A model generated the notes under the pieces. The model did no database searches. It worked only from the letters and a program-made list of their open reading frames with translations, and was not told the DNA's origin. The position numbers and the translations under genes are program-made. A DNA stretch of 64,000 nucleotides from Candidatus Brocadia sp. (lineage in GTDB: Bacteria; Planctomycetota; Brocadiia; Brocadiales; Brocadiaceae): contig WYAU01000075.1 in NCBI GenBank assembly GCA_011525665.1, forward strand, positions 62,001-126,000. The letters run 5' to 3'. The number at the start of each line of letters is the position of its first letter. The first letter of the stretch is position 1. This document shows, in pieces, positions 1 through 64,000 of the stretch.

Positions 1-1
1 A

Positions 2-2038
2 GCCGAAGGAGTTTTCTCCCCCCGCGCCGTTGAACAAAAGAAGGACGATAAGGCGACATTGCAAGCCGGCGGTGGGGTAAAAGTTGTTCAGCCAAGCAAG
101 ATTGTGAGAATTCCCAAAAGCGCTCCCCCCCAGCAACAGCGGGTTGTAAAAATGACGCCGGTAAAAACATTCTGGAAGAAAAAGCAGCCGCATGGTGTTG
201 TACCCTTCAGAAAAAAAGAACAGAGAGGGGAGGTTTTTGAATCAAAAAAACCGGCAGTTAAAGAAAAGGAGGCGAAGGTTATCATGGAGCCTCCGATAAC
301 GGTAAAAGACCTTTCCTCCAAGTTGGGAATTCGCGCAAATGAGATTATTGCCAAATTGCTCCTCGAGCACAATGTGCGCTCAACGATTAATCAGATATTG
401 ACCGAAGATGTTGTCCAACTGTTAGGCATTGAATACGGGGTGGAGATTGAAATTCGAAAAAAAGAGACCACGAAAGAATATGATTTTGTGGCTGAGCAGG
501 TGTCTACAAAGGCGGAGGATATGGTGTATCGGGCGCCAATTGTGACTTTTTTGGGGCATGTTGACCATGGGAAAACTTCGCTTCTTGATAGTATCCGTCA
601 GACGAATGTCGCTGCGGGGGAAGTGGGTGGCATTACACAGCATATCGGCGCGTATAAAGTGGAAATGCACGGGAAGCACATAGTTTTTCTTGATACGCCG
701 GGCCATGAGGCATTTACGGCAATGCGGGCAAGGGGGGCAAATATTACCGATATCGTGGTGCTCGTTGTGGCGGCCGACGATGGGGTAATGCCTCAGACGG
801 AAGAGGCATTGAATCATGCCAAAGCCGCCAATGTGCCAATTGTTGTCGCTGTGAATAAAATTGATAAGCCGGGCGCCAACTCATTGCGGGTCAAACAGCA
901 ACTTGCAAGCCTGGATTTAATTCCTGAAGAATGGGGGGGGAAGACGCAGTTTGTTGAGACTTCAGCCGTCGCGAAAAAGGGAATTGATACCCTGCTTGAA
1001 AGGCTTTTGTTGGAGTCGGAGATCCTGGAGCTTAAAGCAAATCCTAAAAATCCGGCGCGCGGTGTTGTATTAGAGGCCCACTTGAGTGAAGGGCGGGGAG
1101 TGATTGCCAATGTCTTGATACAGGATGGTACCCTGCGTCAAGGGGATATTATCCTTTGTGGTAAAACTTTTGGGAGGGCACGCCTCATCACGACCGATCG
1201 GGGAGTCGAGGTACAAGAGGCGGGCCCATCAACACCGGTATCCGTCTCTGATTTTTCCGAAGTCCCGGAGGCCGGAGATAAATTTTACGTTGTCAGGGAT
1301 ATACAAAGGGCGAGAGAGTTTGCTCAGGAAAGACAAAAGAAAGAACGCGAAACCTCCCTGATAAAATACCAGCATGTTACGCTGGATAGCCTGTATACAA
1401 AAATTGCCGAGGGAAATGTAAAGGAGATCAAGATAATATTAAAGGCTGATTATAAGGGTTCGGTTGAAGTGCTTAAGAAAGCTTTAGAAGAACTTTCAAC
1501 TCCGGAAATTAAAGTGAGGATATTGCATTGCGGTGTTGGCGGTATTACGGAGTCGGACGTGCTTCTGGCTGATGCATCGGACGCCATTGTGATCGGATTT
1601 TATGTGACAACCGAGGACAAGGCGCGTATCTTGGCGGAAGAAAAAGGGGTTGATGTCAGGCTCTACAAAATTATCTACGATGCAACAAACGAAATAAAAG
1701 CTGCAATGGAAGGTATGTTAGAGCCTGAATCTAAAGAGGTTGTATTAGGACAGGTTGAGATACGGCAAGTTTACAATATTTCAAAAATTGGCAACGTTGC
1801 AGGGTGTTATGTGAAAAACGGTAAAATCACGAGGAATTCTTCCGTCCGTTTGATTCGGGATAACATTATTATTTATGACGGAAAATTGGAGTCTTTAAAG
1901 ATAGTGAAAGACGATGTCAGAGAGGTCAGGGCGGGATTCGAATGCGGACTAAAAATTGCCAATTATGATGACATTAAAGTGGGAGATATTGTGGAGGCAT
2001 ACGAAGTGCAAAAGATAGCGAGAACGTTAACGGTATAA
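2..2038 (+). CDS. infB: Translation initiation factor IF-2 (5' end cut by window edge)
   Basis: IF-2 is the GTPase that brings initiator fMet-tRNA to the 30S subunit and promotes subunit joining. The reading frame is open from base 2, so the true start lies before the window; the TTG at 59 is only an internal Leu codon. Counted from that TTG, an IF2_N domain covers about residues 80-130 and the GTPase domain follows, with G1 GHVDHGKT near 166, G3 DTPGHEAF, and G4 NKID. The C-terminal beta-barrel domains that contact tRNA are complete and the gene ends with TAA. It heads a DUF503-rbfA cluster, the usual order of the nusA-infB operon in many bacteria. Identity is secure from the G motifs. Confidence 0.97.
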
Positions 2039-2146
2039 TAAGTGTGTTTCGAACGTTGTCTGGCAATATTCTTTAAAAAAATTGTTATTCCTTCCCGTTA
2101 TTTCCTTCCTGGCAATTAAGGTAACCCTGATTACATACGGTACGCT

Positions 2147-2458
2147 ATGAACTTGGAGTTCTGTAAATCTGACGATGCGGTGGTTGGGGTTCTCAATATT
2201 CGATTAGTAATCCGGAGTGCAAATACATTAAAGGATAAACGTCGCATCATTAAGAGCCTGAAAGATCGGGTTAAAAATAATTTTAACGTCTCTATCTCAG
2301 AAATCGGAACATTAGATCATTGCCAGTATTCCAGATTAGGGATTGCAATGGTGGGAAATGATAAAGGGTATGTGAACGGTGCATTGTCGAATTTACTGAA
2401 TATGTTCCGGCTCGCAACCTCTGTGGAGCTTGTTGGTTATCATCTCGAATTTGTTTAA
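2147..2458 (+). CDS. DUF503 family protein (YlxP-like)
   Basis: A 103-residue protein of the DUF503/YlxP family, typically found between infB and rbfA. Its biochemical role is not settled; YlxP has been linked to ribosome or RNA function. Recognisable features are the N-terminal beta strand ending in IRLVIRSANTLKDKRRIIKS, which is the family hallmark, then VSISEIG and a second ferredoxin-like half. The C-terminus (about residues 60-103) is compact and the whole is near the family's usual 90-100 residues. The ATG at 2147 has no strong ribosome site. The position between infB and rbfA supports the call. Confidence 0.85.
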   Translation: MNLEFCKSDDAVVGVLNIRLVIRSANTLKDKRRIIKSLKDRVKNNFNVSISEIGTLDHCQYSRLGIAMVGNDKGYVNGALSNLLNMFRLATSVELVGYHLEFV

Positions 2459-2541
2459 TCCCGTGAGAGGGAATGTGCGTTCATGCGATAAATCCCGTTG
2501 AAGCATCGTGTATTTTGTTTATCATAAAGAAGGAGGTTGTT

Positions 2542-2919
2542 ATGCCTTCACGAAGAATGGAACGGATTTCCGAATCTGTTAAACAAGAAGTAAGTAAAAT
2601 CATACTTTACGAACTCAAAGATCCGCGGTTAAGTTTTATTACGGTTACTAAAGTTGAAGTTGCATCTGATTTGAAAAGGGCAAAGGTGTATATTTCTGTT
2701 TTAGGGGATGTGCTTACTCAGAGGAAAACGCTGCGGGCACTGGAACATGCCAGAGGATTTATTCAGTCAAAGGTGGGTGCACAACTCCAGATAAGATATA
2801 CTCCCTTGTTGACGTTTTATCTGGATGAATCGTTAAAAAAAAGCCAGCATATTTCAAACCTTATTGACGAGGCAGTTAAGGGAAGCGATATTACAATTAA
2901 AGGTGAGTTGGAAGGATGA
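2542..2919 (+). CDS. rbfA: Ribosome-binding factor A
   Basis: RbfA is a KH-type RNA-binding protein that helps mature the 5' end of 16S rRNA in the 30S subunit. I choose the ATG at 2542 (125 residues) because AAGGAGG lies just upstream at 2530-2536 and because the family starts with a short basic segment like [16 protein letters not shown]. The open frame runs back to 2473 but those residues look non-coding. Family signatures include [20 protein letters not shown] and the following KVYISVLG strand. The last four bases overlap hisG (ATGA), so the two are probably translationally coupled. Confidence 0.95.
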
Positions 2920-3788
2920 AAAAATTACATTTAGGTTTACCGAAAGGCAGTCTTCAGGAAGCAACCGTTGAAATGATGAAAAAGGCGGGCTATACCGTCC
3001 ATGTGAGTCCCCGATCTTATTATCCTTCGATCGATGACGATGAAATTTCCGTACGATTAATCAGGCCGCAGGATATGTCCCGATATGTTGAAAAAGGGAT
3101 TGTTGATGCAGGTCTGACCGGTGCCGATTGGGTGAAGGAAGCAGGTTCTGACGTAAGAGTGGTTGTAAGCCTTGTGTATGCCAAGCAACAGTTGACAAAG
3201 GTAAAGTGGGTTCTGGCTGTGCCTGAAAGTTCGTCCATACGTTCCGTGGATGATCTTCAGAATAAAAAGATTGCGACGGAACTCGTGAACGTGACCCGGC
3301 AATACCTTGCAGAACGCGGCGTGGTTGCTGATATTGAATTTTCCCACGGCGCTACTGAGGCAAAGGCTCCGGACTTGGTCGATGCGATTGTAGAACTTAC
3401 GGAAACGGGGAGCAGCCTGAGGGCAAATAAACTCCGTATTATTGAGACCGTTATGGAATCTTCAACTCAGCTTATCGCCAATCATCATGCGTGGAAAGAT
3501 GATTGGAAACGCACAAAAATAGAGAATCTTGCAATGCTTTTTGAAGGAGCCATTATTGCCCGTGCAAAGGTCGGGTTAAAGATGAATGTCTCAAATGGGG
3601 CTTTGGAGCAGGTGTTAAAAAAATTGCCCGCATTGAGAAAGCCAACAGTTTCTTCTCTGTCGGAAGGAGCCGGTTATGCGATTGAAACGGTGCTGGATGA
3701 GACGATAGCAAGAAGCATTACCCCTGAACTGAAAAGAGCGGGAGCTGAAGGGATTATTGAATACCCATTGAACAAGGTTATTCTTTAA
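2916..3788 (+). CDS. hisG: ATP phosphoribosyltransferase, long form
   Basis: HisG catalyses the first step of histidine synthesis, joining ATP and PRPP to give phosphoribosyl-ATP. At 290 residues it is the long (HisG_L) type, with a C-terminal ACT-like domain for feedback inhibition by histidine, so it should not need HisZ. Seen motifs are the N-terminal [12 protein letters not shown], the substrate-binding LTGADWV, the loop VNVTRQYL, and the PRPP-binding [18 protein letters not shown]. It starts in the ATGA overlap with rbfA. No other his gene is nearby, so its place inside a translation-factor cluster is unusual. Confidence 0.95.
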
Positions 3789-3834
3789 GGATGGGGGAGT
3801 TCGGTTGCATTAAGGATATGCAAAGAAAGATGAA

Positions 3835-5406
3835 ATGGTATGTGTCAGGTCTTTTCCTTTTGTGTTTGTAATACTCTTGTCTGTTGGTTTCCACGGATGC
3901 AGCAGTATTGCGGCTAAACATGACAGCCGGTTCTTGCCGGGTAAGGCGGGCGGGCCTTTGCATGGACAGGAAAAAGCGTATGCCTATTTTTGCACCGGCT
4001 ATTTTTCCCTGCTGGATAGGGAGTGGGAAGATGCGGCCGCTTATTTTGAAAAGGCGATTCAATTAGACCATACTTCTGGAAGGATCTTTCAACATTTAGC
4101 CACATGCTATTTTCAATTAGGGAAGAATGAAAAGTCTATCGACTATGTTGAACAATTGGCCAAGATAAAACCCAATGAATTCAGCGTTCATTATACATTG
4201 GCTACACTGTATGAAACAGTCGGAAAAACCCGGGACGCCATTGCGGAATATGAATATGCCCGCCGGTGTAAAACAACGAAGCTGGACCATGTGTTTCTGG
4301 CGGACACTTTTTACAGACTCGCCAATCTTTATATGCAGGAAGGCATGATGGAAAAGGGGATAGAGTGTTATGAGAGAATGTTTGACATGAAACTGGTAAG
4401 CGAACCGGTAAAGATATACTATGAGATCGGTCAGAAATATTTTGAAAAAAATGATATAAAAAAGGCCCTGGAATATTTTTTAAAGGTAAAAGAAGCTGAT
4501 CCAAACCTGAGTTTCGCCAATTTTTATCTCACACTTTGCTACGACGCGCTTCGTGACTATGATAATGCAATTAAAGAAGCAAAGATTTTTTTGGAAAAAG
4601 AACCCGCCAACTGGGTTATGCATTTAGCATTGTCTGAGATATACGAGAAAACAAACAATGAGTCCAAACAAAGCGAAGAAATTGAAAAAATCACGGAAAT
4701 TCTGGAAAAAAATATAGAGGCAGGGAGTAAGAATCCAAAGGAGTATTTCTTGCTCTGTCAAATTTACAGAAATCAGAGGAAAATTGAGGAAGCGATCGCG
4801 GTCGTTGAGAATATGAAATTGATTCCCCTCGATAAAGAAACAACACGGGATGTCCATTTTTTGCTGGCAAATCTTTATTACGAAGGTCAAAGACTTGACA
4901 GGGCAGAAGAAGCGTTACGGATGACCCTGAAACTTGATCCAGATTTTCACGAGGCAAATAATTTCCTTGGTTACCTGTTCATTGAAGACAATAGAAATTT
5001 AGATGAAGCCATTCGGCTTGTCAATAAGGCTTTAAAGGCACAACCACAAAATGGTGCATATCTTGACAGCTTGGGCTGGGCTTATTATAAGAAGGCACAG
5101 GAGGTCGGGAAAGAAGATTATTTAATTATGGCACTTCAAAAATTGTTGGAGGCTATTCAATTCATGGAAGAGCCTGACATCTATGAGCATATTGGGGACG
5201 TGCATTATAGTTTGGGGAATTGGGATGGGGCTGTTACTTTTTGGGAAAAAGCACAGGCTTTATATAAAAAGACATTTGGCCACGGTGTGCAAGTAATGAA
5301 TATTACAAGGAAATTAGAAAAAATAAAGAGGTTACTATCTATAGAAGAGCGGGATTCAAAGAGTATTAAAAAACGTATAGAGGGTGAACGTAACGTTCAA
5401 CCGTAA
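3835..5406 (+). CDS. TPR-repeat lipoprotein
   Basis: A 523-residue protein with a lipoprotein-type signal at its N-terminus: a hydrophobic stretch FPFVFVILLSVGFHGC with a candidate lipobox Cys near residue 22. The rest is almost entirely tetratricopeptide repeats (for example YFSLLDREWEDAAAYFEKAI, then KKALEYFLKVKEADP and AEEALRMTLKLDPDFHEAN). It should sit in the periplasm, lipid-anchored, as a scaffold for protein-protein contacts; no enzymatic domain is visible. It follows hisG by 46 bases and precedes yebC. The start lacks a strong ribosome site. A role cannot be given from sequence. Confidence 0.85.
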   Translation: MVCVRSFPFVFVILLSVGFHGCSSIAAKHDSRFLPGKAGGPLHGQEKAYAYFCTGYFSLLDREWEDAAAYFEKAIQLDHTSGRIFQHLATCYFQLGKNEKSIDYVEQLAKIKPNEFSVHYTLATLYETVGKTRDAIAEYEYARRCKTTKLDHVFLADTFYRLANLYMQEGMMEKGIECYERMFDMKLVSEPVKIYYEIGQKYFEKNDIKKALEYFLKVKEADPNLSFANFYLTLCYDALRDYDNAIKEAKIFLEKEPANWVMHLALSEIYEKTNNESKQSEEIEKITEILEKNIEAGSKNPKEYFLLCQIYRNQRKIEEAIAVVENMKLIPLDKETTRDVHFLLANLYYEGQRLDRAEEALRMTLKLDPDFHEANNFLGYLFIEDNRNLDEAIRLVNKALKAQPQNGAYLDSLGWAYYKKAQEVGKEDYLIMALQKLLEAIQFMEEPDIYEHIGDVHYSLGNWDGAVTFWEKAQALYKKTFGHGVQVMNITRKLEKIKRLLSIEERDSKSIKKRIEGERNVQP

Positions 5407-5443
5407 GTTTTTCTAAAAATATTTTAAGGAGAAATAAGGGAAA

Positions 5444-6199
5444 TTGGCTGGACATTCACATTGGGCAAGCATAAAACACAAAAAGGGAGCAGCTGATGCA
5501 AAAAAGGGCAAAATGTTTTCGAAGATAGCCCGCATGATAACTGTGGCTTCCAGGAGAGGTGGCGGCGACCCGGATATGAATCCGAAACTACAGTTGGCTA
5601 TTAGTAAGGCAAGGGCGGTTAATATGCCTAAAGAGAACATAGAGCGGGCCATCCAGAAAGGCACGGGGGGTGGTGAGACGTCAGAGTTGTTTGAATGTTT
5701 GTACGAAGGATACGGACCTCATGGAATAGCTTTAATGGTTGAGATACTGACGGACAATAAAAACAGGACGGCTCCTGAAATAAGAAAGATATTTGAGCGA
5801 TTTGGCGGAAATATGGGAGAGTCAGGCTGTGTTTCCTGGATGTTTGAAAAAAGGGGGCTTATTAGTGTGAACAGCAATAATCTCAGTGAAGACGAGCTTA
5901 TGATGCTGGCCTTAGACGCAGGGGCAGATGATTTACAAAAGGCGGGAGATCTGTTTCAGATTATATGCCCCCAAACGACTTTGGATGTTGTAAAAAAGGC
6001 TATTGAGGGCAAAAACATAAAGATCGAAGGCGCCGAGATAAGCTGGATACCGAAAAGTAATATTGATCTGGACGATACGGCCGGCCGAAAAGTGCTGGGA
6101 CTTATGGAGGCTTTAGAAGACCACGATGATGTGCAAAACGTCTATTCCAATTTTAATCTGTCACAAACACTTCTTGCAGAAATGCAGGCGAGTAAATAA
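5444..6199 (+). CDS. yebC: YebC/PmpR family protein
   Basis: A 251-residue protein of the YebC/TACO1 family. Members bind DNA or ribosomes; recent work on relatives links them to translation of proline stretches, while others act as transcription regulators. The start is TTG at 5444, with AAGGAG at 5427-5432, because translation from there gives the highly conserved opening AGHSHWASIKHKKGAADAKK. Further family blocks are NMPKENIERAIQKGTGG and YEGYGPHGIALMVEILTDN. It is the last + gene before the convergent ftsH. Confidence 0.95.
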   Translation: MAGHSHWASIKHKKGAADAKKGKMFSKIARMITVASRRGGGDPDMNPKLQLAISKARAVNMPKENIERAIQKGTGGGETSELFECLYEGYGPHGIALMVEILTDNKNRTAPEIRKIFERFGGNMGESGCVSWMFEKRGLISVNSNNLSEDELMMLALDAGADDLQKAGDLFQIICPQTTLDVVKKAIEGKNIKIEGAEISWIPKSNIDLDDTAGRKVLGLMEALEDHDDVQNVYSNFNLSQTLLAEMQASK

Positions 6200-6228
6200 A
6201 CAGCCCTTTACACTATACATCGCTGCTT

Positions 6229-8148
6229 CTATTTTCCTTCTTCTTTCCGGAAGTATTGCAGATTTTGCCGGGGTTGCTCAACGGGTGTAATATCGATTTC
6301 TTTATGGGCATAGGGGTGTTTCTTATCAATTTTCAGCAATTCAAGGACTTGCTCGCCATCTAATACTTCGTCCTCTTCGAGTTTCTTTGCTAACAGATTT
6401 AGTTTATCCTTATTATCGTTGAGCAATTTTTTGACCCTATCATAGTTCCCCATAATAAGATTGGTAACTTCTTCGTCAATAATGACGGCTGTTTTCTCGC
6501 TGTATTCTTTTTCTTGTACGAGATCGTGGCCGAGAAAAATGTTTCCCGATTGCCGTCCAAAAGTCTGGGGGCCTAACTTTTTGCTCATACCAAAGCGGCA
6601 TACATAATTTCGAGCCAGTTGCGAGGCCTTTTCCAGATCATTTTGTGCGCCAGTTGAGATTTTGTGTATTTCCAGTTCTTCCGCAGCCCTTCCGCCCAGC
6701 AATACACAAAGGGTATCCAAAATTTCCGGTTCAGTAGTTAAGTATTTATCTTCCAGAGGCAATTGCATCGTGTATCCCAGCGCCGCGGTACCTCTCGGAA
6801 TGATAGAAACTTTGTGAACAGGATCCGTGTTGGGAAGCAGCGCGGCTACCAACGTGTGGCCTGCCTCGTGAATCGCAACAGCCTTTTTTTCCGTATCGCT
6901 CATGATTCTGCTCTTTCGCTCAGGACCGGCCAACACCCTGTCAATGGAGGATTCCAATTCTTCCATGCCGACAGAATTCTTATTATACCGTGCCGCAAGA
7001 AGTGCTGCTTCGTTGACAACGTTTGCCAGGTCTGCCCCCGAAAAGCCTGCGGTGCGCTTTGCTATAATTTTTAAGCTGACGTCGGAATCGATCTTTACGT
7101 TTTTGGCATGAACAGACAATACAGCTTCCCGTCCAACCAGGTCTGGCCTGTCAACAGTTACTTGACGGTCGAAACGTCCCGGACGTAACAATGCGCTGTC
7201 CAGGACATCGGGCCGGTTGGTTGCGGCAATGATGATGACACCCTTCTGGGAATTAAATCCATCCATCTCTGCCAGAAGCTGGTTAAGGGTCTGTTCTCGT
7301 TCGTCATGACCGCCCCCCAGTCCGGTGCCACGTTGACGGCCAACACTGTCAATTTCATCAATGAAGATAATACAGGGGGCCTTTGCTTTTGCCTGCTCGA
7401 ACATATCCCGTACCCGTGCGGCCCCCATTCCCACAAACATCTCGACAAAATCGGAACCGCTGATTGAAAAAAATGGTACACCCGCTTCACCGGCAACGGC
7501 TCTCGCAAGGAGTGTTTTTCCGGTTCCTGGAGGACCGATTAAAAGGACACCTTTAGGGATCTTCCCGCCCAATTTTTGAAATCGCTCCGGGTAAGAAAGA
7601 AAGTCTATAATTTCTTTCAACTCTTCTTTTGCTTCGTCACATCCTGCAACATCAATGAATGTTGTTTTTTGAGAACCATTATCTGAATACAACTTTATCT
7701 TGGCTTTGCCAAATGACATAAAAGGCGAGCCCATCCCTCCCACCCTTTTAAAGAGAAAGAACCACCCCAGCGCCATGATGCCAAAGGGAAATACCCACCA
7801 CATCAGGATGTTTTTTAAGAAATTATTTTCTGCAGCGCCTTTAAATCTAACCTTCTGTAATTCAAGTTCGTTGACGAGTTCTGCATCTTGTATCGGTACG
7901 GTAACGAATGCGATCTTTTCTTCTCGATCACCTTCGACAGATAATTTTTTATAATGACCCCGAATAAGGTTGGAGCCTACCGTACAGTCGGATATATAGC
8001 CATTCTTAAGATAGAGCCTGAACTGGCTGTAAGATATTTCTTCAGCCTTGGGGGATAAAAATATCTGTGCCACATACATGACGGCGAGAAAGAGCAGGAT
8101 ATATCCAATAGAAAATCTTGACTTCTTGGTTTTATTTTTTTTATCCAT
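6229..8148 (-). CDS. ftsH: ATP-dependent zinc metalloprotease FtsH
   Basis: FtsH is a hexameric, membrane-anchored AAA+ protease that removes damaged membrane proteins and short-lived regulators. The 639-residue sequence has a first membrane helix at about 12-30, an FtsH extracellular region, and a second helix at about 113-133. The AAA domain has Walker A GPPGTGKT at 205-212, Walker [10 protein letters not shown] near 260 and the second region of homology with [18 protein letters not shown]. The zinc site HEAGH is at 427-431. Start ATG at 8148. It is transcribed alone, convergent with yebC. Confidence 0.98.
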
Positions 8149-8284
8149 TCAATTTGGTTAAAAAGATTAAAAATGCCTTATATCAAGAACATAAGGTAAT
8201 TAAAGTAATATTTTTAGCAAAAAATCAAACTGAATTATAGTAGAAAAGACGATCAATGTCAAAATATTTCAAAAGAGATTTAGA

Positions 8285-8312
8285 TTGATAATGGATAGAA
8301 AGATACTATAAT
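8285..8312 (+). promoter_or_regulatory. Sigma-70-type promoter of tRNA-Pro
   Basis: A -35 box TTGATA (8285-8290) and a perfect -10 box TATAAT (8307-8312) are separated by 16 bases. The predicted start, about 8319, lies a few bases before the mature 5' end of the tRNA at 8323. Confidence 0.75.
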
Positions 8313-8322
8313 AAGATAATGT

Positions 8323-8400
8323 CGGGGTGTAGCGCAGCTTGGCTAGCGCGCTTGAATGGGGTTCAAGAGGTCGTGGGTTCAAATCCCGCCACCCCGACCA
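8323..8400 (+). tRNA. tRNA-Pro (anticodon GGG)
   Basis: A full cloverleaf can be drawn by eye. The acceptor stem CGGGGTG (8323-8329) pairs with CACCCCG (8390-8396). The D stem is GCGC/GCGC. The anticodon stem CTTGA/TCAAG encloses the loop ATGGGGT with anticodon GGG at 8358-8360. The T stem GTGGG/CCCGC carries TTCAAAT. Discriminator A and an encoded CCA complete the 3' end. The 3' half borders integrase remnants, so it was probably an attachment site. Confidence 0.97.
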
Positions 8401-8423
8401 CTATTTTCAAGGGTTTCAGGATA

Positions 8424-8603
8424 TTAACCATTGCTCGCCTCTCTCAAATTGTATAGTTTTTGTATAGTTGGTTTCGCTGTCAAGATGTTATCCAGCGTAT
8501 CAACTGCTTTAACCTTGTGACTCGGTGCAAGGTGGGCATATCTTAAGGTCATCTTAAAGTCTTTGTGCCCCATAAGTTCTTTTACGGTAGTAAGGTCAAT
8601 ACA
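8424..8603 (-). pseudogene. C-terminal fragment of a tyrosine (phage-type) integrase
   Basis: Read on the - strand, an open frame ends at the TAA at 8426-8424. It encodes about 60 residues of the catalytic end of a tyrosine recombinase. The segment DLTTVKELMGHKDFKMTLRY holds the conserved GH of box II and the nucleophilic Tyr, followed by AHLAPSHKVKAVDTLD. The rest of the gene is gone: at about 8604 the sequence changes abruptly to a piece of a restriction enzyme on the other strand. The fragment sits 24 bases from tRNA-Pro, the normal position for an integrase that used this tRNA as attachment site. Confidence 0.85.
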
Positions 8604-8744
8604 ACTAAAGGATATTTTGTTCTAAAAGACGGAATAAACAAGATGTTAACCCATCATTATGGCTTTACCGAGAAAGAATTGGACTTTATCAATAACTACG
8701 ACATCAATTAGTGCATGGGTAAAGAATTAGGCGCGGATGATTGA
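8604..8744 (+). pseudogene. C-terminal fragment of a type IIG restriction-modification enzyme
   Basis: The + frame from 8604 reads LKDGINKMLTHHYGFTEKEL then DFINNYDIN, an in-frame TAG at 8709-8711, and CMGKELGADD before a final TGA. This matches the typical C-terminal end of Eco57I/PglX-like DNA methyltransferase-restriction proteins, which usually reads HYGFTEEELDFIINYDIKYRMG. The internal stop replaces the usual Tyr codon, so the piece is dead. It is only the last 45 or so codons and is fused directly to the integrase fragment. Confidence 0.7.
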
Positions 8745-8750
8745 AATTGT

Positions 8751-9428
8751 GTAACTATTCAGCGTATTTTCACCCACCGCCGCTACGAGTGGGTAAAATC
8801 AGGCAATTCTCCACGGAATACCATTTGTAATGCCTGGCTCAGATTCACCTCTTGTTTTCGACAGGTGGAAAGATAAGTACCGATAAGGCAGAAAATCTTT
8901 GCTCCATCGAGAGATCGAAAACGCCCCGATATCTTCTGCTGTACCTTTGTCATCCTGATATCTTTTTCTGCCAGATTATTCGTGAAGGGGACGCCATAAA
9001 CCTCAGCACATCGCCCTCATACTCCCGTAATCGTTCCAGGAGATTCCACGCCTTTGTTCTTCTTGCCCCCCCTTTTTTCCTTACGATTCGTTTCATCAGG
9101 GGGAGGGCTTTCCGCTTCTGCCCTTTGCAATATCGACCGATACCTGTACCGGTACTTCTCAGACTCGCTGCTTTCCAACATGCCTCCCGCATTCTTTACC
9201 GCACGGTTTATCTCTTCAAGCAACGCCTTCATTTCTTTCGCCCCTAACTCGCCACAAAAGTATGGAATTCTCTGGTTGAACAAAACTCCACACCTCTCTT
9301 TGCAAAGGCTTCCTATTGACTACGGTGGTCACTTCTACGGCCCTCTATGCCACCTACCATACCGACTGCCTGTTTTTCTCGAATTGAGTGTCAAGTAAAT
9401 TCTGAAATATTTTCGCTGAATAGTTATC
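8751..9428 (-). mobile_element. Remnant IS66-type insertion sequence with inverted ends
   Basis: The left end GTAACTATTCAGCG (from 8751) recurs in inverted form at the right end (9411-9428; read on the - strand, ATAACTATTCAGCG). The 14-base match, with one difference at the first base, marks the terminal repeats. Between them lie only about 680 bases, far below the more than 2 kb of a full IS66 element, and they contain broken transposase sequence. I see no clear 8-base target duplication, so the flanks may have changed since insertion. Confidence 0.65.
8783..9283 (-). pseudogene. Broken IS66-family transposase (C-terminal half)
   Basis: Reading the - strand from 9283, one frame gives FCGELGAKEMKALLEEINRA and RYRSILQRAEAESPPPDETN. 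A second frame continues with NLLERLREYEGDVLRFM and ends QKKISG, stop. A third resumes with FRSLDGAKIFCLIGTYLSTC and RKQEVNLSQALQMVF before the TAG at 8785-8783. These are successive blocks of the IS66 transposase C-terminus. At least two frameshifts and a deletion of the stretch normally between VLRFM and QKISG make it non-functional. Annotating it as separate small genes would be wrong. Confidence 0.85.
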
Positions 9429-9968
9429 TTTAATTTTGCTATTGTAAAACAAATAATTGACTATTTTGCAAGATTATGCTAAACAGTGCGACAAAATTTG
9501 TCAATAATTATATAAGGCGAATAATATGTGTTCAGATAAAAAGTGAACTCTTTAAAATACCTTGAGCATGAATACGCAAATTACACATAGGGATATAGAA
9601 AGAATGGAGAAGCAATTATTGGTGCCGGGCAAGAAAATTGACAAACACTAGCACGGAGGATTCACGGGTTGGCTCCTTTGAGGTTGAATGGGGCCATTTT
9701 AACGATATCAGTCAATCCAAGAGAACTGTTAACAATCCCTTGATGATGTCAGAGGGGTCAATTATAATGACTTGCGCAGTCACACTGAAACACCTGACAG
9801 TCACAGGAAAAGAGCGGAAAAATGTACAAATGTACGGCTTGCACATAAGAGCGTTGATCCGTATACTATATTGAATTACCAGTTTCGGCAAAATTCATTT
9901 TGATTGGAGTTCTTCTGCGCCAGGATGTAATACTACAAGTCTGTTTTTCGGGAAAATGAAATAAACTC
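9429..9968. other. Intergenic stretch, no recognisable gene
   Basis: This 540-base stretch between the IS remnant and the ABC exporter holds no convincing gene. A 27-codon ATG frame at 9569 (MNTQITHRDIERMEKQLLVP...) and a 78-codon frame beginning with a non-ATG codon at 9638 are open but match nothing I know and have no good ribosome site. They may be decayed pieces of the same mobile island. Confidence 0.5.
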
Positions 9969-11756
9969 GTGGCAAAACGTTTTCTAAACCCGTCATTAAT
10001 AAAATTCCTGTCATATGTAAAGCCTTACCGCTGGTCGATCGGGGCGGCTACCGTCTGCGGGCTGCTGAAATATAATATCCCTTTGATCTTCCCGTGGGTC
10101 TTTAAAGACGTGATCGATCACTTGCTATTACCGTCTACCTATAAAACTACACGGTTGCATTATACAATGCTGGCCCTGTTTGCTGTTTATGCATTCTGGG
10201 CTGCGGTTACCTATTTGAGGTCATATTTTGCCGATCGTACCAGCCAAAAGCTTATTTTTGACCTGAGGCATGAGTTATATGTCCACCTTCAGAGGATGTC
10301 GCTGGGCTTCTACGAAAAACGGCGGGTTGGATCAATTGCGTCACGTCTGCTGGGAGATATCGCGGTTGCTCAAAACTTTGTAGGTGCCGCCTTTACCAAT
10401 ACGCTCATGGATGCAAGTGCGCTGTTTTTGATCGCCCTTCTCCTTTTCCACATGAATTGGCATTTGGCGCTGGTGTCGGTTTCTATTTTCCCCTTTTATG
10501 TTGCATTCAATAAGTTATTTAAATCCCGGATCAGAAAGATCAGTTCACTTGCCCGGGAAAAGATGGAAGAGATATCGGGAAATGTGCACGAAAAACTGGG
10601 CGGCATATCCATTATACAATCTTATACGCGGGAGAAGGCGGAAGAGAAGCATTTCTTCCAGGATAACCGTGAGTATCTCTCGTACCAATTGGAAACGGTA
10701 AAACATCATGCCATCGCCATGTCGGTGGTTGGTTTTTTAACGGCTGTTGCCCCTGTTCTTGTGGTCTGGTATGGGGCGATGCAGGTTATGTACGGCCGCC
10801 TTACCGTTGGGGAACTGACGGCGTTTTATGCTTATCTGGGTATGTTTTATAACCCTCTCAACCGTCTTACCGAACTCAATATCCTCCTGGCCAATTCCCA
10901 GTCTGCCATCGAAAGGATCTTTGATGTATTCAACACCTCTCCGGAAATCGTGGATCGTCCTGATGCCAGGGAGTTTGGGCCTGTCAAAGGAGAAATTACG
11001 TTTAGCAATGTCCATTTTTCTTACGAGGCGTCTAAAACTGTCCTGGACAATATCAATTTGCGTATCCCCGCAAATAGTACCGTGGCGTTGGTTGGACCCA
11101 GTGGTGCCGGCAAATCTACTTTTGTCAAACTCATTCCGAGATTTTACGACGTGACTGCAGGAGCGATTACCATAGACGGCTATAATATTCGCGAATTTAA
11201 GCTTAATTGCCTGAGACGGCAAATTGCCACCGTGCCCCAGGAGCCGATCTTATTTTCCGGGACCATTTATGAGAATATTGTGTTTGGCAAGCCAACTGCT
11301 GCGGAAGAACACGTTCAGGCTGCTGCCATCTCCGCCAATGCCCATAATTTTATTTGCAAGCTGCCAAAAGGTTATCAAACGGAAATCGGGGAAGACGGAT
11401 TGAAGCTTTCGGGAGGGCAGAGGCAACGTGTGGCCCTGGCTCGCGCCTTTTTAAAAGACGCGCCTATTTTAATTCTGGATGAAGCAACTTCTTCTTTGGA
11501 TTCAGAAACGGAAAATCTGATCCAGCAGTCACTCAAAAGACTCATGCAGGGCAGAACAACTATAATTATCGCGCATCGGCTCTCCACGATTCAAGCTGCT
11601 GATATGATCGTTATTTTTGACAACGGACAGATTGTGGAAGTTGGCAAACATCAGGAACTATTGCAGAAATACGGACTCTATCACCGGCTTTATGAGGAAC
11701 AATTTAACAGGATGTTTGCAATGGCCATCGGACAAAAGCATTCCGTTGATGAATAG
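9969..11756 (+). CDS. ABC exporter, fused permease and ATPase (MsbA-like)
   Basis: A 595-residue half-transporter that would dimerise and export a lipid, lipid-linked sugar or peptide across the inner membrane. About six membrane helices occupy residues 20-310. The ATPase domain follows, with Walker A GPSGAGKST near 376-384, Q-loop VPQEPILFSG, signature LSGGQRQRVALARA, Walker B ILILDEATSSLD and the H-loop IAHRLST. MsbA-type lipid A flippases look like this, but the substrate cannot be read from sequence. Start is GTG at 9969. The ERCC4 nuclease follows 145 bases later and need not be functionally linked. Confidence 0.9.
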   Translation: MAKRFLNPSLIKFLSYVKPYRWSIGAATVCGLLKYNIPLIFPWVFKDVIDHLLLPSTYKTTRLHYTMLALFAVYAFWAAVTYLRSYFADRTSQKLIFDLRHELYVHLQRMSLGFYEKRRVGSIASRLLGDIAVAQNFVGAAFTNTLMDASALFLIALLLFHMNWHLALVSVSIFPFYVAFNKLFKSRIRKISSLAREKMEEISGNVHEKLGGISIIQSYTREKAEEKHFFQDNREYLSYQLETVKHHAIAMSVVGFLTAVAPVLVVWYGAMQVMYGRLTVGELTAFYAYLGMFYNPLNRLTELNILLANSQSAIERIFDVFNTSPEIVDRPDAREFGPVKGEITFSNVHFSYEASKTVLDNINLRIPANSTVALVGPSGAGKSTFVKLIPRFYDVTAGAITIDGYNIREFKLNCLRRQIATVPQEPILFSGTIYENIVFGKPTAAEEHVQAAAISANAHNFICKLPKGYQTEIGEDGLKLSGGQRQRVALARAFLKDAPILILDEATSSLDSETENLIQQSLKRLMQGRTTIIIAHRLSTIQAADMIVIFDNGQIVEVGKHQELLQKYGLYHRLYEEQFNRMFAMAIGQKHSVDE

Positions 11757-11901
11757 ATAGTATTCAATTGTATTCCACGTGAGAAAAACAGATGATGTTT
11801 CTGGCCTGATTATTGCTGTATTATCTCGTTATTTTCAGCAGGTTAATTGTTACCAGAATTGTCAAATTGTTGTGGCAGGTGTCAATTACGGGGTTTTTCA
11901 T

Positions 11902-12534
11902 ATGAGTATCCATGTAGAAGTTGACTACCGTGAAATAAATAGCGGGGTTATACCTGCACTTCTTGCCAAAGAGGATATCGTTGTAAAAGAAAAGAAGCTA
12001 TCCATTGGTGATTATATTATCAATGGACATATTGTTGTTGAAAGAAAGACGACAAAGGATTTTATTGTGTCTATTATTGACGGGCGGTTGTTTTCACAGG
12101 CATCCCGGTTAAAAAGGCATGCTGAAATACCCTTTATGGTGATAGAAGGCATAGATTTGTTTCGTACTGGTTATGAAATTGATCCACAAGCCATCAGGGG
12201 AGCAATAGTTTCATTGTCCGTTTCCTGGCAAATACCCTTGATCTTTTCCAAAACTCCTGAAGGTACCGCAGAGATATTGGTAATGGCAGGGATTCATGAT
12301 ATCAGGTACCGTGACGACATATTGAAGAGGATGGGCAGAAAACCCAAACGTATGCAGACACGAAAGTTATATCTGCTGCAGGGATTGCCAGGCATCGGGC
12401 CAGGGATGGCAAAACGGATGCTGGAATATTTCGGCAGTGTAGAGAAGGTTTTTACAGCCGATGAGCAGGAGCTTGTCTGTGTGGAAGGTATCGGAAAAAA
12501 GAAGGCAGCGAAAATTCGTGAAATTATGAGGTAG
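11902..12534 (+). CDS. ERCC4-type nuclease with helix-hairpin-helix domain (XPF/Hef-like)
   Basis: From the ATG at 11902 this is a 210-residue protein with two parts. Residues 1-125 form an ERCC4 nuclease domain with the active-site pattern GDY...VERKTTKDF (about 36-54), matching the ERKxxxD signature of XPF, Mus81 and Hef. Residues 150-210 hold two helix-hairpin-helix motifs (LPGIGPGMAKRMLEYFG and VEGIGKKKAAKIREIM) that bind branched DNA. No helicase domain is attached. The likely role is cutting forked or flapped DNA during repair. The frame is open back to a GTG at 11779, but the extra 41 residues do not resemble the family and the domain starts at MSIHVEVDYRE. Confidence 0.88.
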   Translation: MSIHVEVDYREINSGVIPALLAKEDIVVKEKKLSIGDYIINGHIVVERKTTKDFIVSIIDGRLFSQASRLKRHAEIPFMVIEGIDLFRTGYEIDPQAIRGAIVSLSVSWQIPLIFSKTPEGTAEILVMAGIHDIRYRDDILKRMGRKPKRMQTRKLYLLQGLPGIGPGMAKRMLEYFGSVEKVFTADEQELVCVEGIGKKKAAKIREIMR

Positions 12535-12862
12535 GAGCTTTTCATCGGAAATACTCCTTCACGATCATTCTAGGCCCATTGTCTTTGTCTCAGGGGCATT
12601 TTCATTATCTTTTGTGAGCCAGAAACTCATGAATGTTTCATTGTTGATATTGCAGGGGCAAGTGAGATGTGTTTTACCACCTGCAGAAATCCTTTTTACT
12701 GAAAAGCCGAATATATTTTAATTGCAAAAAGGCAGGGAGGAGATGTATAAAAATTGTAATTGGGTTTCTTCGTTTGCATAATTAAATGGGTTTTTCGGCA
12801 CGGTTCTTGTATATTTGCTAATCTGATTTTTGTATGCAAAATTCCAAACGTCAAATCTAAAC
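12535..12862. other. Intergenic region before the hybrid kinase
   Basis: About 330 bases without a gene. The only signal I see is a sigma-54-like promoter at 12796-12810, listed separately. AT-rich tracts around 12713-12790 show no clear terminator. Confidence 0.5.
12796..12810 (+). promoter_or_regulatory. Possible sigma-54 promoter of the hybrid kinase gene
   Basis: CGGCACGGTTCTTGT matches the sigma-54 pattern TGGCACG-N4-TTGC at 13 of the 15 positions, counting the N4 spacer as free. The deviations are the first T and the last C of the -12 element. It lies about 50 bases before the ATG at 12863. Confidence 0.45.
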
Positions 12863-15739
12863 ATGGTAAATAAAGCACTAACTAAAAGATTTCTTGTTAT
12901 TTCTTTGGGTGGTGAAGATACAGAATATACCTCTTTTAGAGATTATTTTGCGCAGGAAGGTTTTGATGTTTTTTTTCTTTATGATGAAAGGGATTTACAC
13001 AAGATACCGGAAAGTAAAAAGAGTTTCGATGTGGTTTTAGTGGACGTGGACCGCGATCCGGATAAACAGATCGTGGCTGTTCAAATTATGAAAAAATATT
13101 ATCCTCACACCGTCGTAGTGCCCATAACAAAGGAAAGCAAGATTGATATTGCATTACAAATGAGGATGTCAAGCCTGGGGCTTTTCGATTATATTACGAG
13201 GCCAATTCACTGGGGAAGCCTTGATGATATATTGAAAAGAGTATTCCAGAGGATTGACACAAACCATACGTTAAAAAGGATGGAACAGGAGCGGGAGACC
13301 ATTCTGAATATAAATCGCCTGGTGCTCTCCCACATGAGTTACAAAGATTTTAGCAATGCGTTATGCCTTGAGCTTAGAAAGGTTATAGATTTTGATTACT
13401 TCAGCCTTGTATCGAGAATTGAACCATCGGGTGAATATTATACGTATTTGTTTGATTTAGAGCGCGATGTGCACAGTTTTCAGAGAGGTACCGAATTGAA
13501 AACAGAGCCGGAAAGTTTTCTTTTTTATGAGGTGTCAAGGTTAAACGCAATCATTGTAAGAAATGAATTATGTAAAAAGAGGGATAAGGGGGAGGAGGAG
13601 CACATAGGGGTTGATGGCATTACGTCTTACCTTGTCTATCCGCTCTTTATTAATAATGCCTTGATTGGTTGCATTAATATTCTCAGTAAAAAATGCGCCT
13701 ATTTTTCCGAGACCCATAGTAATCTTGTCGGTCAGGTGTCAGCGCAAATTACGGTTACACTGATCAATGCCATGCTGTTGGACAGTCTTACGGCGTCGGA
13801 GGAGAAATACAGGGACCTTGTCGAGAATGCACCGGAGATTATATTCAAAATGGATAGCCATGGGAGGTTTTTGCACGTGAATAAAATGGGACTGGAAATG
13901 CTTGGATATAATGCAAAAGAAATGACCTCGATGTATTTATTTGATCTTATTGCCGGTGATAATACGAAAGACATCAGGAAACAATACGACATCTCGGTTA
14001 ACTCGCGGAAGGATAATAATTTGGTCGTGACCTTGATGACAAAGGATGGCAAACGGCTGGACACGGAAATTATTTGTTCCATACAGTACGATACCATTCT
14101 CAACGATTACATCGTCAGGGCCTTTGTTCGTGACGTGACAGAGCGGCGTATATTGGAAAAGAGAATATTCGAATATCAGGAGCGTTTAAAGGGGTTGTTA
14201 AAAGAAAAAACGCTGAAGTTGAGCGAAACCGAAAAAGAAATGTACAATCAAAGAAAATTCCTGGATGCCCTGATTCAAAATACAAATGTATATGTGGTAA
14301 CCATAACTTCCGCGGGTGAGATTGTGTTTGTGAACCGCGCCATAGAGAAGAGATTTGGCTATACTTTGGATGACGTTCTTGGAAAATCCATCATTGATGT
14401 TTTTATTCCCCACGATAAAGCAGAAGAATTATTCGATGACATCCAGATGCTTTTGAGTGGAAACAAGGGCGAACAGATAGAAATACCGTTTGCGTCCCGG
14501 GAACAGAGGGTCCGCGATATTTTATGGATCGTGACGTATCTGAAAGACGAATGGAATACTGTCTCGAACATTAACTTGTTCGGCTACGACATTACTGAGC
14601 AAAAGATATTGAAGGAACAACTTATCCAGGCAGAAAAAATGAGCAGCGTTGGGACAATGATTTCCGGGGTTGCCCATGAACTGAATAATCCCCTGTCGAT
14701 TATATTGAATTTCAGCGAGCTTATGCTGATGTGCGATAATCTGTCAAAGAGCGCAACGAATCGATTGAGACATATAATTGATGCATCTCAGCGCTGTACC
14801 CGTATTGTGGAGAATTTACTTACCTTCGCAACGAAACGAAAATCCGTCAGGAAGGGGCAATATACCTGTATTAATGAGGTCTTAAGGAATGCCCTTGAGT
14901 TGAAGATTAATGACCTCAGAGTCAACAATATTGAAGTGGAGCAATTGTTTTCTCTGTCATTGCCCCGGACAATGGCCGACCGGGTGCAGCTTATGCAGGT
15001 TTTCATAAATCTCATTAACAACGCCTATGATGCCATGAAAAGCGCCCATGGGAAAGGGGTGCTGACTATTCGTACACTCCACAGCGGGGATAAGATTGTA
15101 ATAGAATTTGAGGATAATGGGCCTGGCATTTTAGAACCGGAAAAGTTGTTTACTCCTTTTTATACAACGAAGGAAGTGGGAAAAGGTACAGGTCTGGGTT
15201 TGGCGGTAAGTTATGGCATCATAAAAGAGCATGGAGGGACAATTGTCGGCAGAAATTGGCAAAAGGGCGCTATTTTTACCGTAACGCTCCCCATCAAGGT
15301 GCAGACGAGCAAAGAAATTAAATCCACAGTGAAAGGGGAGTATGATTTGAATGGTTTACGTTTGTTGCTGGTAGAAGATGAGGCTGGTATTGCAGAATCC
15401 TGCTGCGAATTGTTATCGGCGAAAGGTTCCCTTGTAACATCGGTATTCAGCGCAAAAGATGCAATGCTGGCCATTCAAAAGGATCAATTTGATATCGTTA
15501 TTATGGACTTGAAAATGCCCGGTGAAATATCTGGCATCCAGTTTTATGAATGGATGATAAGTTATGTGCCGGCCTTGAAGGAGAAGGTGATTTTGATGAC
15601 AGGTGATACTCTTTCTCCAGAATTCAGGACATTCATTGAAAAGAGCAAGGTGCCTGTTATCCCGAAGCCGTTCCGATTCAATACTTTCCTCGAAAAGATA
15701 GGTCTTACTGCAAAAAGGGCGGGTTTATATCCAAAGTAA
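12863..15739 (+). CDS. Hybrid sensor histidine kinase (receiver-like, GAF, PAS, PAS, HisKA, HATPase, receiver)
   Basis: A soluble 958-residue sensor. The N-terminal 125 residues are receiver-like, with an Asp in VVLVDVDRD but RP where receivers have KP. A GAF-like region covers about 145-305, then PAS domains near 315-430 (ENAPEIIFKMDSHGRFLHVN) and 470-590. HisKA has the phospho-acceptor in GVAHELNNPLS (His near 605); the HATPase has N box FINLINNAYDAM and GKGTGLGLAVSYGI. A canonical receiver ends the protein (LLVEDE, IVIMDLKMPG, PKPF). The signal is unknown; no membrane helix is present, so it should sense the cytoplasm. I prefer the ATG at 12863; an in-frame TTG at 12830 is possible. Confidence 0.92.
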   Translation: MVNKALTKRFLVISLGGEDTEYTSFRDYFAQEGFDVFFLYDERDLHKIPESKKSFDVVLVDVDRDPDKQIVAVQIMKKYYPHTVVVPITKESKIDIALQMRMSSLGLFDYITRPIHWGSLDDILKRVFQRIDTNHTLKRMEQERETILNINRLVLSHMSYKDFSNALCLELRKVIDFDYFSLVSRIEPSGEYYTYLFDLERDVHSFQRGTELKTEPESFLFYEVSRLNAIIVRNELCKKRDKGEEEHIGVDGITSYLVYPLFINNALIGCINILSKKCAYFSETHSNLVGQVSAQITVTLINAMLLDSLTASEEKYRDLVENAPEIIFKMDSHGRFLHVNKMGLEMLGYNAKEMTSMYLFDLIAGDNTKDIRKQYDISVNSRKDNNLVVTLMTKDGKRLDTEIICSIQYDTILNDYIVRAFVRDVTERRILEKRIFEYQERLKGLLKEKTLKLSETEKEMYNQRKFLDALIQNTNVYVVTITSAGEIVFVNRAIEKRFGYTLDDVLGKSIIDVFIPHDKAEELFDDIQMLLSGNKGEQIEIPFASREQRVRDILWIVTYLKDEWNTVSNINLFGYDITEQKILKEQLIQAEKMSSVGTMISGVAHELNNPLSIILNFSELMLMCDNLSKSATNRLRHIIDASQRCTRIVENLLTFATKRKSVRKGQYTCINEVLRNALELKINDLRVNNIEVEQLFSLSLPRTMADRVQLMQVFINLINNAYDAMKSAHGKGVLTIRTLHSGDKIVIEFEDNGPGILEPEKLFTPFYTTKEVGKGTGLGLAVSYGIIKEHGGTIVGRNWQKGAIFTVTLPIKVQTSKEIKSTVKGEYDLNGLRLLLVEDEAGIAESCCELLSAKGSLVTSVFSAKDAMLAIQKDQFDIVIMDLKMPGEISGIQFYEWMISYVPALKEKVILMTGDTLSPEFRTFIEKSKVPVIPKPFRFNTFLEKIGLTAKRAGLYPK

Positions 15740-15756
15740 TGCCGGCGGGAGATGGT

Positions 15757-16836
15757 TTACGTCGTTTTTTCCTTCTGCAGAACCTTTTGCCTGATGCCTT
15801 CTTGTGCCGATTCGCGTCTCCATATTTTCTTTACTATTTCGTCGTCATCTTCATCGTAGATCTCTCCTACGACTTCTTCTAAAATATCTTCGAGGGTTAT
15901 GATTCCTATGGTTTGAGCGCCGTGACGTACAATGGCCATGTGAATACGGTTTCCCTGAAAATTCTTGAGTATCCTGAGTATGGATTCGTTTTCATCCACA
16001 AAATAAGGTTTACGGAGCAGATTCGCCAAGGAAAATTCTATTTTGGCGTTCATCATGGCCACAAATTCTTTTGTGTGAAGAATTCCGATTACCTGTGGTT
16101 CTGCATCGTCGAGCATGACCGGAAGTCTTGTGTGTCCGCAATCAATGATGACCTTTAAGATTTCTTCCTTACCCATAGAACTGCGAATCGCAACCACCTT
16201 GGAAAAAGGGAGCATTGCCTCTGATGCCTTCTTAAAGCGGAGCGCAAATAAATTTAAAATATAATCCCTGTGGAAAGGGTATAGTGATTTAAGGGATAGT
16301 TCTGACACTCCTTCTTCGGAAGATAGGATGTGGCGGATACCTATCAAGGAAAGGAATTTTAATGTTGATTGCTCAAGGACGTGGACAACAGGTGTGGCGA
16401 TCTTTGTCAAAATTGTTAACATGTGACAGGAGGCCAAAGAGACCTCTTCGGGATAACGGATTGCAATGGCTTTGGGCACTAACTCTCCGATGACAACGGT
16501 AAAAAAAGTAAAGGGAATGACAAAAAGTGCGAACCCGATAATTTCAGCGGTCGTTCCGGAAACTCCCAAAAACTCAGCGAGGTAGGGGAGTATGGATTCC
16601 TTTACTTCCGCTCCTCCGACCGCCGCAGATAATGTGCCGATTAAGGTAATGCATACCTGGATTACGGCAAATGTCCTATCCGGACGCATCCTTAAAGCAA
16701 TAAACTTTTTTGCAGCGGCATTACCTTTTGAAGCCATGTCCCGTAAAAATGGGATATTGGATGAAGCAAAAGCCATCTCGATACAGGAAAACAGGCCATT
16801 GAAAAGAAGCAATACAATGATTATTATCCATTCCAT
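15757..16836 (-). CDS. CNNM/CorC-type membrane protein with CBS domain pair
   Basis: A 359-residue membrane protein of the HlyC/CorC (CNNM transporter domain, DUF21) family, members of which are implicated in Mg2+ or Co2+ efflux. Residues 1-175 contain the DUF21 region with about four hydrophobic helices and the motif VIGELVPKAIAIRYPEE. Two CBS domains follow at about 205-325, ending in TLEDILEEVVGEIYDEDD. The C-terminal CorC_HlyC domain seen in many relatives of about 430 residues is missing; the protein stops about 35 residues after the acidic motif. It is convergent with the hybrid kinase gene and divergent from flgM. Confidence 0.88.
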   Translation of the reverse strand: MEWIIIIVLLLFNGLFSCIEMAFASSNIPFLRDMASKGNAAAKKFIALRMRPDRTFAVIQVCITLIGTLSAAVGGAEVKESILPYLAEFLGVSGTTAEIIGFALFVIPFTFFTVVIGELVPKAIAIRYPEEVSLASCHMLTILTKIATPVVHVLEQSTLKFLSLIGIRHILSSEEGVSELSLKSLYPFHRDYILNLFALRFKKASEAMLPFSKVVAIRSSMGKEEILKVIIDCGHTRLPVMLDDAEPQVIGILHTKEFVAMMNAKIEFSLANLLRKPYFVDENESILRILKNFQGNRIHMAIVRHGAQTIGIITLEDILEEVVGEIYDEDDDEIVKKIWRRESAQEGIRQKVLQKEKTT

Positions 16837-17155
16837 AGTTTTTAATACTAAATAATCTGCGTGTTTATTTCAACTACGTAATTTTTAAAAAAGGGTAAAT
16901 TTTTTAATGAATGTGCCGATATATTAGAGATAAATAGCCGGGTAGCTGGTGCTGTGAGACAACGATTTTATATGTGTTTATTTTATCTAAAGTTAGAGAG
17001 GACTCTCCAGCGGAAAAAGTTCCGTGGCGGGAAATCTTACAACAGTGGTGGTCATGGACTGTGAAGGAGTAAACAGAAAATCAGTTGACGGATACAACAT
17101 GAGGATTTATCATCATTGGTGGTAAGGTTATTTATCAATTTTTGGGAGATTAAAA
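16837..17155. other. Leader region of flgM
   Basis: This 319-base divergent gap between the CNNM gene and flgM contains the sigma-28 promoter at 16896-16922, which implies an untranslated leader of about 230 bases for flgM. A small inverted repeat CGGAA/TTCCG lies near 17021-17034. I see no gene here. Confidence 0.5.
16896..16922 (+). promoter_or_regulatory. Sigma-28 (FliA) promoter upstream of flgM
   Basis: TAAATTTT (-35), an 11-base spacer and GCCGATAT (-10) match the flagellar sigma-28 pattern TAAAGTTT-N11-GCCGATAA with two mismatches. The position upstream of flgM fits the common late-class control of the anti-sigma factor by its own sigma. Confidence 0.75.
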
Positions 17156-17488
17156 ATGCCAATTGAAGATGTTTCCAAAACCTCTTTGCACCACGGTATT
17201 GCTGGTACAAACCGTACCGAGGTAAATCAGTTACAAAAAAAACTGGAAAAGGATGAGGTCCCTGTCCCGGAAAAATTTGATTCAGTGAATATTTCCAGGG
17301 AAGCAAGGGATCTTGAAAAGGCGATTGAGAACCTAAAGACCCGTGTGGATGAGATGTCTGACGTAAGGGACGCAAAGATTAAAGAAGTTAAAGAAAAATT
17401 AGAAAATGGTTATTATGACCGTCCAGAGGTGATTGAACAAGTAGCGAAGAAGGTTGCAGATGCTTTTCGTATTAAAAAGCACGATTAA
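17156..17488 (+). CDS. flgM: Anti-sigma-28 factor FlgM
   Basis: FlgM binds FliA (sigma-28) and keeps filament genes off until the hook-basal body is complete, when it is exported. The 110-residue, highly charged protein has the family core in its second half: VNISREARDLEKAIENLKTR, then VRDAKIKEVKEKLENGYYDR and EVIEQVAKKVADAF. The first half is disordered-looking, as in other FlgM proteins. Start ATG at 17156 with GGGAG eleven bases upstream. The sigma-28 promoter at 16896 and the fliA gene at 47025 support the assignment. Confidence 0.85.
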   Translation: MPIEDVSKTSLHHGIAGTNRTEVNQLQKKLEKDEVPVPEKFDSVNISREARDLEKAIENLKTRVDEMSDVRDAKIKEVKEKLENGYYDRPEVIEQVAKKVADAFRIKKHD

Positions 17489-17518
17489 TAATTTACGGTG
17501 GATATCAAGGCAGCAAAT

Positions 17519-17698
17519 ATGCAAAGAATCCGTAAAAAATTTATAGGGATTAAATTTGATTGTTGTCATGTATACACGCGGATTTATCCTAACAAGGAAG
17601 AAACCGCATATGTGGGAAGATGTCCGAAGTGTTTGCAAAAAATATGTATAAAAGTACACAAAGACGGTGTAGCGTGTAGATTCTTTTCGGCATTTTAA
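17519..17698 (+). CDS. Small Cys-rich protein, conserved-looking
   Basis: From the ATG at 17519 this is a 59-residue basic protein beginning MQRIRKKFIGIKFDCCHVYT and including GRCPKCLQKICIKV near its middle. The CC pair plus CPKC could form a small zinc ribbon. It ends in RFFSAF. I recall similar short proteins of the type FVGVxFxCCxVYxRIYxNKE...GRCPKC in planctomycete genomes, but cannot check this here. An in-frame GTG at 17498 is an alternative start ten bases after flgM. It is probably co-transcribed with flgM and is followed by a terminator. No function is known to me. Confidence 0.65.
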   Translation: MQRIRKKFIGIKFDCCHVYTRIYPNKEETAYVGRCPKCLQKICIKVHKDGVACRFFSAF

Positions 17699-17731
17699 TT
17701 GCGTGTTTTAATAAGACGGATATGATGCCTC

Positions 17732-17783
17732 AAAAGCCTGTCGATTTGTATGATCTTGAAATACAAATTAACAGGCTTTTTTC
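17732..17783 (+). terminator. Rho-independent terminator after the flgM unit
   Basis: AAAAGCCTGT..ATTTGTA (17732-17750) pairs with TACAAAT..ACAGGCTTTT (17762-17780) with one interior mismatch region, giving a stem of about 17 pairs and a loop of about 11 bases. The right arm runs into a T tract (17777-17782). Confidence 0.8.
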
Positions 17784-17834
17784 GTTTGCACGAAAGATAC
17801 CTTTTTCGACAATTAACCTTTGGCGACGGTTATA

Positions 17835-19010
17835 ATGATTTGGAAATATCAAAAATTACTGGCGTTGATTGTCTTTTCGATTGTTACAGCAAGTATTGTC
17901 GCGGGAAATGACCCAAAGCCACAGGTTGTTGTTTTTCCATTTAAGAGCAACCAGAGTTTACAAGGCCTTCTTCAGGGAATCGAAGATGTACTGAGGAGTG
18001 AATTGATCCGTTCTGGATATTTTATCGTCGTAGAACAAGAGCGTATGTATGAGTTTATAAAAGAGACCGTACTGTACAACTTTATAAAAATTGAAGATGT
18101 GGATGTGGAAACAGCTCTTCCCCGTGCAACTATTGTTGATTTGTTTGCAAGGGTTGATTTGAAGGTGAACATTCGGATTGCAGAAAAGCTAAAAGCAGAT
18201 TTTGCAGTTAAAGGGTCTCTTAATCAGTTTGGAGAAAAATTTCGGGCAGATATTGAAGTCGTAAATGTGAAGGGAAAAGAGACGTTAGGCGCGTTGGTGG
18301 GTGAATGTGATTCGCAAGAGAGAATTTCAGAGATGATGGAAGAAATCTCGCAACAAATCGTTGATGTTTGTAAAGGCGCAAGCATACTGAATGATATTGA
18401 CCATATACAGGGCAGTTATCAGCAAGGGAATTTTACCTACGAAGAAACTTCAGATAGATTAAAAAGTCTTTCTTGTGAGATGCCGGGGTCGTTTCTCATT
18501 CACTGTGCCTTATTTTTGCACTATTTGGGACATCATGAAATGCGAGACGGTTTGATTGAAGAAGGTGAAGAGGTAATAAATCTTTTTAATCCTGACAGCG
18601 AGGCGGATATCAGGTATTTGTCCCTTTTAGGTATGGACCCCTTTTATGAACTGGCCAATGTGTATAGTACTATGGGAAAGATTGATAATGCAATAAAGGT
18701 TTATAATCGGGCAATCCGGGTATATCCCCTGAATCACACAAGATACTACAAACAGTTAGGGGTATTATACAAACGTGAGGGTCAAACTGAACTTGCTATT
18801 AGCGCCTTTAAAAAGGTTTTAAACGTGAATCCGGCAGATTATGAGACAAGAGTGATGCTTGCCTCCGTGTATGAAGCCAAGGGCGATATATCAAACGCCC
18901 TTGAACAATATCGGCATTCCCTGAATTACGCGACGAATGCGGCAGAAAGTTCACATGTAAAAGAAATGATTAAACGGCTTCAGTCAAAAAAAGGTGTTGA
19001 AAAGAAATAA
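17835..19010 (+). CDS. Exported CsgG/FlgO-like protein with C-terminal TPRs
   Basis: From the ATG at 17835 this is a 391-residue protein with a signal peptide (hydrophobic about 8-24, ending near IVAGND). Residues 28-180 resemble the CsgG/FlgO/TolB-N fold: PQVVVFPFKSN, then DVLRSELIRSGYFIVVEQER, then ADFAVKGSLNQFGEKFRADI. FlgO is an outer-membrane-associated flagellar protein in vibrios, so a role at the cell envelope around the flagellum is plausible. The C-terminal third has at least three TPR units (for example AISAFKKVLNVNPADYETRV). It lies behind the terminator at 17732, so it needs its own promoter or read-through. The N-terminal homology is judged by eye. Confidence 0.65.
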   Translation: MIWKYQKLLALIVFSIVTASIVAGNDPKPQVVVFPFKSNQSLQGLLQGIEDVLRSELIRSGYFIVVEQERMYEFIKETVLYNFIKIEDVDVETALPRATIVDLFARVDLKVNIRIAEKLKADFAVKGSLNQFGEKFRADIEVVNVKGKETLGALVGECDSQERISEMMEEISQQIVDVCKGASILNDIDHIQGSYQQGNFTYEETSDRLKSLSCEMPGSFLIHCALFLHYLGHHEMRDGLIEEGEEVINLFNPDSEADIRYLSLLGMDPFYELANVYSTMGKIDNAIKVYNRAIRVYPLNHTRYYKQLGVLYKREGQTELAISAFKKVLNVNPADYETRVMLASVYEAKGDISNALEQYRHSLNYATNAAESSHVKEMIKRLQSKKGVEKK

Positions 19011-19015
19011 TGAGC

Positions 19016-19030
19016 TGGCATATTGTTTGC
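19016..19030 (+). promoter_or_regulatory. Sigma-54 promoter upstream of the first sigma-54 regulator gene
   Basis: TGGCATATTGTTTGC matches TGGCA-N6-TTGC exactly. The predicted start near 19042 leaves a leader of about 125 bases to the ATG at 19169. Confidence 0.7.
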
Positions 19031-19168
19031 CTTTAGATAATAAAAGTTTTTTCTACCAGAAAGTGTTGAATTGTTCCACTTGTTATGGTAACCTCTCAAG
19101 TGCGTGTTTAAAAAATAAACATTTTTGTGTGCCAGGTAGATCGTTTTTCTGTAAAAAGGGGGGGGTAA

Positions 19169-20575
19169 ATGTCATCGAAGGCAATAATCCTTGTTGTGGA
19201 CGATGAGGAAACGATTCGGTTTTCCATAAAAGAGTTTTTAGAAGGACAAGGGTATGAGGTCATTGCTGCGGAAACATGCGAACGGGCGCTGGAAAAAATA
19301 AATGAGTTTCTGCCGGATCTGGTGCTTTTGGATTTGAGATTGCCTAATATGGGTGGGATAGAACTCCTAGAAAAGGTAAAAACAAAAGACCCGAATGCCT
19401 TGATAATTGTTATGACGGGGTACGGAAGTGTTGACTCTGCTGTAGAGGCAATGAAGATAGGGGCTTATGATTATCTGGAAAAGCCTTTTAAGACGGAACA
19501 TTTGAAATTGGTTATTGAGAAGGCCCTGGGCACCCAGGCATTGAGGAGAGAAGTGCTGGAATTACGGGCACAACACTGGACTTTTGCCGATGAGCCGGGT
19601 GGCACGATAATCGGGAACAGCCGGCAAATGAAGGAGGTTTACGGTCTCATTAAACAGGTCGCAAAGAGTCCGTCAACAACGGTTTTAATACAGGGAGAGA
19701 GTGGTACGGGAAAGGAACTTGTTGCTCGGGCTATTCATCATTTAAGCGTGAGGAAGAATGGTCGTTTTGTTGATATCAATTGTGCTGCTTTGACGGAGAG
19801 TCTTCTTGAAGCGGAATTGTTTGGATATGAAAAAGGGTCCTTTACGGGTGCCACCACAACCGGTAAGCCGGGTTTATTTGAGGTTGCTGATAAAGGGACC
19901 GTCTTTTTGGATGAAATAGGTGAGATGGGCATTACCTTACAAGCGAAGCTTTTGAGGATACTGCAAGAAAGACAATTTAAGAGGGTGGGCGGGATTAATG
20001 ATATCAAGATTGACGTCAGGGTAATTGCATCAACCAACCGGAATCTGGAGGAAGAGGTAGAAGGAGGTAATTTCAGAAAAGACCTTTATTATAGGTTGAA
20101 GGTATTGCCGATTTATGTCCCGCCACTGAGGGAAAGAAAAGAAGACATCATGCTCCTGGTGAAACATTTTGTGCATAAATATAACAGCGAATTTAACAAA
20201 AACATTCATCACATACCGCCAGAAACAGAAAGGTTACTTTTGGAATATCATTGGCCCGGAAACATTCGTGAGTTAAAAAACGTTATTGAACGGGCAGTCT
20301 TGATATCGAGCAATGGTGCGCTACAACCGGAATTGGGTTTTACTATTGATTCCGGAAAAAAAATGATCATTGGTGAAGATATGAACGACATACGCGACAA
20401 TGGGGAAAACGAGGATGAATTGAACGTCCGTTCATTGGCCAATATTGAAAAACAGCATATCCAGAGAGTTCTTATTGAAACATCGTGGCGGAGAACCGAA
20501 GCGGCCAGGATACTCGGTATCAATAGGACTACATTATACAATAAGATAAAAGAATATGGCTTGAGTCCGTCATAA
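19169..20575 (+). CDS. NtrC-family sigma-54-dependent response regulator
   Basis: A 468-residue activator of sigma-54 RNA polymerase. The receiver (1-120) has acidic residues VDDEE, phospho-acceptor Asp55 in LVLLDLRLP and Lys in EKPF. The AAA+ domain (about 145-380) has Walker A GESGTGKE at 176-183, GSFTGA at 223-228 as the variant of the sigma-54-contacting GAFTGA loop, and the arginine-finger region. A Fis-type HTH ends the protein (TEAARILGINRTTLYNKIKE). Start ATG at 19169 after a strong G-rich ribosome site. Neighbouring genes suggest flagellar or partner-switch control; no kinase is adjacent, but the one at 26892 could serve. Confidence 0.93.
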   Translation: MSSKAIILVVDDEETIRFSIKEFLEGQGYEVIAAETCERALEKINEFLPDLVLLDLRLPNMGGIELLEKVKTKDPNALIIVMTGYGSVDSAVEAMKIGAYDYLEKPFKTEHLKLVIEKALGTQALRREVLELRAQHWTFADEPGGTIIGNSRQMKEVYGLIKQVAKSPSTTVLIQGESGTGKELVARAIHHLSVRKNGRFVDINCAALTESLLEAELFGYEKGSFTGATTTGKPGLFEVADKGTVFLDEIGEMGITLQAKLLRILQERQFKRVGGINDIKIDVRVIASTNRNLEEEVEGGNFRKDLYYRLKVLPIYVPPLRERKEDIMLLVKHFVHKYNSEFNKNIHHIPPETERLLLEYHWPGNIRELKNVIERAVLISSNGALQPELGFTIDSGKKMIIGEDMNDIRDNGENEDELNVRSLANIEKQHIQRVLIETSWRRTEAARILGINRTTLYNKIKEYGLSPS

Positions 20576-20595
20576 ATCGGCTGATCTGCGTATTC

Positions 20596-20610
20596 TGGAT
20601 TGAGCGTTGC
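20596..20610 (+). promoter_or_regulatory. Possible sigma-54 promoter of the receiver-HATPase gene
   Basis: TGGATTGAGCGTTGC has the essential GG and GC at the right spacing and a perfect TTGC, but AT in place of CA in the -24 element. It is 58 bases before the ATG at 20668. Confidence 0.45.
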
Positions 20611-20667
20611 ATCAAACCTGCCGGGAACATTCTCCTTCTATTCTTTCTACGTTTTAAATAGTAGTGA

Positions 20668-22197
20668 ATGGGCATGAAAAAAAGGATATTGCTGGTTGAC
20701 GACGAAGAAACTCTACGGTGGGCTTTACAGGAAGCCCTGACGGAAGAAGGTTACAACGTGGATAATACCGGCGATGGTGTTAATGCCCTGGAATTCATTA
20801 GAAAAGCCCATTTTGATTTGGTGATCAGCGATCTGAGAATGCCCACAATGGGAGGGTTGCAATTAATTTCTGAGATAAAAAAAATACGTCCGGATATTAA
20901 ATCTATTGTTATCACTGCATATGGGTCGATAGAGACAGTGATAGAGGCAATGCATATTGGCGTGTCAGATTTTATGACGAAACCGTTTAAAATCGAACAG
21001 ATTAAAAGTGTTATACAAAGGGTTTTGAATGGTCCTTCAATTTTAAATAATAATGGCGGAGACAAAGGTAGTGCGGGATTGAAAATTGAATATGGCGATC
21101 CTTGCAGGCAAACGAATACATGTTTTCTCGCAAAGGATATGGCAGGAACTGAAAACCATCTCCTGTATGATTATGTTGAGAAGGGGTGGTTAAGAGCGCT
21201 TTTGTTTGGGATCGTCTCTGATGAGGGAAATGCAAATAATTTCGATCTTGTAGTGAAAACAATCTTCCGCTATGGGGTAAAAGAAAGTAAATTTCCCGCA
21301 TCTTTGCTCAACGATATTAATCAGTATCTTTGTAATAATATTTTCCCGAGGTTTCCCGTGTCATTATTTTGTGCCATTTCAGATGTGGAAAAGCAAACAC
21401 TCTTCTACTCGGCATACGGGGAAGAGCTAACTGCTCTTCTCTGTTTTCCGACGAAAGAAGTAAAAGGGTTGGAATCGTTTCCATTTCCCTTGAATATGTT
21501 TCCCGGTACGATGATAGGAGAAAGTTCCGCACCTTTTATATCCGGCAGTAAATTGATTTTGTTATGCAGTAGGACAGTGTCGAATGGTCTGAGAAACGGA
21601 GTAATTCCTTATGAGGAATTACGAGGTGTGGTTGCTGGCGCCTGCACAGCCAACTGTGAAGACATGGCAAAAGGTATTAAGTTTCAGCTTGGCGGACTTG
21701 ATAAATCAGTCGCCGGAGAAAAAGGCACCGCGGTGATGGTTTCCGGTCTTGAATGTGAAACAGATATTGCCTGGGAAGAGGTGATATCGATTCCATTCCC
21801 TATCCATAATTATGGGAAAATAATGGAACGCTTTGATAAAAAATTATCGTTTCTCGTGGAGGATAATTTCAAGAGATATCAAATTATTACGTCCATCAAT
21901 GAGGCTGTTTTGAATGCTGCTGCTTTTGCATATAACAAGAATGCGAAAGGGGAAGTTTTGCTAAAATTTTCAAAATTAGGGAATGAAATTGTTATTGCTG
22001 TTTGCGATCAGGGTTGCGGGTTTGATATTCGGAATTATAAAGCGCCGGACGTGACGTTGTACGATGACTTAACCCGAAAGAGCGGCAGGGGGATATTTCT
22101 TATAAGAAATTTCATGGATCGGGTAATGATACAATCCTCGAAGGAGATAGGGACCGCCGTTCATATGGCAAAACGAGTGACCTGTAATGAAAATTGA
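20668..22197 (+). CDS. Receiver + degenerate PP2C phosphatase + HATPase protein (partner-switch type)
   Basis: A 509-residue, three-part regulator. Residues 4-122 are a receiver with Asp55 in LVISDLRMP and a TKPF Lys. The middle (about 145-350) follows the layout of SpoIIE/RsbU-type phosphatases, but the metal-binding residues are lost: where active enzymes have DxxGHG it reads GIVSDEGNANNF, and the later GH and TDG motifs are absent. The C-terminal 385-505 is an RsbW/SpoIIAB-like HATPase with NEAVLNAA, CDQGCGFD and GRGIFLIRNFMD, so it may still phosphorylate or bind partners. It overlaps the STAS gene by 11 bases. I infer it controls that STAS protein in response to phosphorylation. Confidence 0.8.
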   Translation: MGMKKRILLVDDEETLRWALQEALTEEGYNVDNTGDGVNALEFIRKAHFDLVISDLRMPTMGGLQLISEIKKIRPDIKSIVITAYGSIETVIEAMHIGVSDFMTKPFKIEQIKSVIQRVLNGPSILNNNGGDKGSAGLKIEYGDPCRQTNTCFLAKDMAGTENHLLYDYVEKGWLRALLFGIVSDEGNANNFDLVVKTIFRYGVKESKFPASLLNDINQYLCNNIFPRFPVSLFCAISDVEKQTLFYSAYGEELTALLCFPTKEVKGLESFPFPLNMFPGTMIGESSAPFISGSKLILLCSRTVSNGLRNGVIPYEELRGVVAGACTANCEDMAKGIKFQLGGLDKSVAGEKGTAVMVSGLECETDIAWEEVISIPFPIHNYGKIMERFDKKLSFLVEDNFKRYQIITSINEAVLNAAAFAYNKNAKGEVLLKFSKLGNEIVIAVCDQGCGFDIRNYKAPDVTLYDDLTRKSGRGIFLIRNFMDRVMIQSSKEIGTAVHMAKRVTCNEN

Positions 22198-22573
22198 GAG
22201 ACAAGAAAAAGAAAAGGCCACGATTTTGTTGCCGACAGGTGATTTAGTTTATGAGGGGATAGACGAACTTGAAACACTTTTTCAGACATTGAATGATGAT
22301 GGCCGTTATGTCATACTTGATCTCGCAAATACAAGCTATTTGTCGGCAAAGGCGTTGGGCATCATGGCATTTTATGTAAAACTCTTCCGGGATAAACAAC
22401 GGGGACTGAAACTTATTCATGTGAACGAGAATATAAAAAAGTTATTTGATGTTACCGGCATACAGAAAATTATTGAGATATTCGAGAGCGAAGGTGCTGC
22501 TCTGGCGAGTATCGGGTTACAGGTTGGAAAGCTGGAGAAAACGCTTTTATGGTCAAATGAGCATTTCGGGTAA
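22187..22573 (+). CDS. STAS-domain protein (anti-sigma-factor antagonist type)
   Basis: A 128-residue single STAS domain, as in SpoIIAA/RsbV. The core reads YVILDLANTSYLSAKALGIM, followed by LKLIHVNENIKKLFDVTGIQ. In typical antagonists the corresponding motif is DSSGL, with the second Ser phosphorylated by the partner kinase; here position 55 is Lys, so the usual switch residue is missing. ATG at 22187 overlaps the upstream HATPase gene, so the two proteins are probably made in equal amounts and interact. Confidence 0.8.
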   Translation: MKIERQEKEKATILLPTGDLVYEGIDELETLFQTLNDDGRYVILDLANTSYLSAKALGIMAFYVKLFRDKQRGLKLIHVNENIKKLFDVTGIQKIIEIFESEGAALASIGLQVGKLEKTLLWSNEHFG

Positions 22574-22602
22574 AAATTCTGATTAAGAGGTTAAATACAA
22601 AT

Positions 22603-23493
22603 ATGTCTGATACGGTTCAGCAGGATAAAACGGAATTCGCAGGGGAAATTGGTGTGCAGACACCGGAGATGGTGAATGACGTTTCCAAGAAATCCGGGGA
22701 CAGAAAATTCTCCCGAAGAAGGTTGGATGTTTCCCGCATTATTTTATTGTTTCGGCAATATGGAATTTCAATATCTGTGAACCTGGTGATCCTCGGAGCG
22801 GTTTGTTTTTTGTTCCTGTTCCAGAGGGATTGGATGAAGGGGGGGAACAACGATATTGGACGTATTGTGGAAGAAAAGGTGATGGAGACCATTAAAAAAA
22901 ACCTGTCTTCAAATGAAGTTTTGTCAGGTATTGCAGGAAAGAAAAAAACTAACGGGGATAAGCTTTCAGAGCAAAGAAATGATGAGGAAGAGCAGAATGC
23001 AAGGGGTAAATCTGGCACAATAAAGGTTGATAACTCGAAATATATAATCGAGGCGAACAGATTCTATGAACAGGGAAACTATGAAAAGGCAGCAACTTTT
23101 TATGAAAAAGGATTGGATAAATCATTACCCTTTGTAAATGAAGATTTTGCAGTGTACCGTTTGGGTGATTGCTATTTAATGTCTGGAAAATACGAGGAGG
23201 CGTTAACGGTATTTCAGACATTAAACAGTGATTATGTCAACAGCCCGTATCAATTTAAAAGCCGATTGAAAATAGGCGAGTGTTACGCGGCGATGGGAGA
23301 ATTTAAAAAAGCGCGGAAAACACTCTACACAGTGGTGGCGCAAGAGGGAAAATGTTGCTCTGATGACGACAGACTGACGGTTGTAGACTCTTATTTTAAA
23401 ATTGCAGAGTATTATTTACAAGAAGCCGAACGACTTCGCAATGCGGGTGGTGGAGGAGCCGGACATCCGGAACGTCCTCTGGTTTTGAAATAA
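22603..23493 (+). CDS. Membrane-anchored TPR protein
   Basis: A 296-residue protein with a charged cytoplasmic N-terminus, one membrane helix at about 55-72 (ISISVNLVILGAVCFLFLF), a coiled-coil-like and charged linker, and a C-terminal half of TPR units (FYEQGNYEKAATFYEKGLDK; YRLGDCYLMSGKYEEALTVF; KIGECYAAMGEFKKARKTLY). The topology predicts the repeats outside the cytoplasm. It follows the STAS gene by 29 bases and precedes the STN-TPR gene, so these are probably co-transcribed. The CpoB/YbgF group has similar repeats but I would not assign that name. Confidence 0.75.
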   Translation: MSDTVQQDKTEFAGEIGVQTPEMVNDVSKKSGDRKFSRRRLDVSRIILLFRQYGISISVNLVILGAVCFLFLFQRDWMKGGNNDIGRIVEEKVMETIKKNLSSNEVLSGIAGKKKTNGDKLSEQRNDEEEQNARGKSGTIKVDNSKYIIEANRFYEQGNYEKAATFYEKGLDKSLPFVNEDFAVYRLGDCYLMSGKYEEALTVFQTLNSDYVNSPYQFKSRLKIGECYAAMGEFKKARKTLYTVVAQEGKCCSDDDRLTVVDSYFKIAEYYLQEAERLRNAGGGGAGHPERPLVLK

Positions 23494-23578
23494 GCCGATT
23501 ATGTTTGATGTTAAATGACGCAATGGCAGGGCGACAGGCTCGCTTCTCCAGATAAAAAGTTATTGGTCGTCTAATTAA

Positions 23579-25405
23579 ATGAAAAAAATTTTGCCTTTTA
23601 CCGTAGTGTTAATCGTGAATGGTTTTCTGACGATATTTTCTTGTTCTCTTGTGCGGGGAGAGGAAAGCGTAAGCATTCCTATCGATATTTATGAGAAATT
23701 AGATGCAGAGAAACAGAATCTGGAAAAACTTCAGACGCAGTTACAGATACTTGAAACAAGCGAAGATGAAGGGGGAGAGGGTCAAAAAACTCAGTCTCAA
23801 ATTGATGACCGGATTAAAAGTAAACAAGTAAACAGGCTTCCGATCGTGATTAATCCGAATGAGAATATTGTGCTGACAAAAGAAGTAGGGGAGTATGGTG
23901 TTGCCGTGTATTCAATTGACGCAACTCAGGTACAGGTCGCGGATGTGCTGCAGGCATTATCAGCAAGTTTTGGCAAGAGTATTATTGTGGATGATGAAGT
24001 TGATCCCGCCAGCTTGTCTTCTTACGTAAATATTTCCATCAAAAAGAGTCCATTACAGGATATATTGGAGATGGTACTGGGAATGCGTGGTTTGGAATTT
24101 ATTCAGAATGAGGATTCCGTTTTTGTTACGTCTTTAGCAAAACTTAACATTGACACCGCCTTTGAGTATTATAGGGATAAGGGTATCCATCTGTACCAAA
24201 AGGCACAAATAAAATATCCCCATGACCGGAGAATCGTAAAGGCATATTTTGAACTGGGGAATTATTATTATGAGCTGGGTTTTAATTTTCTTGCATTGCA
24301 GGAATACCAGATTGTTGTGGGAAAGTACAAAGGAAGTCCTCAGGCCAAAGAATCTTTATTCAGGATAGGCCGGTGCTATGACAATTTAAAAGATTCTGAG
24401 AGCGCTCGTCGGGCATATTTCCAATTTATCTATAGTTATCCAAAAGATCCCTTAGTGGCTGATGCGCTTTTATCAATTGGTGACTCCCTGGCGGAACAAG
24501 GCCTTTATCATAAGGCAATAGATATCTATGAAAGGGTTATTCGTGACTTTGCCGATGACAATACGGCTACTACCCGGGCACAATTTGCTATGGCAAAAAC
24601 CTATATGAAGATGGGGGACTACAGGAACGCAATAGCGTTGTATGTGAAGGCGAGGGAAAAGTATTATTCAGATCAGATGAGTTCGGAGATTGAATATCAG
24701 ATAGGCAATTGTCTGTATCTGTTGAATGAATACCAGGATGCAGGAAATGTTTTGGGGAATTTTTTGGCAAATGAGCAGGGAGGAGAGTTCATTGAAAAGG
24801 CCGCTTTTTTACTGGGTGATTGTTTTTATAAACAGGATAATTACCTGGGGGCGTTTCTAATATGGAGAAAAATCACGGAAACCTATCCGAAGAGCAGTAA
24901 GATTCCCTCTGCGCTGTATGGCATGGCAAAAAGTCTGAAAGCGATGAATATGCCGGAGTCTGCAATAAAGACACTCCGTGAAGGGATGGAAGCATATCCT
25001 GATGATGATTATGCCGGTAAAATGGCAATTGAAATAGGAAGGTGTTATTTTGATAAAGGCGATTATTGGCTGGCATATAATGCATTTGATAGTTTCGTGA
25101 GGCAATATCCTGACAGTGAACTGGTTATGGAAGGTATGGTGGGGATGGCGGATTCACTCCTGAATGACAAAAAATATGAAGAAGCGATAAAGAGGTATAT
25201 CGAGTTGCTAAAAGCGAGTAATGAAGAAAAGATAAGACGGTATGCTTTTAATCGAATAGGCGACTGCTACAAGCATATGGGAAAACTGGAACGGGCGGTC
25301 AAGGCATACCGGATGGGCCTAGACAGCAACAAGGATACAATTCAGGAGTCATGGGCTATTGACGATCCCACAGGTACGAAGACCAGCAATGTGCAACATA
25401 TGTAG
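23579..25405 (+). CDS. Exported STN-domain and TPR protein
   Basis: A 608-residue exported protein: signal peptide (MKKILPFTVVLIVNGFLTIF), a coiled coil around 38-60, then an STN (secretin and TonB N-terminal) domain near 108-182 with VYSIDATQVQVADVLQALSA and VNISIKKSPLQDILEMVLG. The remaining two-thirds are about ten TPR/BamD-like repeats (YFELGNYYYELGFNFLALQE; LLGDCFYKQDNYLGAFLIW). No secretin barrel follows, so the STN unit is used here as a contact domain of an envelope scaffold. It sits in a run of regulatory and exported TPR genes inside the flagellar region; a structural role at the outer membrane is only an inference. Confidence 0.75.
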   Translation: MKKILPFTVVLIVNGFLTIFSCSLVRGEESVSIPIDIYEKLDAEKQNLEKLQTQLQILETSEDEGGEGQKTQSQIDDRIKSKQVNRLPIVINPNENIVLTKEVGEYGVAVYSIDATQVQVADVLQALSASFGKSIIVDDEVDPASLSSYVNISIKKSPLQDILEMVLGMRGLEFIQNEDSVFVTSLAKLNIDTAFEYYRDKGIHLYQKAQIKYPHDRRIVKAYFELGNYYYELGFNFLALQEYQIVVGKYKGSPQAKESLFRIGRCYDNLKDSESARRAYFQFIYSYPKDPLVADALLSIGDSLAEQGLYHKAIDIYERVIRDFADDNTATTRAQFAMAKTYMKMGDYRNAIALYVKAREKYYSDQMSSEIEYQIGNCLYLLNEYQDAGNVLGNFLANEQGGEFIEKAAFLLGDCFYKQDNYLGAFLIWRKITETYPKSSKIPSALYGMAKSLKAMNMPESAIKTLREGMEAYPDDDYAGKMAIEIGRCYFDKGDYWLAYNAFDSFVRQYPDSELVMEGMVGMADSLLNDKKYEEAIKRYIELLKASNEEKIRRYAFNRIGDCYKHMGKLERAVKAYRMGLDSNKDTIQESWAIDDPTGTKTSNVQHM

Positions 25406-25923
25406 CAAAGAGGAATCACATTGTAGTGAACGGCAGCAATGATTCTGCCCTCATGAGAAAAAAAGAGATTTTTTACTTATTATTGCCGCTGACAGTTTCG
25501 CGTTAAAATTATGTGAAATTCCCTGTAGCCCACTAGAGGAGATGGAACTGTCCAAAATTGCACATGCCGTTTAAAAAGGAACATCTAGCGAAATTTCCCC
25601 TTTTTCCTTCCCGTTTTAATTTTCAACTGATAATACAAAAGGATGTCGATATTTTATTGTTGTAATGTGTCCTCTTTGACTTTTTAAAAACAAAACAATG
25701 CGATAAAATAAGCAATAATCTCCTTTTCCATCGTTTCGATTGTGATTGTTCTTAAGCTGCTTCTCATTCATCAGTTACGGTATTTTCAATCCCTGGAATC
25801 ATCCCTTCGCATGTGGATATTTTTTGTCAATTTGCACCCCTGGCATACTGCTTGCGGATTCATCAATTGGTAATAGTATAGTGTTTTAAAACTAATAATT
25901 TAGACAATTCTTATGGTGATTTT
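25406..25923. other. Intergenic region with sigma-54 promoter
   Basis: About 520 bases without a gene. The first 430 bases are AT-rich with no clear structure or open frame. The sigma-54 promoter at 25841 is near the right end and serves the downstream three-gene unit. Confidence 0.55.
25841..25855 (+). promoter_or_regulatory. Sigma-54 promoter of the TPR-kinase-regulator unit
   Basis: TGGCATACTGCTTGC matches TGGCA-N6-TTGC exactly. The predicted start near 25867 is about 57 bases before the ATG at 25924. Confidence 0.75.
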
Positions 25924-26871
25924 ATGATAGCAAAGAAAGTACTTTTCTGTATCGGGATTATTTTGGGGTGTGTGCCTTCCCTTTTTGGCGAAAACGAAAA
26001 CATTGCCTCCCGGAAAATACACAATGCTCCGGAATCATCAAAAAATTCATTTGCACGAGCGGAAGTTGCAGGTGATATTGAAAGACCACTGCTGCGACCC
26101 ATTCTGGCAGAAAAGAATGGTGCCGCTGTGAAAGACGGGGAAGCGGCAGAATCAGTGTCGAACTCCACGGCAGAGCAGTGCATAGAAAATATCATGTCAA
26201 TTCTCCAGGAGGAGAGAAAGAAACTTCAGGAATTAGAAAATGAATATAAAAGATTAAAAAATGACGGTGCTATAAATTCAGAGACAGATGTGAAAAGGGA
26301 GAACGAACCCATTGTTTCTTCGGCTGGTGACGTTCGTGGTAACGACCGATTACAATTTAATGGCAAATCCCCAATATCAGGTACCTCCTCGGCATTAAAT
26401 AACATATATTCATTAAAAGATGCGGGTATGAGGAACGGCAGCCCGTCTGATCAGATCTCTGCTATAAAGGATACCAAAAAGGCGGAAGCTGTCTTAAGTG
26501 ATGACGTGAATCAGCAGTTATCGAAGGCAATTGGGAATCTGAGTAGAATCGATCTTGCAGAGTGTCTTTATAAATTATGCGAGTATGATAAGGCACTGCA
26601 GATGTATAAATTACTTACGCCGGACGATATTCCAATGGATCAGTACCTGTGGGTTCAATACCAGATTGCAAATTGTTATAGGAACATGAAGGAATTCGAC
26701 AGTGCCTTTAGTGAGTATCAGCGTTTTATCAATCAGTATCCCGGCAGTGATTTGGTAGACCAGGCAAAGTGGTACATAGAAGACATTGCCTGGTGGAAGT
26801 CCTGGTATGAGAAGAACTCATTGGTTCGCAATCAACTGCTTGCGTCATCAGTCAGCCATGAATCCAAATAG
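25924..26871 (+). CDS. Exported protein with coiled coil and C-terminal TPRs
   Basis: A 315-residue protein with an N-terminal signal peptide (MIAKKVLFCIGIILGCVPSLFG), a long low-complexity middle, a coiled coil at about 90-115 (EERKKLQELENEYKRLKNDG) and two or three TPR units near the C-terminus (LAECLYKLCEYDKALQMYK; YQIANCYRNMKEFDSAFSEY). It should be periplasmic. It is the first gene after a sigma-54 promoter and 20 bases before a cytoplasmic histidine kinase, so it may share the regulon of, or report to, that kinase. I do not recognise the family. Confidence 0.75.
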   Translation: MIAKKVLFCIGIILGCVPSLFGENENIASRKIHNAPESSKNSFARAEVAGDIERPLLRPILAEKNGAAVKDGEAAESVSNSTAEQCIENIMSILQEERKKLQELENEYKRLKNDGAINSETDVKRENEPIVSSAGDVRGNDRLQFNGKSPISGTSSALNNIYSLKDAGMRNGSPSDQISAIKDTKKAEAVLSDDVNQQLSKAIGNLSRIDLAECLYKLCEYDKALQMYKLLTPDDIPMDQYLWVQYQIANCYRNMKEFDSAFSEYQRFINQYPGSDLVDQAKWYIEDIAWWKSWYEKNSLVRNQLLASSVSHESK

Positions 26872-26891
26872 CCGAAGAGGGCAGGAATAAA

Positions 26892-28214
26892 ATGACGGAA
26901 AACGTATTTGCAAAAGACTTTTCAAAAAATCGGGATGTCGACCTCGTTGCTGCTTTTCACTTATTCAATCAGTATACCCAGCGGCTTGAAGAAGCTTACA
27001 ACCAACTCCAAAACAGGGTTAAAGAGATTGACCGGGAAATGGCATATACAAATGCATGCCTGAAGGATAAAGTAGAGGAGTTGGATAGTCTTACGAAATA
27101 TTTAAACAGCCTCTTGAGCAGTATTCACAGCGGTGTTATTGCGGTGAATTTAAGGGGCGAAGTGACTATGCTGAATAAGGCTGCAGAAAAAATATTAAAC
27201 CTGGATGCATCGGGTGTGATGGGGAAAAGGGTCGAGTCCTTTTTTCAAAGCAGTGATGGTAGTAAACCGTTGCTGCTCCTGGCTCTTGAGAGCGGGAAAA
27301 ACTGTATAGATGTTGAACGAAAAATAGAAACAAATAAAAGGGTGTTGAAGTGGATTGAAAGCAGTGTGTCGCTGATCAAGGATGTAAATGAAAATACGAT
27401 AGGTGCTGTGGAGGTATTCAGGGATTTGTCGGAAATCAGGGAACTGGAGATGCGTCTGAGGAATGCGGATAAATTGGCCGCCATTGGCGCTATGGCAGCA
27501 TGTATTGCCCATGAAATTCGCAACCCTTTGAATAGCATAGAAGGGTTTTCCGCCTTGCTTGCAAGGGATTTTGAGGATTCGGATCCGAGGAAAAAGCTGG
27601 TCAGGAATATCATACAGGGCACAAAGAATTTAAACAAGACGGTAACCGAATTGCTGATCTTTGCCCGTCCGCTCAGGTTGAAATTAAGAAATAATAGTAT
27701 TTCAAATATATTGGACAAGACGCTTTTTTTTGTGGCAGAAGATATGAGACAAAGGGGCCTTACGAATATTCTTATCCGGAAAGACTATACTGTGGACACA
27801 GACTTTTTGCAATGTGATTCTGAGAAATTGCACCAGGCTTTTTTAAACCTTTGTCTGAATGCTGTTCAGTCCATGGCGTGCGGGGGTTGTTTGACAATAT
27901 TTACCCGCCTGGTGGAGGGCAATGTACAAGGAAACATCCAGGTAGGGATAAGCGATACCGGGACTGGGATTAAAAAAGAAGTTGTCCATAAGATATTTGA
28001 CCCGTTTTTTACCACAAAACAAGAAGGGACCGGTTTGGGGCTGGCGATTGTAAGCAGGATTATTGAGGCGCACAACGGGAAAATATATGTGGAAAGCATG
28101 GAAGACAGGGGGACGACTTTTTATATCAATTTACCGAGAAATGGTAATTGCCATACGGATGTTTTCAATGATGCATATCTAAAAAACGAGACCTTGATAC
28201 CGCAGTTTGTATAA
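26892..28214 (+). CDS. PAS-domain sensor histidine kinase (FlgS/FleS-like)
   Basis: A soluble 440-residue kinase. A coiled coil covers about 28-70, then a PAS domain (SSIHSGVIAVNLRGEVTMLN) to about 180. HisKA follows with the phospho-acceptor His207 in CIAHEIRNPLNSIEGFSALL. The HATPase has LHQAFLNLCLNAVQSM, SDTGTGIKKE and GTGLGLAIVSRIIEAH. There is no membrane helix. FleS in pseudomonads and FlgS in campylobacters have the same soluble PAS-HK layout and start the sigma-54 flagellar cascade; the next gene is a sigma-54 regulator and flgB follows, so the same job is likely here. Start ATG at 26892. Confidence 0.88.
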   Translation: MTENVFAKDFSKNRDVDLVAAFHLFNQYTQRLEEAYNQLQNRVKEIDREMAYTNACLKDKVEELDSLTKYLNSLLSSIHSGVIAVNLRGEVTMLNKAAEKILNLDASGVMGKRVESFFQSSDGSKPLLLLALESGKNCIDVERKIETNKRVLKWIESSVSLIKDVNENTIGAVEVFRDLSEIRELEMRLRNADKLAAIGAMAACIAHEIRNPLNSIEGFSALLARDFEDSDPRKKLVRNIIQGTKNLNKTVTELLIFARPLRLKLRNNSISNILDKTLFFVAEDMRQRGLTNILIRKDYTVDTDFLQCDSEKLHQAFLNLCLNAVQSMACGGCLTIFTRLVEGNVQGNIQVGISDTGTGIKKEVVHKIFDPFFTTKQEGTGLGLAIVSRIIEAHNGKIYVESMEDRGTTFYINLPRNGNCHTDVFNDAYLKNETLIPQFV

Positions 28215-28284
28215 AGTTATGGTCTCATTGAGATAAACGATTTATGTTTATTTTCTGCTTACTCACATACTCTAGGGGAATATT

Positions 28285-29685
28285 ATGAGTGTTGAAAAGA
28301 TATTGGTTGTAGACGATGATACGCTGAGTCGTGAATATCTTTGTGAGGCATTGACGAGAGCCGGGTACTATGTCGTTCCGGCAAGTGACGGGCATCAGGC
28401 GATAGCCAGGATTGGCAAAGAGGGATACGATTTGATTTTCCTGGATATGAAAATGCCGGAAATGAGCGGCATGGAGGTGCTCGAGAAGGTAAAGGCTAAT
28501 TTCCCGGAGACCGTTGTGATTCTTATGACAGCTTACGGTACCATAGAGACGGCTGTTGAGGCTATGAAAAAAGGGGCGTATGATTACATTATTAAACCAT
28601 TTTCCCCGGATCAGATCGAACATCTAATTTCCAGAGTTAATGAGCGGCAAAAATTAATAACGGAGAACAGGTATTGGAGATCTCATTCAAACGCTGATGA
28701 AAAATTGAATCCTGTCTTTAGCCGGAATTCCAGAATGTCCCAGATATATGAACAGGTTAAAAAGATCGCGCCAAGCAAGGCAAGCGTCCTTATTCAGGGG
28801 GAAAGCGGCACGGGAAAGGAACTCGTTGCACGTGCGATACATTATCATAGCCATCGGTTCGAAAAACCTTTTATAAGGGTTAATTGCGCAGCTCTGGCAG
28901 AAACCCTTTTGGAAAGCGAACTGTTTGGACACGAACGAGGGGCTTATACTGGCGCCATTTCAAAACACGCAGGACGTTTTGAATTGGCGAACGAAGGTAC
29001 TTTATTGCTTGACGAGATCAGCGAAATATCACCCAATGTACAGGCCAAATTGCTCCGGGTTCTTGAAGAGGAAGAATTCGAACGGGTAGGGGGAGAAAAA
29101 ACCATAAAGGTTGACGTGAGAGTTATCGCGACGACAAACAGGAATCTGATGGACGAAATTCAGAAAGGCACTTTTCGTGAAGACCTTTTTTATCGTCTGA
29201 ACGTTGTCCCCATCCATTTACCGCCCTTACGGGAAAGACGTGAGGATATACCACTGCTTGTGGACTACTATCTGAAAAAGTATGGTCTCGAAAATGACTC
29301 TATCGTGAAATCTGTCGATCAGGAGGCCATGGATTATTTGTGTTGCCATGATTGGCCGGGAAACGTGAGGGAATTAAAAAATGTGATACAAAGGGCCATA
29401 GTTATGGGTTCGTCAGAAACGCTTCAGATTGGGCAGTTCACAGGTCTTTTTAAGCATCAGGAAATAAAACGGATTGAAAGTGCATTGCCAGGAGGTGCAG
29501 GAAAGGCTATTGAGGATGTGGAGAGAGACCTGATTTTCAGCACGCTTGAGAAAACGGGTGGAAATAAAACCAGGGCTGCAGAGCTGCTAAAGATCACGAC
29601 CAGGACTTTGCGAAATAAACTTCATAAGTACGATACAGAATACAAATCCTCGTTAGACCAAGAAACAATTTCCTGTGTGAAGTGA
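28285..29685 (+). CDS. Sigma-54-dependent response regulator (FlgR/FleR-like)
   Basis: A 466-residue NtrC-type activator and likely partner of the kinase just upstream. Receiver: VVDDD, Asp54 in LIFLDMKMPEMSG, KPF. AAA+ domain: Walker A GESGTGKE at 172-179, the sigma-54-contact loop as GAYTGA at 219-224 (Phe to Tyr, a tolerated variant in the family), and LLDEISEISPNVQAKLLRV. A Fis-type HTH ends the protein (NKTRAAELLKITTRTLRNKL). ATG at 28285 follows AGGGGAA. Its place directly before the sigma-54 promoter of flgBC-fliE suggests it activates the basal-body operons. Confidence 0.92.
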   Translation: MSVEKILVVDDDTLSREYLCEALTRAGYYVVPASDGHQAIARIGKEGYDLIFLDMKMPEMSGMEVLEKVKANFPETVVILMTAYGTIETAVEAMKKGAYDYIIKPFSPDQIEHLISRVNERQKLITENRYWRSHSNADEKLNPVFSRNSRMSQIYEQVKKIAPSKASVLIQGESGTGKELVARAIHYHSHRFEKPFIRVNCAALAETLLESELFGHERGAYTGAISKHAGRFELANEGTLLLDEISEISPNVQAKLLRVLEEEEFERVGGEKTIKVDVRVIATTNRNLMDEIQKGTFREDLFYRLNVVPIHLPPLRERREDIPLLVDYYLKKYGLENDSIVKSVDQEAMDYLCCHDWPGNVRELKNVIQRAIVMGSSETLQIGQFTGLFKHQEIKRIESALPGGAGKAIEDVERDLIFSTLEKTGGNKTRAAELLKITTRTLRNKLHKYDTEYKSSLDQETISCVK

Positions 29686-29789
29686 AATTTTCCTTCATCC
29701 TGGTTACAATATCTATTTTTGTATATTGCAGTAAGGCATTATAATAACGATAGTTAGGTAAATGATATGTGCGGCAGGACGAACCAATA

Positions 29790-29804
29790 TGGCATTTTTT
29801 TTGC
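29790..29804 (+). promoter_or_regulatory. Sigma-54 promoter of flgB-flgC-fliE
   Basis: TGGCATTTTTTTTGC matches TGGCA-N6-TTGC exactly. The predicted start near 29816 leaves only about ten bases to the flgB ATG at 29826, overlapping the ribosome site AGGAGGG. It also shows that an upstream in-frame start for flgB cannot be right. Confidence 0.7.
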
Positions 29805-29825
29805 TTGTCTTTCAGGAGGGTTCTG

Positions 29826-30203
29826 ATGATTACCGGTATAGATGAAAGTATTAATTTATTGGGAAAAATGTTGGATGTTTCAGCGACAAAGCATAAGGTT
29901 ATTGCGAACAACATTGCTAATATAAATACCCCCGGTTATAAAAAAATGGAGGTAAGCTTTGCTGGGCAGCTTGAAAAAGCGATAAAAGATACCTCCGTGA
30001 ATAAATTTGACAGTTTTCAGCCTAAGATTGTTGTTTCGAAGGAAGACGCAAATGGTATCGTGCGGAATGATGGTAATAACGTAGATATGGACAAAGAGGT
30101 TTCTTCTCTGATGAAAAATACGCTTTCCTATAATATTTATACGCAATTGCTCGCGAAAAAGATCGAAATGGTAAAGTCGGCAATCGAAAATTCTCGAGTT
30201 TAA
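29826..30203 (+). CDS. flgB: Flagellar proximal rod protein FlgB
   Basis: FlgB is one of the proteins of the proximal rod joining the MS ring to the distal rod, secreted through the flagellar export gate. The 125-residue protein starts at the ATG at 29826 behind AGGAGGG. The conserved N-terminal rod/hook motif is present: VIANNIANINTPGYKKMEVSF. The C-terminal coil ends in YNIYTQLLAKKIEMVKSAI. The open frame extends 19 codons upstream, but across the sigma-54 promoter. First gene of flgB-flgC-fliE. Confidence 0.95.
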   Translation: MITGIDESINLLGKMLDVSATKHKVIANNIANINTPGYKKMEVSFAGQLEKAIKDTSVNKFDSFQPKIVVSKEDANGIVRNDGNNVDMDKEVSSLMKNTLSYNIYTQLLAKKIEMVKSAIENSRV

Positions 30204-30215
30204 AGGAGGAACGAA

Positions 30216-30659
30216 ATGGGGATAGAGAGGACACTTTCGACATTTGACATTAGTGGCACCGGCCTATCTGCTGAGCGGATACGGATGAATGTGATTGCCA
30301 ATAATATTGCGAATGCGAATGCTACCGACACACCGGAGGGGGGACCATACCGGAAGGAACAGGTGGAATTTTCCTCCGTGTTCAACAAAGCGATACAGAA
30401 GGGTGATGTTAAAGGTCTGGAGAGATTGGGTGGTGTGAAAGTTCAAAGAATTCTGAAAAGCACAGAACCATTTAATAAAGTATACATTCCCGGACATCCG
30501 AAGGCGGATGCAAAAGGATTCGTCGAGATGCCTAACGTAAGCGTTATGATGGAGATGGTAGATCTTGTTACGGCGACAAGGTCATACGAAGCAAACCTTG
30601 CAGTCATAAATTCGTCAAAGGAGATGAATAACCGGGCCTTGTCGATTATTGGAAAATAG
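30216..30659 (+). CDS. flgC: Flagellar proximal rod protein FlgC
   Basis: A 147-residue rod protein, partner of FlgB. It has the rod/hook N-terminal motif RMNVIANNIANANATDTPEGGPYRKEQVEFS (here quoted only in part: MNVIANNIANANAT), and the C-terminal coil VDLVTATRSYEANLAVINSS, typical of FlgC. It begins 12 bases after flgB behind AAAGGAGG and precedes fliE by ten bases, the standard flgB-flgC-fliE order. Confidence 0.95.
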   Translation: MGIERTLSTFDISGTGLSAERIRMNVIANNIANANATDTPEGGPYRKEQVEFSSVFNKAIQKGDVKGLERLGGVKVQRILKSTEPFNKVYIPGHPKADAKGFVEMPNVSVMMEMVDLVTATRSYEANLAVINSSKEMNNRALSIIGK

Positions 30660-30669
30660 GAGATAATGT

Positions 30670-30972
30670 ATGGATATTTTACCCATTAAAACGAAAGAAA
30701 CCGGCCTTCCGGACAAAGAACTTGCCAGTTTCTCTGCAGAACGTGAACAGGGTTCCTCATTTAAAGAGACATTAAGCGGTTTTATTACTGAAGTAAATGA
30801 CCTTCAGGCAAAGGCTAATGCAAGCATTGAAAATCTTGCAACCGGCAAAGTGGAAAATATCCATGAAGTTATGATTGCGATGGCAAAAGCAGAGGTAAGC
30901 TTTAAATTTATGATGGAAGCGCGCAACAAACTTGTGGAAACTTACAAAGAAGTTATGCGCATGCAGATGTAG
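30670..30972 (+). CDS. fliE: Hook-basal body protein FliE
   Basis: FliE links the MS ring to the proximal rod. The 100-residue protein has the conserved C-terminal half: FKETLSGFITEVNDLQAKAN, GKVENIHEVMIAMAKAEVSF and FMMEARNKLVETYKEVMRMQ. The start ATG at 30670 follows AGGAGA. It is the last gene of the sigma-54-driven flgBC-fliE unit; a 420-base gap follows before fliF. Confidence 0.95.
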   Translation: MDILPIKTKETGLPDKELASFSAEREQGSSFKETLSGFITEVNDLQAKANASIENLATGKVENIHEVMIAMAKAEVSFKFMMEARNKLVETYKEVMRMQM

Positions 30973-31392
30973 TATTTTCTAAAGATAGCAGCATTTCTGT
31001 CAAAGAACAATTCTGATAAACCCTTGATGGATAGATTCCTTTTCCATTAGTTCACACCAGACTCCTTCCTCAATATTTCAATCGCAATAGCGGAATAGTG
31101 CAAAATAATTTTCTTCTTTCTTTCCGGTTGTTCATGCACTGTGTGCAGGGTTGTCAAAATACTATACATACGGTACACACATTAGAGCGGAATTATAGAC
31201 TTCTGCGTTTATCCACATATATCATGCTTCCCGGTAGTCGAGTGTAGCTAATTTGTAATAGAGATTTTTACAACAAGTTAAGACTATTTTGTCTTGTTTA
31301 ACTTCCCACTGCTTCTTGGTACCAAAATTGCTTTCCACCTCAATAGACAGCTAACTATTATCAGGGATTTTAAAATATGGGGAGAGAGGGCT
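30973..31392. other. Intergenic region before fliF with sigma-54 promoter
   Basis: About 420 bases without a gene, containing the sigma-54 promoter at 31317-31331. The frame of fliF is open back to 31294 but that part precedes the promoter and has no family resemblance. Confidence 0.55.
31317..31331 (+). promoter_or_regulatory. Sigma-54 promoter of the fliF operon
   Basis: TGGTACCAAAATTGC matches TGGCA-N6-TTGC with one mismatch (C to T). The predicted start near 31343 is about 50 bases before the fliF ATG at 31393. Confidence 0.65.
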
Positions 31393-33024
31393 ATGAATTT
31401 CGAGTTGAAAAATATAATGAATCAACTAGAAAATATCTGGAAGGGAATCAGCTTCTCGCACAAATTTATTATGATTATGCTGACCATGGGTTTTATGGGG
31501 GGCATCATCGGAGTGACAAACTGGGCAAGGAAGCCCGATTTTGGTTTGTTGTATGGAGAGCTGAATCCAAAAGAAAGCGGAGAAATTATAGAGCTAATTA
31601 AAGAAGAAAACATTCCTTATCAAATCGGCGGGAATGGGTCTTCGATCTTAATTCCTTCAAAGAAGATACATGAACTAAGACTGAAGCTCGCAAGTAAAGG
31701 ATTGCCACGGGAAGAATCCGGGTATGAACTTTTGGATAAAGTAGGTTTTGGTATGTCAGATTTCGTGCAACGCGTGAATTACCGCAGGGCAATTCAGGGG
31801 GAACTTGCAAAGACAATAAGACATTTGGATTACGTGGAATGGGCACAAGTACATATTGCCATGCCGGAGGCCTCTCTTTTTATCGAGGATGAAAAACCGC
31901 CGACTGCATCCGTTATAGTAAAACTAAAAATGAAGAGCGGCGGTATTTTAAAGCCAGAGCAGGTAGCCAGTATTACCCATCTTGTCAGTTCAAGCGTTGA
32001 AGGGCTAAAACCCGAGAATGTTACTATTACTGATACCCGGGGAAATCTGCTTTCGAAAAAGGAATCGCCATCATCGAATGCTGGTGTGAGTCATGATCAG
32101 TTAGAAGTCAAGAAAAGGATTGAGGAGCATTTTGTGGCTAAAGCTCAGGATTTGCTGGATCGGATTGTTGGAGCCGGCAAGGCAGTTGTCCGTGTAAGTG
32201 CGGATTTGGATTTTAAGCGTGTCGATGAAAAGTTAGTCGAGTATGATCCGGAGCGTAGGGTGCCCAAGGTACAGACCGTGACGACACGGGTTTCCGGCGG
32301 AGTTCCTTTTTCCGGGGGTGGAGTACCCGGGATGCAGGCCAATCTCAATCTTTCGCAGTCTGGAATTATTCAGTCCGTAGGGTCCTCAGAAGAAGAGGAG
32401 ACCGCACAGACACAATATGAGTTGAGTAAAACCGAACGCGTTATTGCCAATCACGGAGCTAGTTTAAAAAAAATGTCTGTGGCGGTGCTTGTTGATGGTA
32501 CGTACGAAGAACAAAAATCGGAGGACGGAAAGATTCACAAGGTATACATTCCCCGGAGCAAAGATGATTTGGCACGGATTGCAGCTCTGGTAAAACAGGC
32601 AATCGGAATCGACGAATCCGGTAATCGTAATGATGGTTTTGAAATACAGAATGTGCAATTTTACGAACCCTCCTATGATGAAGAAGAGGCAGCGATAAAA
32701 AGAGAACAAAAGAAAGAATTTATGTTAAAAATGGCAAAGAACGGGTCGCTTGCCCTTACCGTATTGGTTTTTTTAATCTTTATCATGAGAAGCGTGAAAA
32801 AGCTTAAAAAAATGAATCAGGACGAGTTAAAAAAGGAGAGTGACAAAAAACATGCGGTAAAGGGAAATATGGCGGCAAATGATGGAGTGGAAAAAAAAGA
32901 AGACCAAGCGGAACATGTAGATTTGCGCCTGGACGTTATCAAAAACATAAGAAAAGATCCGAGCTTTACGGCGAATTCGCTCAAAAAATGGATGGCTACC
33001 GATATTGCGGTTGGCAGTAAATGA
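31393..33024 (+). CDS. fliF: Flagellar MS-ring protein FliF
   Basis: FliF forms the MS ring in the inner membrane, the base on which rod, switch and export gate assemble. From the ATG at 31393, behind GAGAGAGGG, it is 543 residues. A first membrane helix lies at about 20-42, ring-building domains follow (WARKPDFGLLYGELNPKESG; EVASKGLP-like RLKLASKGLPREESGYELLD), and a second helix lies near 463-482 (SLALTVLVFLIFIM). The cytoplasmic tail ends with the FliG-binding segment DVIKNIRKDPSFTANSLKKW. fliG overlaps by four bases. First gene of fliF-G-H-I-J-motE-L-M-N. Confidence 0.97.
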   Translation: MNFELKNIMNQLENIWKGISFSHKFIMIMLTMGFMGGIIGVTNWARKPDFGLLYGELNPKESGEIIELIKEENIPYQIGGNGSSILIPSKKIHELRLKLASKGLPREESGYELLDKVGFGMSDFVQRVNYRRAIQGELAKTIRHLDYVEWAQVHIAMPEASLFIEDEKPPTASVIVKLKMKSGGILKPEQVASITHLVSSSVEGLKPENVTITDTRGNLLSKKESPSSNAGVSHDQLEVKKRIEEHFVAKAQDLLDRIVGAGKAVVRVSADLDFKRVDEKLVEYDPERRVPKVQTVTTRVSGGVPFSGGGVPGMQANLNLSQSGIIQSVGSSEEEETAQTQYELSKTERVIANHGASLKKMSVAVLVDGTYEEQKSEDGKIHKVYIPRSKDDLARIAALVKQAIGIDESGNRNDGFEIQNVQFYEPSYDEEEAAIKREQKKEFMLKMAKNGSLALTVLVFLIFIMRSVKKLKKMNQDELKKESDKKHAVKGNMAANDGVEKKEDQAEHVDLRLDVIKNIRKDPSFTANSLKKWMATDIAVGSK

Positions 33025-34043
33025 GCATGGAAGATTTAACCGGAATTCAAAAAGTAGCGATTTTATTATCAACCCTTGACGCTGATACTGCAGCAGAAGT
33101 GATTAAGGAGTTCAATGAAGAGCAAATTGCTGCTATCACGGCGGCTATGTCTGATATTGAAAGTGTTGACAAAGAACTTGTCGAAAAGGTGCTCAGTGAT
33201 TTATCCGATGAACTGAAATCAAATGAAAGGGTTGTGAAGTATGATAGCAATTCCTTCAGAAAACTTCTTGAGAAGGCTATCGGTGTACAGAAGAGTGAAG
33301 AAATCATAACGAGCGTTCAGGAAGGAACTATATTCCCTGTCCCTTTTTCCGCGCTCAGAGACGCGAGCGATGAAGATGTAATGCGCATTCTCGTGGGTGA
33401 ACACCCTCAGACGATTGCCCTTGTATTGTCATATGTCGATTCGCAGCGCGCAGCAAAGGTTTTGTTACAATTTCCGACCGAGCTTCAATCAGAGATCATT
33501 ATGAGAATAGCTACGATGGAACCTCCCCCAACAAAACTATTATTGCAGGTAAATGAAGTCATTTTGTCGAAAATAAAGAGCGAAGACCGGCGCCGAAAGA
33601 CACCGGCAAAGAAAAAGTATAAATTTGCCTCCGAAATTATTGGTAGTATGGAAGGCTCTGCCGATAAAACCGTAATCGATCAAATAAGCTATAAGAATCC
33701 AGAACTTGCAGATGAGATCAAAAAACTATTGTTCACTTTTGAAGATATTATTCACATCCAGGATGAGGCGCTCAGAAAAATTCTTACAGAGGTAGACAAT
33801 AACGTAATCGCTCTGGCCCTAAAAACAGCCAATGCAGAAGTTGAGAAAAAATTCTTCAGCAATATGTCGAAACGTGTTGGAGACTCCGTCAGGGAGGTAA
33901 GGGATCTGCTGGGACCGAGGCTTTTGTCCGAGGTGGAAGCCGCACAACAGCAAATAGTTGAAGCAGCAAAACGACTTGAAGCAAAAGGGGAAACGGTTTT
34001 GAAAAAGAAAGGTGCAAAGGGGAGTGCTGACAAATTTGTATGA
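33021..34043 (+). CDS. fliG: Flagellar motor switch protein FliG
   Basis: FliG is the switch-complex protein that contacts the stator and produces torque. The 340-residue sequence has the N-terminal FliF-binding domain (LTGIQKVAILLSTLDADTAA), the middle EHPQTIALVLSYVDSQRAAK, and the C-terminal motor domain with charged helix FFSNMSKRVGDSVREVRDLL followed by GPRLLSEVEAAQQQIVEAAK. It overlaps fliF and fliH by four bases at each end. Confidence 0.97.
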   Translation: MSMEDLTGIQKVAILLSTLDADTAAEVIKEFNEEQIAAITAAMSDIESVDKELVEKVLSDLSDELKSNERVVKYDSNSFRKLLEKAIGVQKSEEIITSVQEGTIFPVPFSALRDASDEDVMRILVGEHPQTIALVLSYVDSQRAAKVLLQFPTELQSEIIMRIATMEPPPTKLLLQVNEVILSKIKSEDRRRKTPAKKKYKFASEIIGSMEGSADKTVIDQISYKNPELADEIKKLLFTFEDIIHIQDEALRKILTEVDNNVIALALKTANAEVEKKFFSNMSKRVGDSVREVRDLLGPRLLSEVEAAQQQIVEAAKRLEAKGETVLKKKGAKGSADKFV

Positions 34044-34720
34044 AAAATAAAAAGGTTTATCTATCGCCCGATGTGAAAGGCGTTTATATTTTACCGTCAG
34101 TTGTCGATCAAAGACTTTCTCCTCCGGCGGATCAGAAGATCAAGCAGGAAATTGACGAGGAAGAAAAAAGAAGCAAAGAGAAAGAACGGAGAATAAAGGA
34201 ACTTGAGGCGGCCAAAGAAGAGTCATATCAGAAAGGAAGGCTGGATGCGGAACATGATGGGAAATTGGAAATTGAAAAACTAAAAAACGAATATGCGTCA
34301 TTGATGACCATGTTTCAGGACGCAGTCAGGCAATTAACAGATGAGCGGGAGAAGATATGGCAAGAAAGTGAGTCCGAAATTATCAATCTTATTTTAAGCA
34401 TATCAAAAAAAATCGTAGGATATGAGATTGATGTTAATAGTATAAATGTAGTAAAGCACGTAGTCAAAGAGGCGCTTTTCTTCGCGGGTGAGAAGAAGGT
34501 TATTGCCGTGCGGCTTTCTCCCGATGATCTTGTAAAAATAAATGCGCTGGAGCCAAAAATAATGGATGAGAGCATAAAGGTGGTGGAAGACGGATCGATT
34601 ACGTCAGGTGGATGTATCGTAGAAACAAATTTTGGAAGAGTGGATAGCCAGATAGAAACGCGCTGGGAAGAAATACTGAAGGCTGTGACGGGGAATAAAA
34701 ATGAACAGGCGCTGCATTGA
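34040..34720 (+). CDS. fliH: Flagellar export regulator FliH
   Basis: FliH binds the ATPase FliI and tethers it to the export gate. The 226-residue protein has a long charged coiled coil at about 35-90 (EEEKRSKEKERRIKELEAAK) and a C-terminal V-ATPase-E-like domain (INLILSISKKIVGYEIDVNS; VVEDGSITSGGCIVETNFGR; VDSQIETRWEEIL), all typical of FliH. It overlaps fliG by four and fliI by 20 bases. Confidence 0.92.
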   Translation: MKNKKVYLSPDVKGVYILPSVVDQRLSPPADQKIKQEIDEEEKRSKEKERRIKELEAAKEESYQKGRLDAEHDGKLEIEKLKNEYASLMTMFQDAVRQLTDEREKIWQESESEIINLILSISKKIVGYEIDVNSINVVKHVVKEALFFAGEKKVIAVRLSPDDLVKINALEPKIMDESIKVVEDGSITSGGCIVETNFGRVDSQIETRWEEILKAVTGNKNEQALH

Positions 34721-36035
34721 TTTTAAATGCTATGTGAAAAAAATATCTGGTGTGATGCCGGTCAAATACACCGGCAGGGTTTCTCATGTCGCCGGTCTGG
34801 TGATTGAGTCAAATGGTCCGTCCGTGCCGATAGGAGATTTATGTTATGTTCACAGAGATAATGGGCATGCGCCGGTGCCGGCAGAGGTAGTGGGTTTTAA
34901 GGAAAAAAAGATACTTCTTATGCCCATCGGTGAATTGGACAGGATAAGGCCGGGGACGAAAGTTACAGCGTCAGGGGCTCCCTTGGTCATAAAAGTGGGA
35001 ATGAATATCATGGGAAGGGTAATCGGAGGCCTGGGTGATCCTATAGATGATAAAGGGCCAATAAGGGCGGAGGGGTATCGCTCGATTTACAATTCACCGC
35101 CAGATCCTTTAAAAAGGAGCCGGATAAAAGAACCTTTGAGGACCGGGGTTCGTGTGTTAGATGGACTGTTTACCTGTGGCAAAGGACAGAGATTTGGAAT
35201 ATTTGCGGGCAGTGGCGTGGGAAAGAGTACGTTAATGGGGATGATTGCGAGAAATTCCGAAGCGGATGTAAATGTAATTGCCCTCATTGGTGAACGAGGC
35301 AGAGAAGTCCGTGAATTTATTGAGAAAAGTCTCGGTGAAGAAGGGCTAAAAAAATCTGTTGTGGTATCCGTTACCTCCGATAAACCGGCCCTGTTGCGTG
35401 TGAAAGGTGCTTACATTGCCTCTACCATTGCGGAGTATTTTCGGGATCAAGGAATGCAGGTAATGCTGCTGGTGGATTCCGTGACGCGTTTTGCAAATGC
35501 ACAGAGGGAAGTTGGTCTGGCGATTGGAGAACCTCCAACATCCAGAGGCTACACTCCATCGGTCTTTGCCCTATTGCCAAGACTTCTGGAAAGATCGGGA
35601 ACGAGTTCGGGAGGGAGTATAACAGGGTTATACACAGTGTTGGTGGATGGCGATGATATGAATGAGCCTATTGCAGACGCCGTGAGGGGTATCCTCGACG
35701 GACATATTGTGCTGTCAAGAGTGCTGGCCAATCAAAACCATTTTCCCGCGGTTGATGTTTTGCAGAGTGTTAGCAGATGCATGGATGATATCGTTACGAC
35801 AGAACACAGGATGGCTGCTAACGAACTAAAAACAGTATATGCCATCTATAAAGAATTTGAGGATATGATTAATATAGGGGCATATGCACGAGGAAGTAAC
35901 CCCCAAATAGATTTTGCCATATCCATGATTGACCGGATAAGGGACTATCTGAAACAGGATGTGACGGAAGATTGTATGTTTCATGATGCAGTTAGCAGGC
36001 TTTTTACTCTCCTGGGAAAAAAGGATAAAAGATAA
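34701..36035 (+). CDS. fliI: Flagellum-specific ATPase FliI
   Basis: FliI is the F1-beta-like ATPase of the flagellar type III export apparatus. In its 444 residues, Walker A reads GSGVGKST at 170-177, Walker B is VMLLVDSVTRFA near 253-264, and the catalytic Glu lies in IGERGREVREFIE. The N-terminal domain and the segment SRGYTPSVFALLPRLLERSG are typical of the export ATPases. The ATG at 34701 lies inside the end of fliH; a second in-frame ATG at 34755 would remove part of the N-terminal domain and is less likely. Confidence 0.97.
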   Translation: MNRRCIDFKCYVKKISGVMPVKYTGRVSHVAGLVIESNGPSVPIGDLCYVHRDNGHAPVPAEVVGFKEKKILLMPIGELDRIRPGTKVTASGAPLVIKVGMNIMGRVIGGLGDPIDDKGPIRAEGYRSIYNSPPDPLKRSRIKEPLRTGVRVLDGLFTCGKGQRFGIFAGSGVGKSTLMGMIARNSEADVNVIALIGERGREVREFIEKSLGEEGLKKSVVVSVTSDKPALLRVKGAYIASTIAEYFRDQGMQVMLLVDSVTRFANAQREVGLAIGEPPTSRGYTPSVFALLPRLLERSGTSSGGSITGLYTVLVDGDDMNEPIADAVRGILDGHIVLSRVLANQNHFPAVDVLQSVSRCMDDIVTTEHRMAANELKTVYAIYKEFEDMINIGAYARGSNPQIDFAISMIDRIRDYLKQDVTEDCMFHDAVSRLFTLLGKKDKR

Positions 36036-36051
36036 AAAATAAAATATTGGG

Positions 36052-36510
36052 ATGGGATTTCATTTTAAATTTCACAAGTTGCTGGAAATTGAAAAATGCC
36101 GGGAAGAAGACCTGATAAAAGAATTAAAGGCTTCGCAAAGGCAGTTGCGTGACGAGGAGAAGCTTCTGGGGCTTTTGCAGTCAGTTCTCACATTGCAGCA
36201 ATCGGAGATGGAAGCAAAGTTGCGTACGCAAGCCGAAGTGGGAGTGTTTATCCTGTTTGAATCATACTTTTCGAAGCTGAAACGGGATATTGCGCTGCAA
36301 AAATCTAAAGTAAAAGAGGCCGGAGAAAAAGTGAATCATGTGCGGGAAAGTCTTATGGCCGTATTTAAGAAAAGAAAGATGCTTGAAAAATTACGCGAGC
36401 GTTGTGAAAGGGGATACCGGGAGCATATATTACGGGTAGAAAATAAACATTTCGACGAGGTTGCGGCATCCAGATTTTATCAGAAACGTAGAAAAGGAAA
36501 CCCTCCTTAG
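36052..36510 (+). CDS. fliJ: Flagellar export chaperone FliJ
   Basis: A 152-residue, highly charged, all-helical coiled-coil protein directly after fliI, matching FliJ in length and place. FliJ connects FliI to FlhA, like the gamma subunit of F1-ATPase. The opening FHFKFHKLLEIEKCREEDLI is close to the FliJ signature, and heptad-like repeats run through to about 135. Sequence conservation in this family is low, so the call rests partly on position. Confidence 0.82.
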   Translation: MGFHFKFHKLLEIEKCREEDLIKELKASQRQLRDEEKLLGLLQSVLTLQQSEMEAKLRTQAEVGVFILFESYFSKLKRDIALQKSKVKEAGEKVNHVRESLMAVFKKRKMLEKLRERCERGYREHILRVENKHFDEVAASRFYQKRRKGNPP

Positions 36511-36530
36511 TTATTTCCGGAGAATAGAGT

Positions 36531-37283
36531 ATGAAGCTTCCCATAAACAAAAAAATGATAATGCTTCCCGGGGTTGGAATTGCCGTCTTTGGAGTTTCTG
36601 TGATGGGGATGATTTTGATGAGAGGTTCTCAACCCCCAGTGAGAGAGCATGCGACGCCGGCAGCATCTCAGGATATAAAGGAAAATGATGGCGTAACTCT
36701 GAATCAGACGGGCACATCCACAACCGGCGTTGCAAAGACATCCAAAGAAAAAAAAGGAAAACCGTCGACAAAGCTACCCTCTGTATACAAGCTAAACGCA
36801 GCGACACTATTTCAACCTCTTTCCTCAGGAGAGATCGCTGCCATGGTAAAGGAAATAGAGAGGGAAAAAAGCGAATATAGGAAACGGAATGAAATGCTGG
36901 ATTTTAAAGAAAAAGTTCTTGAGTCCATACAGGCTGATCTGCAAGCGGAGAGGAAAGAACTTGATACCATCAAGCAAGAGTTAAATAAAATTCTGGAAGT
37001 TGTGTCTACGCAAAAGGGAGAATTAAAAAAAGAAACAATTCTGCTTAATGAGGTGGAATCCAAAAACATGAAAAAATTAGCATCTGTTTACAGTGGTATG
37101 AAGCCGGAAAAAGCAGCAATGATTATAAAAGAAATGGATGAAGAAACTGCCGTTAAATTGTTGACGATGATGGATGGCAAGACGTCTGCCCGTATCTTGG
37201 AATCTGTTGATCTTAGTCTTGCAGTCAAATTAAGTGAAAGACTGAAATTGCTGAAAAGTGATTTTAAAAATGGCAAAAGATAA
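36531..37283 (+). CDS. MotE/YlxF-like membrane protein
   Basis: A 250-residue protein between fliJ and fliL, where many flagellar operons have a MotE-type gene. A membrane helix lies at about 8-28 (MIMLPGVGIAVFGVSVMGMI). A long periplasmic coiled coil covers about 100-185. The C-terminal MgtE_N-like domain reads KLASVYSGMKPEKAAMIIKE and EETAVKLLTMMDGKTSARIL. MotE has been described as a chaperone for the stator protein MotC in rhizobia; the same C-terminal domain is found in YlxF of bacilli. The exact role here is unknown. Confidence 0.78.
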   Translation: MKLPINKKMIMLPGVGIAVFGVSVMGMILMRGSQPPVREHATPAASQDIKENDGVTLNQTGTSTTGVAKTSKEKKGKPSTKLPSVYKLNAATLFQPLSSGEIAAMVKEIEREKSEYRKRNEMLDFKEKVLESIQADLQAERKELDTIKQELNKILEVVSTQKGELKKETILLNEVESKNMKKLASVYSGMKPEKAAMIIKEMDEETAVKLLTMMDGKTSARILESVDLSLAVKLSERLKLLKSDFKNGKR

Positions 37284-37384
37284 TTTTCTTTATGGCAATG
37301 GAGAAGGAATATTGTTACTAATATATTTTTTACGTCAGGGTGTTATGAGATATTTTTAGGGAACAAGGGAAAAAGGAGAGGTGC

Positions 37385-38047
37385 ATGTCTATGGCAGAAA
37401 ATACGGACAAGAGTGAAATATCGGGAGCGCAGGAGGATAATGCCTCAAATCAGCCGGTGAGTAGTGGAAAGGCCAACAAAACGTTTATCATGATGGGCGG
37501 GGTCGTTCTGATCTCGGTCGGATGTGCGTTTGTATTCGTTTCAAAGGTCTATCCGTCGTTATCGGGGAATACGCAGCCCATTGTCGCGGAACAGGGTGAA
37601 ATGACGACGCAGGGGCAGAAACCTGTGGGAAAAATTGAGGTGGAGCAGGTCGCAAAACCGGCAGATACAAAAAAAGAAGCGGAGTCTGTGTCGAAAAAAA
37701 AGGATGAAAAGGGGAAAGAAGGTAATAAAGAAGCTGGAGAGGAATCACTGATCGTGCCTGTGGAAACGGTCATCGTAAATTTGAGCGGTTCCAGCGGGAG
37801 GAGGTATCTTAAGGCGAAGATAAATCTGGAGGCAAGCAATGGCGAAGTAAAAGAGAAGATCGAGGTTAAGTCTGTGCCGCTGAAGGATCGATTGATTTCT
37901 ATCCTTTCGTCAAAAACCCTGGAAGACGTCGAAGGGCTGGAAGGGCAAGAAAGCCTTCGAAGGGAAATAAAAGATGCCGTAGAGATGATCTTAAAGGTGG
38001 AAGGAGGTGTTCTGCAGGTGTATTTTACGGAATTTGTTATCCAGTGA
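37385..38047 (+). CDS. fliL: Flagellar basal body protein FliL
   Basis: FliL is a single-pass inner-membrane protein that surrounds and stabilises the stator. The 220-residue sequence has a membrane helix at about 35-55 (FIMMGGVVLISVGCAFVFVS), a long Lys/Glu-rich linker at about 65-120, and a stomatin-like C-terminal domain (VPVETVIVNLSGSSGRRYLK; VLQVYFTEFVIQ). The linker is longer than in most FliL proteins of about 160 residues. ATG at 37385 follows AAAGGAGAG. Confidence 0.88.
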   Translation: MSMAENTDKSEISGAQEDNASNQPVSSGKANKTFIMMGGVVLISVGCAFVFVSKVYPSLSGNTQPIVAEQGEMTTQGQKPVGKIEVEQVAKPADTKKEAESVSKKKDEKGKEGNKEAGEESLIVPVETVIVNLSGSSGRRYLKAKINLEASNGEVKEKIEVKSVPLKDRLISILSSKTLEDVEGLEGQESLRREIKDAVEMILKVEGGVLQVYFTEFVIQ

Positions 38048-38071
38048 AGGATTAAAGCGGGGAATGACAAA

Positions 38072-39028
38072 ATGTCAAATGCAATACTGAGCAACCAGGA
38101 AGTTGAGGCGCTTTTGTCCGCTATAGAGAGCGGGCAAGTATTGGTTGGACAAAAGATTGAGCTTAAAAAAGAAAGAAAGGTTCAGCACTATGATTTCCGA
38201 CGTCCTGATAAATTTCCACGTGAACAAAAACGCCGATTGCAAAAGATCAGTGAGGAGATGGCCAAAACAATCGGGATTACACTTTCCCGATTGTTGCGCG
38301 TTTCAGTGGATGTTGAACTAATCGCTATTGAAGAGTTTAGTTATGAAGTGTTTGTGAATTCATTTACCGACCCTGTGTGTGCCAATGTGGTGAGTTTAAA
38401 ACCTCTTACCGGATTGGGTTGTTTGACTGTCGATGTAGGTTTCTGTCTTGCAATTGTGGATCGCGGATTGGGAGGACCGGGTAAAATACCGCAGAAGGTT
38501 AGGCCTCTTACCCTCATCGAAGAGTCTGTTGTTGGCGCTGTGTTGGCCAGTGTTGTTGAAGATATTCGGCTGTGCTGGGTAAAGCTTGTGCACCCGGAAT
38601 GGAAGATAGAAAAGATGGATATGGATATGAAGTCATTACAGATAGCGCCTCCCACAGAACTCATGATATCTATCAATTTTGCTGCGAATGGAGACATGGG
38701 AAACGGGACAATTATCTTGTCTATTCCTGTTGTGAGCCTGGAAATGATAATGGTAAAATCAAAAATAGAGAAAATGAAGAGAGAGGATGAGATTGTCATT
38801 ATTGAAGACGTTGTTCGGGAAACGGAACTGACGAGCTCTGTGATTCTCGGGACGACTCAATTGATGTTTCATGAGCTCATCAATCTGAAAGGGGGAGATG
38901 TAATAAAATTGGATAATAAGATTACGGATGCTGTTTGTCTGGAGATTGGGGGAAAGACGAAATATCTTGGCAAGCCGGGCATAATCGGCAAGAAAATGGC
39001 CTTTCAGGTGACATCGGCATCCGATTAG
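38072..39028 (+). CDS. fliM: Flagellar motor switch protein FliM
   Basis: FliM is the middle switch-ring protein and the usual target of phospho-CheY. Its 318 residues have an N-terminal segment ILSNQEVEALLSAIESGQVL (a FliM hallmark, corresponding to the CheY-binding and linker region), YDFRRPDKFPREQKRRLQKI, and the CheC-like middle with LGGPG. A SpoA/FliN-like domain ends the protein. Start ATG at 38072 after a 24-base gap from fliL. Confidence 0.95.
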   Translation: MSNAILSNQEVEALLSAIESGQVLVGQKIELKKERKVQHYDFRRPDKFPREQKRRLQKISEEMAKTIGITLSRLLRVSVDVELIAIEEFSYEVFVNSFTDPVCANVVSLKPLTGLGCLTVDVGFCLAIVDRGLGGPGKIPQKVRPLTLIEESVVGAVLASVVEDIRLCWVKLVHPEWKIEKMDMDMKSLQIAPPTELMISINFAANGDMGNGTIILSIPVVSLEMIMVKSKIEKMKREDEIVIIEDVVRETELTSSVILGTTQLMFHELINLKGGDVIKLDNKITDAVCLEIGGKTKYLGKPGIIGKKMAFQVTSASD

Positions 39029-39061
39029 AAATGCGGGAAATTACTTATCAAGAGGTAAAAT

Positions 39062-39439
39062 ATGGAACAAATAAAAGAGAATGAGACAAAGGGAAATATG
39101 AATACTGAGACTTCGATACAATCAGTCCAATTTAGTCAACTGAACGCGGGCAATGCAGAGGGTGCAAAAGACGATGGCAGGCGAAATCTGGACCTGATTC
39201 TGGATATTTCAGTGCCTGTTTCGGTTGAACTGGGACGCACCAATATGCTGGTAAAAGATATTCTTGCTTTATCACAAGGCTCTATCGTGGAGTTGGATAA
39301 AATAGCGGGTACACCTGTTGATCTGCTTGTGCGTGGGAAGCTGTTAGCGCAGGGGGAAGTTGTTGTGGTAGATGAGAACTTCGGCTTGAAGATTACCAAT
39401 ATTTGCGGTTCTGAAGAGCGTGTGAAAAATCTGGGCTAG
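39062..39439 (+). CDS. fliN: Flagellar motor switch protein FliN
   Basis: FliN forms the lower ring of the C ring and helps dock FliH. The 125-residue protein has a variable N-terminal 45 residues and then a complete SpoA domain: LDLILDISVPVSVELGRTNM, VKDILALSQGSIVELDKIAG and VVVDENFGLKITNI. It is the last gene of the fliF operon; nearly 600 bases without a gene follow. Confidence 0.96.
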   Translation: MEQIKENETKGNMNTETSIQSVQFSQLNAGNAEGAKDDGRRNLDLILDISVPVSVELGRTNMLVKDILALSQGSIVELDKIAGTPVDLLVRGKLLAQGEVVVVDENFGLKITNICGSEERVKNLG

Positions 39440-40029
39440 CGTATTCTCTTGAAACCGGTAAAAATCAATATCAACCAGCAGCTTCACCGCAGAGAGTGCA
39501 GAAATTCAGGGGATAAACAGGGAAAATTGCGCTGGTTTATCTCTTCCTGCATGGTTTAGCAAACCCAATTTATTTCTTATAAGTGGATTTCAGGACATGG
39601 CTATACATTATTTCCTTGCGTTTTCGTGTACAAATCAACCAATCAAATATTCTCCGTGAAAATCCGCGGCGGCGGATTCCTTCAAAAAGTTACACGAGAA
39701 GTTTGTTTAATATTCCCACCGGCAGTACAAAAACCCAACGATAAATAATTCCCTTCTGATATCATACCAAAAGTAAAAAAAGACCAACGCCTTACAGGGA
39801 TAAAATAATGTTCACGTATGTTATTGTAGGTATTTATAAGATATATACTTATCTGACAAACAGGCCCCAGGCTGAATGTTTGTGCACATTGTGAAGGATA
39901 CGAGGCATCTTATTTGCGCTGCCATAACACGAGTTTGCTAAAAATCATGGAAATTCGTTGCTAAGAAAGGCAAGTAAAAATAAATGTTCCTTGCTTTCGG
40001 CATCCGACTCTGCCTGTGGGTGAAATAAC
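39440..40029. other. Intergenic region between fliN and fliO
   Basis: About 590 bases without a convincing gene. A short inverted repeat AATCCGC/GCGGATT lies at 39661-39678, not followed by a T tract. Around 39481 the sequence TTCACCGCAGAGAGTGCAGA resembles a decayed copy of the small CGCAGAG-type intergenic repeats common in many bacteria. A sigma-54-like promoter lies at 39903-39917. The break separates the fliF and fliO transcription units. Confidence 0.5.
39903..39917 (+). promoter_or_regulatory. Probable sigma-54 promoter of the fliO operon
   Basis: AGGCATCTTATTTGC matches TGGCA-N6-TTGC with one mismatch, in the first base. It is about 113 bases before the fliO start at 40030. Confidence 0.6.
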
Positions 40030-40515
40030 ATGAAAAAAAACTGCTGGGTGGTGATACTTCTTTTGTTGTTTTTTGTTTGTGACAAAGGATATTGTGTGTC
40101 AGAAATCGGAGAAAAGAGTTTAAAACAGGAGAGCGCTTCCGCAGAATCAGACACTACCGGAGTTTTATCGCCCGTCAATTTCCCCGCAATTACAAAATTG
40201 TTGAAATCTACGGGGATTGTGATTGTTATTATTATTGTGACGGTATTTTTCTTGCGGAAAAAGTTGGGAATTAAAACGGGTATGAGTGGAAAAAAAAGGT
40301 ATGTTCACATTGTGGATGCGGTGCCATTGGGATCAAAGAAGTATATTTATTTGGTTAAAATACCCGGTAAGGTGCTGTTGGTGGGCGCTACCAGTGAAAG
40401 GATCCAATCACTCACTGAAATAACGGAAAAAGATATTGTAGAGACTATCGAAACAGAATCAAAAAGTAGTGAATTTATGAATTTTTTTAAACGGGCTGCT
40501 GCAGAACAAACGTAA
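40030..40515 (+). CDS. fliO: Flagellar biosynthesis protein FliO
   Basis: FliO helps assemble the FliP ring of the export gate. The 161-residue protein has a cleavable-looking signal (MKKNCWVVILLLLFFVCDKG), a periplasmic segment, a membrane helix at about 59-74 (STGIVIVIIIVTVFFL) and a cytoplasmic domain with KRYVHIVDAVPLGSKKYIYL and GKVLLVGATSERIQSL, the FliO pattern. Position before fliP supports it. Confidence 0.88.
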   Translation: MKKNCWVVILLLLFFVCDKGYCVSEIGEKSLKQESASAESDTTGVLSPVNFPAITKLLKSTGIVIVIIIVTVFFLRKKLGIKTGMSGKKRYVHIVDAVPLGSKKYIYLVKIPGKVLLVGATSERIQSLTEITEKDIVETIETESKSSEFMNFFKRAAAEQT

Positions 40516-40545
40516 ATTTATTCACTGTTATACAAGGATGACGTT

Positions 40546-41310
40546 ATGAAAAGATGGGTGATGATTCCAATCGTGTGCGGACTTGCGGTAGGCTTCGCCG
40601 CCGGAAGTCTTGTTGAGGCTGCCGTTGAATCTTCGATACCGTTAAAGTTAACGATGAGCATCGACAACGTTGGAAAGCCCAAGGAGGTAGCCAGTACTTT
40701 AAAAATTGTACTTTTTTTGACGGCGCTTTCTTTACTACCGGGATTATTATTGACAATGACCTCGTTTACGAGAATCATTATTGTGCTTTCGTTTGTACGA
40801 AAGGCGCTTTCATTTCAAACGCTTCCCCCCAATCAGATACTCATTGGCATTTCGCTTTTTCTGACATTCTTTGTAATGGCCCCTGTATGGAAACAGGTCA
40901 ATTCTGAGGCGCTCCAGCCGTATCTGAAAGAAGAGATCACACAGCACGAAGCGCTGACGAAAGGGCTTGCTCCTTTTCAAAAATTCATGCTCAAACAGAC
41001 GCGAGAGAAGGATATCGCCTTATTTATGAATATAGCAAAAATGGAAAAGCCAAAGTCGGTTAAAGACGTCCCCATGCATATAATAATTCCGGCCTTTATT
41101 ACCAGCGAGCTGAAGACTTCCTTTCAGATGGGATTCCTCTTATTTCTCCCTTTTCTTGTGATTGACATGGTGGTTGCCTGTGTCCTGACAGCCATGGGAA
41201 TGGTTATGCTTCCTCCCGCTATGATTTCGATGCCCTTTAAGCTGATTCTCTTTGTCCTTGTGGACGGCTGGCAATTAATAATTCAGTCTTTGATTTCAAG
41301 TCTGGCGTAA
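40546..41310 (+). CDS. fliP: Flagellar export gate protein FliP
   Basis: FliP is the main ring protein of the export gate. In 254 residues it has a signal peptide (about 1-25), TM segments beginning LFLTALSLLPGLLLTMTSFT, the motif IIVLSFVRKALSFQTLPPNQ, and the C-terminal FQMGFLLFLPFLVIDMVVAC and MGMVMLPPAMISMPFKLILF, all highly conserved in the family. Confidence 0.97.
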   Translation: MKRWVMIPIVCGLAVGFAAGSLVEAAVESSIPLKLTMSIDNVGKPKEVASTLKIVLFLTALSLLPGLLLTMTSFTRIIIVLSFVRKALSFQTLPPNQILIGISLFLTFFVMAPVWKQVNSEALQPYLKEEITQHEALTKGLAPFQKFMLKQTREKDIALFMNIAKMEKPKSVKDVPMHIIIPAFITSELKTSFQMGFLLFLPFLVIDMVVACVLTAMGMVMLPPAMISMPFKLILFVLVDGWQLIIQSLISSLA

Positions 41311-41353
41311 ACCTGCCCCTATTGGCCATTGTGATAATTACAAGGAGTTGATT

Positions 41354-41623
41354 ATGACCACGGAAATAGTTATCCACATTGGGAAAGAGCTATTACAGAT
41401 AACGGTTATCTTGATGGGACCCTTGCTTGTTGTTGCGATGGTGGTTGGATTGGTTGTCGGGATATTTCAGACAATATCAAGTATTCATGAGCAAACGATT
41501 ACTTTTTTACCGAAAATATTTGCTGTTATGGGTGTGTTTTTGTTGTGTTTGCCCTGGATGCTGCGCATGATAACTTCTTATACCGTAAATTTACTGGGAA
41601 ATCTGACCAGATACTGCCAATAA
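41354..41623 (+). CDS. fliQ: Flagellar export gate protein FliQ
   Basis: FliQ is a two-helix subunit of the export gate. I choose ATG at 41354 because AAGGAG sits six bases upstream; a TTG at 41348 is inside the normal spacing. The resulting 89 residues match the family: GLVVGIFQTISSIHEQTITF, then FLPKIFAVMGVFLLCLPWML. It lies between fliP and fliR, as usual. Confidence 0.95.
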   Translation: MTTEIVIHIGKELLQITVILMGPLLVVAMVVGLVVGIFQTISSIHEQTITFLPKIFAVMGVFLLCLPWMLRMITSYTVNLLGNLTRYCQ

Positions 41624-41630
41624 ATTATAT

Positions 41631-42413
41631 ATGGATTATTTTTTAAATTTTGTAAATGACCTGCCATTCTTCATGGCAGTTTTTTCCCGGGTGGGAGGGA
41701 TGTTGCTTTTTGCCCCCATTTTTGGGAACGCGAATGTTCCTTTGCAAGTGCGGGTTGCCATTGCTTTGATGTTCGCCTTCATACTATACCCCTGCGTAGA
41801 GAAAAATCAGTCCGTACTGCCGTCCGACATTATCACGTATGCCCTTATTGCCTTTAAAGAGATTGCGATTGGTGCTGTGATCGGCTTTGCTGCCTCGATT
41901 ATATTTTCATCCTTTACGATGGCAGGCTCTTTGATAAGCAACCAAATGGGACTTGATACGGCAGCGATTGTTGACCCTTCATCGGAAACGGGAGAGGAAG
42001 AACAGCCGCTATCGATTCTTTATAACATGATTGCAATCCTGATCTTTCTTTCAATTAACGGGCATCATTGGTTTATCAAGACGACAGTTCAAAGTTTCGG
42101 TATGATTCCCCTTGGGAGTTTTACCTATACCACGGTGACACTCTCAAGAATCCTTTCTCTGTTTAAGTCTTTTTTTCTGATGGGAATTAAAATATCGGCG
42201 CCTTCATTAGTGGTTCTCTTGTTAACAGTGGTTGTGCTAGGATTGATGACAAAGGTTGCGCAGGAAATTAATGTATTTATTATTGCTTTTCCAATAAAAA
42301 TACTGATCGGTTTTTTGATACTCATCATAGCGCTTCCCTTTGTAATTAATGCAATGAAGTCATATCTGGTTCCTTTCGAAAGGAGCATGGTGTCGTTGTT
42401 GTCAACGATGTGA
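41631..42413 (+). CDS. fliR: Flagellar export gate protein FliR
   Basis: FliR completes the FliPQR gate complex. The 260-residue membrane protein shows about six hydrophobic helices and family segments FFMAVFSRVGGMLLFAPIFG, FKEIAIGAVIGFAASIIFSS, AGSLISNQMGLDTAAIVDPS and ALPFVINAMKSYLV. It starts eight bases after fliQ and is ten bases before flhB. Confidence 0.96.
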   Translation: MDYFLNFVNDLPFFMAVFSRVGGMLLFAPIFGNANVPLQVRVAIALMFAFILYPCVEKNQSVLPSDIITYALIAFKEIAIGAVIGFAASIIFSSFTMAGSLISNQMGLDTAAIVDPSSETGEEEQPLSILYNMIAILIFLSINGHHWFIKTTVQSFGMIPLGSFTYTTVTLSRILSLFKSFFLMGIKISAPSLVVLLLTVVVLGLMTKVAQEINVFIIAFPIKILIGFLILIIALPFVINAMKSYLVPFERSMVSLLSTM

Positions 42414-42423
42414 GGGTGAAGAG

Positions 42424-43503
42424 ATGGCATTTGGTTCCAATGCTGAAAAAACAGAACAACCTAGCGGGAAACGGCTGAGTGAAGCACGGAGTAAGGGGAG
42501 TATTGCTTTTAGTTCTGACTTGAACAATGCGGCTGGCTTGCTGTTCGGCTTTGTATTGATGTATGCAACGGGAATCAGCACTTACAACGGCATTTGTAAA
42601 ACCATGAAATCGTCTCTGGGACATTTGGTTTATAAAGATGTTACTCCGGATTTACTCGTGAGTATTGTTATATCCCGGGTCTATGAATTGATGAAAATGA
42701 TGTTTCCCGTCCTCGGTGGATTTTTGCTGATTGGATTGGCCACATCCTATCTTCAGGTGGGTCTCATGTTTAATTTCGGGCTGTTGAAGCCAAATCCTGG
42801 CAAACTCAACATCATAGCGGGTATAAAAAATCTCTTTTCGGCAAGATCGCTTGTAAAATTGATTTTTTCTGTTTTAAAACTCTTTGTCGTGGGCGGTGTT
42901 GCCTTTTTTTTTATAAAAAAAGAGTTTTGCCATAAAAACATAATAGACATTATCGGCCTGAGTCTCCCTGAAATACTCGGAATGAGTGTACAGTTGATGT
43001 ATGGACTGGCGTTACGCGTCTCGATGGCTTTATTTGCCCTGGCTGTAATAGATTTTTTTTACCAGAAATGGCAGTACAAACGCAATTTGCGGATGACGAA
43101 GAATGAAGTAAAGGAAGAAAGAAAACAAATGGAAGGCGATCCCTTAATTAAGGCAAAAATTAGATCAATACAGCGTCACATGGCTATGAAGCGTATGATG
43201 GCTTCTGTTCCAAAGGCTGATGTTGTGGTAACAAACCCGACTCACTATGCTGTTGCGTTACAATATGACAGCGCCGCAATGAAGGCGCCTACGGTGGTTG
43301 CGAAAGGCGCAGATCTTGTCGCAAAGCGCATCAGAGAGATTGCAATGCGGCATAAAATTCCTCTCGTGGAAGATAAACCCCTTGCGCAAACGCTTTACAA
43401 AACGGTTGAAATAGGAAGAGAAATTCCGCACAAGCTCTATTATGCGGTTGCCAGAGTTTTATCCTACGTGTATCAGTTGAAGAAAGGAAACAAGAAAACA
43501 TAG
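42424..43503 (+). CDS. flhB: Flagellar export switch protein FlhB
   Basis: FlhB controls the change from rod/hook to filament export through self-cleavage. The 359-residue protein has four membrane helices in the first 215 residues, the N-terminal AEKTEQPSGKRLSEARSKGS, and the autocleavage motif NPTH at 271-274 in VVVTNPTHYAVAL. The C-terminal cytoplasmic domain (about 275-359) is complete. Confidence 0.97.
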   Translation: MAFGSNAEKTEQPSGKRLSEARSKGSIAFSSDLNNAAGLLFGFVLMYATGISTYNGICKTMKSSLGHLVYKDVTPDLLVSIVISRVYELMKMMFPVLGGFLLIGLATSYLQVGLMFNFGLLKPNPGKLNIIAGIKNLFSARSLVKLIFSVLKLFVVGGVAFFFIKKEFCHKNIIDIIGLSLPEILGMSVQLMYGLALRVSMALFALAVIDFFYQKWQYKRNLRMTKNEVKEERKQMEGDPLIKAKIRSIQRHMAMKRMMASVPKADVVVTNPTHYAVALQYDSAAMKAPTVVAKGADLVAKRIREIAMRHKIPLVEDKPLAQTLYKTVEIGREIPHKLYYAVARVLSYVYQLKKGNKKT

Positions 43504-43536
43504 TGTGAGAAGAGACCACTGTGGCGAGGTTTGAAT

Positions 43537-45621
43537 ATGGTGACGGATAAGACAAATTCACTGACAAAAACTTCTTTAGGTAAATTGTTCTCACAAGGAG
43601 AGTTTGCGCTGGTTGTGGGGGTAATAGGCATTTTTGTGGTGCTTATTATACCGATCCCTTCCTTTTTGCTTGATCTCCTTATTACGGTGAATATCTCAGT
43701 TACACTCCTATTGTTGTTGGTTACCCTTCATGCAAAAGGGCCGCTTGACCTGTCTACATTTCCTTCTTTGTTGTTGTTTTTAACGCTTTTCCGATTATCA
43801 CTTAATGTGGCCTCCACCAGACAAATTTTGTTACATGGGTATGGGGGACAGGTAATTGCTTCATTTGGCGAGTTTGTTGTGGGAGGAAATATTGTTGTCG
43901 GAATGGTGGTTTTTTTAATAATAATTGTCATTCAATTTATTGTCATAACAAAAGGTGCCACGAGAATTTCTGAGGTAGCTGCGAGGTTTACACTCGATGC
44001 AATGCCGGGAAAGCAAATGAGTATAGACGCCGACTTAAATGCCGGGCTCATCACGGAGGAGCAGGCACGGAAACGAAGGGAACAGATCTCCCGGGAGGCA
44101 GAATTCCACGGGGCAATGGATGGCGCCAGTAAATTTGTGAGTGGAGATGCCATTGCGGGCATTATTATTGTATTGATTAACATTGTGGGCGGAATCGTTA
44201 TGGGAATGCGGCAAGGGATGCCAGTCACGGAGGCATTGCAGCATTACACGATTTTAACGGTCGGTGATGGCCTCGTGTCACAAATCCCGTCTTTCATTAT
44301 TGCAACCGCTTCAGCTGTCATTATTACAAAAACTTCTTCCCGTGAGAATTTAGGCAGGGATTTGAAAGGTCAGATGTTTAATCAGCCGAATGCGGTAGCC
44401 TTTGCTGCGGGAATCCTTACGGTATTTAGTATAATTCCGGGACTCCCCAAATTGCCTTTCATGATTCTTGCGGGCTTTTTCGGGATTTTGTTTCTTGTCC
44501 TCCGAAGATCGAACAGGAAATTAACGACGGAGGAAACGATGGAAAAAGACGTAAAAAAAGATGTACAAGAAGTGCAATCGGAAGAGAGCGTTGAGAAACT
44601 GCTCCACGTAGACCGTATGGGGATTGAGGTTGGGTATAAATTGGTACCCCTCGTTGATCCGCACAGGAACGGGGGCATTCTGGAAAGAATTAATGCGCTC
44701 CGGAGACAAATGGCCAGAGACATGGGTTTGATCGTACCTGCAATTCGGGTAAGGGATAATCTGCAGTTAGAATCGAATCAGTATGTGATTAAAATACGGG
44801 GACAGGACGTTGCAAGGGGGGAATTGTTTCCTGATTGCTATCTTGCTATCGATTCAGGCGCGACTACCAAATCGGTTGAAGGGATAAAAACATTTGATCC
44901 TGCATATGGTTTGCCGGCCCTGTGGGTTTACGGTACGGTAAAGGAAGAGGCAGAGGCGTCAGGGTATACAATCGTTGATCCCGCCTCGGTGATGATTACC
45001 CATCTGACGGAAATTATAAAAAATCATGCATACGAAATCTTGTGTCGTGAAGACGTGCAAAAGCTTATTGAAAATTTAAAGAAAGAGTCACCAGCGATTG
45101 TTGAGGAATTGACACCGGGCGTGATGCCCCTCGGGAATGTGCAAGAGGTTCTAAAAAATTTGTTAAAAGAACAGGTGCCAATTCGCGACATGGCGACCAT
45201 ACTGGAAACAATTGCGGATTATATTCCAACGACAAAAGACACGGAGTTATTAACAGAATATGTGAGACAGAGACTTTCCCGGACAATTTGCCAAAGATAC
45301 CAGAACAAAGAGGGTAAAATCGGTGTCATTTCATTGGACCCACACCTGGAGCAGACCATTGCCAATTCGATTCATAAAACAGAAAGGGGAAATTTGTTGG
45401 CTCTGGACCCGAATATGGCACAAAAATTGATTGAAAAATTAACGGAGGCGGTGAGGGATTCTCTCTCGACAGGATATGAGGTGGTTCTGCTCACGTCGTC
45501 TCATGTAAGAAGTCACATCCGCCGACTTATAGAAAACGCATTACCTCACGTTTCAGTATTGTCCTATAAAGAGGTATCATCAGGCGTTAAGATCGATTCT
45601 GTTGGAATGGTGAAATTATAA
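43537..45621 (+). CDS. flhA: Flagellar export gate protein FlhA
   Basis: FlhA forms the nonameric export gate and docks chaperone-substrate complexes. I prefer ATG at 43537 with GAGG eight bases upstream (694 residues); the TTG at 43531 is an alternative. About eight membrane helices fill residues 20-330, including the conserved FPSLLLFLTLFRLSLNVAST and ERAARFTLDAMPGKQMSIDADL-type segment (here ISEVAARFTLDAMPGKQMSI). The cytoplasmic domain has VPAIRVRDNLQLESNQYVI and LTPGVMPLGNVQEVLKNLLK. Confidence 0.97.
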   Translation: MVTDKTNSLTKTSLGKLFSQGEFALVVGVIGIFVVLIIPIPSFLLDLLITVNISVTLLLLLVTLHAKGPLDLSTFPSLLLFLTLFRLSLNVASTRQILLHGYGGQVIASFGEFVVGGNIVVGMVVFLIIIVIQFIVITKGATRISEVAARFTLDAMPGKQMSIDADLNAGLITEEQARKRREQISREAEFHGAMDGASKFVSGDAIAGIIIVLINIVGGIVMGMRQGMPVTEALQHYTILTVGDGLVSQIPSFIIATASAVIITKTSSRENLGRDLKGQMFNQPNAVAFAAGILTVFSIIPGLPKLPFMILAGFFGILFLVLRRSNRKLTTEETMEKDVKKDVQEVQSEESVEKLLHVDRMGIEVGYKLVPLVDPHRNGGILERINALRRQMARDMGLIVPAIRVRDNLQLESNQYVIKIRGQDVARGELFPDCYLAIDSGATTKSVEGIKTFDPAYGLPALWVYGTVKEEAEASGYTIVDPASVMITHLTEIIKNHAYEILCREDVQKLIENLKKESPAIVEELTPGVMPLGNVQEVLKNLLKEQVPIRDMATILETIADYIPTTKDTELLTEYVRQRLSRTICQRYQNKEGKIGVISLDPHLEQTIANSIHKTERGNLLALDPNMAQKLIEKLTEAVRDSLSTGYEVVLLTSSHVRSHIRRLIENALPHVSVLSYKEVSSGVKIDSVGMVKL

Positions 45622-45787
45622 AAAAAGAATCGACAAGTATACGTTAAACAAAGGAAAGGCGTTATCCCAATACAAATGTGTTTTATGAATACGTGTCGTT
45701 AAGGAAAATATTTCCCCCGTTCTGTAAATGACTGGGAAAGTATGTATTGATTGAAAAGGTATACGATTTTGTCTGAAAGAGGCACAT

Positions 45788-46630
45788 ATGGCCGCGGGAT
45801 TTTCTAAAGTGAGAACGATTGCAATAACGAGCGGTAAGGGAGGAGTAGGCAAGACAAACATTGCTGCAAATCTGGCGATGATTTTCCGGAGATACAAAAA
45901 AAGGGTCTTATTGGTGGATCTCGATTTGGGACTTGCAAACATCGATATTTTGCTGGGCTTTCACGCTGAGTATACATTACGCGATGTCATTGCCGGCCGC
46001 AAGGAAGTAAAAGATATAATTCACCATGGCCCCGATGGAGTAATGATTGTGCCTGCCAGTTCCGGCGTTGAAGAACTTACTCAGTTAACTGAAATGCAAA
46101 AAGAACGGCTTTTTAAAGGATTTGGCGGGCTGGATGAAGAAGTAGATATTGTTATCGTAGATACGGGCGCGGGGATTTCGTCTAACGTGTTGAGTTTTGC
46201 GCTTGCTGCCAATGAAATATTGCTGGTAACTACCCCGGAGCCAACGGCAATAACGGATGCATATGCCATGATTAAAGTTCTTTCCAAAAAAAGAAGGGAT
46301 GTGAATATCAAACTGCTTGTAAACCAATCTTGTAGCAAGGAAGAGGCCGAGTTAACGGTGAAGAAAATCACCTCGGTAACCCGAAGGTTTCTGGATGTAA
46401 ACATAGAATACTTCGGATATTTGTTGCGGGATCCAAACGTACCCATTGCAACCCGGCTTCAAAAAACATTTGTAAAAGAATACCCCAACACAATCGCAAC
46501 CACGTGCCTCGGCGCGATTGCATCTTCATTCTTAAAAAAAGATAACGGAACACAGGCGTTGGGAATAGAGGATTATTTCAGACGAATTGCTGATGAAAAA
46601 AATATGAATACTTTAAGCCTGAACTCCTGA
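45788..46630 (+). CDS. flhG: Flagellar number regulator FlhG (FleN), MinD-like ATPase
   Basis: FlhG sets flagellar number and position, usually by stimulating the GTPase FlhF. The 280-residue sequence has the deviant Walker A GKGGVGKT at 16-23, DLDLGLANIDILLG and VIVDTGAGISSNVLSFALAA. The N-terminus is very short (nine residues before the first strand) and lacks the extension that activates FlhF in other species. No flhF lies between flhA and this gene; only 166 non-coding bases do. Start ATG at 45788. Confidence 0.93.
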   Translation: MAAGFSKVRTIAITSGKGGVGKTNIAANLAMIFRRYKKRVLLVDLDLGLANIDILLGFHAEYTLRDVIAGRKEVKDIIHHGPDGVMIVPASSGVEELTQLTEMQKERLFKGFGGLDEEVDIVIVDTGAGISSNVLSFALAANEILLVTTPEPTAITDAYAMIKVLSKKRRDVNIKLLVNQSCSKEEAELTVKKITSVTRRFLDVNIEYFGYLLRDPNVPIATRLQKTFVKEYPNTIATTCLGAIASSFLKKDNGTQALGIEDYFRRIADEKNMNTLSLNS

Positions 46631-46637
46631 AATGAAC

Positions 46638-46676
46638 ATGCGTGTAATCGCATGAGTAGGTGACTCGCGTTTTTTT
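46638..46676 (+). terminator. Possible terminator or attenuator between flhG and the small membrane protein
   Basis: Two overlapping hairpins can be drawn: ATGCG/CGCAT around 46638-46654, and GAGT/ACTC with flanking weak pairs at 46654-46666, followed by TTTTTTT at 46670-46676. They share the CGCAT bases and so could exclude each other. The stems are short, so termination may be partial. Confidence 0.35.
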
Positions 46677-46736
46677 ATCGTCATGCATTGAGTATGAATC
46701 TGTGAAATTGATGTCAGCACATCGGAGGATATTTGG

Positions 46737-47012
46737 ATGGAGAGACTATTGGGTGGCGTTCGGATATATCTTATGGTCTTTGTGTTTTTTTTATCGTGTT
46801 TTCTGGGAATAATCTCCGGAGTATCATTTCCCATGCTTGCCATCAGGAGTATGATAATTGTGGGTATCGTTGGTGTTTTGAGTCGTTTGTTCATCAAATA
46901 TTTTGTGAGTGTGGCAAAAACTGTATCGTCTGAAGAATCTCAGCGACCGCATAACTCTGTTCTTCAGAAAGCAGACCATACTATCGATCAAAATAAAAAA
47001 CGGGTTTTATAA
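46737..47012 (+). CDS. Small two-helix membrane protein
   Basis: A 91-residue protein with two hydrophobic stretches at about 9-29 (RIYLMVFVFFLSCFLGIISG) and 37-57 (SMIIVGIVGVLSRLFIKYF) and a polar tail. It lies between flhG and fliA, 12 bases before the latter, so it is probably translated with it. I do not recognise a family. A membrane role linked to flagellar assembly or placement is possible but only from position. Confidence 0.6.
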   Translation: MERLLGGVRIYLMVFVFFLSCFLGIISGVSFPMLAIRSMIIVGIVGVLSRLFIKYFVSVAKTVSSEESQRPHNSVLQKADHTIDQNKKRVL

Positions 47013-47024
47013 AAGGGGGAAAAA

Positions 47025-47789
47025 ATGAGTACGATAAATAAAAGCAAGCCGAGTTATGCAAGCGAAAATTTAGCGAGGCGTGATAAATTAATTACTGACA
47101 ATCTCTCGTTAGTAAAGTACGTCGTAGGGAAAATTATGGTGTATTTGCCTTCATTTGTGGACAAAGAAGACCTCGTAGAATATGGCGTGCTTGGTTTGAT
47201 AGAGGCTGCGGAAAAATACGATTCAAAAAATAATGCAAAATTTGGAACATATGCCCTTTCCCGTATCCGTGGCGCAATCCTGGATCACCTGAGATCTCAG
47301 GATTGGTTGCCGCGTTCCATGCGTGACAAGGCAACACGGGTAAAAGAGACGTACATTTCACTGGAACAGAAACTCAACAGGCCGCCGCGTTCGGATGAGG
47401 TTGCCGCGGTACTTAAAATGAGTCCGGCAGAATGGGATAAATTACTAACGGATATCAGCTTGGGCACTTTTTTTTCGCTTGAAGAGTTTTACCAAAAATC
47501 TGAAAATGCAGCGGATGGAAATAGACGTCAGGAAATCAACGATCCCAAACTTCACGATCCTTTAAGTGATCTGGAGACAAAGGAAGAGAAATCCATCCTC
47601 GCAAAAGCCATTACAGAACTGCCGAAAAAGGAAAGATTGGTAATTACTTTATATTATTACGAAGATCTTATGCTGCGGGAGATAAGTGAATTAATGGGCA
47701 TCTCGGAATCGAGGATATCCCAGCTTCATCATCGCGCTTTATTCTTGCTTCGGGCCAAAATGAGCAAGATTACCCTGAACACGTTTTAA
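47025..47789 (+). CDS. fliA: RNA polymerase sigma factor FliA (sigma-28)
   Basis: FliA directs transcription of late flagellar genes. The 254-residue protein has region 2 (NLSLVKYVVGKIMVYLPSFV; DLVEYGVLGLIEAAEKYDSK; FGTYALSRIRGAILDHLRSQ, then DWLPRS), region 3, and region 4 with an HTH (LREISELMGISESRISQLHH). All are typical of sigma-28. ATG at 47025 follows AAAAGGGGG. Its predicted target promoters are found at 16896 (flgM) and 59714-59688 (flagellin 2). Confidence 0.95.
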   Translation: MSTINKSKPSYASENLARRDKLITDNLSLVKYVVGKIMVYLPSFVDKEDLVEYGVLGLIEAAEKYDSKNNAKFGTYALSRIRGAILDHLRSQDWLPRSMRDKATRVKETYISLEQKLNRPPRSDEVAAVLKMSPAEWDKLLTDISLGTFFSLEEFYQKSENAADGNRRQEINDPKLHDPLSDLETKEEKSILAKAITELPKKERLVITLYYYEDLMLREISELMGISESRISQLHHRALFLLRAKMSKITLNTF

Positions 47790-47816
47790 GGTATTTTACC
47801 TTTTTAGGTCAAGTGT

Positions 47817-48083
47817 ATGTCAGACAATATTAAACGGATACGGGAAGAATTACCCTTCACCTGCACCCCTGTTGGGCAGGTTGTTAGCGAACGAAAACAA
47901 GATGGGCATCATGAATTTGATAAAAAAAAGAAGGGCAAAAAGGACATGAAAGCGCAAGAGAGGCAGACTGTATCTGCAAACAGGGAAACAACTAGTGATG
48001 CACATGAGGGGGCACAAGATGAGCACAAAAAGATTCTTGCAAAAGAAAATCAATGTGGAAATATAGTAGATATAGAAGCGTAG
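47817..48083 (+). CDS. Small charged protein between fliA and HD-GYP gene
   Basis: An 88-residue, very hydrophilic protein rich in Lys, Glu and Gln (for example FDKKKKGKKDMKAQE). The opening MSDNIKRIREELPFTCTPVG is the only patterned part. No domain is recognisable. It starts 27 bases after fliA and ends six bases before the HD-GYP gene, so it is likely a real member of the operon. Its disordered composition suggests a binding partner rather than an enzyme. Confidence 0.55.
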   Translation: MSDNIKRIREELPFTCTPVGQVVSERKQDGHHEFDKKKKGKKDMKAQERQTVSANRETTSDAHEGAQDEHKKILAKENQCGNIVDIEA

Positions 48084-48089
48084 ATAACA

Positions 48090-49064
48090 ATGAATACAAC
48101 AGATGATTATATACCCGTATCATTGGACACAATTCGGGTCGGCACAACTGTCGGATGTGATCTGTATCTGCAAAACTGTATAGATGGTGTAAGTAAATAC
48201 ATACTGTATTGCAGCGGAACGAATGTTATTAAACCGGACAAAATTGAAGAGCTGCAGAAGAACAAAGTGGATAGATTATTTATACGGAAAGAAGATCAAA
48301 AAGAATATTTAAAGTATGTCGAATCACGCTTAAAGCACATTATTAAAAATGATAAAATACAAAATAAAGAGAAGGTTCGTGTGGTATATGATGTTGCCAA
48401 AAATATCATGATGGATGTTTTTGAAGACCCGCGTTCAGGCAAACAGGTGGAACGGTCTAAGGAATGGGTGTCAAATGCTATCGATTTTATTCTGACAAAT
48501 AAAGCCTTTTTACCAAACGTGATAAGTATAATATCTTATGATTACTATACCTACACGCACTCAGTAAATGTGGCTGTGTTGGGTTTATTATTTTCGAAAT
48601 ACCTAGAAATTCACTATGAAGAAATGCATGCGCTTGGAACCGGGTTATTGTTACACGACATAGGGAAGACCCAGATTGAGTGTGAGATAATTAACAAAAA
48701 AGAAAAGTTGAACAATGAGGAATATGCACGGATTAAGATGCACGTAGAATTGGGTGCCAATATACTTATGGAGATAGGAGGCATTGACAGCATTTCATTC
48801 TTCCCCGTAATGCAACATCATGAAAAATATAATGGAAAAGGTTATCCAAAAGGGTTAAAGGACGATGATATCCATACATACGGCAAGATAGCAGCCATTA
48901 TTGATGTGTATGATGCCCTGACAACCAAAAGATCTTATGCCGATGCAAGAAAGCCATTTTCTGCATTAAAAATTATGAAGGAGGAGATGGGGGGGAGTTT
49001 TGATGAAAGATTCTTCAGGGAATTCATATTATTTCTCGGCTCACAAGGTGAAAAGACATCTTAG
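48090..49064 (+). CDS. HD-GYP cyclic-di-GMP phosphodiesterase
   Basis: A 324-residue protein likely to hydrolyse cyclic di-GMP, which in many bacteria promotes motility. An N-terminal unit (about 8-95) has VSLDTIRVGTTVGCDLYLQN and a conserved LYC segment, also seen in the next gene. The HD-GYP domain follows with YTHSVNVA, HD at 189-190 in LLLHDIGK, His218, and the signature HHEKYNGKGYP at 243-253. The downstream IDVYDALTTKRSY motif is intact, so it should be active. It probably belongs to the fliA unit. Confidence 0.92.
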   Translation: MNTTDDYIPVSLDTIRVGTTVGCDLYLQNCIDGVSKYILYCSGTNVIKPDKIEELQKNKVDRLFIRKEDQKEYLKYVESRLKHIIKNDKIQNKEKVRVVYDVAKNIMMDVFEDPRSGKQVERSKEWVSNAIDFILTNKAFLPNVISIISYDYYTYTHSVNVAVLGLLFSKYLEIHYEEMHALGTGLLLHDIGKTQIECEIINKKEKLNNEEYARIKMHVELGANILMEIGGIDSISFFPVMQHHEKYNGKGYPKGLKDDDIHTYGKIAAIIDVYDALTTKRSYADARKPFSALKIMKEEMGGSFDERFFREFILFLGSQGEKTS

Positions 49065-49551
49065 AAGTGTGCCTTTTCCATTGAAACGGGTTCTGTATCC
49101 CTTGTACGCCATCCCGTGAGGGAGCGTGTCAGAAGATTTGTTCCCCTCTGTTGTCGTAACGGCCTGCATTATCACACGGGCAGGTAGATTGCCTATTTTC
49201 CCCGGAGTTCGTTAATTCATGCTTCCATTCTTCAGATGTGCCCGTTCGGATTTTTTTGAGTTTCATGCCGGAAATACTGCAACTTCCTGATGAAATAAAT
49301 GTTCCTGAATGGCAGTATATCTTTTTTTCCCGGTATCGGAAAAATTTACATTCCAAATGTTCCTTGTCTAATAATATGACCTTCCACCATCTTATTAAAT
49401 GCAATTCTATACAAGTATAACACATTGTATTATCGAGAGTTATTATTAGATTAACCAGAAATATTATCAAAAAAATATTTGGCACATACATTGCTAAATT
49501 CAACACCAGCAATTAATAAATTATTTTGTGTATCATTGCGAGGATAGCTAT
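49065..49551. other. Intergenic region between the two HD-GYP genes
   Basis: About 490 bases. A 127-codon open frame on the - strand (49512-49129) overlaps the sigma-54 promoter and has no family resemblance, so I do not call a gene. The sigma-54 promoter at 49480 serves the second HD-GYP gene. Confidence 0.5.
49480..49494 (+). promoter_or_regulatory. Sigma-54 promoter of the GAF-HD-GYP gene
   Basis: TGGCACATACATTGC matches TGGCAC-N5-TTGC exactly. The predicted start near 49506 is about 45 bases before the ATG at 49552. Confidence 0.8.
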
Positions 49552-51243
49552 ATGACGACGAGTACATTGAACATATCGGTTCAGGAAGATATGAAAACAG
49601 TTAACGACACGTTGCATGATATCAAATGCCTTTCAAAACTTTATTATATGCTTCATCATCCCCGAAATACGGATATTTTGCGGAATGATTCCTTCCATAG
49701 TCACAAGGAGCCAAATTTAAGGGAAATTGGACATGCCTTGATTTCGGTGCTTGATCTGGAAAGGCTGTTTCCGCTTGTAAACAATCTGACCGTCCGCGGG
49801 ACCGATAGCTTGTCCGGGATTGTTGCATTAGTTATCGGAGAAGATGTGTATGTGAAGTCTTCCGTGGGTATCATGAACCATGTGTCAAATGGTATGGCGT
49901 TCAAAGTGGGTGATGGCGCGATCGGGTGGATTGTGAAACACAGGGAATCAATTATTATCAACGACATTGAAAAGGACGAACGTTTTCAGAAGCAACAATT
50001 CATGTGGTATCACGGGAAGACACTGATTTGTGTGCCTATAAAACTGCAAGATCGGGTCGTCGGGGTAATCGGCGTAAACAATAAAAAGCAAGGGGAAATT
50101 TATACCGATAGTGATGTACGGTTTTTGGAAACTATTGCGGCATATACCGCTATTGCCATAAAAGATTCGGACTTGTACGCGAAAATAAAAAATCCGAACA
50201 GAGTAGAGCAACTCACATCCGCATATCAGGATAAAAATAATAAATATTTGCCTGTGACACTGAGAAGCATAAAAACCGGTGCCTTTGCCGAATGCGATCT
50301 TTATTTACAGACAGTTACAAATAATGAAGTTAAATATTTGTTATATTGTAAAGGCAACAGAATATTTGATGATGAACGGAAAGAGTCATTTGTTAAAAAG
50401 AATATTGGTAAGATCTATGTTTCAAAAAATGGCAACGCGCAATATCTGCGATATATGGAATCAAATCTTGAACAGATTGTTCATGATGAAATGACTGCAA
50501 TGGACGAGCGGATTCAAATCACTTATGACGTTGCAAGAAATTTGCTGGAAGACACCCTAAAAGGCTCCAACATCTTTGTGAATATCGAAAGGGCCAAGGA
50601 TTGGGTGACAGTGGTACTGGATTTTATGCTGCGCGAAAGAGAGGTTTTTTCCCATCTCAGGAAAGTATTGGCCTATGATGGGAACGTCTTCAGCCATTCC
50701 GTCAATACCGCTGCAATTGGATTACTGTTTGGATATTATCTGGGTCTCTCTGCCAACGATCTTTTGGTTTTCGGCTCAGGCTTATTGCTCCATGATATTG
50801 GTAAAATCAGGATGGATCCTTACACACTAAGAGATGGGTTTGAAAAGTTAACAAAGGAAGAAAGAGAACTATTGCGGAAGCATACAGATTTGGGTTTCAT
50901 TCTTTTATTCAACAGCGGAAATTTAGCCAGAGAAGCTTGTCTGATTGCGAAACAACATCACGAGCAATATAACGGGAAGGGGTACCCGGAAGGATTAAGG
51001 GGGGACGAGATCCATTATTATAGCCGCATATCACGCATACTGGATGAATTTGAAACGATAATGCCGAAAACCAAAAAAAATGACGGAAACCCCGTCTTTC
51101 AGGTATTACAGATTATGGTAAAAGAAATGGATGGTAATTTTGATAAAGAAATATTAAAGAAGTTTATTGATTTTATGCGTGTGAGCACACTCGAAGAACC
51201 CCTGGTCGCCGGGAACAGCCGACTCACCGAATGTGTAGGCTGA
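49552..51243 (+). CDS. GAF and HD-GYP domain protein
   Basis: From the ATG at 49552 (GAGGAT upstream) this is a 563-residue protein. Residues about 55-215 form a GAF domain (FKVGDGAIGWIVKHRESIII; ICVPIKLQDRVVGVIGVNNK). Next comes the same N-terminal unit as in the neighbouring HD-GYP protein (VTLRSIKTGAFAECDLYLQT). The HD-GYP domain keeps LLLHDIGK and HHEQYNGKGYPEGL, but the normal DVYDALTTKRSY segment has become RILDEFETIMPKTKKN. It may therefore bind rather than efficiently hydrolyse cyclic di-GMP, or have altered substrate preference. It is the gene just before flagellin 1. Confidence 0.88.
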   Translation: MTTSTLNISVQEDMKTVNDTLHDIKCLSKLYYMLHHPRNTDILRNDSFHSHKEPNLREIGHALISVLDLERLFPLVNNLTVRGTDSLSGIVALVIGEDVYVKSSVGIMNHVSNGMAFKVGDGAIGWIVKHRESIIINDIEKDERFQKQQFMWYHGKTLICVPIKLQDRVVGVIGVNNKKQGEIYTDSDVRFLETIAAYTAIAIKDSDLYAKIKNPNRVEQLTSAYQDKNNKYLPVTLRSIKTGAFAECDLYLQTVTNNEVKYLLYCKGNRIFDDERKESFVKKNIGKIYVSKNGNAQYLRYMESNLEQIVHDEMTAMDERIQITYDVARNLLEDTLKGSNIFVNIERAKDWVTVVLDFMLREREVFSHLRKVLAYDGNVFSHSVNTAAIGLLFGYYLGLSANDLLVFGSGLLLHDIGKIRMDPYTLRDGFEKLTKEERELLRKHTDLGFILLFNSGNLAREACLIAKQHHEQYNGKGYPEGLRGDEIHYYSRISRILDEFETIMPKTKKNDGNPVFQVLQIMVKEMDGNFDKEILKKFIDFMRVSTLEEPLVAGNSRLTECVG

Positions 51244-51328
51244 GGTATGGAGAATGACAGAAGACTCCAGGTTATTTCTAAAATTGGATAATTTATTTAC
51301 CATTAATTGTTAGCAAGGAGGTTTACGT

Positions 51329-52255
51329 ATGGGTACAAGAATAAACACCAATATTGGCGCTTTGAACGCCCTGAAGTCATTGAATGATATTTCGAATCGA
51401 ATGTCCGTAGCTCAATTACGCCTGGCGACGGGTAAAAGGATAAATACCGCTGCGGACGATGCTGCCGGCTATTCAATTGCGAAAAAGTTTAACGTCCGTG
51501 CACATGGTCTTGGTCAGGCGTTAAACAACATTGGTTCAGCCAAAAATCTGTTATCGGTTGCGGAAGGCCATTTGAATAATATCGTTGATATCTTAACGCA
51601 AATGAAGACGAAGGCTACACAGGCAGCAGATGACTCGCTTGGCACGGCAGAGCGTATGGCAATTAAGGCGGAACTTGCTGCACTGGCTACCCAGGTCAGC
51701 CTTGAAGTAACACAGGCTACATGGAACTCTAAGTCAATATTTAGCGGCACTGGTTCAAGCAATGCCACTGCCGGAAATGTACTTTTCAGATTCCAGATTG
51801 GGGCAGGAAACAGTACTACTAATGATTTACTGCAGTTTAATCTGCTGAAAACCGGCAACGTCAGCTTAGAGAATGGAAATACTGGTTTTCGGGCTGCTCA
51901 GTTAAGGCTTGATGCAAGTGGCGGCACACGACTCAGCGGCAATACACTTGCAGGTTCACTGGTAGGCTCCTCAGCATCTGCACAAACGTTAATGGGTAGG
52001 ATAGATAGCGCTGTTGCTGACGTATCAGAGGCATTGAGCTACATTGGTTCCGTAGTGAACAGACTTACCTACCAGGAAACAAGCTTAACGGTGGCAAAGA
52101 CAAATACCGAGGCTGCAAGAAGCAGAATTGAGGATGCCGATATGGCGTATGAACAGCTGGAATCAACGAAATTGCAGATATTGCAACAGACAGCCAGCGC
52201 AATGCTCGCCCAGGCAAATACTGGCCCTCAGGCCATCCTGAGCCTCTTCAGATAA
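51329..52255 (+). CDS. fliC: Flagellin 1
   Basis: A 308-residue filament protein. The conserved N-terminal D0/D1 region reads NTNIGALNALKSLNDISNRM and QLRLATGKRINTAADDAAGY, and the C-terminal one ends EDADMAYEQLESTKLQILQQ then TASAMLAQAN...ILSLFR. The central variable domain is short (about 60-80 residues), rich in Gly, Ser and Thr, which could carry glycans. Strong ribosome site AAGGAGG before ATG 51329. I see no good sigma-28 promoter directly upstream, unlike flagellin 2; transcription may come from the sigma-54 promoter at 49480. Confidence 0.96.
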   Translation: MGTRINTNIGALNALKSLNDISNRMSVAQLRLATGKRINTAADDAAGYSIAKKFNVRAHGLGQALNNIGSAKNLLSVAEGHLNNIVDILTQMKTKATQAADDSLGTAERMAIKAELAALATQVSLEVTQATWNSKSIFSGTGSSNATAGNVLFRFQIGAGNSTTNDLLQFNLLKTGNVSLENGNTGFRAAQLRLDASGGTRLSGNTLAGSLVGSSASAQTLMGRIDSAVADVSEALSYIGSVVNRLTYQETSLTVAKTNTEAARSRIEDADMAYEQLESTKLQILQQTASAMLAQANTGPQAILSLFR

Positions 52256-52422
52256 AGAATGAGATGCTTGCATATCGTATGAACTCCTGTTTTGGCGCAG
52301 GAGATGGTTGGCTACAGAATGTACGGAGTAAGAGTGACACTCTATGTATTTCTGCGATGACCCTTATGCCCGTGTGAAATGTCGCCTTTATTTCATCATA
52401 ATACGTGAAATTCTGGAAACAA

Positions 52423-53625
52423 ATGACCCAGCTTTCTGCCTGCCTTATTGTCAAAAATGAATCCCTGTTTCTCTCCCGCTGCCTTGAAAGTATCCGTTCA
52501 TTTGTGGATGAAATTATCGTTGTGGATACCGGGTCGGATGACAATTCAGTGAAGATTGCCCGTAGCTATGACGCACGTGTTTATCACTTCGCCTGGACAG
52601 ATGACTTTTCAGCCGCCCGCAACGAATCGCTGCGTCATGCCACGGGGGACTGGATACTTTATATTGATGCCGACGAAACCATTGATACGGCACATGCAGC
52701 CATGATTCGTCAGGTAATTACACGAAAAGATATAACAGCTGTTACCGTACGCCAGCGTGTTCCCCAGCAGGCGGGAAATGTTGCTACTGCCTTTTATAGC
52801 GAATATTGCCGCCTCTTTCGCCGCCATGCTTCCATACGTTTTGAGGGTAAGATACATGAGCAGATACTTCCCGCTATCGAACGGCAAGGAGGCAAGGTGT
52901 TATGTACCGACATTGTAATTCATCACTGGGCATATGCTGCCAGCGAAGAAAAAAAACGGCGCCGCGCAGAACGGAATCTCCACTATTTATTAACTGAATT
53001 GGAACAGGCTCGGGATGACCCGTTTTTGTACTTTAACCTGGGGATGACATACCGGGAACTGGGGCAGCGGGATGCAGCCATTCGTTCGCTGCACTATGCG
53101 CTTGAGAAGGATGATGGGTGCATCAAGCGTAAACTTATAGGGCAGACACATCTAAATCTGGCCAAACTTTATTTGGAATCAGGAGATGTCTCAATTGCTG
53201 CGCGACATGCGCGAATGGTTGCCACTTTTGACCCTGAAAATCCACTATCAGACTATATGCTTGCGGCGCTTGCGGTCGAAGAAAAGCAGTTTACAAAGGC
53301 AATCTTACATCTCGAGGGTGCATTGCGCATGGCCAGAGCGGAAGCAGGAGTATTTCCGAGCGTTGAGTTAAACCTTGCCCGGATCTATTTGGAACTTGGC
53401 AGTTGTAGGTGCGCGGCAGGTGATTTCTTAAATGCAGAATGTGATTTTACCCGATCTGTGAATATTGATCCTTCTGTGGCATTGTCGTATCTCCTGCTGG
53501 GAAACTGTCGTTTCATGCGTGGAGATCTGGCGGGGGCTGCCGAGATGTTTAAATGCGCCCTTTCTTTGGATCCGTTACTGGAAGAAGCCCATAAGGGTCT
53601 GGTATTATGTCACCAGTATGAATAA
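52423..53625 (+). CDS. Family 2 glycosyltransferase with TPR tail
   Basis: From the ATG at 52423 (400 residues; an in-frame GTG lies at 52405) the first 220 residues are a GT2 domain: LSACLIVKNESLFLSRCLES, EIIVVDTGSDDNSVKIA, DFSAARNESLRHATGDW and the metal-binding IDADE. The rest are TPR units (YFNLGMTYRELGQRDAAIRS; LARIYLELGSCRCAAGDF). It is directly downstream of flagellin 1, so flagellin is the likely acceptor. It belongs to the same family as the two 601-residue proteins at 59783 and 61827. The sugar donor cannot be read from sequence. Confidence 0.88.
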   Translation: MTQLSACLIVKNESLFLSRCLESIRSFVDEIIVVDTGSDDNSVKIARSYDARVYHFAWTDDFSAARNESLRHATGDWILYIDADETIDTAHAAMIRQVITRKDITAVTVRQRVPQQAGNVATAFYSEYCRLFRRHASIRFEGKIHEQILPAIERQGGKVLCTDIVIHHWAYAASEEKKRRRAERNLHYLLTELEQARDDPFLYFNLGMTYRELGQRDAAIRSLHYALEKDDGCIKRKLIGQTHLNLAKLYLESGDVSIAARHARMVATFDPENPLSDYMLAALAVEEKQFTKAILHLEGALRMARAEAGVFPSVELNLARIYLELGSCRCAAGDFLNAECDFTRSVNIDPSVALSYLLLGNCRFMRGDLAGAAEMFKCALSLDPLLEEAHKGLVLCHQYE

Positions 53626-53825
53626 TAAATATGGTGACATTTTCCTCTTTGAGAATGTCTTGACAGAAATCAGGTTTGATCGTCTGTGTAGCGCTATCTT
53701 TACTTTACAAGATTCAAGACATCGTGTTGCATACGCTATGTCTCTATGTCAGGATATTTTTCAAAAAAGTAGTTTTTTTTTGATGCAAAATGTAAAAATT
53801 TGTTTAATTAGTGCACTAAACAGCT

Positions 53826-55274
53826 ATGGAACAACAGGCGGCAATTGAGAAATTCATCCAGGAAGGAATTCGGCTGGTGCGACAAGGAATGTTGCATCAG
53901 GCCCTTGCACTTTTTGAAAGAATTCTCACTATTTGTCCTGGTGAACCCCGGGCGCTTTTTAACGCGGCAGTAGTCCTCGATCAGCGGGATCTCAGGGAAG
54001 ATGCATTGACATTGTTACAGCAAAGTATGGATGCCGACCCGACCTTCGCCAATCCACACTATTACCTGGGCAGAATGCGCCTGCAGGAAGGAAACTATTC
54101 GGGCGCATATTCTGCATTTCGCGATGCAATTGCCCGCGATGTAGAATTTACACCCGCTTACGAGGGGATACAGATAGCATTATCTGCCATGAATCAGACT
54201 CCAACAGACGACACATCGGACATTGTTTTTTATACTGGCGGCCATCCGTTTCATGACAGAACAATAAATGAAAAAGGGCTTGGTGGAAGCGAGAGCGCTC
54301 TTATCTATATAGCCCGTTCATTTGCAGCAAAGGGAATGCGGGTACATGTATTTTGTAATTGTGATCAGCCAGGAGAATATGCTGGTGTTCGTTACGACAG
54401 ATTGGTTGACTTTTACATTTACCGAAAGCAGCATATATTGCCGATGATCATTTCATCCCGCTCTTTACGTCCGTTTAAAATAGCACTGCAGGCACAAACA
54501 CGCATTCTGTGGATACATGATGCTGCAAATGTCCCCTTTTTAAAGGGCGAAGATCCTGTCCGTACATCCATTGACCGAATTTTTGCCGTCAGTCATTGGC
54601 AAAGGAATGATTGGTCATCTCACTTTGGCATTCCTCTCGAACGTTTTTTTGTCACCCGCAATGGTGTTGATTTGTCAGTGTTTCGTCCAGGCGGAAAGAG
54701 GAGCCGGTGCCGCCTTATTTATGTCAGCCGCCATGATCGGGGCCTTAATGTGCTGCTAAAATTGTTTCCATATATCCGGCAGCAAGTCCCTGACGCTGAG
54801 TTGCATGTTTATTCCTATCAACTGCCGGATGACAGAGTGGATGAGATTGTTTTGGAGGTACAACAGCCGGGTGTTTATATACGCGGGAGTTTACCCAAAA
54901 CAGATCTTGCCTCAGAGATGGCCAGTGCTCGACTGATGGTTTATCCCAGTACGTGGCCGGAAACTTCATGCATTTCAGCCATAGAATCTCAGGCATCAGG
55001 AACGCCGGTTGTTACAAGCACCCTGGCGGCTTTATCAGAAACCGTACACGATGGAGTAAGCGGATGTCTTATTCCCGGAGACCCTAACACTGCTGAATTT
55101 GGACGTTGCTTTATCGAAACCGTAGTAAAACTGATGAATAATGACGAGGTATGGACAAAACTCAGCCATGGCGCCCGTCATCGCAGTGAGTTGCTCTACG
55201 ATTGGAATAACATTGCTAATGAATGGGTTGGGGAATTTGAGAGGCTGATAGATATAAAGAAACGGGGTTTGTAA
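53826..55274 (+). CDS. TPR protein with family 4-type glycosyltransferase domain
   Basis: A 482-residue protein in the reverse arrangement: TPR units first (about 1-115; LVRQGMLHQALALFERILTI; DALTLLQQSMDADPTFANPH), then a GT-B glycosyltransferase from about 130. The latter has GGSESALIYIARSFAAKGMR, ILWIHDAANVPF, FVTRNGVDLSVFRPGG and the donor-site region MVYPSTWPETSCISAIESQA then SGTPVVTS. The Glu-containing E(x7)E-like segment fits GT4/GT1 enzymes. It lies between flagellin 1 and the FlaG/FliS/FliD genes and probably adds a later sugar to flagellin, with TPRs positioning the protein acceptor. Confidence 0.87.
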   Translation: MEQQAAIEKFIQEGIRLVRQGMLHQALALFERILTICPGEPRALFNAAVVLDQRDLREDALTLLQQSMDADPTFANPHYYLGRMRLQEGNYSGAYSAFRDAIARDVEFTPAYEGIQIALSAMNQTPTDDTSDIVFYTGGHPFHDRTINEKGLGGSESALIYIARSFAAKGMRVHVFCNCDQPGEYAGVRYDRLVDFYIYRKQHILPMIISSRSLRPFKIALQAQTRILWIHDAANVPFLKGEDPVRTSIDRIFAVSHWQRNDWSSHFGIPLERFFVTRNGVDLSVFRPGGKRSRCRLIYVSRHDRGLNVLLKLFPYIRQQVPDAELHVYSYQLPDDRVDEIVLEVQQPGVYIRGSLPKTDLASEMASARLMVYPSTWPETSCISAIESQASGTPVVTSTLAALSETVHDGVSGCLIPGDPNTAEFGRCFIETVVKLMNNDEVWTKLSHGARHRSELLYDWNNIANEWVGEFERLIDIKKRGL

Positions 55275-55355
55275 GAATGGATAACAGTTAAGTTTCTAAA
55301 AAATGTCGTATTCAAAAAACTAAATTATTGCACGTTATTTTAAATGGGTCTTCCT

Positions 55356-55706
55356 TTAATATTTTATTGCACCACTAAACGGCTGTTTATAATAAATACT
55401 TAATAATTTTATCCTGTCGATTGTTTCCTTCTGAGGTATTTGTCTGATTACTTTATTTGTATTTGCGTCTTTAACTGTGGTAACAACGATGTGCAAATCC
55501 TTTTCAATAGAAAAGGCAACTCTTGTTCCGACGTGATGGGATGTGAAGGACGATGAAATATCTTTGTGTGGATCGTCTGACTTTTGTACATCAAAAGAAA
55601 TTATATTCGTTTTATCAAGATCTTTTTTTAGAGGTACATTTTTGTTGACAAACAGTGAAGTATGATCCTTGTACGTGGTGACAGAATGGATATCGCGTGT
55701 TTCCAT
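55356..55706 (-). CDS. flaG: FlaG-family flagellar protein
   Basis: A 116-residue protein whose C-terminal half fits the FlaG family: VAFSIEKDLHIVVTTVKDAN followed by TNKVIRQIPQKETIDRIKLL, the hallmark being the VIRQIP motif. FlaG proteins influence filament length in some bacteria. The N-terminal half is variable. Start ATG at 55706 with GGAG a few bases upstream on this strand. It is the last gene of the - strand run fliD, FliT-like, fliS, flaG. Confidence 0.85.
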   Translation of the reverse strand: METRDIHSVTTYKDHTSLFVNKNVPLKKDLDKTNIISFDVQKSDDPHKDISSSFTSHHVGTRVAFSIEKDLHIVVTTVKDANTNKVIRQIPQKETIDRIKLLSIYYKQPFSGAIKY

Positions 55707-55863
55707 ACAGCAACTCCTGCAAATTTATATTACCAGGATTGTCATAGAATTTTCCATTATATACATTTGTCCATTCAGTATACAGATGTAAACGCTATTT
55801 TAGGGTTGTGAATCATTTTTTTCCTGTCATATTTCGACAAGTGTGGTAATCCGGACATTGCCT

Positions 55864-56205
55864 TTATAGACTGCAAGGTTGCAATGCTTCGGTTTGGACA
55901 CTATCCTGTACCTGAATCCATGTTTCCCGTAATTCCTTTAAAATCTTTAAGGTGGATTCAAAATTACCACTTTTAACTTCCCGTATACAATACTCATACA
56001 ATCTGAATAAGGAATTGGCGATTTCTGCATAATCAAAATTGAGGGAATCAATTAGCTCTGCAAGCACGGTACATAATTTGGACTCGTCTTTGCGATTGCA
56101 AGCTGCAATTCCCGCATCATAGGCTTTAATCAACAATTGAACCGGATTTAGGGTCATAACCTCCTGTTCGAGGTAGTTATTGCTCATCTTTTTTGTAGCG
56201 ACCAT
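55864..56205 (-). CDS. fliS: Flagellin export chaperone FliS
   Basis: FliS holds flagellin unpolymerised in the cytoplasm and brings it to FlhA. The 113-residue protein has the family layout: NNYLEQEVMTLNPVQLLIKA, then YDAGIAACNRKDESKLC, LIDSLNFDYAEIANSLFRLY and the C-terminal helix ILKELRETWIQV. Start ATG at 56205 follows GGAGGAAATAAAACC on this strand. The typical Y..SP..L segment is changed to YLEQEVMTLNPVQLL, still recognisable. Confidence 0.88.
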   Translation of the reverse strand: MVATKKMSNNYLEQEVMTLNPVQLLIKAYDAGIAACNRKDESKLCTVLAELIDSLNFDYAEIANSLFRLYEYCIREVKSGNFESTLKILKELRETWIQVQDSVQTEALQPCSL

Positions 56206-56262
56206 AGGTTTTATTTCCTCCCTATAAAAGTGTTTTCTGCGAATTTTATAAAGGAATATGTA

Positions 56263-56733
56263 TTAGCCACAAACATCAATGTAAAAAGGTGTGTTATCTA
56301 TATGTTTTTCCATGGTACTCATGAAATGCCTACCCTCTTTAATCTTTTCAAGGCTGAGGGTAATGTCAATAATACATTGCTTCATTAAAGATATATTTAC
56401 TGCATCAAGCGAAATAATATCATCTAAAAGCTGTCGAATATTTTGTACCAGAGTATAGATTTGCAACTTCCATCTACTATGATCGGTAATATGGGGAAAT
56501 TCTTTAAAGGTATCCAGATATTTTTTTGAAGCGATTAGTTTGTCTATCAGTAAACCTCTCTCTTTTATTATTTTCTCAAGCGAATCCTCATTACATTCTT
56601 CCAGAAGCATTTTTTTTAGTTTCCGTGTGTAAATAAAAAGGAGGTGATAATCTTCTGCTTGTTTTGTAATAATATTCAATATCTCTTTCACTTCTTTTGA
56701 TTTTTCAGGGCAGCAGATGGCCTTCATATGCAA
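56263..56733 (-). CDS. FliT/FlgN-like helical protein (putative chaperone)
   Basis: A 156-residue, all-helical protein between fliD and fliS on the same strand. FliT, the FliD chaperone, occupies this place in many operons. Seen features are long amphipathic helices (KEVKEILNIITKQAEDYHLL; DSLEKIIKERGLLIDKLIAS) resembling the FliT/FlgN layout, including the KxRxxLI(DK)L-type segment. Identity is too weak for a firm symbol. An earlier start at the second Met (residue 3) is equally likely. Confidence 0.6.
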   Translation of the reverse strand: MHMKAICCPEKSKEVKEILNIITKQAEDYHLLFIYTRKLKKMLLEECNEDSLEKIIKERGLLIDKLIASKKYLDTFKEFPHITDHSRWKLQIYTLVQNIRQLLDDIISLDAVNISLMKQCIIDITLSLEKIKEGRHFMSTMEKHIDNTPFYIDVCG

Positions 56734-56753
56734 TATGGCCTTTACAATTTAAC

Positions 56754-58535
56754 TTAAAAAAGTTGCGTATTATACACGGATTGAGTAAGAGATGTTATCT
56801 GATTGCCTTGAAGTACGAGATTGTTCAGGAGTTCCTGCATTTTATAAAATTGCTGGCGATACTGATTTTCTCTTAGCTTTAACCGCGTTTCCATTCGGTC
56901 CATCCTGACATCTATATCTTCTATCTGCTTATTAATAACATTTTTTGTTTCGTCAATAAGGGAATTTCTGATAGATGAGGAGCTCTCCACAAAAGGTTTT
57001 AAAAGCGTTTCTATTTTTTTTGCAACACCATTTGTGGAATTAAATAAATCTTCAACCGCTTTTGAGTTGGAAGTAATGGCATTGTCAAATTTCGTTGTAT
57101 CTGACAGGCTTGCCTTCAGGCTGCTGCTGATGGTAACGCCAATTTCATTAAGGTAGTCAGGATTTCCTGATGTAAGCCCTGTTATCTGTTCACTTAGTTT
57201 TTGAAATAACTGACTTCTGAGAGAAGTAAAAGTTGCATTTCCAGCAAGCGGTCCCCGCGTCTTAGCAATTGTATTTACGCTCGATTTGTCTTTTATATAT
57301 TCTGTTACTGCATTAAATTTATCTAAAAAGCCGGTAATTTTTGATTGTATCGTGCTGCTATCCTGCCGAACCGTTACTGTTGTATATGTAGTATCCGTAT
57401 AATCTGTGACATTGGTGTTTTTAAGTGTATAGACGATTCCATTTGTCGTAAAGGTGTTTGTGTTTTTGGTTATCTCATCGCCCGCAGAGGAACTATTTAT
57501 TGTAAATTTCGCATCGGTACCCACTGTTGCGGTTGCATCAGATAGCTTTAATACACTCATAAGATTACCACTGACATCAGAAAGTGTAATTGTGTCTGTG
57601 CTCCCGGTAGTTTTAGATTTAAGAATGACCTTGTCAAGAGAACTGTCATAAAACGCATTTACATTTGCCGTAGAACTATTTATCCTGGAGATAACATTAT
57701 CTAAGGTGTCTGTATCGGTATTATAGGTAATTGTTACGCCATTGATTTTAAAACTGCCAGAAGTCGTACCGGTCAGTGTAGTATCAAAATTGGCTTTGGA
57801 GAGAAGCACGTCGCTCTGTATGCCGGTGGAACCATTACCACTGTAAGTGCCAGCGGTTATTTTTGACTGTGTCAAAAATGGATTTGTGCCTGTCTCGGAT
57901 ATAACCAGATCCGTTCCCCCGCTCTTTTGTTCAAAAGTAAACGTATTCTCGTTTTTGTTATAGTAAATGTTTGCGTTTGCAGTAACGTCGTTGTTGACTG
58001 CATTTAAAAACGCTTGCACCGTGCTATAATCGGATAACGTAAAGGTTTGTCCATTGATAGTTACTGTGCCGTCCGGTGTACTGGCAAATCCTGCATCTGC
58101 AAAACTTTTTGATACGTCGATGGTGCCTGCACCGGGGGCTACCTTCGTGGAACTTCTGGCAGCAGCTTTCGTTATTAATTCGCCGGTGCTTTGGATTGAA
58201 GCGCCGGTGGCTAATTGTTTCACACGAATCTGAAATGTTCCCACGGCAGCACCAGTGCCTGCAGATGCAGTCAGTTTTGTTTCATCGCTGGAGGTGGATG
58301 TTCGTGAATTATATATGGAACTTGTGCTGGTGCTTGACAAATCTCTTGAGGCCGTGAGCAGATCGGAGAGTTTGGATTTTAAATCGTTGTAAATATTTAA
58401 ACTGCCGTTAAGGCTGCTTTTTTTTGTGTTTAGTGACGTCAGCGGCCTTCTTTCCAAAGCCATAAACTGACTAACCAGCAAGTTAATATTGGAGCTGGCG
58501 CTATACGAAGATGTGATAGAGGATGATATGGCCAT
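56754..58535 (-). CDS. fliD: Flagellar filament cap protein FliD
   Basis: FliD forms the cap under which flagellin polymerises. The 593-residue protein has the FliD_N region (SNINLLVSQFMALERRPLTS; LNTKKSSLNGSLNIYNDLKS), a Ser/Thr-rich middle with repeated strands such as LTGTTSGSFKINGVTITYNT, and the FliD_C region (GDLAGNATFTSLR-type: RGPLAGNATFTSLRSQLFQK; EIGVTISSSLKASLSDTTKF; VIN-KQIEDIDVRMDRMETRL). The C-terminal coiled coil is complete. Start ATG at 58535. It lies 93 bases after flagellin 2 on the same strand. Confidence 0.95.
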   Translation of the reverse strand: MAISSSITSSYSASSNINLLVSQFMALERRPLTSLNTKKSSLNGSLNIYNDLKSKLSDLLTASRDLSSTSTSSIYNSRTSTSSDETKLTASAGTGAAVGTFQIRVKQLATGASIQSTGELITKAAARSSTKVAPGAGTIDVSKSFADAGFASTPDGTVTINGQTFTLSDYSTVQAFLNAVNNDVTANANIYYNKNENTFTFEQKSGGTDLVISETGTNPFLTQSKITAGTYSGNGSTGIQSDVLLSKANFDTTLTGTTSGSFKINGVTITYNTDTDTLDNVISRINSSTANVNAFYDSSLDKVILKSKTTGSTDTITLSDVSGNLMSVLKLSDATATVGTDAKFTINSSSAGDEITKNTNTFTTNGIVYTLKNTNVTDYTDTTYTTVTVRQDSSTIQSKITGFLDKFNAVTEYIKDKSSVNTIAKTRGPLAGNATFTSLRSQLFQKLSEQITGLTSGNPDYLNEIGVTISSSLKASLSDTTKFDNAITSNSKAVEDLFNSTNGVAKKIETLLKPFVESSSSIRNSLIDETKNVINKQIEDIDVRMDRMETRLKLRENQYRQQFYKMQELLNNLVLQGNQITSLTQSVYNTQLF

Positions 58536-58583
58536 AGTATAAATTCCTGAAAAATAAGTAATCTGGCAGATTTTTTACAATGT

Positions 58584-58618
58584 ATGCCGGTGGTGGTTTC
58601 AGAAACCATCACCGGCAT
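58584..58618 (-). terminator. Strong hairpin after flagellin 2
   Basis: ATGCCGGTGGTGGTTTC (58584-58600) pairs with GAAACCATCACCGGCAT (58602-58618) with one G-T/A-C-type mismatch; the loop is tiny. No T tract follows on the - strand, so it may stabilise the flagellin mRNA end or act as a partial terminator before fliD. Confidence 0.45.
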
Positions 58619-58628
58619 CAAGTCAATT

Positions 58629-59558
58629 TTACCTGAAAAGGCTCAATATGGATTGCGGACCTGAATTTGCCTGGGCAAGCATTGCGCTGGCAGTCTGTTG
58701 TAATATCTGCAGTTTTGTCGCATTTAATTGCTCATACGCCATATCGGCGTCTTCAATTCGGCTCCTTGCAGCCTCGGTATTCGTCTTTGCTACAGTCAAG
58801 CTTGTTTCCTGATAGCTCAGCCTGTTTACCACGGCACCAATGTAACTCAATGCCTCCGATACATCAGCAACGGCGCTATCTATCCTCCCCATTAAGGTCT
58901 GGGCAGACGCCGATGAACCTACCAGCGAACCGGCAAGGGTATTGCCACTGAGTCGTGTACCTCCACTAGCGGCGTCAAGTCTTAGCTGGGTAGATTTATA
59001 ACCTGTATTGCCACTTTCTAAACTGACATTGCCAGTTTTTAACAGATTAAATTGCAATATGTCGTTTGTGGTGCTGTTTCCTCCGCCTATCTGGAACTTA
59101 AACAGTGCGCCGCCGGCAGTGGCATTGCTTGAGCCCGTACCGCTGAATATCGCTTTGGAATTCCATGTGGCTTGCGTGACTTCAAGGTTTATTTGCGTCG
59201 CCAGGGCGGCAAGTTCGGCTTTAATTGCTGTGCGCTCCGATGTTCCAAGCGAGTCATCGGCAGCTTGGGTCGCCTTTGTTTTCATCTGTGTCAGGATATC
59301 AACGATATTATTCAAATGGCCTTCTGCAACAGACAGCAGGTTTTTGGCAGACCCGATATTACTTAACGCCTGGCCAAGACCCTCAGCGCGCGCATTAAAC
59401 TTTTTTGCGATAGTATAACCGGCAGCGTCGTCACCCGCAGTATTGATCCTTTTGCCCGTCGCCAGGCGTAATTGAGAAACAGACAAACGACCAGTGATGT
59501 CGGACAGCGATCTCAGAGCGTTGAGCGCATTAAGATTTGTATTAATTCTTGTAGTCAT
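58629..59558 (-). CDS. fliC: Flagellin 2
   Basis: A 309-residue flagellin, about 85-90% identical by eye to flagellin 1, in the opposite orientation. N-terminal NTNLNALNALRSLSDITGRL and QLRLATGKRINTAGDDAAGY; C-terminal RIEDADMAYEQLNATKLQIL then QQTASAMLAQAN. The second ATG (59558) is chosen because GGAGG lies six bases upstream; the first ATG (59561) would be only three bases from it. The alignment with flagellin 1 (MGTRINTN versus MTTRINTN) supports this. A near-perfect sigma-28 promoter lies upstream at 59714-59688. This is probably the main, FliA-dependent flagellin. Confidence 0.96.
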   Translation of the reverse strand: MTTRINTNLNALNALRSLSDITGRLSVSQLRLATGKRINTAGDDAAGYTIAKKFNARAEGLGQALSNIGSAKNLLSVAEGHLNNIVDILTQMKTKATQAADDSLGTSERTAIKAELAALATQINLEVTQATWNSKAIFSGTGSSNATAGGALFKFQIGGGNSTTNDILQFNLLKTGNVSLESGNTGYKSTQLRLDAASGGTRLSGNTLAGSLVGSSASAQTLMGRIDSAVADVSEALSYIGAVVNRLSYQETSLTVAKTNTEAARSRIEDADMAYEQLNATKLQILQQTASAMLAQANSGPQSILSLFR

Positions 59559-59687
59559 CATTAACCTCCTTGTTGTAGTGTTTTTTCCCGTATTCCATGA
59601 CGGAAAGAAAACCAGGTTGTTTTAAAAGAAACATACAGTATTTGACCGACCTGTCAGGTCTTTTGCAGTTTTCGGTACCTGGTTGAA

Positions 59688-59714
59688 TTATCGGCAGGGG
59701 TTTTAAAAAGTTTA
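59688..59714 (-). promoter_or_regulatory. Sigma-28 (FliA) promoter of flagellin 2
   Basis: On the - strand TAAACTTT, an 11-base spacer and GCCGATAA match the sigma-28 consensus with a single mismatch, and the -10 is perfect. The predicted start near 59681 gives a leader of about 120 bases. Confidence 0.88.
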
Positions 59715-59782
59715 GGAGATTTAATGAAACATTTCACTAAAGGAGTTCGATTGTGTACGCTTTTTGGGAGTGACCATCAGTG

Positions 59783-61588
59783 TCAGGCACCGGGCATAAT
59801 ACTGGACTTGTTTTCTAACTTCTTTTTTAAAACAGCAAGATTTTGTAAGGCGTAGTTGCATGCCGGGTCTATTTTTAGTGCCGCCTGGAGTCCAATTATC
59901 GCTGATTCCAATTTTCCCAATCTGGCATAACAAGTGGCGATGTTTGTAAGAACGGTTGCATCGGCAGGGGAGGCGTCCAGGTGCTTATCCAATAGTTCAA
60001 TGGCTTTCTCGTATTCCTCAATTTCTATACAGAGATTTCCGAGATCGTGGTATATGCTGCTGTCTGATGGGGTGATGCGTAAAATGTTGTTAATAAACTG
60101 AACGGCGCTTTTTTTGTCACCATTTTTGTATTTAATTCTTTCTGAAATACATTTGAGTCCCAGATGATCAGGATGATACGGCTGTATTGTTTTCAAAGTC
60201 ATTTCAGCCTCGCACAGGAGATTGGCCTCTATCTGCAAATTTAACAGAAATATGTGAGCATGTATGTTTGTATCATTATTTTTAAGCAATTGTTTTATTG
60301 TATTGATTGCTTCATGGGGTTTTTTTCGCATTGCTTGTATCTTTCCAAGCAGGAGGTAGATCTGATGGCTATTTGTATCCAATTTGAGGGCAGAGCGAGC
60401 CATGGTTTCTGCCTCTTCCAGGCGATTCAGGGAAACATATAAACTGGCAAGGTTTGAATAATAGAGCGATTCCGTATTATTAAGTTCTATTGCCTTTTTG
60501 TATGCCACTTCAGCTTCATTGATCCGTCCCAGACTCTCGTAGCACACCCCAATATTATCATATGCCTTGTGTTCATAATAATAGGCGTCAACGATGTAAA
60601 AATTAAAGGCGGGTTTTTTGTTTTCTTTATCCTTTTCAATAAGATATTTTTTAAAATAGTGTAAAGCATCGGTAAAGGACTCTTTTTTTAAGAGTATTTC
60701 TCCCAAAACAAATAGTATGTCGAGGGAATTGGGATTTTCCTGAAGCGCTTTTTTACAAATTTTTTCAGCCCTGTCCGGCTGATTTGTATTGAGCAGGGCA
60801 TATGCAAGGTCAATGTAGATTCTTTGTTTTTGGCTTTGAGAATTAAAGTCTGTATGCGACAAAGAAATATTTATTCCCTTTTCCCCTAATTCAATGACCT
60901 TCTCAAAGTTATATTCATTTCTGTAATTTCGGACAAGATTTGCCAGAACAAAAATATTGTGGGGATTTTCGGTAAGTTGTTGCCTCAGGAGGTCCCCTGT
61001 CCTTTTGTATTTCCTCTGCATTTCGGATGCAGACAAGTTGTACCCATAATGATAAAATCGTATTTCCGATTGAAATGCCTTACCCTCAAAGATGAGCTGA
61101 TTGTGTACAATTCCTTCAAAGCGTGCCTTTCCCCTGCGAAATACCCTTGTGTAATAGTGCTTTGACCGTCCTCCGGGGAGTTCGCTATAGATGGCGACAA
61201 ATATGGCATTGTACGAATCATCAGCTATCAGGTGGTGTAAAAGTGGAATGTCGGCCTGTTCCAGGGTCTCGTCCGCATCGATTTGCAGAATCCAATCACC
61301 TGTTGCATAGTTCAGGGAATGATTTCGGGCCTCGCTAAAGCTATTTTTCCAGGGATGATAATATACTTGTGCACCGAAAGAAAGCGCGATTTTCACTGTT
61401 TTATCGGTTGAACCTGTGTCGACAACAATCATTTCGTCCACGACATTTTTTATGCTGCTCAGACACTGAGCTAAAAATTTCTCTTCGTTTCTTACAATCA
61501 TACACGCAGAAAGGATAGGCCTCTGCCTGAATGTCTTAACAGGGGGTGAGACAATATGTTTTTCCGTATGAAAATCTGGAATTGTCAT
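59783..61588 (-). CDS. Family 2 glycosyltransferase with long TPR tail (copy A)
   Basis: A 601-residue protein. A GT2 domain fills about residues 25-240 with LSACMIVRNEEKFLAQCLSS, MIVVDTGSTDKTVKIALSFG, SFSEARNHSLNYATGDWILQ and the metal-binding IDADE. Ten or more TPR units follow (AEVAYKKAIELNNTESLYYS; AIELLDKHLDASPADATVLT; GLQAALKIDPACNYALQNLA). It lies about 200 bases downstream of the flagellin 2 start region, on the same strand but upstream in transcription order. The likely acceptor is flagellin or another surface protein. The copy at 61827 is a close paralogue. Confidence 0.87.
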   Translation of the reverse strand: MTIPDFHTEKHIVSPPVKTFRQRPILSACMIVRNEEKFLAQCLSSIKNVVDEMIVVDTGSTDKTVKIALSFGAQVYYHPWKNSFSEARNHSLNYATGDWILQIDADETLEQADIPLLHHLIADDSYNAIFVAIYSELPGGRSKHYYTRVFRRGKARFEGIVHNQLIFEGKAFQSEIRFYHYGYNLSASEMQRKYKRTGDLLRQQLTENPHNIFVLANLVRNYRNEYNFEKVIELGEKGINISLSHTDFNSQSQKQRIYIDLAYALLNTNQPDRAEKICKKALQENPNSLDILFVLGEILLKKESFTDALHYFKKYLIEKDKENKKPAFNFYIVDAYYYEHKAYDNIGVCYESLGRINEAEVAYKKAIELNNTESLYYSNLASLYVSLNRLEEAETMARSALKLDTNSHQIYLLLGKIQAMRKKPHEAINTIKQLLKNNDTNIHAHIFLLNLQIEANLLCEAEMTLKTIQPYHPDHLGLKCISERIKYKNGDKKSAVQFINNILRITPSDSSIYHDLGNLCIEIEEYEKAIELLDKHLDASPADATVLTNIATCYARLGKLESAIIGLQAALKIDPACNYALQNLAVLKKKLENKSSIMPGA

Positions 61589-61826
61589 CGATTGGTCACC
61601 TTAGTAAGAGCACGTGCCGCCATCTTTTTTATGAGGGAGACTCCCTTGTGAATCGTCGACGCGACGCTTTTAAAATCTCGCCATTGAAGGCTTTATATCC
61701 TGATCCTGCCGATGAATCAGACGAACAAAGACAATGAAAGGAGATGCCGGCCTTCAGTTATTTTGCAAATTGGTTGCGACAATAAAATCAAAATAGATAA
61801 TCAAAAACAGTAATATTTAATCATAA

Positions 61827-63632
61827 CTATGCGGTGTCTCCAGCAGTGGCGCAATCCGGAGTTTTTATTTTGTTTAAAATATCAAGATTTTGTAGGGCAT
61901 AATCACACCCCGGGTCGATTTTCAGTGCCGCCTGAAATCCGAATTTTGCAGATTCTAATTTCCCTAATTTAGCATAACAAACGGCAATGTTGGCAAGAAC
62001 GGTTGCATCTGCAGGAGATGAATCAAGGTATCTTTCCAGTATTTCAATGGCGGTGGCATATTTTCCCATTTCAATGCACAGGTCGCTCAGATCGAGATAG
62101 ACATCGTTATTCTGAATATCGGACTTTAGCATATTCTGGACAAATATATTGGGGCTCTTCCAGTCACCCTTTCTATGCATAATTCTTTCAGAAAGGCATT
62201 TAAGACGAAGGTTATCAGGGTAACAAGGAGTTATTTCACTTAACGTCTTTTCCGCAAGTGCGATCTGATTTGTTTTAATAAATAAGATGATCAAATGGAT
62301 GTATGCAGTTATATTCTTACTGTCTCCCTGAATGGACTGTTTAAAAGCGTCGATTGCTGCCATGTATCTTCTTTGTGAACTGTAAATCTTTCCCTGCAAT
62401 AGATAGATGAAATGATTACTGATGCCGAGTATTACAGCAGAATTAACTGTATGTTCAGCCTCGTCCAAACGATTTTGAGAAATATAGAGTTGTGCTAGAT
62501 GTGAGTAGTATAACGGTTCCTTCCTGTTCAGCTCTATTGCCTTTTTATAAGCTATTTCAGCCTCACGAAAAAGCCCCAGGTTTTTGTAGCATTCGCCGAT
62601 ATTGTTGTAGGCGCCGTGTTCGTAGTGGTAAAAATCGGCTGAGAGCACCGTGAAGGAAGGTTCCCTGTTTTCTCTTTCCTTTAAAGCAAGATACTTTTTG
62701 AAGTAATTCAGCGCATCGCTGAATGCCCTTTTTTTCAGCAATATTTCTCCCCGTACCAGGTGGACATCAAATGATTCCGGGTTTTCTTCCAGCGCTCTTT
62801 TACAGACTTCTTCAGCCCTGTCCGCTTGATTTGTATTTAACAGCGCATGAACGAGATCGATGGATATTCTTTGTCTTTGAATTTTAAAGACGAGATCTGT
62901 TTGTGAGGGTAACTGATTTAACCCTTTTTCTCCTAATTCAATAACCTTTTCAAAGTTGTATTCATTTCTGTAGTTTCGGATAAGATTTGCCAGGACAAAA
63001 ATATTATCGGGATTTTCGGCTAATTGCTGCCGTAACAGATCGCCTGTCCTTTTATATTTCTTTTGCATCTCGGATTCGCATAAATTATACCCATAGTGAT
63101 AAAGCCGTATTTCAGATTGAAGCGCCTTGCCTTCAAAGACGAGCTGATTGTGTACAATTCCCTCAAAGCGTGCCTTTCCCCTGCGAAATATTCGTTGGAA
63201 GTAATGTTTTGCCTGGCCTCCGGGGAGTTCACTAAATATGGCGACAAATATGACATTGTAAGTATCGGCGTTTATTAACTTTTGTAAAAGAGGTATGTCC
63301 GCCTGTTCCAGCGCCTCGTCCGCATCTATTTGCAGAATCCAATCTCCTGTTGCGTGACTCAGGGAGTGATTTCGAGCCTCACTAAAGCTATTCTTCCAGG
63401 GGTGATGATAAACTTTTGCCCCAAAGGATTGCGCAATTTCACATGTTCTGTCGGTTGAACCCGTGTCCACAATAATCATTTCATCCACGACATTTTTGAT
63501 ACTGTTTAAGCACTGTGGCAAAAATTTCTCCTCATTCCTCACGATCATGCACGCGGAGAGGGTAGGCGTTGCTTGGCTCTGTACAGTCTGATGACCTGAA
63601 CTTGACAGTGTTTTGTGCTTTCCCGGTGACAT
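61827..63632 (-). CDS. Family 2 glycosyltransferase with long TPR tail (copy B)
   Basis: Also 601 residues and clearly homologous to copy A over its whole length (roughly two-thirds identical by eye). GT2 motifs: LSACMIVRNEEKFLPQCLNS, IIVDTGSTDRTCEIAQSFGA, SFSEARNHSLSHATGDWILQ, IDADE. The TPR tail runs to KIDPGCDYALQNLDIL. The N-terminal 22 residues differ from copy A. The two lie in tandem, so they arose by duplication and may have split specificity. Start ATG at 63632. Confidence 0.87.
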   Translation of the reverse strand: MSPGKHKTLSSSGHQTVQSQATPTLSACMIVRNEEKFLPQCLNSIKNVVDEMIIVDTGSTDRTCEIAQSFGAKVYHHPWKNSFSEARNHSLSHATGDWILQIDADEALEQADIPLLQKLINADTYNVIFVAIFSELPGGQAKHYFQRIFRRGKARFEGIVHNQLVFEGKALQSEIRLYHYGYNLCESEMQKKYKRTGDLLRQQLAENPDNIFVLANLIRNYRNEYNFEKVIELGEKGLNQLPSQTDLVFKIQRQRISIDLVHALLNTNQADRAEEVCKRALEENPESFDVHLVRGEILLKKRAFSDALNYFKKYLALKERENREPSFTVLSADFYHYEHGAYNNIGECYKNLGLFREAEIAYKKAIELNRKEPLYYSHLAQLYISQNRLDEAEHTVNSAVILGISNHFIYLLQGKIYSSQRRYMAAIDAFKQSIQGDSKNITAYIHLIILFIKTNQIALAEKTLSEITPCYPDNLRLKCLSERIMHRKGDWKSPNIFVQNMLKSDIQNNDVYLDLSDLCIEMGKYATAIEILERYLDSSPADATVLANIAVCYAKLGKLESAKFGFQAALKIDPGCDYALQNLDILNKIKTPDCATAGDTA

Positions 63633-63749
63633 AACTTGCCTGTAGCTGTTAAAGAGTAACGTAGTATGGGGAAATTATTTTATTTATTTTTTATTAAGAG
63701 GGTTTCGTCCATTATGGATGCATAATAATTTAGCGTGTTGTTTCCTGGT

Positions 63750-64000
63750 TTAAAATCTGACCTCTGGTTTTCGCTCACCCTCTTCCCTGCTCAGGGCAGT
63801 TTTGTGACCAACAAGGGCTGCCCCCAAATTTCCCAATTGTTCATACGATTGAGCAAGTGTTAGCAAGGCTCCTTTATCTTCGGGGTGTTTTTTCAAATAC
63901 ATTTCGAAACAGTGTACAGCTTTTTTATAGGCTTTTTGTTCTCGGTAGAACTCTGCCAATTTTAACATTACATCATCGTCTGCTATGCCCTCAGAGACGG
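63750..64000 (-). CDS. C-terminal end of a TPR protein (5' end beyond window)
   Basis: On the - strand the frame is open from the window edge, through a Met at 63968, to the stop at 63750. The visible 83 residues contain two TPR units (LKLAEFYREQKAYKKAVHCF; LTLAQSYEQLGNLGAALVGH). By context this is probably another TPR-glycosyltransferase related to its neighbours, but only the repeat end is visible. Confidence 0.65.
   Translation of the reverse strand, partial: VSEGIADDDVMLKLAEFYREQKAYKKAVHCFEMYLKKHPEDKGALLTLAQSYEQLGNLGAALVGHKTALSREEGERKPEVRF

Follow-up and report, generated by a model that had tools for sequence, protein, structure and literature searches.

Can a partner switch still operate when the residue that accepts the phosphate and the phosphatase that removes it have both been lost? 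In the textbook view a partner switch turns on the phosphorylation and dephosphorylation of one Ser, and the question is raised by two genes that overlap by 11 nt in a flagellar locus of Candidatus Brocadia (the window, that is the whole stretch of 64,000 nucleotides analysed here, from a genome that, among named relatives, is closest to Candidatus Brocadia MAG_8 and B. pituitae). According to Pfam, the first product carries a receiver, a PP2C-like domain and an RsbW-like HATPase in a single protein, and the adjoining gene encodes a single-domain STAS protein, as indicated by ORF, Pfam and structure matching. The features of the pair are as follows.

20668-22197, + strand: receiver-PP2C-like-HATPase protein, HsbR-like, 509 aa (ORF, Pfam and orthologue alignment)
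20668-21033, + strand: receiver domain with acceptor Asp55 and active-site residues intact (Response_reg, PF00072, 7.3e-30)
21148-21783, + strand: SpoIIE/RsbU-type PP2C domain without metal ligands, a pseudophosphatase by Pfam and alignment (SpoIIE, weak match of 8e-05)
21784-22194, + strand: RsbW/SpoIIAB-type HATPase domain with intact ATP-binding boxes (HATPase_c_2, PF13581, 3.2e-16; SpoIIAB 1til, E 3.2e-09)
22187-22573, + strand: STAS-domain protein, SpoIIAA/HsbA-like, 128 aa (PF01740, 1.6e-10; AF2 model, Foldseek)
22343-22348, + strand: codons of Ser53-Ala54, Ala54 in the phospho-Ser column and Ser53 in the preceding Asp column
22520-22570, + strand: C-terminal tail of the STAS protein past the STAS domain, VGKLEKxLLW (orthologue alignment)

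Both ORFs had been recognised in a preliminary description made from the sequence alone, and their overlap is identical in the six orthologous pairs for which coordinates were read. That description had also called the receiver normal and the RsbW-like HATPase intact, which agrees with the orthologues: D12, D55 and K105 of the receiver are invariant in 17 of them, T83 is found in 16 and replaced by Ser in one, and the N, G1 and G2 ATP boxes of the RsbW/SpoIIAB kinases are all present, with E412, N416, D447, G449, G451, G473-R474-G475 and T496 invariant in the same 17 sequences (one of which is truncated at the C terminus and does not count in the last columns). Since the catalytic residues of the HATPase are retained, E412 included, a real kinase activity is possible. 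The full-length AF2 model of the three-domain protein was poor (pLDDT 41.7) and was set aside.

The middle domain of the window protein matches the SpoIIE profile only weakly, yet it is taken as a genuine SpoIIE/RsbU domain because its relatives match the same profile, namely seven of the seven aligned orthologues (PF07228, best 3.4e-10) and the proteins of families f88 and f89 (in a sister family, 7.8e-10 over positions 25-190 of 192). Membership of the sequence family is accompanied by loss of the metal site, as the preliminary description had proposed. When 25 Brocadiales PP2C-like proteins (16 from Brocadiaceae, one from family f89 and eight from the sister family f88) were aligned with canonical planctomycete SpoIIE domains bearing the GGDxYD, DVxGHG, TDG and DDxT motifs, the first three metal-binding Asp were missing in all 25, and the fourth was lost or variable in Brocadiaceae and retained in f88 and f89. 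Because the three Asp are absent from every one of these relatives, the domain is, on sequence grounds, an ancient pseudophosphatase, a long-dead phosphatase. The dN/dS of this region, 0.19-0.30 in comparisons with unsaturated dS, indicates constraint and therefore retention as a pseudophosphatase domain rather than decay. The receiver, the HATPase and the STAS protein have values of about 0.03-0.26, and all domains of the pair are thus under purifying selection (0.03-0.30). With two canonical catalytic features gone the pair might be regarded as a decayed remnant without function, but this selection, the invariant receiver and ATP boxes, and the occurrence of the same losses across several genera and one further family make such an explanation so improbable that it was rejected.

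The STAS protein had been described as lacking its switch Ser and as having Lys55 in that place; the first part stands and the second is one residue off. The alignment with the SpoIIAA profile is ungapped and pairs Ser53-Ala54-Lys55-Ala56 with Asp57-Ser58-Ser59-Gly60, so that Ala54 falls in the column of Ser58, the number given to the SpoIIAA switch residue in PMC8256260, and Ser53 in that of Asp57. Lys55 was accordingly ruled out as the switch residue; its own position is variable in the 16 orthologues (11 Lys, 2 Arg and 3 Asn). Alignments were made with SpoIIAA structures and also with these 16 orthologues, one of them from family f89, to which the B. subtilis SpoIIAA sequence was added; the STAS frame of one further genome, G258, is broken and was excluded from the counts. 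Ser53 and Ala54 are invariant in 16 of 16, and are among only ten residues that are. HsbA is absent from the alignment, and the equivalent of its Ser56 was read from the SpoIIAA Ser58 column, in which the invariant Ala54 offers no phosphorylatable Ser. As a background, 23 STAS proteins encoded at most 1.5 kb from RsbW-like genes were taken from a sample of other planctomycete loci: the switch column is Ser in 23 of 23, and the column of Ser53 is Ser or Thr in most. Ser53 is therefore the usual residue for its column, and the change amounts to loss of the switch Ser. The AF2 model of the STAS protein (pLDDT 81.6) found its best PDB matches in SpoIIAA and RsbV bound to their kinases SpoIIAB/RsbW. 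In 1TID, a SpoIIAB complex with ATP, the SpoIIAA chain is the S58A mutant (PMC13373217), and, judged by the alignment, the Brocadia STAS protein is at this position a natural counterpart of that mutant.

An invariant Ser53, together with a HATPase that keeps its catalytic residues, could also point to an acceptor shifted by one residue, in which case the HATPase would phosphorylate Ser53 and an unrelated phosphatase would erase the mark. We judge this unlikely. The preliminary description had allowed that Ser53 might take the switch position, but it aligns with Asp57 and not with Ser58, and it is likelier to be a helix cap because Ser is common there in planctomycete STAS proteins that keep the following switch Ser. 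The fused PP2C domain is moreover dead, and profile searches of the window genome, which covered the SpoIIE and PP2C_2 families, returned no other SpoIIE-type domain and no PP2C_2 match, so that a phospho-Ser mark would be left without an obvious eraser from these two PP2C families. The same inventory indicates that the pair contributes the only strong RsbW-type HATPase of the genome, the next match (C64, L074) being an ordinary histidine kinase, and its only stand-alone STAS protein, the other match (C110) following a SulP-like transporter ORF (L079).

The tail VGKLEKxLLW lies outside the STAS fold and may form an effector-binding helix; G114 and E117 are invariant in the 16 orthologues, a helix is predicted with low confidence at 114-123 of the AF2 model, and SpoIIAA has no such tail.

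The preliminary description knew of no system with this combination of domains, which is in fact the architecture of HsbR-HsbA of Pseudomonas aeruginosa, where a receiver-PP2C-HATPase protein and an adjacent STAS gene occur in flagellar gene regions (PMC6482189, PMC5085249). In Pseudomonas, unphosphorylated HsbA binds FlgM and thereby frees FliA, HsbR phosphorylates HsbA at Ser56 and the PP2C domain of HsbR removes the phosphate (PMC6482189, PMC5085249); HsbA S56A gives the non-phosphorylated behaviour (PMC5085249). The two systems, compared by description and not by sequence, share the three-domain protein, the neighbouring STAS gene and the flagellar region, whereas the Brocadia pair has Ala in the acceptor column and a PP2C domain without a metal site. 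CrsR-CrsA of Shewanella oneidensis has the same three-domain protein and a STAS antagonist but controls RpoS with a working kinase and phosphatase (PMC6482189). In both HsbR and CrsR a catalytic PP2C resets the STAS protein, a feature absent here with three of the four metal Asp gone. SpoIIAB-SpoIIAA and RsbW-RsbV of Bacillus resemble the pair in their HATPase and STAS folds and ATP boxes, the STAS model being closest to complexed SpoIIAA; they differ in that the Brocadia STAS protein has the S58A-type Ala and that phosphatase and receiver are fused upstream of the HATPase.

Signalling without the acceptor has a precedent in the RsbS S59A mutant of the B. subtilis stressosome, in which a STAS/kinase switch still signals in the absence of Ser phosphorylation (PMC3944199), although this is an engineered mutant and a different complex. 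For SipA-sigmaSsdA of Actinoplanes, RsbW-like and STAS domains have been modelled and proposed to act by binding (PMC10733313), but the domain fusion is another one, with the STAS domain on the sigma factor. In the available part of its description, RbaV/RbaW/RbaY of Rhodobacter links a receiver-PP2C protein to a STAS/HATPase pair and an rbaW mutant is non-motile (PMC3999984); these are three separate genes, and that part mentions no catalytic loss. The architecture is thus not new, being shared by HsbR-HsbA and CrsR-CrsA, in which the chemistry works. The novelty lies in the loss, conserved here, of both halves of the Ser-phosphorylation cycle, and no natural pair with both losses was found described in the open-licence literature.

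Because the binding parts are kept while the metal site and the phospho-Ser are lost, and this throughout the group, the pair probably works by regulated binding alone. A binding-only, receiver-gated mode had already been suggested in the preliminary description and fits the invariant Ala54, the dead PP2C domain and the absence of any other match to the PP2C families searched. We see about even chances that the pair is an HsbR/HsbA-like flagellar partner switch that has lost its Ser-phosphorylation cycle. In such a switch the receiver would be phosphorylated by a histidine kinase, which would change the presentation of the C-terminal RsbW-like domain, the dead PP2C domain relaying or capping the change. 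Loaded with ATP, the HATPase domain would bind the STAS protein through a SpoIIAA-type interface and, with Ala at the acceptor place, phosphorylation could not end this binding, so that the state of the receiver alone would hold or release the partner. The held or released partner would then control flagellar transcription, most likely via FlgM/FliA as HsbA does, or alternatively via the sigma-54 regulator of the same putative operon. In its full form, the proposal describes a natural partner switch free of any protein Ser/Thr phosphorylation, used for flagellar control across the family and beyond it, in which an Asp signal of the receiver would pass through a pseudophosphatase to an ATP-dependent docking of the STAS protein, with the tail of the latter as a possible effector-binding element; the probability that it is correct seems to us evenly balanced. 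If true, a long-conserved switch without acceptor and eraser would mean that docking gated by a two-component receiver suffices, and the pair would offer a ready system in which to study how pseudophosphatase domains carry signals. The pair also makes flagellar control in anammox bacteria accessible to testing, a subject on which a search of open-licence papers found no publication.

Evidence on the target comes from the neighbourhood of the pair, in which the following features were located.

17156-17488, + strand: flgM, anti-sigma-28, candidate partner (PF04316, 2.7e-08; FliA-type site at 16896-16922)
19016-19031, + strand: sigma-54-type promoter-like site TGGCATATTGTTTGCC, intergenic, before the putative operon with the pair
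19169-20575, + strand: sigma-54 response regulator with receiver, AAA+ and Fis HTH (PF00158, 1.1e-69), directly upstream of the pair
22603-23493, + strand: TM/TPR protein, conserved gene that comes next after the pair
26892-28214, + strand: PAS histidine kinase of a flagellar two-component pair
28285-29685, + strand: second sigma-54 response regulator, before flgB (PF00158, 1.4e-72)
47025-47789, + strand: fliA, sigma-28, candidate end target (TIGR02479, 8.6e-74)

The order in the window is flgM, a TolB-N/TPR gene, the first sigma-54 regulator, the pair, TPR proteins, the histidine kinase and the second regulator, followed by flgB, flgC, fliE, fliF and onward. This bears out the earlier placing of the pair between two sigma-54 regulators, one directly upstream and the other 5.7 kb downstream, and inside a flagellar locus that has flgM (3.2 kb upstream of the pair) and also fliA. 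FliA-type promoter sequences were matched perfectly before flgM, at the site listed above, and at 59688-59714 before the flagellin gene at 59561. The region 17820-26871 encodes TPR proteins near the regulators (TolB-N/TPR, TM/TPR, GspD-N0-like/TPR and a TPR protein with signal peptide), a set that is syntenic with the regulators across these flagellar loci, f88 included.

FlgM/FliA is the most natural candidate target; which partner the switch acts on, and in which sense, is an inference. Linkage of the pair to flgM is weaker than its linkage to the upstream sigma-54 regulator, since in neither genus g2 nor G261 does flgM adjoin the pair, whereas the 19169-20575 regulator adjoins it in every readable orthologous locus. 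A binding-only module whose output is this regulator, FlgM/FliA being uninvolved, would agree with so constant a neighbour and with the sigma-54-type site before the gene group. The start codon of the regulator gene follows that site at a distance of 153 bp. Of ten related loci tested, four (L009, L010, L128 and L124) have the GG-N10-GC core of the site as well, at 154-177 bp, and six (L122, L127, L131, L123, L125 and L126) do not. Operon linkage may however merely reflect co-regulation, and we are aware of no case in which a sigma-54 activator is the target of an RsbW or STAS protein; this output is therefore considered possible but rather doubtful.

Among 246 genomes sampled from the phylum, the full architecture was confined to the family of the window, and a tblastn search of a plasmid collection returned no relative from outside the planctomycetes. 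The search in other planctomycetes that had been proposed at the outset found the pair in Brocadiaceae relatives and in family f89, where it is complete and has Ser-Ala as in the window, and conservation of the system extends to the level of the order. Of 33 Brocadiaceae genomes, 18 carry the pair and 17 of these have fliA, against 3 of the 15 that lack the pair (Fisher p 1.4e-5, uncorrected for kinship). A flagellar role of the pair is thus likely. FlgM is present in flagellar genomes of both families, so its occurrence does not follow that of the STAS gene alone. In one genome, G070 (L133:15182-17797), fliA and flhG have broken frames and the flagellar locus is in separate pieces, whereas the pair and the genes around it are intact; unless this reflects an assembly error, it is mild evidence against FliA as the sole target. 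Apparent stops in fliA of G182 and G228 and in fliF of G182 proved to be artefacts of over-long alignments, the frames being intact.

As CrsR and HsbR both bind RpoS (PMC6482189), the module might instead control a general-stress-like sigma factor in the manner of CrsR. The sigma-70-family genes of the genome comprise two RpoD-like, two RpoS/RpoH-like, FliA and two ECF genes, with classes other than FliA assigned by eye from size and sequence, so that two further group-2/3-like factors (L137 and L139) are at hand. The pair nevertheless accompanies flagellar genes, and most relatives without flagella lack it. In this genome-wide list no sigma-70-family gene, and hence none of SigB/SigF type, lies beside it, and the orthologues, for which the preliminary description had left room for an ordinary stress-sigma operon, adjoin flagellar-type sigma-54 regulators instead. 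A stress sigma factor as target is accordingly regarded as improbable.

In family f88 the same place is occupied by a small HisKA-only protein together with a receiver-pseudophosphatase that lacks the HATPase, and there is no STAS gene; in G239 it is occupied by the HisKA-only protein alone. This protein (PF00512, no HATPase; L123:8420-8917, L125:11416-11922 and L126:14308-14613 in f88 and G239) is encoded between the gene of the sigma-54 regulator and the one that follows, and may serve the receiver-pseudophosphatase in phosphotransfer, as HptB serves HsbR. Finally, G106 has a second gene of FliA type (L134:2068-2823) that shares 63% identity with the fliA of the window and is located near a sigma-54 regulator and away from the main flagellar locus.
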